Positions 1-35,587 of a stretch of DNA of 35,587 bases are shown in pieces. The translations under genes were made by a program, and so were the position numbers. The notes under the pieces are model-generated. The model saw only the letters and a program-made list of their open reading frames with translations. It did no database searches and was not told the origin of the DNA. Origin of the DNA: a virus; the IMG/VR virus record IMGVR_UViG_3300004369_000059, positions 1 through 35,587 of that record; one strand, 5' to 3'. Within the stretch, counting starts at the first letter, position 1. Each line of letters begins with the position of its first letter.

Positions 1-2
1 TG

Positions 3-197
3 TATGATGTAGATCGTAAGTTCAAAGAAACACACCAGGACTACAAGACTGATGATGATGAAATGTTCATTCCGTATCGTTCATTCAAAGAGAATGTACT
101 TGAAGCATTAAATGAAGCACTTCGTGCTGATCGTGGCAATCTTGATTGTCCTCCTTGTGATACGCTTGCTTGCGCCGACCACCTTACTGATGAGTGA
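3..197 (+). CDS. 3' end of an unidentified cyanophage protein (partial)
   Basis: An open frame enters from the left edge and ends at TGA 195-197, giving about 64 C-terminal residues. It is acidic and hydrophilic, with a stretch reading MFIPYRSFKENVLEALNEAL and a cysteine-containing end (DCPPCDTLACADHLTDE). The CPPC and following cysteine could bind metal, but nothing else supports that. I do not recognise the family. The other two forward frames have stops within the first dozen bases, so this frame is the only one that can be coding at the edge. The next gene starts about 5 bases after the stop, which suggests co-transcription. Confidence 0.6.
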   Translation, partial: YDVDRKFKETHQDYKTDDDEMFIPYRSFKENVLEALNEALRADRGNLDCPPCDTLACADHLTDE

Positions 198-202
198 AAA
201 CA

Positions 203-463
203 ATGACTATTGAAGGACGCCCTGAATTGAATGTGGACTGGACAGCAGAATATGCAAAGCAGCGCAAGAATCGCTTAGCAGATTCTATTTTTGAGTATCT
301 TGAGGATGATGAAGTTCCTCTTGAAGTATTCTATAATGATCTTACAAGCGAACTAAAAGATGTCATTGCGTATCACGAAAGAATGAAGATCAAGGCGACG
401 AGTGTTTTAGAATTGTTTCTAGGGCATCGTAAGATTGACACGATTGATTTGGGTCTTGATTAG
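203..463 (+). CDS. small conserved cyanophage protein, function unknown
   Basis: An 86-residue soluble protein, mostly helical and charged, beginning MTIEGRPELNVDW. I chose ATG 203 because a GAG-containing purine stretch lies just upstream. A GTG at 194, overlapping the previous stop, would add three residues. It has no signal peptide, membrane segment or catalytic motif. It looks like a small conserved protein of cyanomyoviruses, but I have no function for it. The gene ends 10 bases before a perfect late-promoter octamer at 473, so it is probably the last gene of the upstream transcription unit. Confidence 0.65.
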   Translation: MTIEGRPELNVDWTAEYAKQRKNRLADSIFEYLEDDEVPLEVFYNDLTSELKDVIAYHERMKIKATSVLELFLGHRKIDTIDLGLD

Positions 464-472
464 GTAGAGAGG

Positions 473-480
473 TATAAATA
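473..480 (+). promoter_or_regulatory. late promoter TATAAATA
   Basis: A perfect T4-type late promoter octamer in the gap after the gene ending at 463. Transcription would start near 487 and run through the stem-loop at 504-531 and the terminator-like hairpin at 541-563 before reaching the gene at 564. Late promoters of this kind need the phage late sigma factor (gp55, outside this window) and the co-activator gp33 (11643-11903). Confidence 0.75.
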
Positions 481-503
481 AAATTGAATATCGTCGGCGC
501 AAA

Positions 504-531
504 CACGGGTTGGCAAAATCCAACAAACGTG
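504..531 (+). other. stem-loop in late leader
   Basis: An imperfect hairpin. CACG (504-507) pairs with CGTG (528-531), and GTTGG (509-513) pairs with CCAAC (520-524). The loop is CAAAAT and there is a small internal bulge. It lies between the late promoter (473) and the GC-rich terminator hairpin (541). The same bases contain the -35 of a sigma70-type promoter, so the symmetry may be incidental. Confidence 0.4.
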
Positions 532-538
532 TTATAAT
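510..538 (+). promoter_or_regulatory. sigma70-type (early) promoter TTGGCA-N17-TATAAT
   Basis: TTGGCA (510-515) and a perfect TATAAT (533-538) are separated by exactly 17 bases, which is the host housekeeping promoter arrangement. The start site would fall near 545, inside the G-run of the hairpin at 541-557 and only about 20 bases before ATG 564. A TTG in the -35 could be read as an in-frame start codon for the downstream gene. The promoter explanation is better. Confidence 0.55.
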
Positions 539-540
539 CA

Positions 541-563
541 GGGGGGTAATGTCCCCCTTTTTT
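541..563 (+). terminator. intrinsic terminator immediately before a start codon
   Basis: GGGGG (542-546), loop TAATGT, CCCCC (553-557), then six T residues (558-563), followed directly by ATG 564. The short all-GC stem plus U-tract fits a factor-independent terminator or attenuator for transcripts coming from 473 or from further upstream. Confidence 0.65.
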
Positions 564-845
564 ATGCGAAGAGATTATTGGTCTGTCTATGGTCCAGACG
601 GACGCAAAATTGCTGATTGTGGTATGAAGGAAGATGCTATTCGTCTTGCTTCGATAGTTTCTGGCAGAACCTATAGAAAGAACATGATCCTCCATGACCA
701 AGTGATTGATATCACTGCTAAGGTTGATGGTGAATTACCTGGTCAACAAGGACTTCCTGCCGCTAAAATTCAATTAGAAGATGCACAGCAGCAATGGATT
801 CCACCTGGACTACAAATTCCATTTAAATACGAATTAGACGTATGA
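564..845 (+). CDS. small conserved cyanophage protein, function unknown
   Basis: A 93-residue protein starting MRRDYWSVYGPDGRKIADC. The N-terminal half looks like a small beta-rich domain and the C-terminal half is Gln/Pro-rich. The frame stays open further upstream (ATG 549, TTG 510), but those starts lie inside a terminator hairpin and a promoter -35, so ATG 564 is the most sensible start. There is no clear Shine-Dalgarno at any of them. It is the first gene of a seven-gene run and shares an ATGA overlap with the metallopeptidase gene. I recognise no function. Confidence 0.6.
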   Translation: MRRDYWSVYGPDGRKIADCGMKEDAIRLASIVSGRTYRKNMILHDQVIDITAKVDGELPGQQGLPAAKIQLEDAQQQWIPPGLQIPFKYELDV

Positions 846-1501
846 AAAAATTTTTAATGGCAATCGCTGCTACAGCAGCAATTTCTTTTCCTGCCCAAGC
901 AGAACCCACTAAAGGTTATTATACTTATGACGCCATGGGTTGTATGCTACTACAAGAATGCACTGATGGTGTAAATCAGGTATGGGGTGTTGACCAACTT
1001 AAGAAAGAATATCCCAAGTCCAATTGGGATACTGTTGCAAGTGAATTTGCACGTATGCTTAATGCACTTACATTGGTTGAGGTTAAAGTATACCTTGCTG
1101 ATGAGAAGTATTTCCCTCCTGGTCATCGGGGTGTCTACCATACGGTTAGCAATAACTTTTATCTTAATAGGGCATTCATGCACCGTCCTCATGTATTGAT
1201 GAGTGTAATGAGGCACGAGGGGTGGCACGCTGCACAGGATTGTATGGCAGGTACTATCAAGAATAGTATGATTGCTATTATTAAACCTGAGGAAGATGTG
1301 CCAATGCTTTGGAAGGAAATGGTAGAACGCACTTATCCTCCTCATGCACGACCCTGGGAAGCAGAGGCAACCTGGGCAGGTAAGACGGAGGGTATGACTA
1401 TGAAAGCACTTGAATCTTGTGCTGCTGGAACTATGTGGACTGATTATAAACCCACACCGCTCACTTTAAAATGGTTGAAAGAAGAAGGTTTTATTAAATG
1501 A
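842..1501 (+). CDS. secreted HExxH metallopeptidase-like protein
   Basis: 219 residues. Residues 1-20 form a signal peptide (MKK, hydrophobic core, cleavage after AQA), so the mature protein should be exported to the periplasm or outside. HEGWH at 125-129 is an HExxH zinc motif followed by AAQD. A downstream PWEAEATWAG (171-180) offers glutamates that could supply the third, gluzincin-type ligand. C34, C40, C134 and C193 could form disulfides, which suits export. The start overlaps the previous stop (ATGA) and the end overlaps talC (ATGA). The zinc-protease call comes from the motif alone, and the substrate is unknown. The lytic tail enzymes lie elsewhere in the window, so a baseplate role is unlikely. 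Confidence 0.65.
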   Translation: MKKFLMAIAATAAISFPAQAEPTKGYYTYDAMGCMLLQECTDGVNQVWGVDQLKKEYPKSNWDTVASEFARMLNALTLVEVKVYLADEKYFPPGHRGVYHTVSNNFYLNRAFMHRPHVLMSVMRHEGWHAAQDCMAGTIKNSMIAIIKPEEDVPMLWKEMVERTYPPHARPWEAEATWAGKTEGMTMKALESCAAGTMWTDYKPTPLTLKWLKEEGFIK

Positions 1502-2142
1502 AAATTTTCCTGGATACTGCGGAGACTGATATCATCCGCAAATACTTTGAGACAGGTTTGGTGGATGGCGTTACTACCAACCCTACTCTCATCAGAAAGA
1601 GTGGTCGTAGACCAGAAGAAGTTTATCAAGAGATTAAGGATATTGGTGTTCAAGACATCAGTATGGAAGTCTCTGGCGATGCACAAATGATGTATCGTGA
1701 AGGTGTGAGATTGTCTGATAAGTTTGGTGAAGTTACAACTATCAAACTTCCTTGCACTCGCGAAGGTCTTTTGGTATGTAAACAACTTAAGAAAGAACTA
1801 ATTAGAACTAACGTTACTCTTATCTTTAGTATTCCTCAGGCAGTTCTTGCTGCTAAAGCGGGCGCAACTTATGTCTCACCTTTTGTTGGTCGTCTTGATG
1901 ATCAATCAGTTGCTGGTCTAGAAGTTGTCAGGGGGATTGCTGATATCTATCGTATTCATAACATTAGAACTCAAGTTCTTTCTGCTTCTATTCGCACAGT
2001 CCAACGTGCAGTCAGATCTTGGTACAATGGTGCTCACATTTGCACTATGCCACCTAATATTTTTGATCAAATGTATGATCATATTCTGACTGATAAGGGA
2101 CTTGAAATTTTTGAAAATGATCTTAAACAGACACGTCTTTGA
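1498..2142 (+). CDS. talC: transaldolase TalC (auxiliary metabolic gene)
   Basis: A 214-residue protein of the small transaldolase / fructose-6-phosphate aldolase family, close to the family length of about 215-220. The Schiff-base lysine is K83 in TIKLPCT, and the signature DGVTTNPTLI lies at 23-32. A glycine/serine-rich phosphate-binding region follows (YVSPFVGR). The enzyme transfers a dihydroxyacetone unit between sugar phosphates in the non-oxidative pentose phosphate pathway, in the cytoplasm. TalC is a well-known cyanophage gene, thought to push host carbon towards NADPH and ribose-5-phosphate for nucleotide synthesis. It starts by ATGA overlap with the metallopeptidase gene and overlaps the next gene by 26 bases. 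Confidence 0.93.
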   Translation: MKIFLDTAETDIIRKYFETGLVDGVTTNPTLIRKSGRRPEEVYQEIKDIGVQDISMEVSGDAQMMYREGVRLSDKFGEVTTIKLPCTREGLLVCKQLKKELIRTNVTLIFSIPQAVLAAKAGATYVSPFVGRLDDQSVAGLEVVRGIADIYRIHNIRTQVLSASIRTVQRAVRSWYNGAHICTMPPNIFDQMYDHILTDKGLEIFENDLKQTRL

Positions 2143-2719
2143 AACATTTTTGAATACTAGGGTTGACCCAGATTACGATAAGATTAGTGATAAACTAATC
2201 AAACTTTGTGAGGAATTACCTAGCAAAGAATCTGGAGTCAACTATAGTAATGCTGGAGGGTGGCAAAGCGAACCATTTAACTGGGATCATCCAAAATATC
2301 TTGGACCAGAAATGTTCTCTTATGTTCAAAACTCTATCATAGAATGTGTTAGAGACTTACCAGTGAAACAAAATGTGGGCGCATTGTTCAAAAACTTTTG
2401 GATTAATGTCAATCCACCAGGAACTTACAACACCACACATATTCATCCAGGCGCTCAGTTGTCTGGTATTTTTTATGTAAAAGTTCCTGACAATTCTGGT
2501 AACATAGTATTTGAAAATACTTTAGAGCAACATAATCCACTCTCTCAGTTTTTATACGGCGTTCCCACAGAAACTGCATCAGTTACTCCTACTGCTGGTC
2601 AAACCATAATATTCAATTCACATCTACCACATTCTGTAGAGTTGAATATGTCAAATGAAAATAGAATTTCTATTGCGTTTAACATCTTGCTCAGTGTAAA
2701 TAGTAATGAAGTAACTTAA
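2117..2719 (+). CDS. 2OG-Fe(II) oxygenase-like protein
   Basis: 200 residues from ATG 2117; a TTG at 2102 would add five. It fits the phage/marine group of putative 2-oxoglutarate and iron dependent oxygenases (TIGR02466-like). THIHPGAQLSGIFYV (107-121) has the HxH...SG pattern seen around the first iron ligands. PHSVE (171-175) supplies the distal histidine, and NRISIAFN (182-189) supplies the arginine that binds 2-oxoglutarate, on a predicted beta-strand. Such enzymes hydroxylate proteins, nucleic acids or small molecules; the substrate here is unknown. The start lies 26 bases inside talC, so the two are probably translationally coupled. The next gene begins 6 bases after the stop. Confidence 0.72.
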   Translation: MILNRHVFETFLNTRVDPDYDKISDKLIKLCEELPSKESGVNYSNAGGWQSEPFNWDHPKYLGPEMFSYVQNSIIECVRDLPVKQNVGALFKNFWINVNPPGTYNTTHIHPGAQLSGIFYVKVPDNSGNIVFENTLEQHNPLSQFLYGVPTETASVTPTAGQTIIFNSHLPHSVELNMSNENRISIAFNILLSVNSNEVT

Positions 2720-2725
2720 TTCCAT

Positions 2726-3118
2726 ATGCAAATATGCACTCCAGAAGACTTCCTTTACAACTTGCAGGCATTTACCTCAAACGAAGCGACAAAACTCTGG
2801 AGACAACATATAAAAGATTCATGGGATAATCGATGTGCTTATTGTGGAAGTAAAGAAGAACTAACAATTGATCACATCATTCCTCAAACAAGGGGTGGTA
2901 ACAATCACATTACAAATGTTTTGTGTTGCTGCAAAAAATGTAATGGATCAAAATCACATTATGAATGGAATGATTGGTATAACCGACAAGAATTTTTTTC
3001 TCAGGCGAGAAGACAAAAAATTGAAGAGTGGATTACTGCAGGTCAAAGAGATACGAATCGCGTTCCTTATGGCAAGCGAAAGAACAATGCAATTAATTAT
3101 CAAGTAAAAGTGGCATGA
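2726..3118 (+). CDS. HNH endonuclease
   Basis: 130 residues. A classic HNH/zinc-ribbon core is visible: CAYC (38-41), then LTIDHIIPQTRGG with the catalytic DH pair, the NHITN asparagine segment, and CCCKKCNGSK with the second zinc CxxC. Family members nick or cut DNA, often as free-standing homing enzymes in phages. There is no extra DNA-binding domain beyond a basic tail (RRQKIEEW, GKRKNN). The gene sits in the middle of a metabolic gene run, and its stop overlaps the halogenase start as ATGA, so it is co-transcribed. No intron or split gene is visible next to it. Confidence 0.85.
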   Translation: MQICTPEDFLYNLQAFTSNEATKLWRQHIKDSWDNRCAYCGSKEELTIDHIIPQTRGGNNHITNVLCCCKKCNGSKSHYEWNDWYNRQEFFSQARRQKIEEWITAGQRDTNRVPYGKRKNNAINYQVKVA

Positions 3119-4299
3119 ATGTTGCAATCATTGGTCGAGGTACAAGTTCTATCGTACAGGCATGTATCTTTCTACAGCATGGACATCATGTAACAATCTA
3201 TTATGATCCTAATGTGCCCACTCTTTCAGTTGGAGAGGGTACTACTCCTCATGTAGATGAACTTTTAACGCAAACTATTGGAATCAATTTTAAAAGACTG
3301 GATCTAGTAGACATTGTATCTGTTAAAAAAGCAGCAAAGTTTGTAAATTGGGGTAAAGGTAAAACGTTTTTTCATGATCTTAGTGGATTTGGTAGTTATC
3401 CAAATACAAACTTTGCATATCATCTAGACACTCTAGAGTATAATAACTTTGTGCATCCTATTTTAGAAGCACATGGAGTTACTTATATACCTGAAAGAGT
3501 AACCAGTATTCAAGAAACTGAGGATGCTGTTGTAGTCAATGGCACCCCCTACGATTTTCTAGTTCATTGTAGTGGGTGGATGGATGGTGATGAGTATGTG
3601 AAACCAGTTTTTACTACACTGAATGCTGCGTTTTTGCGTCCTGTAAATTATGCTGAACATGAGACAGATGTAACAACTCATGAGGCAACTGAGGATGGAT
3701 GGCAATTCCATATTCCTTTTCCAAAAAAAGGACATGTGCGAAAGGGATACCTCTTCAACACCGATTACATTAGACCAGAACAAGTCAAAGAAAAACTTGG
3801 AGAGGAAGGTAGAGTTGTAACGTGGACCCCGAAACAATGTAAGTTTCTTTTTAGATCTAGAAGACAGGCATACAATGGAAATAAACTTTGTTTTGTTGAA
3901 CCATTGCACGCATATTCGTTTTTAATGTACATCTATTTTGCAAAATTGATGTGCCAATATCTTAATGGCGAACGAAATAATTCTTCTGTATTTGATATGA
4001 ACTCTGTGTATCGTAGAGTTATGTTAGAATATCAAACTGAAGTTGCGTTTCATTATCAATATGGTTCGGTGTTTAAAACACCTTTCTGGATTAATATACA
4101 AGATGCTGCAGAAAAAATGACCAGACATCATCATTCTGCAAGTAAAGAATGCATACAAGATATTATTGACAGTGGATATCCCAGTCCAAAACCTTTTATA
4201 GATAAGATACAATATGGTGGCGATCATGCCATCCGTATTTTTGGTCACACCTTCTACGAATTACTATACATTCACCAACAAATGAACCATGAAATTTAA
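3115..4299 (+). CDS. flavin-dependent (tryptophan-type) halogenase, VirX1-like
   Basis: 394 residues. An N-terminal FAD-binding motif reads GRGTSS (7-12), and SVGEGTTPHV (38-47) matches the conserved GVGEATIP segment. VKKAAKFVNW (70-79) aligns with the segment of PrnA-type enzymes that carries the catalytic lysine, with K71 or K72 as candidates. GWQFHIP (195-201) is the halogenase WxWxIP motif with the second Trp replaced by Phe. FVEPLHAYSF (260-269) matches the EPLEATS segment. The family uses FADH2, O2 and halide to form HOX, and VirX1 of cyanophage Syn10 is a characterised viral member. The protein is shorter than tryptophan halogenases (about 500-540) at the C-terminal substrate lid. Its reductase partner and substrate are unknown. 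It overlaps the HNH gene (ATGA) and the glutaredoxin gene (11 bases). Confidence 0.85.
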   Translation: MNVAIIGRGTSSIVQACIFLQHGHHVTIYYDPNVPTLSVGEGTTPHVDELLTQTIGINFKRLDLVDIVSVKKAAKFVNWGKGKTFFHDLSGFGSYPNTNFAYHLDTLEYNNFVHPILEAHGVTYIPERVTSIQETEDAVVVNGTPYDFLVHCSGWMDGDEYVKPVFTTLNAAFLRPVNYAEHETDVTTHEATEDGWQFHIPFPKKGHVRKGYLFNTDYIRPEQVKEKLGEEGRVVTWTPKQCKFLFRSRRQAYNGNKLCFVEPLHAYSFLMYIYFAKLMCQYLNGERNNSSVFDMNSVYRRVMLEYQTEVAFHYQYGSVFKTPFWINIQDAAEKMTRHHHSASKECIQDIIDSGYPSPKPFIDKIQYGGDHAIRIFGHTFYELLYIHQQMNHEI

Positions 4300-4525
4300 A
4301 ATTTATTCTAGGGACGGTTGTCCTTATTGCGAGAAAGTGAAAAAGGTGCTAGAATTGGCAAGACTAGACTATGAGGAGAACATGCTCAATGCTGATTATA
4401 CTGGGGATGAGTTCTATGAAAAGTTTGGTCCTCTAGCAACATTTCCTAGAGTTACTTTGAATGAAGAACTTATTGGTGGGTGTACAGAAACCATCAAATA
4501 TCTTCGCGATAAAGATTTAGTCTAA
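4289..4525 (+). CDS. grx: glutaredoxin
   Basis: A 78-residue single-domain glutaredoxin. The CPYC redox site is at C11/C14, a cis-proline loop TFPRV lies around P53, and the GG motif LIGGCTE follows, as in dithiol glutaredoxins. It reduces disulfides with glutathione in the cytoplasm. In T4-like phages glutaredoxins are usually linked to ribonucleotide reductase, but no nrd gene is present in this window. The start lies 11 bases inside the end of the halogenase gene, so translation is coupled. It is the last gene of the run that began at 564. Confidence 0.93.
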   Translation: MKFKIYSRDGCPYCEKVKKVLELARLDYEENMLNADYTGDEFYEKFGPLATFPRVTLNEELIGGCTETIKYLRDKDLV

Positions 4526-4547
4526 GAGATTGTCTGTGAACGCTGAT

Positions 4548-4554
4548 CTAAATA
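4548..4554 (+). promoter_or_regulatory. late promoter variant CTAAATA
   Basis: CTAAATA lies in the 155-base gap (4526-4680) between the glutaredoxin gene and the next gene. Variants of this form are also found before gp32 and before the S74 fibre gene in this window. The remaining gap holds a GGGAG ribosome site 8 bases before ATG 4681 and nothing else I can support. Confidence 0.5.
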
Positions 4555-4680
4555 AAGGTGTTGAGATCTTATTAAGGAGAAAAAGAGATCCTGGCAAAAC
4601 CAGATCAATAACCCTTTTAAAACTGGGAAGACTTGTAGTTTCCCTGAATATTCTACTACTATACCCTAGGGAGTAAGACA

Positions 4681-4908
4681 ATGTTAGCAGCAGTAATCAT
4701 CCTTGGCACACTATGTGTGTTTCTAACATTCGCAGTTGGAGGAATTCTTGGTTATCTATTCAAACAATATGTGTTTGAAAACACTCCCAGATATATTCAT
4801 CCAGAGATGTTTGATACCGAAGGAAATTTGGTTGCTGACGATATCATCGCCTTCCGCTTTGAGGGTGGAGTTGATGAATATTTAAACAATAACGAAGAGG
4901 ACGAGTAA
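4681..4908 (+). CDS. small single-span membrane protein
   Basis: 75 residues. Residues 2-27 form a strong hydrophobic helix (LAAVIILGTLCVFLTFAVGG), followed by a short basic-aromatic stretch and an acidic C-terminal tail (EYLNNNEEDE). It is probably anchored in the host inner membrane by its N-terminus. A GGGAG Shine-Dalgarno precedes the ATG. I know of no function; small membrane proteins of this type are common in cyanomyoviruses. The next gene follows 16 bases downstream. Confidence 0.7.
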   Translation: MLAAVIILGTLCVFLTFAVGGILGYLFKQYVFENTPRYIHPEMFDTEGNLVADDIIAFRFEGGVDEYLNNNEEDE

Positions 4909-4924
4909 CTTTTTATTAATCATC

Positions 4925-5368
4925 ATGGCTAAACTACCAACTACACCACTAGTATCTGAGTTGTTTCAAGCAGTTTCAAATGCCAAAACTAAGGCAGAAA
5001 AAGTGAAACTGCTTAAGGAATACAAAAGAGACGACATCAAAGCAATTCTGATTTGGAATTTTGATAAGGGTATTCATTCTGCACTTCCAGAAGGAGATGT
5101 ACCTTACACCCCAAATGATTCCCCTGCTGGTACTGAACATACCCGTCTTGCACATGAGTGGAGAACTCTCTATAATTATGTGAAAGGCGGTAATGACAAA
5201 CTTCCTAGCATGAAAAGGGAGATGATGTTCATTCAACTACTTGAAGGACTGCACGAATCTGAAGCAGAAATTATTTGCCTGGTCAAAGACAAGCAACTGC
5301 AGAAGAAGTATAGAATTACTCGTGCGGTTGTTGAAGAAGCATACGACGAAATTCACTGGAGAGATTAA
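4925..5368 (+). CDS. DUF6433-like conserved cyanophage protein
   Basis: A 147-residue, all-helical, charged soluble protein. The N-terminal segment (SELFQAVSNAKTKAEKVKLL) and the ILIWNFDKGI...LPEGDVPY segment match a conserved T4-like phage family that I recall as DUF6433. The C-terminal half is a helical bundle ending in KYRITRAVVEEAYDEI. No function is established, and there is no catalytic motif or membrane segment. Its TAA overlaps the ATG of the next gene (TAATG), so the two are coupled. Confidence 0.7.
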   Translation: MAKLPTTPLVSELFQAVSNAKTKAEKVKLLKEYKRDDIKAILIWNFDKGIHSALPEGDVPYTPNDSPAGTEHTRLAHEWRTLYNYVKGGNDKLPSMKREMMFIQLLEGLHESEAEIICLVKDKQLQKKYRITRAVVEEAYDEIHWRD

Positions 5369-5655
5369 TGAATTGGACTTCTGGACAGATTGAAGACCTG
5401 AAGAAAAAGTATGGAGTTTTTGTAATTAAACCAAATTGTTCAGAAGCAGACTATAATGATAAAACTCTACCTGTAGATTCATTTGTAATTACTTATGATT
5501 TTGAAGGTAGTGAATGCATGGACCTAGTAATGTCACAGAAACGAGTATACATCTTTGATGCATACTACGACGCACTGGGTCCTGGATCTATCAAATCCAT
5601 CAACCAAGCAGAGGGGAGAGTTCCAACGAAGGTTTGGAGTGGTAAGAAAAGTTAA
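5368..5655 (+). CDS. conserved cyanophage protein, function unknown
   Basis: A 95-residue soluble alpha/beta protein starting MNWTSGQIEDLKKKYGVFVI. It contains alternating beta-strand-like segments (VDSFVITYDFEG, KRVYIFDAYYDAL) and a basic end. It overlaps the DUF6433-like gene by one base. I recognise no motif of known function. The downstream gap carries an early-type promoter (5683) and a repeated element, so this gene probably ends the late unit that starts near 4548. Confidence 0.65.
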   Translation: MNWTSGQIEDLKKKYGVFVIKPNCSEADYNDKTLPVDSFVITYDFEGSECMDLVMSQKRVYIFDAYYDALGPGSIKSINQAEGRVPTKVWSGKKS

Positions 5656-5682
5656 AAATTGTATCGCATTTTACAAAGGTAC

Positions 5683-5711
5683 TTGACTATATAGAGTATA
5701 GGGGTTAAAAT
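5683..5711 (+). promoter_or_regulatory. sigma70-type (early) promoter TTGACT-N17-TAAAAT
   Basis: TTGACT (5683-5688) and TAAAAT (5706-5711) with an exact 17-base spacer match the host housekeeping promoter (5/6 matches in each box). It lies in the 120-base gap before the small genes at 5776-6374 and would start transcription near 5718, just upstream of the repeated element at 5740-5775. Confidence 0.7.
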
Positions 5712-5739
5712 ACCTGTACGTTCATCCCGCTCTCGGGTG

Positions 5740-5775
5740 GGACGCAAGTAAGTCGCGGAACGGAGCGTTCATCCT
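5740..5775 (+). repeat. repeated intergenic element, copy A
   Basis: GGACGCA, ten bases, GGAACGG, seven bases, ATCCT, ending directly against ATG 5776. Copy B at 5961-5997 has the same three blocks with spacings of ten and eight. The GGAG within this copy could act as the ribosome site for ATG 5776. A CCCG-CTCT-CGGG hairpin lies just upstream (5727-5738 region). Confidence 0.55.
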
Positions 5776-5961
5776 ATGCTTTCATTAGCACTCATTCTTT
5801 TTAGTCATGTCCCATCTGAGGATTACCTTAGGTGTGAAGATTATAAATGGTTGAAACAAGGAATTGAAGAGACAACTCTTTTCACTCCTACCGAGAAGTT
5901 TGATATCATCCTTTATTGGATGGAGCATACTGATCCAAAGTGCTTTTTAACAGGGGCATAG
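5776..5961 (+). CDS. small conserved cyanophage protein, function unknown
   Basis: 61 residues starting MLSLALILFSHVPSEDY. The short hydrophobic N-terminus might be a weak membrane or export signal, and an acidic/aromatic helical region follows (EKFDIILYWMEH). The GGAG 10 bases before the ATG supports this start. The gene is flanked on both sides by copies of a shared sequence element (5740-5775 and 5961-5997) and lies downstream of an early-type promoter. I recognise no function. Confidence 0.6.
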   Translation: MLSLALILFSHVPSEDYLRCEDYKWLKQGIEETTLFTPTEKFDIILYWMEHTDPKCFLTGA

Positions 5962-5997
5962 GACGCACACGACTGAAGGAACGGGAAAACGGATCCT
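5961..5997 (+). repeat. repeated intergenic element, copy B
   Basis: GGACGCA, ten bases, GGAACGG, eight bases, ATCCT, beginning on the last base of the preceding stop codon. A CTGCC/GGCAG inverted repeat follows at about 5996-6007. It matches copy A (5740-5775) in the order and spacing of its blocks but differs between them. Confidence 0.5.
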
Positions 5998-6042
5998 GCC
6001 ACGGCAGAGAAGGTTAATTCTCATTTCTTTAGGAGCACTACA

Positions 6043-6207
6043 ATGAACACACTCAACCTCATCAAGCAGCAAATCCAGAAGCAAGCAGCACTGCACGACG
6101 CACAAATCGCTATGACCACCTATCGTGGTATCAAGTTTGAGTGCAAACAAGGTGTTGATGAAGTCCATGGTACTTTCTGCTATCGCGGTCATACCTATAA
6201 CAAGTGA
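6043..6207 (+). CDS. DUF4278-like small protein 1
   Basis: 54 residues starting MNTLNLIKQQIQKQ, with an AGGAG ribosome site 7 bases before the ATG. The C-terminal half reads TTYRGIKFECKQG and later CYRGHTYNK, with two YRG segments resembling the TYRGxxY signature of the cyanobacterial DUF4278 family. Its function is unknown. The TGA overlaps the ATG of the next gene by one base, and that gene carries a similar LKYRGVTY segment. Confidence 0.65.
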   Translation: MNTLNLIKQQIQKQAALHDAQIAMTTYRGIKFECKQGVDEVHGTFCYRGHTYNK

Positions 6208-6374
6208 TGGATTATCGCTACCATTCAGACGACATGGATAGCGATAGCAGACCACCTAGTTGTTATCAACTTAAATATAGGGGGGTAACATATTGGTCTT
6301 GTTATAAGGTGCATTTGCGCGAGTACTTTGAGCAGTTGCTTAAAGCACAACCAATCTACAATAGGAAGGGTTGA
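6207..6374 (+). CDS. DUF4278-like small protein 2
   Basis: 55 residues starting MDYRYHSDDMDSDSRP. The central LKYRGVTYWSCYKV carries the YRGxxY signature that is also seen in the preceding gene. A helical segment follows (HLREYFEQLLKAQ). It starts on the last base of the previous stop (TGATG), so translation is coupled. Its final codons form the ascending arm of the terminator at 6363-6389. Its function is unknown. Confidence 0.6.
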   Translation: MDYRYHSDDMDSDSRPPSCYQLKYRGVTYWSCYKVHLREYFEQLLKAQPIYNRKG

Positions 6375-6389
6375 TCCCTTCCTTTTTTT
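6363..6389 (+). terminator. strong intrinsic terminator
   Basis: AGGAAGGG (6363-6370), loop TTGAT, CCCTTCC (6376-6382), then seven T residues. This is a textbook factor-independent terminator, ending the small-gene unit driven from 5683. Confidence 0.85.
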
Positions 6390-6399
6390 GTGCTAAAAT
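6371..6399 (+). promoter_or_regulatory. possible sigma70-type promoter TTGATC-N17-TAAAAT
   Basis: TTGATC (6371-6376) and TAAAAT (6394-6399) with a 17-base spacer. The -35 lies in the loop of the preceding terminator. It would give only a short leader before ATG 6421. The -35 is weak (4/6), so this is tentative. Confidence 0.35.
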
Positions 6400-6420
6400 A
6401 TATGAGAACGCTGTCAAACT

Positions 6421-6588
6421 ATGACTGAAAAGCAAGAAAGACTTAAATTGATCCTTGGCAACCTTTCTTTATTGATCGATTCTTTGTACGAAGAGTTGGA
6501 ATTGAATCAACCTGCACCCCCTGAATACACTGAGGTTTTGGAATACTCTACCTATGCAGATACATATGATGAAGTATTTGAAGGTTGA
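6421..6588 (+). CDS. small acidic protein, function unknown
   Basis: 55 residues starting MTEKQERLKLILGNLSLLID. There is one amphipathic helix, then a Pro/Glu/Tyr-rich acidic tail (EYTEVLEYSTYADTYDEVFE). No Shine-Dalgarno is obvious. Its TGA overlaps the ATG of the carbamoyltransferase N-terminal gene (TGATG), which suggests coupled translation with that gene. I recognise no family. Confidence 0.55.
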   Translation: MTEKQERLKLILGNLSLLIDSLYEELELNQPAPPEYTEVLEYSTYADTYDEVFEG

Positions 6589-7535
6589 TGACTTATACTT
6601 TAGGTATCAATTTATCTCATGATGCATCTGTTTGTCTTTTGAAAGATGCTGAGATTGAAATATATTTGGAAGAGGAAAGAACAAGTAGAATTAAAAGAGA
6701 TGACTTTCCTGCTACAGCATTCAATTCTTTAAGAAGACATTTAACTGCACCACTAGACCATGTTGTCTTAGTGAGTGCAAAGTATGTAATTCCTGAAGCG
6801 ATAGAATATGTTTTATATTCTCTCAGGAAACATCATCTTATGCACAAGGACACTCAGATTTATAATTATGAGGGTCGTCATCATGAGTGCCATGCGGCAA
6901 ATGCTTTTTACTCTTCTGGATTTGAAGATGCTGGATGTTTAATCATGGATGGCAGTGGATCAAAAACTCCTACAGGAGTTGAAATTGAATCACACTACCA
7001 TGCTTCTGGGAATGAATTCTTCCCAATAAAGAAAATTACTTATGATGAAAACAATCCTGGATCAATCAGCATTGGAAGAGCATTTGATCTAGTCGCCGTA
7101 TACTGCGGTTTTAGCGCCCACGGGGACGCTGGAAAGGTTATGGGGTTAGCACCCTATGGAAACGCTAGAAACGTCCCACAACTCTTCACAGAGGGCGGAG
7201 AGAGCGATCCTGAGATCATTACTTGGGATAATATAAATTTAGATGTGGAACCTGCCGATCTTGCTGCTAGAATACAGGAAGATAGTCTAGCAGTATCTAC
7301 CAATTCAATTAGAGATTTGATTTTTTACACTGGATGTGATAACATATGTCTCAGCGGCGGATATTTTCTTAACTGCGTCAACAACTACGAGTATCTCAAA
7401 ACATTTCCTGAGATAAAATTTTATGTAGATCCAATTTCTCATGATGGTGGAACTGCTATTGGTGCGGCAAAACTTTTTTATTCAACACTTCATGAGTTCC
7501 AACCACGTAAACTAGAAACATTGTATTTGGGATGA
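6588..7535 (+). CDS. carbamoyltransferase, N-terminal domain protein (NodU/CmcH type)
   Basis: 315 residues from ATG 6588, overlapping the previous stop. It matches the N-terminal, ASKHA-fold part of NodU/CmcH/TobZ-type O-carbamoyltransferases. The start is LGINLSHDASVCLL, then EEERTSR, then HHECHAANAFYSSGF with the histidines that bind metal and nucleotide. IMDGSGS, DAGKVMGLAPYG, and the late block LSGGYFLNCVNNYEYL followed by DGGTAIGA complete the pattern. The family makes a carbamoyl-adenylate and transfers the carbamoyl group to a hydroxyl. Normal family members are one chain of about 550-600 residues. Here the protein stops just before the C-terminal domain, which is encoded by the next gene with a 4-base ATGA overlap. 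The acceptor substrate is unknown. Confidence 0.85.
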   Translation: MTYTLGINLSHDASVCLLKDAEIEIYLEEERTSRIKRDDFPATAFNSLRRHLTAPLDHVVLVSAKYVIPEAIEYVLYSLRKHHLMHKDTQIYNYEGRHHECHAANAFYSSGFEDAGCLIMDGSGSKTPTGVEIESHYHASGNEFFPIKKITYDENNPGSISIGRAFDLVAVYCGFSAHGDAGKVMGLAPYGNARNVPQLFTEGGESDPEIITWDNINLDVEPADLAARIQEDSLAVSTNSIRDLIFYTGCDNICLSGGYFLNCVNNYEYLKTFPEIKFYVDPISHDGGTAIGAAKLFYSTLHEFQPRKLETLYLG

Positions 7536-8086
7536 AAGCAAATTACTCTACAGTAGTTGACTTACTACTTGACCAAAAAATCGTTGCTCTTTTCCAAGGA
7601 AGATCTGAAGCAGGTCCCAGAGCACTTGGGAATAGATCTATTCTATTTGATCCAAGGAATCCTAACGCCAAAGATATTGTCAATCAGGTTAAGAGGAGAG
7701 AATCTTTTCGACCGTTCGCCGCTTCGGTACTTTTAGAAGAAGCACCAAAATGGTTTGACATGCGTGGTCTAAAAGAAAGTCCTTTTATGATGTACGCTAT
7801 GGACGCTTTTGAGGAAGGATGGGAAAAGATACCTGGAGTTCTACATGTTGATAACACATGCAGAATCCAAACGGTTACCAAAAGTCAGAACAAACACTAC
7901 TATAATCTAATTAAAGAATTTTTTGAGAGGACAGAAGTCCCAATGCTGTTCAATACATCATTTAATTTGGCGGGTGAACCACTGGTTCATACCATGGATG
8001 ATGCACTTGACACACTGCGTCGAAGTGAGATAGAATACCTCTATCTTCCTGAATTAGAAGAACTCATTACTGTCAAAAACACATGA
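7532..8086 (+). CDS. carbamoyltransferase, C-terminal domain protein
   Basis: 184 residues, the Carbam_trans_C half of a NodU-type enzyme. GRSEAGPRALGNRSIL (23-38) is the signature loop that binds carbamoyl phosphate. FRPFAASVL follows, and NTSFNLAGEP is the second conserved block. Together with the preceding gene it makes a complete enzyme of about 499 residues in two chains. The split falls at the natural domain boundary, with a clean ATGA overlap, so it looks like a stable gene fission rather than a frameshift. It might also partner the second N-terminal protein (8933-9961). Its stop overlaps thyX as ATGA. Confidence 0.87.
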   Translation: MKANYSTVVDLLLDQKIVALFQGRSEAGPRALGNRSILFDPRNPNAKDIVNQVKRRESFRPFAASVLLEEAPKWFDMRGLKESPFMMYAMDAFEEGWEKIPGVLHVDNTCRIQTVTKSQNKHYYNLIKEFFERTEVPMLFNTSFNLAGEPLVHTMDDALDTLRRSEIEYLYLPELEELITVKNT

Positions 8087-8721
8087 TTCATACTGCAACT
8101 CTTGTCTCTGTTACTCCTGATGCAGAAAAAAACATTGCTTATTGTGCTCGTGTAAGTAATCCAGCAAATCAAGAGAGTGAATCTTTTGAGGGTCTGCTGC
8201 GTTATTGCATCAAACATAAACACTGGAGTATTTTTGAACAAGCATTTATGACTCTGGAGTTGAACACTACCAGAGCAATCGCTGCTCAAGTGCTGCGCCA
8301 TCGCAGCATGACATATCAGGAATTTTCTCAAAGATACGCTGACGCTACTCTTTTGTCTAAAGATATTCCTCTGCCCGATCTGCGTCGTCAAGACACAAAG
8401 AACCGTCAGAATTCTATTGATGATCTTGAACCTTTCGTTAAACAGAAACTAGAGATGCAGATGCAAACTCTATTTTCTTCTGCTCAAGCACTGTATGAAC
8501 AGATGCTTGCTGAGGGTGTGGCAAAGGAGTGTGCAAGAAATGTGCTTCCTTTGTGTGTACCAACCAGAATGTATATGTCGGGGTCACTGAGATCTTGGAT
8601 GCATTATATTGATCTGCGTACTGCTAATGGTACGCAAAAAGAACACATGATGCTTGCAGAATCTTGTAAGCAAATTTTTAAAGAACAATTCCCCGTAATT
8701 TCAGGAGCAATGGACTGGTGA
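8083..8721 (+). CDS. thyX: FAD-dependent thymidylate synthase ThyX
   Basis: 212 residues. The ThyX signature RHRSMTYQEFSQR (72-84) fits RHR-x7-S-x-R, and HWSIFEQAFMTLEL (47-60) is the upstream conserved block. The C-terminal R...WMHYIDLR fits the substrate-binding helix. The enzyme makes dTMP from dUMP with methylene-tetrahydrofolate and FADH2/NADPH. Cyanomyoviruses use ThyX where T4 uses the unrelated Td enzyme. The gene starts by ATGA overlap with the carbamoyltransferase C-domain gene, and its stop overlaps a GTG start downstream. Confidence 0.95.
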   Translation: MIHTATLVSVTPDAEKNIAYCARVSNPANQESESFEGLLRYCIKHKHWSIFEQAFMTLELNTTRAIAAQVLRHRSMTYQEFSQRYADATLLSKDIPLPDLRRQDTKNRQNSIDDLEPFVKQKLEMQMQTLFSSAQALYEQMLAEGVAKECARNVLPLCVPTRMYMSGSLRSWMHYIDLRTANGTQKEHMMLAESCKQIFKEQFPVISGAMDW

Positions 8722-8933
8722 AAAAACTTATTCGTAAACTCAAGCAAAACGTATCTTCAACTCGCATGACCTTTCTTTCGGTCGCTGCTGTAGTTGCTAT
8801 TGGAAATACTCTGACTGGTTGGACAGTGATCTCTTGGATTCTTTGGATTCCACCTATCGCACTTACTGCTGCCGCCATCACTGGAGTCTGCCCATTTAAA
8901 ATCATTTGGGAAAAACTTGGATTTAAAGACTGA
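8718..8933 (+). CDS. DUF2892-like small inner-membrane protein
   Basis: 71 residues from a GTG start that overlaps the thyX stop. A basic N-terminus (KKLIRKLKQN) is followed by two hydrophobic segments (about 18-36 and 38-56) separated by LTGWT. The end CPFKIIWEKLGFKD resembles the GxCPxxxLLG end of DUF2892 (YgaP-type inner-membrane domain) proteins. It probably sits in the host cytoplasmic membrane. No rhodanese domain is attached, and its function is unknown. The stop overlaps the next start (TGATG). Confidence 0.6.
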   Translation: MKKLIRKLKQNVSSTRMTFLSVAAVVAIGNTLTGWTVISWILWIPPIALTAAAITGVCPFKIIWEKLGFKD

Positions 8934-9961
8934 TGTACATTCTAGGTATCAACATTTCTCACCACGCTTCAGTGTGCTTGTTGAAGAACGGGCATGTTGT
9001 ATACCATATTGAGGAAGAAAGACTTAACAAAAGAAAGTACTGGGGACCCAACGAAACAAATCATTATTACAAATCAATTACTGCACTCACACAGTTTACA
9101 AAAAGAATTGATCGTGTAGTTTTTGCTGGCGTTGGTGAACCGTTTGAGATGGATGTGATTCAAAGCATCCATGATCAACTTTTTAGTCTAGGTTTGATTG
9201 GTGAACAAGCAAATCATCATTATGCACCTACGCAACATCATCTATATCATGCAGCGTGTGCATTCTACAACTCTGGATTCAAAGATGCTGCAGCACTGAT
9301 TGTTGATGGTGGTGGTGCCAAGATCCGTGATGGTGTGAATGAGGGTGAATCTATTTACCGTTGTTCTTATCCACATAAGATTGAAGGTGAATGGCAGCAC
9401 AGATTTAACTTTTATCAGATTGAAGAAGCATTTGAATTCAAAAATGCTGATGGTGAGTTATTCAGTTCACACATTACTGCGGGTAGTTTGTTCAACAACT
9501 TTGGTGACAAACTAGGATTTAATGGTGGATTTGATGCTGGAAAGTTGATGGGATTGGCAAGTTATGGTACAATAGTAGATGATGAGAGTTGGTACATGAA
9601 TTTTGAGGGTGTTCAGATGACAAAAAATAGTGTCATCATTGATCGTCTCAAAGCAGATTATCCAACCTTTGAGGATCGAGCAAACCTTGCCAAGAAACTC
9701 CAAGTAGAAACTGCTAAGCACACCAGACATCTCATCAAAAAGTGTTTGGAGATTTCTCCCAGAGTTGTTCTGAGTGGTGGGTATTTTCTAAATTGTGTCA
9801 ACAACTATGAATACTTAGATTTGTTCGACGATCCATCTAATCTCTACATAGAACCAAATTCATCGGACGCTGGCACTGCACTAGGTATAGCAAAACTATT
9901 TCACTATGCATTGTCCCAAAAGAAGACACCAATCCCCTTGAAGACCCTCTATATGGGTTAA
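8933..9961 (+). CDS. second carbamoyltransferase N-terminal domain protein
   Basis: 342 residues, a paralog of the protein at 6588-7535. It shares the start (LGINISHHASVCLL), EEERLN, a histidine block QHHLYHAACAFYNSGF, VDGGGAK, DAGKLMGLASYG, LSGGYFLNCVNNYEYL, DAGTALGI, and the final LKTLYMG (LETLYLG in the first copy). It ends at the same domain boundary. However, no C-terminal carbamoyl-phosphate domain follows: the next gene is unrelated. It may share the C-domain at 7532-8086, use one outside the window, or have lost activity. It starts by TGATG overlap with the membrane protein gene. Confidence 0.83.
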   Translation: MYILGINISHHASVCLLKNGHVVYHIEEERLNKRKYWGPNETNHYYKSITALTQFTKRIDRVVFAGVGEPFEMDVIQSIHDQLFSLGLIGEQANHHYAPTQHHLYHAACAFYNSGFKDAAALIVDGGGAKIRDGVNEGESIYRCSYPHKIEGEWQHRFNFYQIEEAFEFKNADGELFSSHITAGSLFNNFGDKLGFNGGFDAGKLMGLASYGTIVDDESWYMNFEGVQMTKNSVIIDRLKADYPTFEDRANLAKKLQVETAKHTRHLIKKCLEISPRVVLSGGYFLNCVNNYEYLDLFDDPSNLYIEPNSSDAGTALGIAKLFHYALSQKKTPIPLKTLYMG

Positions 9962-9967
9962 TAAATA
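9960..9967 (+). promoter_or_regulatory. late promoter AATAAATA
   Basis: AATAAATA overlaps the end of the preceding gene, 20-28 bases before ATG 9988. It fits the cyanophage NATAAATA late consensus and would drive the phoH, exonuclease, gp33 and gp59 run. Confidence 0.55.
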
Positions 9968-9987
9968 ATACATACACAATGGTAATT

Positions 9988-10236
9988 ATGGCAACTTATC
10001 CTGTAATTCACAAGGAGACTGGTGAACAAAAAGAAGTGAGCATGAGTGTTCACGACTGGTCTCAGTGGTGTAAAGACAACCCCGAATGGCAACGTGATTG
10101 GTCAGACCCATCTACTTGTCCTTCATCTGGTGAAGTCGGTGAGTGGAAAGATAAACTACGCAAGTCCAGACCTGGATGGAACGACGTGCTTAAGAAGGCA
10201 CAACAAGCACCTGGATCTAGAGTGAAAACACTATGA
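9988..10236 (+). CDS. small conserved cyanophage protein upstream of phoH
   Basis: 82 residues from ATG 9988, starting MATYPVIHKETGEQKE; an in-frame ATG at 9979 would add three residues. The N-terminal YPVIHKETGE...MSVHDWSQWCKDNPEWQRDW is a conserved cyanophage segment that resembles the first strands of FmdB-type small zinc-ribbon proteins. The CxxC pairs of that family are missing, so zinc binding is unlikely. The C-terminal part is basic (WKDKLRKSRPGWNDVLKKA). Function unknown. It has an ATGA overlap with phoH. Confidence 0.65.
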   Translation: MATYPVIHKETGEQKEVSMSVHDWSQWCKDNPEWQRDWSDPSTCPSSGEVGEWKDKLRKSRPGWNDVLKKAQQAPGSRVKTL

Positions 10237-10988
10237 CGGTTAAGAAAAGAAGAGGTTCTGATCCCATCGGCGTTGGCATGACTGCTAAGCAGATGAAGAG
10301 GAAGAAACCAATCAACAGTGCCATGATGACAGAGGTGCTGCCACTTACTCCTAATCAGGAGAAGTTGTTTGCATCTTATAAAGAGCAAAAGAATCTCTTT
10401 GTTTCTGGTGTTGCTGGTACTGGTAAGACTTTCTGTGTTCTATACCAAGCACTACAGGAAGTCTTAAACGAGATGACACCATATGAAAAGGTGATCATTG
10501 TCAGATCTCTTGTTTCTACTAGAGAGATTGGTTTCCTTCCTGGAGATCATGAAGACAAAGCAGACATTTACCAAATTCCATACAAGAATATGGTAAAATA
10601 TATGTTTGAGTTGGCAAGCGATAGTGACTTTGAGATGCTGTATGGCAACCTCAAGCAACAGGAGAGTATTAAATTCTGGAGCACGTCGTTCATTCGCGGA
10701 ACCACTCTAAACGATTGTATTATTATCGTTGATGAATCTCAGAACTTGAATTTTCATGAACTTGATAGTATAATTACTCGTGTGGGTGAAAACTGTAAGA
10801 TCATGTTCTGCGGTGACGCCACACAAACTGATCTAGTAAAAACCTATGAGAAGAATGGAATCCTAGATTTCATGAAAATCATTCAAAACATGTCAGAATT
10901 TGATTGTATTGAATTTACAACTGATGACATTGTTAGATCTGGTTTGCTTAAGAGTTACCTTATCAACAAGTATGCCCTTGGACTATGA
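10233..10988 (+). CDS. phoH: PhoH-like P-loop ATPase
   Basis: 251 residues. Walker A is GVAGTGKT (59-66) and Walker B is IIIVDESQN (163-171). IIVRSLVSTREIGFLPGD and MFCGDATQTDL fit PhoH proteins. A basic N-terminal tail (VKKRRGS, MKRKKP) precedes the ATPase core. PhoH is one of the commonest genes of cyanophages and marine phages. In hosts it belongs to the phosphate regulon, but its biochemical job in phages is unsettled (predicted ATPase, possibly RNA-related). No pho box was recognised upstream. Start and stop both overlap neighbours by ATGA. Confidence 0.92.
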   Translation: MTVKKRRGSDPIGVGMTAKQMKRKKPINSAMMTEVLPLTPNQEKLFASYKEQKNLFVSGVAGTGKTFCVLYQALQEVLNEMTPYEKVIIVRSLVSTREIGFLPGDHEDKADIYQIPYKNMVKYMFELASDSDFEMLYGNLKQQESIKFWSTSFIRGTTLNDCIIIVDESQNLNFHELDSIITRVGENCKIMFCGDATQTDLVKTYEKNGILDFMKIIQNMSEFDCIEFTTDDIVRSGLLKSYLINKYALGL

Positions 10989-11665
10989 CCTTTAATCATG
11001 TTGACATTGATCTCCCAAAACTAAAGAGGGAGACTATTGATGGAACTCGTTATTATATGGTGGAAGGGAGACCTATGGTCTCTATCACATCAGTCACTTC
11101 TTGGTTTAACAGGAAGATCTTTGAAAACTGGAGAAAAAGGGTCGGTGATGAAGAAGCAAATCGAATCACCAAACGTTCAACTAGGAGGGGAACTGACACC
11201 CACACCCTTATTGAAAATTACATGCTCAATAAGGAACTTCCTAAGCAAGATCCACTCCCAACTATGTTGTTTAACGTTGCCAAGAAAGAACTTGACAAGA
11301 TTGACAACATCTATGCCATTGAAGAATCTCTCTTCAGTAAGCAATTGGGTATCGCTGGTACGGTAGACTGCATTGCAGAGTATGATGGTGAATTAGCAAT
11401 CATCGACTTTAAGACTGCAGAAAAACCCAAACCACGCGAGTGGATCGATCACTACTTTGTTCAAGCAGTAGCATACGCATGTATGTTCTATGAGATCACT
11501 GAGATTCCCGTTAAAAAGTTGGTCATTATTATGACATGCGAAAACGGTGATGTTAAGGTCTATGAAGAAAGAGACAAGTCAAAGTATATCAAAATTCTGA
11601 CCCGCTACATTAAAGATTTCGTACAACACAAATTAAACGATTATGGAGAAAAACGCACTCAATGA
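10985..11665 (+). CDS. PD-(D/E)XK exonuclease (RecB/Cas4/MGME1-like)
   Basis: 226 residues. The RecB-type nuclease pattern is complete. RGTDTH supplies H73, EES the motif glutamate (113/114), GTVD supplies D128, and IDFKT gives D141-x-K143. QAVAY (160-164) is the QxxxY motif. This suggests a metal-dependent single-strand DNA exonuclease acting in phage recombination or replication. There is no cysteine cluster for an iron-sulfur centre, which sets it apart from Cas4. It sits between phoH and gp33, overlapping phoH by 4 bases and gp33 by 23 bases. Confidence 0.85.
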   Translation: MTFNHVDIDLPKLKRETIDGTRYYMVEGRPMVSITSVTSWFNRKIFENWRKRVGDEEANRITKRSTRRGTDTHTLIENYMLNKELPKQDPLPTMLFNVAKKELDKIDNIYAIEESLFSKQLGIAGTVDCIAEYDGELAIIDFKTAEKPKPREWIDHYFVQAVAYACMFYEITEIPVKKLVIIMTCENGDVKVYEERDKSKYIKILTRYIKDFVQHKLNDYGEKRTQ

Positions 11666-11903
11666 TCTAATCAAAAGCAAGTTTCTTTGTCAAGACAAAT
11701 TTTCTAATGCTATTGAAACCATTGTCAGTCAAAACCCTGAGATGAATTACATCGAAGCGATTTGTCATTATTGTGAAGAAAACAATATTGAGGTTGAAAC
11801 AGTTTCCAAACTGATTTCAAAACCACTGAAAGAAAAACTCAAGTACAATGCAGTTGAGTTGAACTACCTGAAGAAAACTTCTCGGGCAAAACTTATTATT
11901 TGA
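11643..11903 (+). CDS. gp33: late promoter transcription co-activator gp33
   Basis: An 86-residue helical protein. MNYIEAICHYCEENNIEVETVSKLIS aligns by eye with the core of T4 gp33 (MSYLEATTAFLEENSIPETQFAKFI), and the following KEKL...AVELNYLKKTS also fits. Gp33 bridges the RNA polymerase beta-flap and the sliding clamp to activate late transcription. The protein is shorter than T4 gp33 (112) mainly at the N-terminus. A clamp-binding hydrophobic tail is not obvious: it ends SRAKLII, where LII may serve. It overlaps the exonuclease gene, and gp59 follows 3 bases later. Confidence 0.8.
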   Translation: MEKNALNDLIKSKFLCQDKFSNAIETIVSQNPEMNYIEAICHYCEENNIEVETVSKLISKPLKEKLKYNAVELNYLKKTSRAKLII

Positions 11904-11906
11904 ATC

Positions 11907-12509
11907 ATGGCACCCTTTGAGACCTACTGTCAGTATCTTGCATTTAAACAGCACTTCACGAAAGAGAAGTATGATTATTTCAAGTATGCTGGCAGGTCCA
12001 GGGCATCAGAAGCGTCCTTTCAGAAACGAAAGGACAAATATTTTTTCATAAAGTTGGCAAGAAAGTATGACGATCAAGAGATCCGAGACTTTTTTCTTGC
12101 CAACTTTATTGCATCTGATGATCCCTCTAAAGTATGGATCGGCAATCTTGCAAGAACAGGTCACGATGTATTCAATGAGTATACATCCAAAATGCAGAGT
12201 TTGAGATACAAGTTTCAGCAAGACTGTGATTTATTAACTGACACTGAAAATTTTAGGGATCAGTTTTTGATCAAGAATCCTGGAACTCATCCAGACTTTA
12301 TTAAAAAATACATGAGAGGTCAATACTCATTAGAGACGTTGACTATTTTGAACATGCTTCTAAACTTCATCCCATTTTATGATGAGAGATTAGATGATCC
12401 CATATGGGAAACTATTTCAAGTAAGGTTAAGAAATACACACCTTTCTTGAAGATAGATACTATGATTTACCGAAAGATTTTAAAACAATCGAAAGAAAGA
12501 AATGGGTAA
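11907..12509 (+). CDS. gp59: DNA helicase loader gp59
   Basis: 200 residues, close to T4 gp59 (217). FKQHFTKEKYDYFKYAG matches the T4 region IKQHMNGKYDVIKYNW. SEASFQKRKDKYFFIKLARKY matches DAAYQKRRDKYFFQKLSEKY, and DPSKVWIGN matches DAWIGD. The protein loads the gp41 helicase on gp32-coated forks during recombination-dependent replication. That suits its place just before gp32. It is basic and all-helical. It overlaps the DUF1825 gene by 8 bases. Confidence 0.9.
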   Translation: MAPFETYCQYLAFKQHFTKEKYDYFKYAGRSRASEASFQKRKDKYFFIKLARKYDDQEIRDFFLANFIASDDPSKVWIGNLARTGHDVFNEYTSKMQSLRYKFQQDCDLLTDTENFRDQFLIKNPGTHPDFIKKYMRGQYSLETLTILNMLLNFIPFYDERLDDPIWETISSKVKKYTPFLKIDTMIYRKILKQSKERNG

Positions 12510-12828
12510 GTTTTACGATTCTGATATTGTCCGCAAGCAGATGGACGAGATTAATGAAATCCAGAAGAGTCTGTGGGTTGACATCGCAAGTTTGTTTTCC
12601 ATGACTAAGCAAGAGAAAGAAGAGCACATTGATAAACTTGAAGAACTCTTGCAAAAACAAATGAATATGTACACTCGCTTGCAACTTGCAAAGGGAGATC
12701 CTGACGCCGATGAGATGCTTGAGCGTATCAAAGAGTCTGCTGTCTTGATGGGTTTTCACGATGGGGATATCAATTCCCTATTCAGAACCATGACTAAGAC
12801 CATTGAGTCTCTACGCGAAAGGACTTGA
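12502..12828 (+). CDS. DUF1825 family protein
   Basis: A 108-residue helical protein. FYDSDIVRKQMDEINEIQ at the start, the central KEEHIDKLEELLQKQMNMYTR and the closing FRTMTKTIESLRER follow the pattern of cyanobacterial DUF1825 proteins (FFDSEIVQEE..., ...FIEQMEALMERYRIF..., ...MNLTLERMK). That family is essentially restricted to cyanobacteria and their phages, so the gene is probably host-derived. Its function is unknown. Placement between the helicase loader and the ssDNA-binding protein hints at a replication-stage role, but that is inference. The gp32 promoter -35 overlaps its stop codon. Confidence 0.75.
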   Translation: MGKFYDSDIVRKQMDEINEIQKSLWVDIASLFSMTKQEKEEHIDKLEELLQKQMNMYTRLQLAKGDPDADEMLERIKESAVLMGFHDGDINSLFRTMTKTIESLRERT

Positions 12829-12852
12829 CAACTAAATAGACCGTGCTAGAAT
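12825..12852 (+). promoter_or_regulatory. gp32 promoter: TTGACA-N16-TAGAAT with embedded CTAAATA
   Basis: A perfect -35 TTGACA (12825-12830), 16 bases, then TAGAAT (12847-12852), with a 46-base leader to the gp32 ATG. CTAAATA (12832-12838) lies in the spacer and matches the late-promoter variant, so gp32 may be read both early and late. An ACGGAG ribosome site precedes ATG 12899. Confidence 0.65.
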
Positions 12853-12898
12853 AAGTCTGGCGCACAAAAGCCAAATCCAATTAATACGGAGAATACAA

Positions 12899-13816
12899 AT
12901 GTCGTTTGCTGATCTTAAAAAGCGTTCCAAATTGGGCGATCTGACGGCAAAACTTTCTAAGGAAGTCGAAAAACTGAATAAGGGTGGCGGCGGTGGTGCC
13001 GATGAACGCCTTTGGAAACCTGAAGTAGATAAAGCAGGTAACGGTTACTCAGTCATTCGATTCCTTCCCGCCCCTGAAGGTGAAGACCTTCCTTGGGCAA
13101 AGGTCTGGAACCATGCGTTCCAAGGCACTGGTGGTTGGTTCATTGAGAACTGTCTTACTACCAATGGTGGTCAATGCCCTGTCTGCGAAGACAATCGTGA
13201 TCTGTGGAACAGTGGTGTTGAATCGAACAAAGATATTGTCCGAGAGCGTAAGCGTAAACTTTCCTACTACGCTAACATTTACGTTGTGAAGGACACTACT
13301 AATCCTGATAATGAGGGTAAAGTATTCCTTTATAAGTTCGGCAAGAAGATCTTTGATAAAATCTCTGCTGCAATGCAACCTGAGTTTGAAGACGAGCAAC
13401 CCATTGATCCTTTTGACTTCTGGGGTGGTGCTAACTTCAAACTGAAGATCAAGAAGGTTGCAGGTTACTGGAACTATGATTCTTCTGAGTTTGATCGTCC
13501 CGCTCCTCTGCTGGATGATGATGAAGCGATGGAAGCAATCTGGAAGAAGCAGTATTCTCTTGAAGAATTCACTGCTGCTAAGAACTTCAAGACCTATGAA
13601 GAACTTCGCGGTCGCATTGATGCTGTCCTGAAGACTGCAAAACCTCCCAAGCTTGATGCTGAGGAGATTGATGAGGAGATGGAGAATTTCCGTCAAGCAC
13701 GAGAGACAACTGCTCCTGTTGCCACTGAAACTTTCTCTTCTCAACCTAAGCAGACTGAAGCAGCGACTTCAGACGATGATGACCTTGCGTTCTTCCAGAA
13801 CCTAGTTGATCTCTGA
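12899..13816 (+). CDS. gp32: single-stranded DNA-binding protein gp32
   Basis: 305 residues (T4 gp32 is 301). The N-terminal LKKRSK fits the LAST/basic cooperativity motif (7-11). Zinc ligands are H72, C85, C93 and C96, with the H-x12-C and C-x2-C spacing of T4 retained. WNHAFQ and YYANIYVVKD belong to the OB core, and the long acidic C-terminal tail ends DDDDLAFFQNLVDL. It coats ssDNA and organises the replication and recombination machinery. It has its own promoter at 12825. No operator for autoregulation is clear. Confidence 0.96.
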   Translation: MSFADLKKRSKLGDLTAKLSKEVEKLNKGGGGGADERLWKPEVDKAGNGYSVIRFLPAPEGEDLPWAKVWNHAFQGTGGWFIENCLTTNGGQCPVCEDNRDLWNSGVESNKDIVRERKRKLSYYANIYVVKDTTNPDNEGKVFLYKFGKKIFDKISAAMQPEFEDEQPIDPFDFWGGANFKLKIKKVAGYWNYDSSEFDRPAPLLDDDEAMEAIWKKQYSLEEFTAAKNFKTYEELRGRIDAVLKTAKPPKLDAEEIDEEMENFRQARETTAPVATETFSSQPKQTEAATSDDDDLAFFQNLVDL

Positions 13817-13838
13817 GGTAAATTCGCCTTTTAGTTAC

Positions 13839-13863
13839 AAAAAAAGCGGAAAAAATTTTCCGC
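13839..13863 (-). terminator. terminator of the minus-strand tail operon
   Basis: An 8-bp stem GCGGAAAA/TTTTCCGC (13846-13863) is followed, on the minus strand, by a run of seven T residues (A-run at 13839-13845). On the plus strand the hairpin is preceded by A residues and has no T-tract. It therefore serves the leftward genes gp4 to gp53, although the hairpin may also protect the 3' end of gp32 mRNA. Confidence 0.75.
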
Positions 13864-13893
13864 CAAAAAATCGACTGTAGGGTCGCGAGCAGA

Positions 13894-14559
13894 TTATCTA
13901 GGACTTAGTAGTCTTAGGTTCTCTGCTCTTTTTGTTCTACGGTCAAGGAATTGAGAACTATCAGTATATGTCATGATTTCTCTGAGGTCAGTTTCAACAA
14001 TATCAAGATAAGAACTTCTCAGAGCATAGATTTGCCTCTTTTCGTCGTTTTTTTCAACCTCATACTCATAGTTAGTTACTGAACTTCTGACGGTAGATCC
14101 AGAAATAGTGACATTGCCACTAAAATCACGATATGTCACAGAATAGTTTTCATCAACCTCTAGACCTGCAGGAACGATTAACTGATTGTAAGAATTTCTA
14201 ACTTCTTTAGTGACATAGTGATGAGTCGCACTTAGTTCATTAATACCATACTTATTGGTTGCATATCTTTGAAGATCTTCCTGTGACATAGGCCACTCAG
14301 TTCTAACATTGATAATGTTATTGGAAAGGAGTACAACCCAATCTAGTTCAGAGTCGCCGTATAGTTCTTCTGCAACTTGATCTGGTCTTTCATCCCCAGT
14401 GATTTCATACTTGTCAAATACCATGACATTCTGAAAGAAATCCTCTCTGATTTTTGCCCTTCTAAAAATATTCTTCGCAGTTACATAATCTCTGTTTGAA
14501 GTACGATCAGAGAAGGGTGATGGATATTGAATATCTGAAAACTCTGTAAAGTATGCCAT
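13894..14559 (-). CDS. gp53: baseplate wedge protein gp53
   Basis: 221 residues. ITGDERPDQVAEELYGDSEL then DWVVLLSNNIINVRTEWPMS matches the T4 gp53 core (SPRPEELANAIYGNPQLYWVLLMCNDN...GWITS). Gp53 joins neighbouring wedges in the baseplate. The N-terminal DIQYPSPFSDRTSNRDYVTAKNIFRR and the C-terminal helical end are cyanophage-type. It is the last gene of the minus-strand unit, overlaps the gp48 gene by one base, and is followed by the terminator at 13839-13863. Confidence 0.85.
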   Translation of the reverse strand: MAYFTEFSDIQYPSPFSDRTSNRDYVTAKNIFRRAKIREDFFQNVMVFDKYEITGDERPDQVAEELYGDSELDWVVLLSNNIINVRTEWPMSQEDLQRYATNKYGINELSATHHYVTKEVRNSYNQLIVPAGLEVDENYSVTYRDFSGNVTISGSTVRSSVTNYEYEVEKNDEKRQIYALRSSYLDIVETDLREIMTYTDSSQFLDRRTKRAENLRLLSPR

Positions 14560-16142
14560 TAGAATCCTACATCGCCTCCTTGCGTGATTGTATTAGATCC
14601 AAGACCATCTTTGACTGATGGATCATCGGAATTTTCTGCATAATCAGTGTCAAAGATTGGGGTCAATTCTTGGAAAGTTAATGTCATAATTGTAGACACT
14701 GGTTGTGATTCTGCCAGTGCATCATCATATGCAGCATATTGATTAGTTGGGGCATAATCAAAGTTTGCTGCAGTTAGAGCACATAATTTAAATGCATTCA
14801 ACGATTTAATTCTTCTATTATTGTTCAAATATTCAACACGGAATACATTTGGTGTTCCGATCATAAATCCCTTGCTTTTCCCAGACAATTTTCTAGGAGA
14901 CATACCTTGTTTGAAAAATCTCATGATTTTTCTTACATCCTCTGCTTCATTATCACCTTGTGGTGCTAGATTGAATGAGAACTGAAACGCTCTCAAAGAT
15001 GGACCACTAAACAGCAGTTCAAGGTTTGGATTGGGAATTGCACCAGTTGCTCTAGCGATTGCTTGAGTTGGATCAACGTTCACGTTGACCTTAGAGAGTA
15101 GCATTTTTGCTACTACCGCAGATAACTGAAGTTTTAGGGGTGCAGGTAGATCTCCCAGTTGATTTAGAACATCACCAGCACCTTGTGCTGCTTTTCCAAA
15201 CAGATCAACAACACCAGACGCTCCCGCTACGTCAGCAAGTGCCGATTGAAATAGACCTAGTGACAAAGTATCAGCACTAGATCCTTCAAAACCAACATCT
15301 TTTTTATCTTGAAGATTATTTGGTATTGGTAATCGGACAACACCGATTGGTTCTTTGATGTTGGTATTTCTTTTTAAACCTTCAGTTGCAAGAACTGCGA
15401 TATTATTTAAATTTTTTCTAAACAGATTTTCTTGTGATGGTCTATAAGTAAACTGAGTAAATCTCATAGAATCTTGAAAGATGCCACTGGTTGCACCTGG
15501 TTTGCGATAATTGGCATCTTTGGGATATTGAAGATATGTGTCTTTAGTACGTGCAAAAATCTGTAATTTTTGACTGTTGGCAGACAATGCACCAGCATTT
15601 GAGATTTGACTGATTAGATCAACTAGCGTATCTGAAGAACTAAGGGGTTCGCCATTTGGTGAACTACTCTCTACCTCAGGAAATGCTGGAGTACCTTCAG
15701 TAATAGTGGGGTTAATTTCTTCCTGTTCTTTAATTTGTTTAGAACTTGCTACACCAGTACCTCTATACTTGTCCCAGTTTTCGTCTGAAATTGCTGGAAC
15801 TCCAGGAACTTTACCTTCTTTTAAACGTGCTAAAACTTTTTTATTTTCCGCCTGAAATTGGGTAGATGAAGTGATGGATTGCCAATCAGGATCGTCTGAT
15901 TTTATCGGTACAAATTTTAATTGTGTTCCAGGAGGACACAAACCATTAGTGGGAACTGTACCAGCACCAGATCCGCAGCGAACTTCCGAAATAGCAACTA
16001 CTGCCCCCAAAGTTTTACTCTTACCTTGTGAAGCAGCACTATAATCGGCGTCCCAATTTATAGCGAAACTCCTATTTTGATTCAAGTTATCAACACCAGT
16101 GATAGATGCTGTATATTTTATATTGCTAAATTTAGTCGCCAT
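14559..16142 (-). CDS. gp48: baseplate tail-tube cap protein gp48-like
   Basis: 527 residues, longer than T4 gp48 (364). The region AIPNPNLELLFSGPSLRAFQFSFNLAPQ, then DVRKIMRFFKQGMSPRKL, matches the tube-fold segment shared by T4 gp48 and gp54 (PNPxxExLFxxxxxRxFxFxFxxxP). The N-terminal 230 residues are Ser/Gly/Thr-rich and low in recognisable structure, which accounts for the extra length. The C-terminal VSTIMTLTFQELTPIFDTDY also fits. The cap sits on top of the baseplate hub and starts tube growth. The gp48 name is favoured over gp54 by context (next to gp53), but the two are paralogs. Confidence 0.75.
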   Translation of the reverse strand: MATKFSNIKYTASITGVDNLNQNRSFAINWDADYSAASQGKSKTLGAVVAISEVRCGSGAGTVPTNGLCPPGTQLKFVPIKSDDPDWQSITSSTQFQAENKKVLARLKEGKVPGVPAISDENWDKYRGTGVASSKQIKEQEEINPTITEGTPAFPEVESSSPNGEPLSSSDTLVDLISQISNAGALSANSQKLQIFARTKDTYLQYPKDANYRKPGATSGIFQDSMRFTQFTYRPSQENLFRKNLNNIAVLATEGLKRNTNIKEPIGVVRLPIPNNLQDKKDVGFEGSSADTLSLGLFQSALADVAGASGVVDLFGKAAQGAGDVLNQLGDLPAPLKLQLSAVVAKMLLSKVNVNVDPTQAIARATGAIPNPNLELLFSGPSLRAFQFSFNLAPQGDNEAEDVRKIMRFFKQGMSPRKLSGKSKGFMIGTPNVFRVEYLNNNRRIKSLNAFKLCALTAANFDYAPTNQYAAYDDALAESQPVSTIMTLTFQELTPIFDTDYAENSDDPSVKDGLGSNTITQGGDVGF

Positions 16143-16816
16143 TAATTTCTATAGACTGTGGTTGGTTTGATTGGAATTTCGACCCCACCTAGGTTTCTTA
16201 CAAATTCTTCAACAGGGAGTAGAGATGCGGTATCCCATTCTTCCTGCGCCAAACCCAAAATAGGACTTCTCAGTTCTGATATCAAGTATTTATGCACTCC
16301 CTTGGGAAGTTGAGGGATCTGCTTCTCCTTTAATTCAATTGCAATACCAATTCTACTTGTAGGACTGAAATAGTGCAGATTAATACCGTAAAAATATCCA
16401 TTACCAATACTAAGGATGTAGCAGAGTGGATACTTATCATAATACGGCAGATTTCTGGCAGTTTTTGCTCTATATCTGAAGAATGTTAGATTGTCTGGAA
16501 TTGGTGGAATGATTCTGTTCTTATCAACTCTTGCTCCCTGATCACCTTGCTCTTGATCGAACATTGAGGTATCGCCATAAATTTCAGCAATTTCTTGTGT
16601 GAGATTTTGCTGATACCACTCTCTTGTTTTGGGTTTTCCCGCAGTTTTTGCCTTAATCTTTTCAAAGATTGTTGTATAACCACTATCACTAAATTCACCA
16701 GTTGCTTCAAGTTGGCGAATTAGTTCTGCTTTGGATAATCTAGAATATCTTGCAATTCTATATCTAGAACCGAGAGATCTTAATTGATCAAACGTAAATC
16801 TACTTAAATCTGCCAT
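16142..16816 (-). CDS. conserved structural protein, candidate gp2-type DNA end protector
   Basis: 224 residues. Residues 1-40 look like a SAP/Rho-N type helix-turn domain (FTFDQLRSLGSRYRIARYSRLSKAELIRQL). A linker follows, then a beta-rich domain with NLPYYDKYPLCYILSIGNGYFYGINLHY. The PYYDxxPL...GxNLHY pattern occurs in T4-like head/tail completion proteins that I recall as gp2-like, and in T4 gene 2 is next to gene 4, as here. The assignment is tentative. A SAP-type domain would suit DNA binding. Ends overlap gp48 and gp4 genes by one base each. Confidence 0.5.
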   Translation of the reverse strand: MADLSRFTFDQLRSLGSRYRIARYSRLSKAELIRQLEATGEFSDSGYTTIFEKIKAKTAGKPKTREWYQQNLTQEIAEIYGDTSMFDQEQGDQGARVDKNRIIPPIPDNLTFFRYRAKTARNLPYYDKYPLCYILSIGNGYFYGINLHYFSPTSRIGIAIELKEKQIPQLPKGVHKYLISELRSPILGLAQEEWDTASLLPVEEFVRNLGGVEIPIKPTTVYRN

Positions 16817-17256
16817 TACACACCTAGATCATCTTCGGTTAAAATTTTCCATTCCCAGCGACGATCTTTACAATATTCCATCGCCGCTTTCCATTTTGCT
16901 TGATTCTTTGCAAACTGGGTAACTTCAGTAATATACTTTTTAGTTTTTCTTTTTTGTACTTTTGGACCTTTAACTTGACTTTTTGGTTTAACTTCTATCA
17001 AACTTTCAACAATCTCACCCTTACTGTTCTTGTATTTAACATAAAAGTCTGGAAAGTATCTATGCACTCTGCCATCCAGTGGAGAAACATAGGGAATGAT
17101 AATTTCTTCAGAGTTCCATTTAAGGACGTTTTTATTTTCATCACAATATTTCATAAATTTTCTTTCCCACAATGATCTGTAAACGATATTCGTGGGATCA
17201 CCTTTGTACTTAGAAATGTTCAAAGGTTTAAAGACGCCACGATAACTCATATACAT
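16816..17256 (-). CDS. gp4: head completion protein gp4
   Basis: 146 residues (T4 gp4 is 150) with strong similarity along its length. GDPTNIVYRSLWERKFMKYCDENKNVLKW matches GDFTNIVYRSLWELKFMQFCDTNKNVLKW. IPYVSPLDGRVHRYFPDFYV, LIEVKPKSQ and AKWKAAMEYCKDRRWEWKILTE also match. E/D-x-K (IEVK) and PDF give a PD-(D/E)XK nuclease-like core; T4 gp4 acts in head completion before tail joining. It is the first gene of the minus-strand unit, about 20 bases from the late promoter at 17277-17284. Confidence 0.95.
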   Translation of the reverse strand: MYMSYRGVFKPLNISKYKGDPTNIVYRSLWERKFMKYCDENKNVLKWNSEEIIIPYVSPLDGRVHRYFPDFYVKYKNSKGEIVESLIEVKPKSQVKGPKVQKRKTKKYITEVTQFAKNQAKWKAAMEYCKDRRWEWKILTEDDLGV

Positions 17257-17276
17257 ATATTAGGGAATACTATTCG

Positions 17277-17284
17277 TATTTATT
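17277..17284 (-). promoter_or_regulatory. late promoter AATAAATA (minus strand)
   Basis: The minus-strand octamer AATAAATA lies about 20 bases before the gp4 start and directly abuts the GTG start of the rightward tail-tube gene. It drives gp4, the gp2-like gene, gp48 and gp53. No rightward late promoter was found before 17285. Confidence 0.65.
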
Positions 17285-18022
17285 GTGGCATTAAATAACG
17301 CTGGGGAGAATAACTTATATTACACTAGTGACAATGTAATGAGAATTATGGGCAGCCTTTCGCTGACCAATCAATACAAAGTGGCAGTTAGATGGGGTAC
17401 TGCTGCTGCTACTGGAGGACTGCTTGGTTATATTAGTAATTTGATCGCACCCCCTTATGGTGTTTCTGAAAGTGGATATGATTTTGGATTTTATGCAACT
17501 GAAGCAGTACTTCCTGGATCGAACTTAGTATCGCAGGAAGTATTTGGTAATTATCAAGGTATTAGTCAATCATTTGCGGTAAGCAGGCAATATCCTGAAG
17601 TTGAAATTACTTTTTATGTTGATGCTGGACACAACTCTCTGGTTGTTATGCAAGCATGGCAGGAATTTATTAATCCGACATTAGATAATAATAATGCGGT
17701 TTCTAGAACTTCTGTCAAAAAACTTAGATATCCTGACGAATACAAGTGTGATATATTGATTAGAAAATTTAATAGAGATTTTCGTGCTACAAAAGATAAA
17801 TTACTATCTGCGGGTTCAACACAGGAACCTGCGTCACTAACTTATAATCTACTTAGGGCATATCCAACAAAAATTATTGCCACACCTATTAGTTATGGTG
17901 AAGGACAGATAGTTAAATCCATTGTCAGTTTTAATTATGAGAAGTATATTTTGTCCAAGAGAGATAGGAGTACTGCTGATGCTACTTTGATTGAAAAAAA
18001 AGTACCACAAAACTGGGCATAA
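17285..18022 (+). CDS. tail-tube-fold protein (gp19/gp54 family)
   Basis: 245 residues. LTYNLLRAYPTKIIATPISYGEGQIVKSIVSFNYEKY and the earlier YPEVEITFYVDAGH...MQAWQEFINP follow the pattern of T4-like tail-tube proteins (gp19) and tube-initiator relatives. The GTG start gives MALNNAGENNLYYTSDNV; ATG 17339 would give a shorter form that lacks conserved residues. Its place at the head of the hub operon favours a tube initiator or baseplate-associated copy (gp54-like) over the major tube protein, which lies outside the window. No rightward late promoter is visible, and the minus-strand one abuts its start. Confidence 0.65.
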   Translation: MALNNAGENNLYYTSDNVMRIMGSLSLTNQYKVAVRWGTAAATGGLLGYISNLIAPPYGVSESGYDFGFYATEAVLPGSNLVSQEVFGNYQGISQSFAVSRQYPEVEITFYVDAGHNSLVVMQAWQEFINPTLDNNNAVSRTSVKKLRYPDEYKCDILIRKFNRDFRATKDKLLSAGSTQEPASLTYNLLRAYPTKIIATPISYGEGQIVKSIVSFNYEKYILSKRDRSTADATLIEKKVPQNWA

Positions 18023-18038
18023 TCCAGAAAATTACCTC

Positions 18039-18046
18039 TATAAATA
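18039..18046 (+). promoter_or_regulatory. late promoter TATAAATA
   Basis: A perfect late octamer in the 49-base gap before gp26, 26 bases ahead of ATG 18072. It is likely the main promoter of the baseplate hub operon to 27235. Confidence 0.8.
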
Positions 18047-18071
18047 ATTTCACTGAAATCTATAGGATATT

Positions 18072-18800
18072 ATGCCTTTACCCAAAGTTGCAACCCCAAC
18101 TTATGAGTTGAGACTCATCTCCAACGGTAAGATCATTAAGTACAGACCATTTCTTGTAAAAGAAGAAAAGGTTTTGATTATTGCTCTAGAAAGTCAAAAT
18201 CAAAAAGACATCACTACTGCAATCAAACAGACCCTTCAAAACTGTATCTTGACCAGAGGTGTTAAGATTGAAACTCTACCAAGTTTTGATCTTGAGAATC
18301 TATTTTTAAACATCAGATCCAAATCTGTTGGTGAAACAGTCGATGTTCTTGTAACATGTCAAGATGATGGAGAAACGAAAGTTGAGCACACAGTAAACAT
18401 TGCTGATGTTTATGTTGATGTTCCTGATGACCACACAGATACCATTGAGGTTTCTGAAGGTATTCATATGAAGATGAAGTATCCATCTCTTCAGGAATTT
18501 ATTGATAATAATTTTGATATGGCATCGGCAGATGGCAAGGATACTGTAGATAAAACCTTCAAGATTATTGCCTCCTGCATTGACACGATTTACACCGAAG
18601 ATGAGGCATGGTCTTCTAGCGATTGCACCGAAAAAGAGTTGATTTCTTGGTTGGAAACACTAGATTCCTCTCAATTTAAAAAAGTTGAGCAATTCTTCAA
18701 CACCTTACCCAAATTGATGTATAAGTCTACGGTAATTAATCCAAAGACTGGTAATGAAAATGAAGTTGTTATTGAGGGACTAACAAATTTTTTCATGTGA
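18072..18800 (+). CDS. gp26: baseplate hub protein gp26
   Basis: 242 residues (T4 gp26 is 208). PKVATPTYELRLISNGKIIKYRPFLVKEEKVLIIALES is the typical N-terminus. Then come TAIKQTLQNCIL and LPSFDLENLFLNIRSKSVGE, and the LVTCQDDGETKVE beta-hairpin. Gp26-type proteins take part in assembling the central hub of the baseplate. The late promoter at 18039 directly precedes it, and the stop overlaps the next ATG (TGATG). Confidence 0.88.
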   Translation: MPLPKVATPTYELRLISNGKIIKYRPFLVKEEKVLIIALESQNQKDITTAIKQTLQNCILTRGVKIETLPSFDLENLFLNIRSKSVGETVDVLVTCQDDGETKVEHTVNIADVYVDVPDDHTDTIEVSEGIHMKMKYPSLQEFIDNNFDMASADGKDTVDKTFKIIASCIDTIYTEDEAWSSSDCTEKELISWLETLDSSQFKKVEQFFNTLPKLMYKSTVINPKTGNENEVVIEGLTNFFM

Positions 18801-18979
18801 TGCTTTGTCATGCTAGTTTAGAAAATTATTACCAAACTAATTTTCAATTGATGCAACATCATAACTATTCTCTAACCGAGTTGGAGGATATGATTCCGTG
18901 GGAAAGAGAGATCTACCTCACCCTGCTTTCAAATTATATTGAATCGGAAAATCTAAAGGCACGACAAAATGGCGCGTAG
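18800..18979 (+). CDS. small hub-region protein
   Basis: 59 residues from ATG 18800, which overlaps the gp26 stop; a GTG at 18797 is less likely. It is helical, with LEDMIPWEREIYLTLLSNYIESENLKAR. The PWEREIYxxLLxxYIxxE pattern is seen in small proteins encoded just after gp26-type genes in T4-like phages and may act as an assembly chaperone, by analogy with gp51 or tape-measure chaperones. That role is an inference. The gene overlaps the next by 11 bases. Confidence 0.6.
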   Translation: MLCHASLENYYQTNFQLMQHHNYSLTELEDMIPWEREIYLTLLSNYIESENLKARQNGA

Positions 18980-20663
18980 AAAGCAAAATAACGAACCAGA
19001 AAAGAAGGGTGTAGATCCTGGTAGATTTTTTGCGGTCGCTGGCAAGGCAGAAAGTAAGACTAACGCAGAAGGTAAGACCAACGCCGAAGGTAAAAAAGGT
19101 TCAAGTGCCGCTAGCAGGATGGCATTTGCTTATGATCAAAAGGCGCTAGATAAGCGCATTGATCGAAAAACTAGAGATCTTCGTGATGTTGTTGATACTA
19201 TGAGGAAACTTCTCCTCAGTATCAGTAAAGATATGAGGGACCTGCAGAAAATAAGTTCTAGCAAAGACAAATCGGAAACAAAAAGGGCGAAAGAGGAAAA
19301 ATACGCTCTTGTGAGTGTCAGATCGGCACTATTTGATATTCGCGGCACGCTTGCTGCATTTGCTGGTGTCAAAGGACTAGAAAAATTAAAGGAGGGAAAC
19401 ACCGCTGGCGCTTTAGGTAACTTTGCTGAAGCTGCCGCCCTAATGGCACCTGAGATCTTTAATATCGCAACTAATGTTGTTACTGGTGCTCTTATTGGTT
19501 ATGGTTTGATTCGTGGTAGGGGAGCAAGAGTCAACCCTCAGGTGCCAAGAGCACCAGGTTCAGTTGCCAGGACACCAGCAATTCCTGGTGGTTCTGGTAA
19601 TCTCGGAAGGATTTCCTTGGCATTGAAAGTGCTATCACTTCTTGGTGGCGGAGTACTTGTTGGAAAAGCACTAAGTGGTCAAAAGACGGATGAAGATAGA
19701 TTGGCAGAATTGCTGGTGAGGCAGAATGCCCAGCAGTCTGCTTCGAGTCCTCTAGATTTGGAGAACGTTAATAGATTTACTCTCATTTTGAATAGATTTG
19801 AACGTGTAGTTGATAATCTACTAAGGATGTCGAGCGATGAGGGAATTACAGAAACAGATATAACCCTAGAAAATGTGACACCACTGGGTCCACCAGGTAG
19901 TCCATATAGTGATCCCAGTAAGGTTCCTGACTTTAAAGATGATCAAGAATTCTTGAAGAAAGTCAAATTGATGTCTAAAAAATTGGGCATCAAACCATCA
20001 GAATTGATGTCAATGTTATCCAAAGAGTCTGGAATCAACATTGATCCAAAAGCGAAAAATAAATTTGGTGCAACTGGTATTTTCCAGTTGATGTATGACC
20101 CCAAGAATCCATCCGAAAAAAGATTTGGATACACTAGAGAGGAATTTGCTGCTTTATCCAGAGCACAGCAAATGGATGTATATAATTCATACATCGACCA
20201 AGTAGAAGAAGATAGAAATAAGCAAATTAAAGGCGTAATGGATACTGCCTTGGCGCAATTAGCGCCTGCATTGTTAGGTGCTAAACCACAAGATCCAATC
20301 TATACGGAAAAAGACACTCCTCAAGCATATGCGGCAAATAAGGGGATTGACGTTGAAGGCGGTGGTAACGCAGGGAAACAACCTGATGGGATCATCACTG
20401 CAGAAGAGATTCGTAAGTTTATGATGCAGAATCAGAGTAAATTTAAATCTTATGATGAACTTCTAAAAAAACCTGAATATCAAGAAGGTCCTGGTCCCCA
20501 AGCATTCTTACCATTTGAGGTGACACCCCCAGAGGCCCCAGCATTTAATGATCCTGGTCCTATTGCTTCTGCTGCAGGTGGTGAACACGAAATTTATTCG
20601 GCAGAAAATCCTAACAGTCATATGAGACTGAATTATATCAGTACTTTCAATATGGTAGGATAA
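18969..20663 (+). CDS. tail hub / tape-measure-like protein with SLT-type lytic domain
   Basis: 564 residues. A basic N-terminal tail with a tandem KTNAEG repeat is followed by a coiled coil (about 55-115, KRIDRKTRDLRDVVDTMRKLL) and a hydrophobic Gly/Ala region (about 120-235) that could span or disturb a membrane. Residues 335-420 resemble a soluble lytic transglycosylase / goose-lysozyme fold: LSKESGI with catalytic-type E353, then FGATGIFQL at 366-374. The C-terminal third is Pro/Gly-rich. It probably forms part of the central hub or tape measure and opens peptidoglycan during DNA entry. The next gene starts 1 base after its stop. Confidence 0.7.
   Translation: MARRKQNNEPEKKGVDPGRFFAVAGKAESKTNAEGKTNAEGKKGSSAASRMAFAYDQKALDKRIDRKTRDLRDVVDTMRKLLLSISKDMRDLQKISSSKDKSETKRAKEEKYALVSVRSALFDIRGTLAAFAGVKGLEKLKEGNTAGALGNFAEAAALMAPEIFNIATNVVTGALIGYGLIRGRGARVNPQVPRAPGSVARTPAIPGGSGNLGRISLALKVLSLLGGGVLVGKALSGQKTDEDRLAELLVRQNAQQSASSPLDLENVNRFTLILNRFERVVDNLLRMSSDEGITETDITLENVTPLGPPGSPYSDPSKVPDFKDDQEFLKKVKLMSKKLGIKPSELMSMLSKESGINIDPKAKNKFGATGIFQLMYDPKNPSEKRFGYTREEFAALSRAQQMDVYNSYIDQVEEDRNKQIKGVMDTALAQLAPALLGAKPQDPIYTEKDTPQAYAANKGIDVEGGGNAGKQPDGIITAEEIRKFMMQNQSKFKSYDELLKKPEYQEGPGPQAFLPFEVTPPEAPAFNDPGPIASAAGGEHEIYSAENPNSHMRLNYISTFNMVG
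19056..19091 (+). repeat. 18-bp in-frame tandem duplication
   Basis: Two 18-base units (19056-19073 and 19074-19091) encode KTNAEG twice and differ by two silent bases. They lie in the flexible N-terminal tail of the hub protein. Confidence 0.8.
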
Positions 20664-20664
20664 A

Positions 20665-22293
20665 ATGATTGAAGTAAGGCAAGCAAAAAGCCAAGCGGTA
20701 GCAACGCAAAAAGTTTTTAACAATTCCTCTCAAGTTGTTAAGAACTATTTTAAGGCGTCTGAGAAACGTCAGAAACAACTTCATGAAGAAAGAGTTGCTG
20801 TCTACCGCCAGATGGCGGATTTTATCGGAAGCAAAGAGCAAGAGAAGTCTGTAAACAATACATTTGGCAATATTGCTAAATTGCTTGGACTTGGTGCCGC
20901 TGCTGCTGGCGGTGTTGGACTGAGACTTCTAGGTCGCGGAGGATCCAGACCTAGAATTACTGGCACACAGGGACTTAGAAATCCTTTTAGAACACGCCCA
21001 CAAATTACGGGCGGTGAAACGGCAGCACCCAGAGGCGGCGGTCCAAGAATTACTGGTAATGTTCAAGCAGCAAAACCTGGGGGTTTATTAAGTAGATTTA
21101 AACCTCCTGCAGGTCTTAAACCCAGCGGTGTACCTGTTTTGGGTATTGCATTGACTGGAATAGATTATGGTACTAGATTATCGGAGGGTCAGACACAAAC
21201 ACAAGCAGCAGTTGGTTCAGTTGCCACTACTTTGGGCGGTGTTGCTAGTGCGAAAGCAGCAGCAGTTGCACTATCACCACTACTGGTAACACCTATTCCT
21301 GGTGCTAGAATTATCTATGGTCTTGGTGTCCTTGGTGCTGGTTTAGTTGGTGCTTTTGGATCTCAAAAATTAGCAGATAATCTTACTGGTGCTGATAAAC
21401 AACTACCTGCTGAGGAATCTTCTAATGAAGATAGACTACAAGAACTTCTTAAGCAACAAATAGAACCTGTTGAATCTCCAGCAGCAAAAGCACTTAGTAA
21501 ATCTCTAGATGTATTTGAAAGAATTATTAGTAAGTTAGAAACCTTTAAACCTTTCTTTGTTAAAAAGGACAGGGATATAGATATTACTGGTATTACTGGT
21601 ATTACTCCTACTAGACCAAGAAGACCAAGAACAGTACAACCTATCGAAGGTATTTTCCCGCTTCCAGGCGGTGTTTTAAGCACTGAGGAGGTTGGATTCC
21701 CTGGTGGAGAGTACGGTGCTCCTAGAAATTATGGTGGACATACTGGGCAAGATATTGGAGGTCTTCCCCCAGGATCTCCTGTAGTTGCCTTTAAAGATGG
21801 TGAATTGAAGATTGAAGGTCAAGATAGATATGGTCAGGATATTATCCTAATCGACCACGGTGGTGGCATTTTCACGAGATATAAGCACGTTAATGCATCC
21901 GTTCAGGAAGGTGATGTATTTGCTGGACAAAAGATTGGTGTACTTGGACCCAAAACAAAGTCGTGGGATGAGCACCTTCATTTTGAGATTTTGCAGGGTC
22001 CAACCATACAAGAGGCGGCACCAGTTGATCCACTACCCTCATTGAGAGAAGCAGAAAGGATTCCTGAACCTATCAAACGAACATCTAGTATTCCAGAATT
22101 GGAACCAAAGATTGCTAGTGCTGGACTAAATAATGAGGGTATGTTCACATTCTTACCATTTAGTAGTGGTAAATCCCAAAAAGGAAGCACGCACGTTGCT
22201 GTATCGCAACCACCTGCGATAATTCTTGGGAGTGGGAGTAAGGGATTAACACACGGTCAATTATTGGCCCTAAGTCTAGATAGATTTACATAA
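20665..22293 (+). CDS. tail hub protein with M23 peptidase domain
   Basis: 542 residues. The N-terminal 60 residues are helical and charged. A Gly/Arg/Pro-rich region follows (80-170), then Ala/Gly-rich hydrophobic helices (170-250), then a coiled linker. The M23 (lysostaphin/LytM) domain spans about 345-460: HTGQD (H359, D363) and HLHFE (H437, H439) are the zinc ligands, and YGQDIILIDHGGGIFTRYKH is the conserved beta-sheet. This domain cuts peptide cross-links in peptidoglycan. It pairs with the SLT-type protein just upstream, which would cut glycan strands. Its stop overlaps the next ATG (TAATG). Confidence 0.82.
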   Translation: MIEVRQAKSQAVATQKVFNNSSQVVKNYFKASEKRQKQLHEERVAVYRQMADFIGSKEQEKSVNNTFGNIAKLLGLGAAAAGGVGLRLLGRGGSRPRITGTQGLRNPFRTRPQITGGETAAPRGGGPRITGNVQAAKPGGLLSRFKPPAGLKPSGVPVLGIALTGIDYGTRLSEGQTQTQAAVGSVATTLGGVASAKAAAVALSPLLVTPIPGARIIYGLGVLGAGLVGAFGSQKLADNLTGADKQLPAEESSNEDRLQELLKQQIEPVESPAAKALSKSLDVFERIISKLETFKPFFVKKDRDIDITGITGITPTRPRRPRTVQPIEGIFPLPGGVLSTEEVGFPGGEYGAPRNYGGHTGQDIGGLPPGSPVVAFKDGELKIEGQDRYGQDIILIDHGGGIFTRYKHVNASVQEGDVFAGQKIGVLGPKTKSWDEHLHFEILQGPTIQEAAPVDPLPSLREAERIPEPIKRTSSIPELEPKIASAGLNNEGMFTFLPFSSGKSQKGSTHVAVSQPPAIILGSGSKGLTHGQLLALSLDRFT

Positions 22294-23573
22294 TGCAGAG
22301 TTATAACAAAAGTCATCAAATTCTAGAAGCAACATTGGTGTCTGCAGATGACACAGATTCCAAGGGGAATCCCATCTCTGCAGATTTGAGGCAATTTATT
22401 GGCGATATTGACTACTACGAGAGCATTTTTGAACCTGTACTATACATGACATTTCCTGTCATTAATAGTATTGGAATTTTTAGTAAGTTTAAAATTCATG
22501 GTGGAGAAAGAGTTTTCCTAAAGATCAAGCACGCTAGTGGATCTTTGGATACAACTCAAGACCTTGAGATGTATGTGTACAAGGTCTCCAACATTGTACA
22601 GCAGAACAATAAAGAAAGTTTTACATTGCACCTGATATCCAGGGAGATGTTTACTAATGAAACAACTTTCCTTTATAGGAAGTATAAAGGAAAAATTAGT
22701 GAAACTGTAAAGAGTATATTGTCAAAAGAACTAAAAACCACCAGAATAGGAACGATTGACCCAACGTCAAATGTCTATGACTTCATGGGCAATTACAAGA
22801 AACCATTTCAAACTTTAATTTGGTTGTCTGCTAAGTCGATTAGCACAGTAGACAACAAAAAAACATCAGGAAGTGCGGGTTTCTTGTTTTATCAAAACAG
22901 AGATGGTTACCACTTTAGAGCAATTGATGAACTTTTTCACCAATTAAAAAATACCAAGGATTACTTCACATATTATCAATCACACGTCAGTCAATTTGCA
23001 GATGCTGATGCTAACTTCAAGTTAGTTTCGGATCCAATATTTGATCAAACTGTGGAAATGATTGAGGATTTGAAGATTGGTAAACACGCAAGTTTGAACT
23101 TATTTTATGATATTGTCACCAGACAACCACAATTTCACAAATATACTTTAGAACAAAGTCTCCCATCCTTGAATGGTAGAACTGCAGGAACACTTGATAA
23201 GCATAAATTTCCTGGTGCCGTTGAGAATGTACCTTCTAGAGTAATTTTGAAAGTGATTGATGCTGGCACACTATCTGATAGGGGTGATCTTAAGACTGCA
23301 CAAGATCAACCATATTACCAGTCTCAGTCAATCATGAGATATAATCTCTTGTTTGAACAGACGTTAAATATAACAGTACCTTGCAATCTTCAACTAAAGT
23401 GCGGAGATGTAATTAAGTTAATGCTTCCAGATACGTCCAATCCAAAATATTCTAAAAATGATTTGAATGCTTCTGGATTTTATTTAATTAAAAATCTAAG
23501 ACACCTCTTTATTTCAGGTAAAGAAAGAACAGCATTAACACTTGTAAGAGATTCATTCGGAGAACAATCATGA
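22293..23573 (+). CDS. gp27: baseplate hub protein gp27-like
   Basis: 426 residues (T4 gp27 is 391). The architecture suits a gp27/VgrG-type tube-fold trimer: FIGDIDYYESIFEPVLYMTFPVINSIGIF, then GGERVFLKIKHASGSL and MYVYKVSNIVQQNNKESFTLHLISREMF. A C-terminal beta-domain follows (TLNITVPCNLQLKCGDVIKLMLP, ...GFYLIKNLRHLF). These resemble the adaptor that joins the tail tube to the central spike. It lies directly before the CP12-like and gp5-like genes. The overlap with the next gene is ATGA. Confidence 0.75.
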   Translation: MQSYNKSHQILEATLVSADDTDSKGNPISADLRQFIGDIDYYESIFEPVLYMTFPVINSIGIFSKFKIHGGERVFLKIKHASGSLDTTQDLEMYVYKVSNIVQQNNKESFTLHLISREMFTNETTFLYRKYKGKISETVKSILSKELKTTRIGTIDPTSNVYDFMGNYKKPFQTLIWLSAKSISTVDNKKTSGSAGFLFYQNRDGYHFRAIDELFHQLKNTKDYFTYYQSHVSQFADADANFKLVSDPIFDQTVEMIEDLKIGKHASLNLFYDIVTRQPQFHKYTLEQSLPSLNGRTAGTLDKHKFPGAVENVPSRVILKVIDAGTLSDRGDLKTAQDQPYYQSQSIMRYNLLFEQTLNITVPCNLQLKCGDVIKLMLPDTSNPKYSKNDLNASGFYLIKNLRHLFISGKERTALTLVRDSFGEQS

Positions 23574-23788
23574 GCGAAAAGTCTATTGAGGATCATATCC
23601 AGAAAGACAAAGATATACTTCAAGATCCAACATTATCTCCTCAGATGCGTAGACATACACAATCTGAGTTGGAAGAATTAGAGGCATATCATCAAAGACA
23701 TCCAGAAGATGACCACGATCCATCTTCTCTTGAACTTTATTGTGATGCAAACCCAAATGCCCTAGAATGTAGAGTATACGACGACTAA
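23570..23788 (+). CDS. cp12: CP12-like protein
   Basis: 72 residues. The C-terminal LELYCDANPNALECRVYDD closely follows the C-terminal half of cyanobacterial CP12 (LExxCxxNPxAxECRxYDD). The cysteines C58 and C67 have the eight-residue spacing of the GAPDH-binding disulfide loop. The ELEELEAYHQRH segment fits the CP12 central helix. The N-terminal, PRK-side cysteine pair of host CP12 is missing. CP12 ties GAPDH and phosphoribulokinase into an inactive complex and shuts down the Calvin cycle; phage CP12 is thought to do the same. It lies between two baseplate hub genes with an ATGA overlap before it and a TAATG overlap after it. Confidence 0.8.
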   Translation: MSEKSIEDHIQKDKDILQDPTLSPQMRRHTQSELEELEAYHQRHPEDDHDPSSLELYCDANPNALECRVYDD

Positions 23789-25818
23789 TGTTAACTGATA
23801 ACGTACTAAACACACACTTTCTTGGAAACGATGGGTTTCGCTGGTTTATTGGCCAGGTAACCCCCGATCCAAACTGGCGTGAATTTAGTATCAAGTATGG
23901 TTATAGAGCAAAGGTAAGAATATTTGGTTTTCATCCTTCTGATTCTTCGGTTAAAGATGAAGAGTTACCTTGGGCGCATTTTCTAGTTCCACCTAATGTT
24001 GGCGCTGGCAATAACTACGGCGGATCTAGTTTTGCGCTGCAGGGAGGAGAAACTGTTTTAGGTTTCTTCTTGGATGGTGCTGATGCACAACAACCCATTA
24101 TTATGGGTGCATTGTTTGCTTCCCATACTATTCAAGATGTAAAACTATTCAATGAGGTAATTAAGAAGGGAACATCTGAATTTAAACCAATTGGTCCTAA
24201 TCCAAAACTGAAGTATGGTAAGCATGTATCGACTAGCGGGACAGAACCACCTCCAGGATCAGGTATTCCTACAGAGAATAGAACACTACTCGGCGTAAAA
24301 CCAGGGGGAGAAGGTGGTGAAGATCAAGAACTTCCTACACAACAACTAGCTATTGATGAGTCAGAGGTTAGACTTGCTGCGGTTCCTAAATGTGACCGTG
24401 GTGATGGAATTATGTCTAATCTAGTTAAGACACTAAGATCCTTCATCAAAACCGCAAGAGAATTAAAAGAGTTTAAAGAAGGATATCTTGATCCAGTTCT
24501 GAATGAGATTCAAAGTGCATCTGCACTGGTGGGTCAAGTTGGAGATATCATCTCTGGTCTATTCTCTATAGTTATTAAAGAGACTAGAAAATGGATTTTG
24601 GGTGAAATCTACGACAAATTTGCTAAACTTGTTAATCAGTTTGTTCCTGATAGTCTCATTAAAGAAATTGCAATGTTCAAAGCGACAGATGCTTTGTATT
24701 GCGTATTTGAAAAAGTACTAAAAGGTTTGACAGGTATTGTCGAAGAATTCCTATTTGGTATTTTAGGAAAGATCATCACGATGCCACTGTGTGCAGCGGA
24801 GCAGTTTATTGGTGGTCTGATCGCGAACATTACTGATCAATTGCAAGATGCAGTAAATGATGCGTTGAAGGGGATTCAACCAATCATTGGTGGAATCAAT
24901 ACTGTTATGTACTATTTTAACAAGGTTCTTGGGTTTGCTAAGAAAGCATTGAACTTCTTGAGTTGCGAAGGTGATAACTGTGAAGACAATGTATATGATT
25001 GGGTAGCAAATTTTGGTCCTGTCCCCCAAGACATTATTGATTTTCAGAGAACTATTGACCTATCTTCTAAACTTGATGGACTGGCGGGTAAAGCAGAAGC
25101 AGCAGTTCAGGGTTGGTTTGGTGGTGGTGATGATGAAGTTGAGGGTTTATTTGGAGATAAACTTACCAGAGATCAAGCAGCAGCACGAGCAGAGGCACTT
25201 ATCGGACCCTGTGATCCCTTTACATTTGAGTGTGGTCCACCTACCGTAGAATTCTTTGGTGGCGGTGGTGCAGGGGCACTGGGAAGCACTGTGGTGAATA
25301 GTTTTGGTGAGATTGTTGGTGTCGATATGCAAGATTTTGGTATTGGATATACAAAAGCACCTTTCGTTGCATTTATTGATGCTTGCGAAAATGGACGCGG
25401 TGCAATAGGCAGAGCAATTATGCAGGATGGTAAAGTCACTGGAGTAAGAATGCTCTCTACTGGTGGTAATTATCTTGCACCCGCAATTACTGCAGAGAAT
25501 ACTGGTAAAGAAGTTACTGGGTTCTTGACTGGTGTAAATGTTGTGAATACTGGTGCAAATTATCAAGAAGGTGATTTGATTGAGAGTGATTGTGGTATTC
25601 TAAGACCAATTCTAGACGATGAAGGTAGAATCGTTGGTGCAGATCTAATCAGTAATAAAGCGGGTTGTGATAGATTCCCTGAACTAACAATAAATACAAC
25701 GAGTGGTTTTGGTGCGGTTCTAGAACCCGTTCTAGAATTTAGAGAAGTGGGCGACATTGATGTTGATCCTACCAAGACTATCGCTGTTATCGATTGCGTC
25801 AGCGCATATAAAAAATGA
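23788..25818 (+). CDS. gp5: gp5-like baseplate spike/hub protein with OB-fold, no lysozyme domain
   Basis: 676 residues. Residues 17-110 form a gp5/VgrG-type OB-fold: FRWFIGQVTPDPN, YRAKVRIFGFHP, LPWAHFLVPPNVGAG, GETVLGFFLDGADAQQPIIMG. No T4-type lysozyme domain follows. There is a long helical, hydrophobic middle (about 205-420). Then comes a Gly-rich C-terminal region (about 490-665) with at least three tandem beta-modules built around V-GV-(x)-G-Y motifs (DFGIGYTKAP, STGGNYLAP, NTGANYQEGD). The separate spike gene follows, so gp5 functions appear divided among neighbours. Ends overlap neighbours by 1 and 4 bases. Confidence 0.8.
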   Translation: MLTDNVLNTHFLGNDGFRWFIGQVTPDPNWREFSIKYGYRAKVRIFGFHPSDSSVKDEELPWAHFLVPPNVGAGNNYGGSSFALQGGETVLGFFLDGADAQQPIIMGALFASHTIQDVKLFNEVIKKGTSEFKPIGPNPKLKYGKHVSTSGTEPPPGSGIPTENRTLLGVKPGGEGGEDQELPTQQLAIDESEVRLAAVPKCDRGDGIMSNLVKTLRSFIKTARELKEFKEGYLDPVLNEIQSASALVGQVGDIISGLFSIVIKETRKWILGEIYDKFAKLVNQFVPDSLIKEIAMFKATDALYCVFEKVLKGLTGIVEEFLFGILGKIITMPLCAAEQFIGGLIANITDQLQDAVNDALKGIQPIIGGINTVMYYFNKVLGFAKKALNFLSCEGDNCEDNVYDWVANFGPVPQDIIDFQRTIDLSSKLDGLAGKAEAAVQGWFGGGDDEVEGLFGDKLTRDQAAARAEALIGPCDPFTFECGPPTVEFFGGGGAGALGSTVVNSFGEIVGVDMQDFGIGYTKAPFVAFIDACENGRGAIGRAIMQDGKVTGVRMLSTGGNYLAPAITAENTGKEVTGFLTGVNVVNTGANYQEGDLIESDCGILRPILDDEGRIVGADLISNKAGCDRFPELTINTTSGFGAVLEPVLEFREVGDIDVDPTKTIAVIDCVSAYKK

Positions 25819-26360
25819 GTCATGCTCCCTTAACATTTTCTCATCCAGAAGACGGTTTTCTCCAATTCGGTGAAGAACGTGATGGTGAAATAACGAGAAA
25901 GAAAAATTGTCAACTGGCGGGTGGATCTGGAGCAAGTCTTAGGGTCTTCAAGGACGGTGGATGGGAACTCAGAGCATCACCAAACGATCTGGGATCTAAC
26001 ATTCTTCAAAGAGGAACTGGACCACTCAACATTTATTCTGACGGTGATCTCAAAATTGAATGTAAAGAGAAACTAACTCTTAGAGCAAAAGACATTGTAA
26101 TGGAGAGCACTGGCACCAAAGGTGATATCATTGCTAGACCAAACAATGATTTTAGGGTTGAAGCAAGAAATAATATTAAGATGACTGGAACCATGGGTGC
26201 CATGATTTGTGACCATAGACTGATCTTGGCATCCAAGGGTGCTGTATTTGTACGCGGTAATCCCATTAGATTTGTCGAACCAAGATCAAAACTGATTCCT
26301 ACATCCTTCAATGACTTTATTGAAGAAGCAATTAATACATTCCTTATTCCTGGAGGTTAA
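25815..26360 (+). CDS. beta-helical spike-type structural protein
   Basis: 181 residues. After an N-terminal cap region, the middle shows short repeated beta-strands typical of a triple-stranded or prism-type spike (PLNIYSDGDLKIECKEKLTL, DIVMES, GDIIARPNNDFRVEARNNIKM). This pattern is common in the C-terminal needle of gp5/gpV. It directly follows the gp5-like gene with an ATGA overlap, so it probably supplies the membrane-piercing needle that T4 carries as the gp5 C-domain. This is inference from pattern and context. No HxH iron-binding tip motif was seen. Confidence 0.6.
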   Translation: MSHAPLTFSHPEDGFLQFGEERDGEITRKKNCQLAGGSGASLRVFKDGGWELRASPNDLGSNILQRGTGPLNIYSDGDLKIECKEKLTLRAKDIVMESTGTKGDIIARPNNDFRVEARNNIKMTGTMGAMICDHRLILASKGAVFVRGNPIRFVEPRSKLIPTSFNDFIEEAINTFLIPGG

Positions 26361-26362
26361 TT

Positions 26363-27235
26363 ATGGCAGGCATTGCTGACTTATCATGTGGCAAAGTTTA
26401 TATTGGACCAGAGTTACCTGCTGCAATTGATGCATCTCTTGGAACTCTAACTGATGATCTGGACCCATTTGCTGGTACATTGGCATGTTGTGGTCCCGCA
26501 TTTTTTGGACTACCAACGACTGCTGGTTTTGCGAGGGCAACTGTTACAATCGCCCCTCCTATCCCCACAGGACCTAAACTACCGTTCTCACTTGAGGTCT
26601 CTGGTGTAACCAATCTTTTGGGCATGACAAACCAATGGGGTGTTCATAACGTATTTGGTATCAGTAATCACATCGGATTGAAGAACACGGTAGGACTCCA
26701 CAACCACATCGGTTTCTATGATAGAATAGGCGCTGCCCTTGAAATCGGTGGTTCCGTGACCGTTCAACCTTATGATTTTTCTGCTGCCCCTACTGTTGAC
26801 TGGGCAGCACCTTTATCTACTGATTATGGAAACTTGCATGTGACAGGAACTCTGTCTGCAGGAAATAAACTATTCGATATTGAGCATCCCACAAAGGAAG
26901 GTATGCGTCTCCGCCATGGTTCTTTGGAAGGACCTGAGAATGGTGTTTATGTTCGTGGCAAACTTGATGGCGGTTCAAATGTCATTGAACTACCTGATTA
27001 CTGGAAAGGTCTGGTAGATCCAGAAAGCATCACCGTTCAATTGACCCCATTCGGTCACTCCCAGGAACTTTACGTTGGTGAGATCCAGTGGGGTTCTAAG
27101 GTTGTGGTGAAGAACAATGCTGGTTCTGGGATCCGCTGCTACTACTTTATTCAGGCAGAACGTAAAGATATTGGAAAACTGGATGTCGAAGTAGAAGCAC
27201 CTGCCCCCGCTCCCGAACCCCCCCAAAACCATTGA
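26363..27235 (+). CDS. virion structural protein, hub/tip region
   Basis: 290 residues. Residues 80-125 contain short G-x-x-N/H-periodic repeats (LLGMTNQWGVHNVFG, NHIGLKNTVGLHNHIGF) suggesting a small beta-helix. The C-terminal domain reads FDIEHPTKEGMRLRHGSLEG, then PENGVYVRGKL, then IELPDYWKGLV and ESITVQLTPFG. That pattern recurs in many marine phage structural proteins near the tail tip. The end is Pro/Ala/Glu-rich. It probably belongs to the tail tip or fibre base. It starts 2 bases after the spike gene and is the last gene of the hub operon; an early promoter overlaps the region just after its stop. Confidence 0.65.
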   Translation: MAGIADLSCGKVYIGPELPAAIDASLGTLTDDLDPFAGTLACCGPAFFGLPTTAGFARATVTIAPPIPTGPKLPFSLEVSGVTNLLGMTNQWGVHNVFGISNHIGLKNTVGLHNHIGFYDRIGAALEIGGSVTVQPYDFSAAPTVDWAAPLSTDYGNLHVTGTLSAGNKLFDIEHPTKEGMRLRHGSLEGPENGVYVRGKLDGGSNVIELPDYWKGLVDPESITVQLTPFGHSQELYVGEIQWGSKVVVKNNAGSGIRCYYFIQAERKDIGKLDVEVEAPAPAPEPPQNH

Positions 27236-27246
27236 CCCCGCGCAGG

Positions 27247-27275
27247 TTGACAAAGCGCACCATCCTTGGTAAGAT
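27247..27275 (+). promoter_or_regulatory. sigma70-type (early) promoter TTGACA-N17-TAAGAT
   Basis: A perfect TTGACA (27247-27252), 17 bases, then TAAGAT (27270-27275), 25 bases before ATG 27300. It marks a three-gene early island inside the late structural region. Confidence 0.7.
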
Positions 27276-27290
27276 GGTGTGGTAAACCAC
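27258..27290 (+). repeat. two adjacent inverted repeats over the early promoter and leader
   Basis: CACCATC (27258-27264) pairs with GATGGTG (27273-27279) around an 8-base loop that includes part of the -10. GTGGT (27279-27283) pairs with ACCAC (27286-27290). Both could form DNA operators or, for the second, a 5' RNA hairpin. Confidence 0.5.
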
Positions 27291-27299
27291 CGTCACATC

Positions 27300-27491
27300 A
27301 TGAATAAACCGTTTGATGACGAGTACATCGACAAGATTACCGCCTCAGTAGAAGGAAGAACCTTCACACTTCATGGTTCTGACGGTAGTGAAAAGCAACT
27401 GGTCTGTGATACTCCAGACCAGTTCGCCCGTCTTTTCAAGATGATTCAAGAAAACATGGAAAAAATCCCCCAGGGTTTTCAATTTCAATGA
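27300..27491 (+). CDS. small conserved protein of the early island
   Basis: 63 residues from ATG 27300, starting MNKPFDDEYIDKITASVEGR; a GTG at 27279 would lie inside the leader hairpin and is rejected. A small beta-rich N-terminal half (RTFTLHGSDGSEKQLVCDT) is followed by a helix (PDQFARLFKMIQENMEKI). I recognise no function. Its TGA overlaps the next start (ATGA). Confidence 0.6.
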   Translation: MNKPFDDEYIDKITASVEGRTFTLHGSDGSEKQLVCDTPDQFARLFKMIQENMEKIPQGFQFQ

Positions 27492-27640
27492 AGTACATTG
27501 TTTCTTATTATGTCCCGCGTCAGGGATACGCCGACAAGCGTGAAAATGCTACTTTTTTCAACATCGAAGATGCAATTCGGTGGGAAGAGCACGTCAAGAA
27601 AAATCAAAAAGCAAAATCTAGTAAGATTCTAGTACAATGA
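27488..27640 (+). CDS. small conserved protein of the early island
   Basis: 50 residues starting MKYIVSYYVPRQGYADKREN, with a beta strand, then an acidic helix (FNIEDAIRWEEHVKKNQ) and a basic end. It overlaps the genes on both sides by ATGA, which is good evidence that this short frame is translated. Function unknown. Confidence 0.6.
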   Translation: MKYIVSYYVPRQGYADKRENATFFNIEDAIRWEEHVKKNQKAKSSKILVQ

Positions 27641-27834
27641 GACCTCAGACCAGAAAATCTATGGAAATGCTGTTTTCTGCGAAGTGGAATTTGCCCAAGG
27701 CAGCAGAACACTGTGGTCTAACGAATAAGGAAATGAAAATCACATTCAATGAGTATTGTGCTTTTCATCCCCCCACTTATACTACAGAGTCTCATCAAAA
27801 TACTGATGGTTTTCTGGATTTTCCAGAGCAGTGA
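27637..27834 (+). CDS. small protein with helix-turn-helix-like segment
   Basis: 65 residues starting MRPQTRKSMEMLFSAKWNLP. KAAEHCGLTNKEMKITFNEY (21-40) looks like a helix-turn-helix, so DNA binding is possible, as a small transcriptional regulator. The tail FHPPTYTTESHQNTDGF is flexible. Its final 53 bases run antisense to the end of the minus-strand structural gene (27782-28510). It is co-transcribed with the two genes before it from 27247. Confidence 0.6.
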   Translation: MRPQTRKSMEMLFSAKWNLPKAAEHCGLTNKEMKITFNEYCAFHPPTYTTESHQNTDGFLDFPEQ

Positions 27835-28510
27835 TGATGTTTGACTTGGCGGTGATCTGAGCATTGATCTTGGACTCCGCCTGGTCATATCCAAATTTTT
27901 GAAGTTCAAAGTTAGATCTTGCTTCTTTTAGAGCATTAACTTGAACAATTACTGAATTTCTTTCAGACCTATATGTCGAAAGACTTGCTTCTAGTGTAGA
28001 AATGGAAGTTGCATAACCGACACACGTTCCAACACCTGGAATACCGAAGTGAGTTCCGATCGATACCGTAGAAACACCAACATAAGTACCGATACCAAGA
28101 TTGCTTGCGGTCAATGTTGATGTACTAACTTCAAATGGATTGGGTGTAGTGAAAGACCAGTTGTAAGCAGTTACTACATCACCAACAACTTCTACAACAC
28201 CATCACCCGTAGTTCCACAACCTACGGCATTTGCACTCTGCCCAAGTGCTAGAATTTCATCTTGAATATCTCTAATTTGTGCATTAATCGTTACGATCCT
28301 GTTATCTAATCCTTTTGTGGATGGACCAAAACGATTGATCATAGTGTTCACGCCCTCCACAATAGCAACTTGACTATTAGGATCTGAAGGATCTGTTAGG
28401 ACTGTGATTCCTTCTTTAGTCTGTCTCAGTTGTTTGATGTGTTCTAGATCTTGTTCAATAGATTTCTTGTACGAATTAATCAATTCACTGCTTTTTTTGC
28501 CCAGCGCCAT
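27782..28510 (-). CDS. virion structural protein with flanking coiled coils
   Basis: 242 residues from the ATG at 28510, beginning MALGKKSSELINSYKKS; a longer frame to 28558 would run through the late promoters and is rejected. Residues 1-90 and about 180-235 are heptad-like helices (IEQDLEHIKQLRQ, NRIVTINAQIRDIQDEI, ESKINAQITAKSNIITALE). They frame a Gly/Thr/Ser/Val beta-region (about 95-165, GIGTYVGVSTVSIGTHFGIP). This layout suggests a trimeric fibre or whisker-like protein. The late promoter is at 28540-28547. It overlaps an early gene tail-to-tail. Confidence 0.7.
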   Translation of the reverse strand: MALGKKSSELINSYKKSIEQDLEHIKQLRQTKEGITVLTDPSDPNSQVAIVEGVNTMINRFGPSTKGLDNRIVTINAQIRDIQDEILALGQSANAVGCGTTGDGVVEVVGDVVTAYNWSFTTPNPFEVSTSTLTASNLGIGTYVGVSTVSIGTHFGIPGVGTCVGYATSISTLEASLSTYRSERNSVIVQVNALKEARSNFELQKFGYDQAESKINAQITAKSNIITALENPENHQYFDETL

Positions 28511-28513
28511 ACT

Positions 28514-28521
28514 TATAAATA
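28514..28521 (+). promoter_or_regulatory. late promoter TATAAATA (rightward)
   Basis: A perfect late octamer 30 bases before ATG 28552. It lies between the leftward late promoter (28540-28547) and the leftward gene that promoter serves. Confidence 0.8.
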
Positions 28522-28539
28522 CAAAGAAGAAGGTGTCAT

Positions 28540-28547
28540 TATTTATA
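28540..28547 (-). promoter_or_regulatory. late promoter TATAAATA (leftward)
   Basis: A perfect minus-strand octamer about 30 bases before the ATG at 28510. It lies beyond the rightward promoter, so the two transcripts cross. Confidence 0.8.
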
Positions 28548-28551
28548 GGCA

Positions 28552-31500
28552 ATGCCATTAAGCAGACTAGAGAATTTTCTAAAGAATATTCAGGGTTTCA
28601 TCATTTACGTTGATCCTAACGAAATTGACGCCACTGATGATATTACCAACCAGGGTAATTCAAAAGCACGTCCATTTAGGACTATCCAGCGTGCTCTAAT
28701 TGAAGCAGCGAGATTTTCTTATCAGGCGGGTGTAGACAACGATAAGTTTGATCAAACAACGATCGTTATCGCTCCTGGTACTCACTACATCGACAACAGA
28801 CCAGGTTACCGCATTGACACCAGCGGTAATATTACAGACGCTAATAGCACCACTCAAAGTATTCCTGAACTGACACTATCGTCCAATTTTAATATTCAGG
28901 ATGCTCAAAACGATCTTTATAAGTTCAACTCTATTCACGGTGGTGTAATTATTCCCCGTGGTGTTTCGATCACTAGTATTGACCTTAGAAAAACTAAGAT
29001 CCGTCCTAAGTATGTTCCCGATCCTGAGAATGTAACCATTGAGAGATCTTCCGTCTTTAGATTGACTGGCGGATGCTACATGTATGGTTTCACATTCTTT
29101 GATGCTGATACCAACGACACGATCTTTAAGGATAACACTGGTAACAGATACGCTCCTAGATTCTCTCACCATAAACTGTCTTGCTTTGAATATGCAGACG
29201 GTACAAATAACTTTGAATCTACAGGTAATACTGACCTGGGGATGTATTATCATAAGTTGACACTTGCTTATGGTACAAGTTCTGGTAGAGCACTGCCTGA
29301 TTATCCTGGCAACGATGACTTTGAGAAGAAAATTGATGAAACCAGAATTGTTGGTTCTCTAAGTCAAGCAGGTGCTATTGCAATTAGCGATATCTATTCT
29401 GGTATAACACCAACAGATAGCACAGCAACTTCTGTTGTTACTGTTGTCACTTCTACTGATCATGGACTTCAGACTGGTACACCTGTAAGAATTACTGGTG
29501 TTAATAATAGTGAATATGATGGATCTTTCCTTGTCGCTCAAATTCTTAGCGCCACTTCTTTCACTTATTCTCTAGCAACTGCTCCAACATCTACTGCAAC
29601 ACCTGATCTCTCTGGTCTAACCCCAGAGATGGATGTTGAATCTGATAGTACAGCGTCTGCATCTCCTTATATTTACAACTGTTCTTTGAGATCATCTTAT
29701 GGACAGTGTGGTATGCTGGCAGATGGCAGCAAAGCGACTGGTTTCAAGTCGATGGTCGTGGCACAATTCACGGGTATCGGTCTTCAGAAAGATAATAATG
29801 CATTTGTTAAGTACAACAGGACAAGTGGCATCTATGAAGATCAATCAACTCTAGGATCTTCTGTTAACCTATATTCTGACGTTGAATCGAAATACAAACC
29901 TGATTATGTAAACTTCCATATTAAGGCAATAAACAACTCCTATATCCAGGCAGTTTCGATTTTTGCTATTGGTTACGCTGAGCAGTTTGTATCTGAGGCG
30001 GGTGGTGACCTTTCCATCACCAACTCCAACTCTAACTTTGGTGCAAAATCTCTTATTTCTGCTGGTTATAGAGATGATTCATTCTCTAAGGATGATAAGG
30101 GTTATATCACCCACATCATCCCACCCAGAAATAATACGAACAAAGTTACAGACCTTACATATCTAACTGCTGATGTTGATGTAACTGCTGGTCTGTCCAC
30201 CGACACCAAAATTTATTTCTATGATTATAAGAACCAAGATACTCCACCACCAAGATCTGTAAGTGGTTATATTGTTGGTGCAAAGGTTGATGATACTCTA
30301 AACGTTTCTATTGCAAGTTCTATTCAGACTGCAAGAATCTTGATGCCCACACCTGGCACAGATCCTGATGAAAGAGTATCTGCTGTCAAGTCTCATGTTG
30401 TTGGTAGAGTATCGGGTATCAACTCTATTACTTCTAACACATTTACTCTACAGGAAAATCATAAGTTTATAAATGGTGAATCCATTAGGATCATTAGTGC
30501 TGATGGTAGTCTACCTGATGGCATTGAATCCAATAAAGTTTACTTTGCAATTACTGATGGTTTGAATGCAGACCAGATTCAAATTGCAAACAATGAAAAC
30601 GGCGCAATTGCTGGGTCTGAAATCACTAATCTGAATAATTTGGGTGGTGAACTTACCATTGAGTCTAGAGTTTCTGATAAGATTCCTGGGCAAATCGGTC
30701 ACCCAATTCAATATGACTCTAGCGGTTGGTACATTAACGTTGATGTTCGCAACACCTTGTCTACCGCAATTGTCGCCAACCAAGCAAGAATTACACCTAA
30801 GACTTCAAACCTAACACTTACCAGAAAACCTGATAACAGGAATGACGGTGATAAGTTGTATAGGTTTAGATATGTTATTCCTCAGGAAGCAACAGATGCT
30901 GTTGCACTTATTCCTGGTTTTGTTCTTCAGGACTCTGGAACTCCCATCGATGATACTGTATATCAAAATGATAATACAGATATTACCGACATCACTAACC
31001 TAAGAACTAATACTAGCATTGTCAATGCTTCTTGGTCTGGTGCTACTGGTATTGTCACGACACAATATCCTCACCAACTACTTGATAATCAGCACATTCG
31101 TATTAGAAGACTCCAGACTACTAATAATACGACTGGCACCGTCAATCTTGGATTCAATAGAGACTTCACAGTTACTCAAGTTATTGATTCCAGAACGTTT
31201 GCTGTTGGACTAAACACTGATCCAGGTGGTATTACTACTGTTGCATCTTCTAGACCTTATACTTATGAGGATGCAACTGTTGTTGGTTCTGGTAGAACGT
31301 TTGCTCCATATTTTGAAAGAGTGGAGTATGGTCCTGCTTATCAGGTATTTGATACCACAACAATCCAAAAGTTTATCCCCAGCGTTCAGGATGGTATCTA
31401 TCAAGTTACCATTGCTGGTCATCTAGCAGCACCTCCACTATCTCCCTTTGCAACTTCGACCAAGTTCTTGCCCCAGAACTTTGATTACTATGTTCCCGAA

Positions 31501-33846
31501 ATTGATTCGGACAATCCTGTAGATGATCCCGATGCTGCAGCATCTTATGCAGTTAGAGATCCCGATGGTCAAGTTGATATTAACAATGTCAGAAACTCTC
31601 TAACTAGAGAATCTATCAATAGTTTCATTACTAAGTCTCACCTAGGTCTTGGTATTACAAGTCTGACTGTTACTGGCGGTCAAGCAAGTGTCTTTACTGA
31701 TTCTGATCATGGTTTCAATGGTATCAGTTCTGTAACAAGTCCTACTGGTGGTTCTAACCTAGGTCTGGACAATGCAACAGAGCAAACTTACTATAACGTT
31801 GATCTTGTAGGTGGATCTGGTCGCGGTGCAACTGCAAAGGTTGTTGTTGGTACTTCCAATACAGTTACTGCGGTTACTCTAATCAACCCTGGTTCTGGTT
31901 ATGCAGTTAGCGATACTCTAACACTAAGAGGTCTACCTTTCTTCGGTTCTCCTTCTGATTGTACTGTTGATGTTCAGGCAATCAACGATAACGTTGGTGA
32001 TGTTGTCGAAATCGTAGGTGTTTCTAGTTCTAATTACAATGGTCTTCACAGAATCACATCTGTTGAGGATGCTGTACACTTTAAGTATACAACAACTGCT
32101 GAGGATTCTAGTTCTGGTGGCACAGTCCGTCATGTCGGCACTGCAACTACAGTTATTTCTATCGCACATGATCCTACTAGTGGTATTGCAACTGTTCAGT
32201 TTGCAAGAGATCTAGGTCTCCAGTCTGGTAACAGGGTTATTCTTTCTGGTGCAACTGGATTCGCCACTGTCTACAATGGCGATAAGTACATTGTACAAAG
32301 AATTGGTTATGGTTCTTCTCTATCTGTTGAGATTGGAATTACAACAAATGCACCTGCAATTACTGGTCTAATTACTGCTTATGGTGCTGGACTAGGTGCT
32401 AGAAGAGGATTCTCTACCAGAGATAATGAGCGAGTTGGAGAAAGACAACTCACCGTATATGCTGGTAAGGAAACTATTCTCACCAGTGGGATTAGTACTA
32501 CTTCTACTAGCATCACTCTTCATAACACCACCATGTTTAGAAGAGGTGATTTCATTCAGATCGGTAGTGAGATTCTTAGAATTAAGGATAGCGATATTAA
32601 TGGGGTTCTACGCGGTGTTCTTGGTACAAATGCAACGTCCCATGAAGCGAATGAACTGGTTCGAGGTATCAAGATTCTACCTGTTGAACTTAGAAGAAAC
32701 TCTTCGCTGAGATCTTCTGGACATACTTTTGAATACACAGGTTTCGGTCCTGGTAACTACTCTACAGGTATGCCACAGAATCAGACAAGACAATTGACTG
32801 ATTCCGAAGTTAATATTTCTCAGGCATTTAGTTATAATGGTGGTTCGGTTGCCTTCACTGGCATGAACGATGATGGTATCTTCTACATTGGTAAGCGTAA
32901 GTTTGATAGTCAGGGTAGACCCATTCCTGAAGAGACAGAAACCGCAATTACTGAAGAGGAAGATAAGAACAACCTCACCGTTGATACCATTACGATTAAC
33001 ACCACACTAACTTCAAACGGTGATTCTGAATTTGTTGATCTTAACCTGAGAGGTAATAGAAAGGATGGTGTTGCTGCTGCTATTGGTGAAAATGTCTTCG
33101 TCGGTATTGGCACCACAACTCCAGATGATTCGGATTCTACCGATCACGTTCTAATTTCTACTGGATGGGACACTGGTAGTTACTTTGGTTGGGTTAGAAC
33201 TCGCGAAACGAGTGGCAAGTGGAAGCGTTTTGGTAAAGTTTCCCTTGAGTCTGATTCTGATAATTTTGTATATGATAAACTAGGCGTTGGTACAGATTCC
33301 TTCACTAATAATGATTCTTTCCATGTAACAGGCGAAACCAGACTGAGTGGTAACATTCACCATACTGGTGTTTCAACTCACGTTGGTGATGTTCAGGTAA
33401 GTTCTGGCAGTTCCTTTATCGGTGCTGGTACTATTCCTGTTGGTGGTATCATCATGTGGTCTGGAACGATCGCAAACATTCCTACTGGTTGGGCACTTTG
33501 CGACGGTAGTGGCATTACACCTGACTTGAGAGAAAGATTTATTGTTGGTGCTGGTGACGATGCTGGTGCTGGTGAAACATTCAATGCTACCACGGGTTCT
33601 ACAAGTGGTAGATATGCTGTTGGTGATACTGGTGGTTCTACTGCTCATCAACTAACGACAGCAGAAATGCCATCGCACACGCACAATTTCTTCAATATTG
33701 ATTCTAGTGCTGCAGCAGGTAACTCTGGTGTTAGAGTTAACGCGGGTTCTGGTCAAGGTCAATCAACTACTTCTGCTGGTAGTAACAACTTCCACGAAAA
33801 CAGACCCAAGTACTTCGCTCTGGCGTTCATTATGCGTACCGCCTAA
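28552..33846 (+). CDS. giant tail-fibre/adhesin-type structural protein with tail-collar C-terminus
   Basis: 1764 residues. The N-terminus (FIIYVDPNEIDATDD, NQGNSKARPFRTIQRALIEA) resembles the entry of a pectate-lyase-type right-handed beta-helix and is typical of large cyanophage structural proteins. The middle is long, Ser/Thr/Asn/Gly-rich and beta-repetitive, with a GSGYAVSDTL module like those of the gp5-like protein. The end (about 1625-1764) is a phage tail-collar domain: IPVGGIIMWSG, PTGWALCDGSG, TPDLRERFIVGAG, TAEMPSHTHNF, ENRPKYFALAFIMR. T4 gp12 ends in a related collar domain. A role in host recognition or at the baseplate rim is inferred. Transcribed from 28514. Confidence 0.8.
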   Translation: MPLSRLENFLKNIQGFIIYVDPNEIDATDDITNQGNSKARPFRTIQRALIEAARFSYQAGVDNDKFDQTTIVIAPGTHYIDNRPGYRIDTSGNITDANSTTQSIPELTLSSNFNIQDAQNDLYKFNSIHGGVIIPRGVSITSIDLRKTKIRPKYVPDPENVTIERSSVFRLTGGCYMYGFTFFDADTNDTIFKDNTGNRYAPRFSHHKLSCFEYADGTNNFESTGNTDLGMYYHKLTLAYGTSSGRALPDYPGNDDFEKKIDETRIVGSLSQAGAIAISDIYSGITPTDSTATSVVTVVTSTDHGLQTGTPVRITGVNNSEYDGSFLVAQILSATSFTYSLATAPTSTATPDLSGLTPEMDVESDSTASASPYIYNCSLRSSYGQCGMLADGSKATGFKSMVVAQFTGIGLQKDNNAFVKYNRTSGIYEDQSTLGSSVNLYSDVESKYKPDYVNFHIKAINNSYIQAVSIFAIGYAEQFVSEAGGDLSITNSNSNFGAKSLISAGYRDDSFSKDDKGYITHIIPPRNNTNKVTDLTYLTADVDVTAGLSTDTKIYFYDYKNQDTPPPRSVSGYIVGAKVDDTLNVSIASSIQTARILMPTPGTDPDERVSAVKSHVVGRVSGINSITSNTFTLQENHKFINGESIRIISADGSLPDGIESNKVYFAITDGLNADQIQIANNENGAIAGSEITNLNNLGGELTIESRVSDKIPGQIGHPIQYDSSGWYINVDVRNTLSTAIVANQARITPKTSNLTLTRKPDNRNDGDKLYRFRYVIPQEATDAVALIPGFVLQDSGTPIDDTVYQNDNTDITDITNLRTNTSIVNASWSGATGIVTTQYPHQLLDNQHIRIRRLQTTNNTTGTVNLGFNRDFTVTQVIDSRTFAVGLNTDPGGITTVASSRPYTYEDATVVGSGRTFAPYFERVEYGPAYQVFDTTTIQKFIPSVQDGIYQVTIAGHLAAPPLSPFATSTKFLPQNFDYYVPEIDSDNPVDDPDAAASYAVRDPDGQVDINNVRNSLTRESINSFITKSHLGLGITSLTVTGGQASVFTDSDHGFNGISSVTSPTGGSNLGLDNATEQTYYNVDLVGGSGRGATAKVVVGTSNTVTAVTLINPGSGYAVSDTLTLRGLPFFGSPSDCTVDVQAINDNVGDVVEIVGVSSSNYNGLHRITSVEDAVHFKYTTTAEDSSSGGTVRHVGTATTVISIAHDPTSGIATVQFARDLGLQSGNRVILSGATGFATVYNGDKYIVQRIGYGSSLSVEIGITTNAPAITGLITAYGAGLGARRGFSTRDNERVGERQLTVYAGKETILTSGISTTSTSITLHNTTMFRRGDFIQIGSEILRIKDSDINGVLRGVLGTNATSHEANELVRGIKILPVELRRNSSLRSSGHTFEYTGFGPGNYSTGMPQNQTRQLTDSEVNISQAFSYNGGSVAFTGMNDDGIFYIGKRKFDSQGRPIPEETETAITEEEDKNNLTVDTITINTTLTSNGDSEFVDLNLRGNRKDGVAAAIGENVFVGIGTTTPDDSDSTDHVLISTGWDTGSYFGWVRTRETSGKWKRFGKVSLESDSDNFVYDKLGVGTDSFTNNDSFHVTGETRLSGNIHHTGVSTHVGDVQVSSGSSFIGAGTIPVGGIIMWSGTIANIPTGWALCDGSGITPDLRERFIVGAGDDAGAGETFNATTGSTSGRYAVGDTGGSTAHQLTTAEMPSHTHNFFNIDSSAAAGNSGVRVNAGSGQGQSTTSAGSNNFHENRPKYFALAFIMRTA

Positions 33847-33849
33847 ATA
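33843..33849 (+). promoter_or_regulatory. late promoter variant CTAAATA
   Basis: CTAAATA overlaps the stop codon of the giant fibre gene, 25 bases before ATG 33875. It would drive the S74 fibre gene. Confidence 0.5.
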
Positions 33850-33874
33850 CTAAAAAAGTACCTGATAATTAGGC

Positions 33875-35074
33875 ATGGCATCAGTCAATAAGAAATTTGT
33901 TGTTGGTAATGGTCTACAGGTCGGAGATTCTGGTTTAATTGTAGATACTGCATTGGGTAGCACTGGTATCGGTTCTACCCAACCATCCTCTGGTCTAGAT
34001 GTAACTGGCGATGTGTATACTTCTGGGGTTACTACATCCTTCCTGGGATTTAGTGGCAACTTGACTGGTGTCGCAGTCACTGCCGCAGTTACGGGTAATT
34101 TGACAGGAGATGTAACAGGAAGTATCAATTCTAGTGGTGTTTCTACGGTAGCATTCTTCCAGGCGACAAACATTCGCGCTTCAGGTATTATAACTGCTAC
34201 TAACGGATTTAGTGGTAATCTAACTGGTGGAGTAACTGGTGATATATTGGGTAATCTCACTGGAAATGTAACTGGTGATGTTCAAGCGGGGTTTGTAACT
34301 GCAACTAAATCTTTTGATGGTAATCTAAATTCTTCTGGTGTTTCTACCGCAGCATTCTTACAGGTAACCACCGTTAATGCTGTTGGTGTTATTACAGCAT
34401 CTTCCTTTGAAGGTGATGGTTCTCAACTAACAGGTCTTCTAACTGGTGTTAATGAAGTAGGTGTTGGTACTGTTGCGTTCCTGAAATCCACTACAATTGA
34501 TGCAACTGGTATTATTACTGCCGCATCATTCTCTGGTGATGGTTCTGCTTTGACAGGTCTTCTAACTGGTGTTAATGAAACAGGGATTGGTACAGTTGCA
34601 TTCTTGCAATCTACTACTGTAAATGTTTCTGCTGGTGCTACTTTTGGTGGTGATGTAAGAGTTGATTCTCTGGGTGTTGGTGTTGATGCATCAGGTACAA
34701 CGGGTGAAATTAGAGCATCTGATGATATCACAGCATTCTTCTCTGATCAAAGACTAAAAGAAAATATTGAGAGCATTGAATCGGCACTAGATAAAGTGTG
34801 TGAACTCCATGGTGTACTTTATAATTTCAATGAAGTTGCTTATGAATATGGGTATACCAGCAAAGACCGAAAAGTTGGTGTTTTAGCACAAGAAGTTCAA
34901 AAAGTTCTTCCAGAAGCGGTTGCAAGAGCACCTTTCGATACGGCATATGATGAAGATGGAAATGAGTATTCTCGCAGTGGTGAGGATTATCTAACAGTAC
35001 GATATGAAAAGATAGTTCCATTGCTGATTGAGGCAATTAAAGAATTAAGATCGAAGATTGATTCTAATAAATAA
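33875..35074 (+). CDS. tail fibre with Peptidase_S74 (endosialidase) chaperone domain
   Basis: 399 residues. The first 290 are Gly/Thr/Ser/Val beta-repeats (GNLTGDVTG, GIITAASF, GDGSQLTGLL), typical of a trimeric fibre shaft. Residues about 288-399 are the intramolecular chaperone: SDQRLKENI with the conserved S-D-x-R-L-K, then LYNFNEV, KVGVLAQEVQKVLPEAV and VRYEKIVPLLIEAIKELR. The chaperone trimerises the shaft and normally cuts itself off at the Ser in SDxRLK. AGG lies 4 bases before the ATG. It carries a 123-base tandem repeat (34412-34657). Confidence 0.9.
   Translation: MASVNKKFVVGNGLQVGDSGLIVDTALGSTGIGSTQPSSGLDVTGDVYTSGVTTSFLGFSGNLTGVAVTAAVTGNLTGDVTGSINSSGVSTVAFFQATNIRASGIITATNGFSGNLTGGVTGDILGNLTGNVTGDVQAGFVTATKSFDGNLNSSGVSTAAFLQVTTVNAVGVITASSFEGDGSQLTGLLTGVNEVGVGTVAFLKSTTIDATGIITAASFSGDGSALTGLLTGVNETGIGTVAFLQSTTVNVSAGATFGGDVRVDSLGVGVDASGTTGEIRASDDITAFFSDQRLKENIESIESALDKVCELHGVLYNFNEVAYEYGYTSKDRKVGVLAQEVQKVLPEAVARAPFDTAYDEDGNEYSRSGEDYLTVRYEKIVPLLIEAIKELRSKIDSNK
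34412..34657 (+). repeat. 123-bp tandem repeat in fibre shaft
   Basis: Two 123-base units (34412-34534 and 34535-34657) each encode 41 residues of the form GDGSxLTGLLTGVNExGxGTVAFLxSTT. Related, more worn units lie upstream (34130-34300) and in the next gene (around 35240-35290). Confidence 0.8.
35066..35073 (+). promoter_or_regulatory. late promoter AATAAATA
   Basis: AATAAATA overlaps the stop of the S74 fibre gene, 29 bases before ATG 35102. Confidence 0.55.
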
Positions 35075-35101
35075 TAGAAGAAAACGTTACTATAATTTTC
35101 C

Positions 35102-35587
35102 ATGTCAAGGGCGCGAGAACTTAGTAGAGTCGGATCACTAACTGGTATTTCTACCATCACTGGTGTTATCCATGCAGATCAAGACAATAACAGATTCAAA
35201 GTTGGTAGTGGCGTAACCATCACGACTAGTGGTAATATCGCTGCTGCTGGCATTATTACCGCAGCATCATTCGTCGGTGATGGTTCGGGCATTACAAACG
35301 CAGGTTCAACACTATCTGCTGGTTCTGGCAGCCAACGCATTGTTCTGACATCGCAAACAACAGGCGCGATGACAGCAACATCAACAGATTCTGGTCTAAC
35401 ATATGAGTCTGGCGCTGATGCTCTGACAGTCAGTGGCGGTTTGAGTGTTGGTGCTGCTGCTACAGTTGGCGGTAACCTAACAGTCACTGGTAACCTAACT
35501 GTTGACGGAACCACAACTACGGTTAACTCAACAACCCTAACCGTAGACGACAAGAACATCGAACTAGGTTCGACTGCTTCTCCTTCT
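35102..35587 (+). CDS. tail-fibre-like structural protein (5' part, cut by window end)
   Basis: The first 162 residues of a frame that runs off the window. It starts MSRARELSRVGSLTGISTIT and continues in Gly/Ser/Thr/Ala-rich beta-repeats. AAGIITAASFVGDGSGIT matches the module in the preceding fibre gene. LTVSGGLSVGAAATVGGNLT and NSTTLTVDDKNIELG are typical of cyanophage fibre proteins. The rest, including any chaperone or binding end, is outside. A late promoter overlaps the previous stop. Confidence 0.8.
   Translation, partial: MSRARELSRVGSLTGISTITGVIHADQDNNRFKVGSGVTITTSGNIAAAGIITAASFVGDGSGITNAGSTLSAGSGSQRIVLTSQTTGAMTATSTDSGLTYESGADALTVSGGLSVGAAATVGGNLTVTGNLTVDGTTTTVNSTTLTVDDKNIELGSTASPS

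Follow-up and report, generated by a model that had tools for sequence, protein, structure and literature searches.

Class III carbamoyltransferases of the CmcH/NodU/TobZ type have been characterised in every case with both domains on a single chain (PMC9633730), and the channel between class III domains is thought to carry carbamoyl-AMP (PMC9654439). The same arrangement is described for TobZ and HypF, whose intermediate travels via a channel between fused domains (PMC9654439), with HypF working as TobZ does in the reversed domain order (PMC6022934, PMC9654439). Among phages, a 5hmdC carbamoyltransferase is known; it is fused (63 kDa), and its partner gene is of the ThyA type (PF00303) (PMC8670742). 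We found no prior description of split carbamoyltransferases in the open-access literature searched, where only annotation lines show the parts.

The window, by which we mean the whole stretch of DNA analysed here (35,587 bases, virus record IMGVR_UViG_3300004369_000059), contains a T4-like gene set including baseplate, tail tube, gp32-type SSB, helicase loader, late promoter regulator, PhoH and talC. Between 6421 and 9961 there is an unbroken, end-to-end overlap of genes: a 55-aa ORF, the Kae1-like subunit N1, the YrdC-like subunit C, ThyX, a 71-aa ORF and a second Kae1-like subunit, N2 (Table 1). Given this overlap, C and N2 would be expected on a single message. The sole C of the record ends 846 bp upstream of N2, which is flanked by the 71-aa membrane ORF and ThyX on one side and by a phrog_385 gene and PhoH downstream. 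The mechanically called ORF of N1 is one codon longer, starting from TTG at 6585, and its length is counted here from the ATG. Five terminator-like stem-loops were found against 2.8 expected, all by consensus match only. The 71-aa ORF has a weak match to a YgaP-like TM domain (PF11127, E=0.0014) that falls under the cut-off; it occupies the place that C holds in S-RIM44-type phages and was not seen in the C-N relatives.

Table 1. Features of the window, with position, strand and distinguishing remarks
Feature	Position	Strand	Remarks
Tryptophan-halogenase-like protein, 394 aa	3115-4299		Adjoins HNH and 2OG-Fe(II) oxygenase genes
Terminator-like stem-loop and T run	6363-6383	+	Just upstream of the chain; consensus match only
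55-aa ORF	6421-6588	+	First gene of the overlapping chain; TGA overlaps N1 ATG; read from sequence
N1, Kae1-like (Carbam_trans_N) subunit, 315 aa	6588-7535	+	Ends at the domain boundary LETLYLG
C, free-standing YrdC-like (Carbam_trans_C) subunit, 184 aa	7532-8086	+	Start overlaps N1 stop (ATGA)
ThyX, 212 aa	8083-8721	+	PF02511 1.8e-46; overlaps C stop (ATGA); between N1-C and N2
71-aa membrane ORF	8718-8933	+	Overlaps ThyX and N2
N2, second Kae1-like subunit, 342 aa	8933-9961	+	Ends LKTLYMG; without adjacent C
258-aa ORF	27782-28558	-	Faces against the tail genes; without PHROG or significant Pfam match

The original prediction, that a carbamoyltransferase is split here at its domain boundary into proteins of 315 and 184 residues joined by an ATGA overlap, agrees with both the coordinates and the domain matches. 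N1 and N2 match PF02543 (Carbam_trans_N; 2.3e-25 and 5.2e-16, respectively) and extend over positions 2-330 and 1-331 of phrog_1601, whilst C matches PF16861 (Carbam_trans_C; 6.5e-62, covering 2-164 of 170) and the C-only family phrog_20469. N2 does stop at the same boundary as N1 (LKTLYMG versus LETLYLG) with no C gene adjoining, and it is diverged from N1 as proposed, the two being 34% identical end to end. The expected histidine blocks, HHECHAA in N1 and HHLYHAA in N2, and the identical SGGYFLNCVNN were all found. The iron ligands of GdmN are H133, H137, D156 and D333 (PMC9633730), and these align with H98, H102, D121 and D286 of N1 and with H102, H106, D125 and D312 of N2. The catalytic histidine (TobZ H14, GdmN H27) is kept in N1 (H11) and in N2. 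Loss of ATP- or metal-binding residues from N2, which had been raised as an argument against its function, is contradicted by the alignment, in which its catalytic and metal-ligand residues are all kept. The four metal ligands are present in 44/44 representative N domains, be they fused, paired or orphan. C keeps the TsaC/YrdC motif KxR...SxN as K54-R55-R56 and S143-F144-N145, and equivalents of TobZ K443 and S530 are also kept. AlphaFold (AF2) models of N1 and N2 have pLDDT values of 88.8 and 91.0; their best fold matches in the PDB are TobZ, VtdB, GdmN and NovN, followed by TsaD/Kae1, with TobZ the top match for both (1.8e-18 for N1). The LYLG-tail end is among the least certain regions of both models, as expected where another domain meets.

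The layout of the window recurs, at about 94-98% DNA identity, in four further contigs that come from other metagenomes. This recurrence rules out an assembly error or frameshift; moreover, what is seen is absence of the linker and not an interruption within it, and the relatives are split as well. Between the window and these contigs, N2 differs by 21-25 synonymous and only 1-2 nonsynonymous codon changes, compared with 9-12 and 3-4 for N1 and 4-6 and 1-3 for C. If, as a rough guide, 70% of neutral changes are taken to be nonsynonymous, the figure for N2 has a probability near 5e-11. Judged from these codon counts, N2 is under strong purifying selection, stronger than that on N1, and is constrained as a protein rather than being a leftover. 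We could discard N2 as a pseudogene on the grounds of this selection, the intact active site and the fold.

The claim that such an enzyme is normally a single chain holds for cells, since 71 of the best 80 cellular-genome loci hold one fused gene only, but not for marine T4-like phages, where split forms are common. The split layout is not private to the window phage and is present across marine T4-like phages. Moreover, the comparison of layouts bears out the suggestion of a modular system, with N and C shuffled as separate genes into several orders in related marine T4-like phages. The order C-N between ThyX and PhoH, with ThyX preceding, is found in S-RIM44, Sf-FP1 and many contigs, and the order N-C in several lineages (L056-L064, L066-L070). 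Elsewhere N stands alone at ThyX-PhoH and a fused enzyme lies some 6 kb upstream of it (L034, L035, L044, L051, L052, L078 and L081). A separate lineage has an N-C-N triad in which one C gene is flanked by two N (L071 2623-5116, L072 3132-5625), and in S-SCSM1 (MK867354.2; L110 4181-7763) ThyX and PhoH enclose a tandem C-N-C-N array whose second N clusters with the orphan N found in S-SSM7 and Sf-FS3. An apparent split case in bacterial cells, L158, was binned as a Rhodospirillaceae MAG; it is a T4-like phage fragment (ThyX-C-N-regulator-PhoH), and we rejected it as a phage contig contaminating a bacterial bin.

In the complete genomes of S-RIM44 and Sf-FP1, C and N each occur exactly once, as separate genes annotated as two Nol-like carbamoyltransferases, and therefore separated domains must suffice there, if functional. 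N domains outnumber C domains in the complete genomes of S-SSM7 (4:3) and Sf-FS3 (3:2), with one orphan N each, and in long contigs too. A lone C was seen at contig ends only; away from the ends, every C has an N. A missed divergent N would yield a false lone C, and thus the excess of N over C is not a search artefact of that kind.

The position of N2 is that of N in S-RIM44-type phages, ahead of phrog_385-PhoH-exonuclease, and in the tree N2 groups with the PhoH-locus clade of these N proteins (support 81/70). Within this clade there have been at least three changes in whether N adjoins C, the one in the window phage included. As to the origin of the window's own C, neither the C-N type clade nor the S-MS29-type fused clade was rejected by tree tests (p-AU 0.37 and 0.15, respectively). 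An LYLG-like tail is kept by all 11 members of this clade of 21 that have an adjacent C and, with the window excluded, is lost from all 9 relatives that do not; N2 is the only member of the 21 with such a tail and no adjacent C. Fisher's test gives p 3e-5 for this association, which overstates the evidence as the nine losses are perhaps two events. The tail-less orphan N at ThyX-PhoH (L031-L054, L078, L081), of about two lineages, keep all active-site residues. The LYLG tail is no universal need, since N-C pairs arranged collinearly in another clade do without it. Nevertheless, the pattern suggests a link between the tail and a free C subunit, and also that such a subunit is still encountered by N2.

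The reading that we favour, with moderate confidence, is of a split CmcH/NodU/TobZ-type enzyme in which one C feeds both N1 and N2; the sharing of C, taken by itself, we hold with about the same confidence. Underlying this reading, at the level of sequence, are the domain identities, the intact active sites, the selection on N2, the gene overlaps and the shuffled layouts. C would make carbamoyl-AMP out of carbamoyl phosphate and ATP, and would then dock on, or pass the intermediate to, N1 or N2. The metal-dependent N1 and N2 would in turn move the carbamoyl group to hydroxyl acceptors, probably different ones; given the divergence of the two proteins, it is plausible that their acceptor specificities differ. 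N1 and C would form a translationally coupled pair, whilst N2 would descend from a cassette of the C-N type, located at ThyX-PhoH, in which N no longer has its C alongside; N2 would now be served by the C that lies further upstream in the overlapping chain of genes. Since the intermediate of TobZ and HypF is channelled between fused domains, such sharing would need a docked or diffusing intermediate, and with N1 and N2 sharing only 34% identity it is not certain that both offer C the same docking surface. More tentatively, we suggest that marine T4-like phages may possess a swappable system in which a free C donor serves several Kae1-like N via docking of the conserved C-terminal LYLG tail, so that a phage would gain several carbamoyl modifications from one donor subunit.

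The strongest alternative, though one we consider unlikely, is that N1 and C are a private pair and that N2 uses another C, free or in a fused enzyme, elsewhere in the genome. Fused enzymes remote from the split locus do occur in the relatives G003, G005, G012 and S-SCSM1, and the window is a 35.6 kb fragment. T4-like cyanophage genomes are mostly 170-200 kb, and thus the roughly 53 kb covered by the window and a 17 kb extension to its right leave room for a second C, most likely inside a fused enzyme; exact DNA patterns gave no match for an extension leftward. However, there is no second C domain in the window or in the 17 kb to its right, nor another N or C domain of any kind across the 53 kb. 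Moreover, the fused enzyme that relatives have upstream of phrog_461 is not present at that position in the window, a single C is all that S-RIM44 and Sf-FP1, as complete relatives, contain, and C and N2 belong to one chain of overlapping genes.

It is improbable that N2 is independent of any C, whether by taking a host adenylate such as threonylcarbamoyl-AMP from TsaC/YrdC or by a changed chemistry. Its retention of the LYLG tail and of the full TobZ-type active site argues against this, as does its clustering with N proteins having an adjacent C, albeit with a support of 81/70 only. Nonetheless, a YrdC family protein occurs in 14/14 control genomes, one of them a Synechococcus, N2 has its fold in common with TsaD/Kae1, and the loss of the LYLG tail in orphan-N relatives hints at C-independence there. 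Finally, although N2 lacks a neighbouring C, and the site of the 71-aa ORF is taken by C in S-RIM44-type phages, it is very improbable that N2 is a leftover or non-catalytic (regulatory) copy after N1 recruited C, given purifying selection exceeding that on N1, intact catalytic residues and a confident, complete predicted fold.

Split and shuffled forms occurring in nature would demonstrate that the two half-reactions are separable and shareable, as in t6A. They would also offer ready-made parts for carbamoylation chemistry and make it tractable to test how one protein passes a short-lived adenylate to another.

Compared with known systems, N1 and N2 have the HxxxH, D, D ligands and catalytic histidine of the class III Kae1-like domain and C has the KxR...SxN of its YrdC-like domain, but N and C are separate ORFs in the window and the four contigs. 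On these features the window system is a split variant of class III rather than a strict member. It has the two domains, metal ligands, catalytic histidine and KxR...SxN motifs in common with TobZ, GdmN, VtdB and NovN, which are the top PDB matches by sequence as well as by fold; however, these are single chains, whereas the window has separate proteins and two N per C. Fused forms in phages have a linker of 14-30 aa that is largely missing from the split pair of the window. Scores for the NodU equivalog NF041651, which needs >1000 bits, are far lower (N1 27.9, C 105.3, N2 16.9). For HypF TIGR00143, which needs >466 bits, N2 scores 15.6 and N1 and C have no match. HypF does contain YrdC-like and Kae1-like domains, in an order that parallels the gene order C-N, but it is fused and carries acylphosphatase and Zn-finger domains, neither of which was found here.

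The nearest phage systems differ in arrangement. At ThyX-PhoH, S-RIM44 and Sf-FP1 encode C and N as free-standing proteins, their N being the positional ortholog of N2, but they have one of each in the order C-N, whereas in the window ThyX separates the preceding N1-C from the N2 that follows. Like the window, the complete genomes of S-SSM7 and Sf-FS3 have more N domains than C and an orphan N near a C-bearing gene, but their C is present only within fused enzymes, unlike the free C of the window. The 5hmdC carbamoyltransferase, like the window system, is found with a thymidylate synthase-type gene; it is, however, fused, and its partner is of the ThyA type (PF00303) rather than ThyX (PF02511). 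Carbamoylation of DNA bases of the 5hmdC type goes with a partner gene of the dCMP hydroxymethylase/ThyA type and with modified DNA. The frequent presence of ThyX nearby makes a target in nucleotides or DNA conceivable by analogy. In the t6A pathway, YrdC and Kae1 are separate proteins, and a YrdC-type adenylate maker (TsaC/Sua5) and a Kae1-type transferase (TsaD/Kae1) work in a similar way. That system moves threonylcarbamoyl to tRNA, whereas the window's donor is a Carbam_trans_C protein and PF01300 (YrdC family, the t6A donor type) has no match anywhere in the window, which places it outside the t6A TsaC/TsaD systems. The phage system looks like TobZ chemistry in a t6A-style arrangement.
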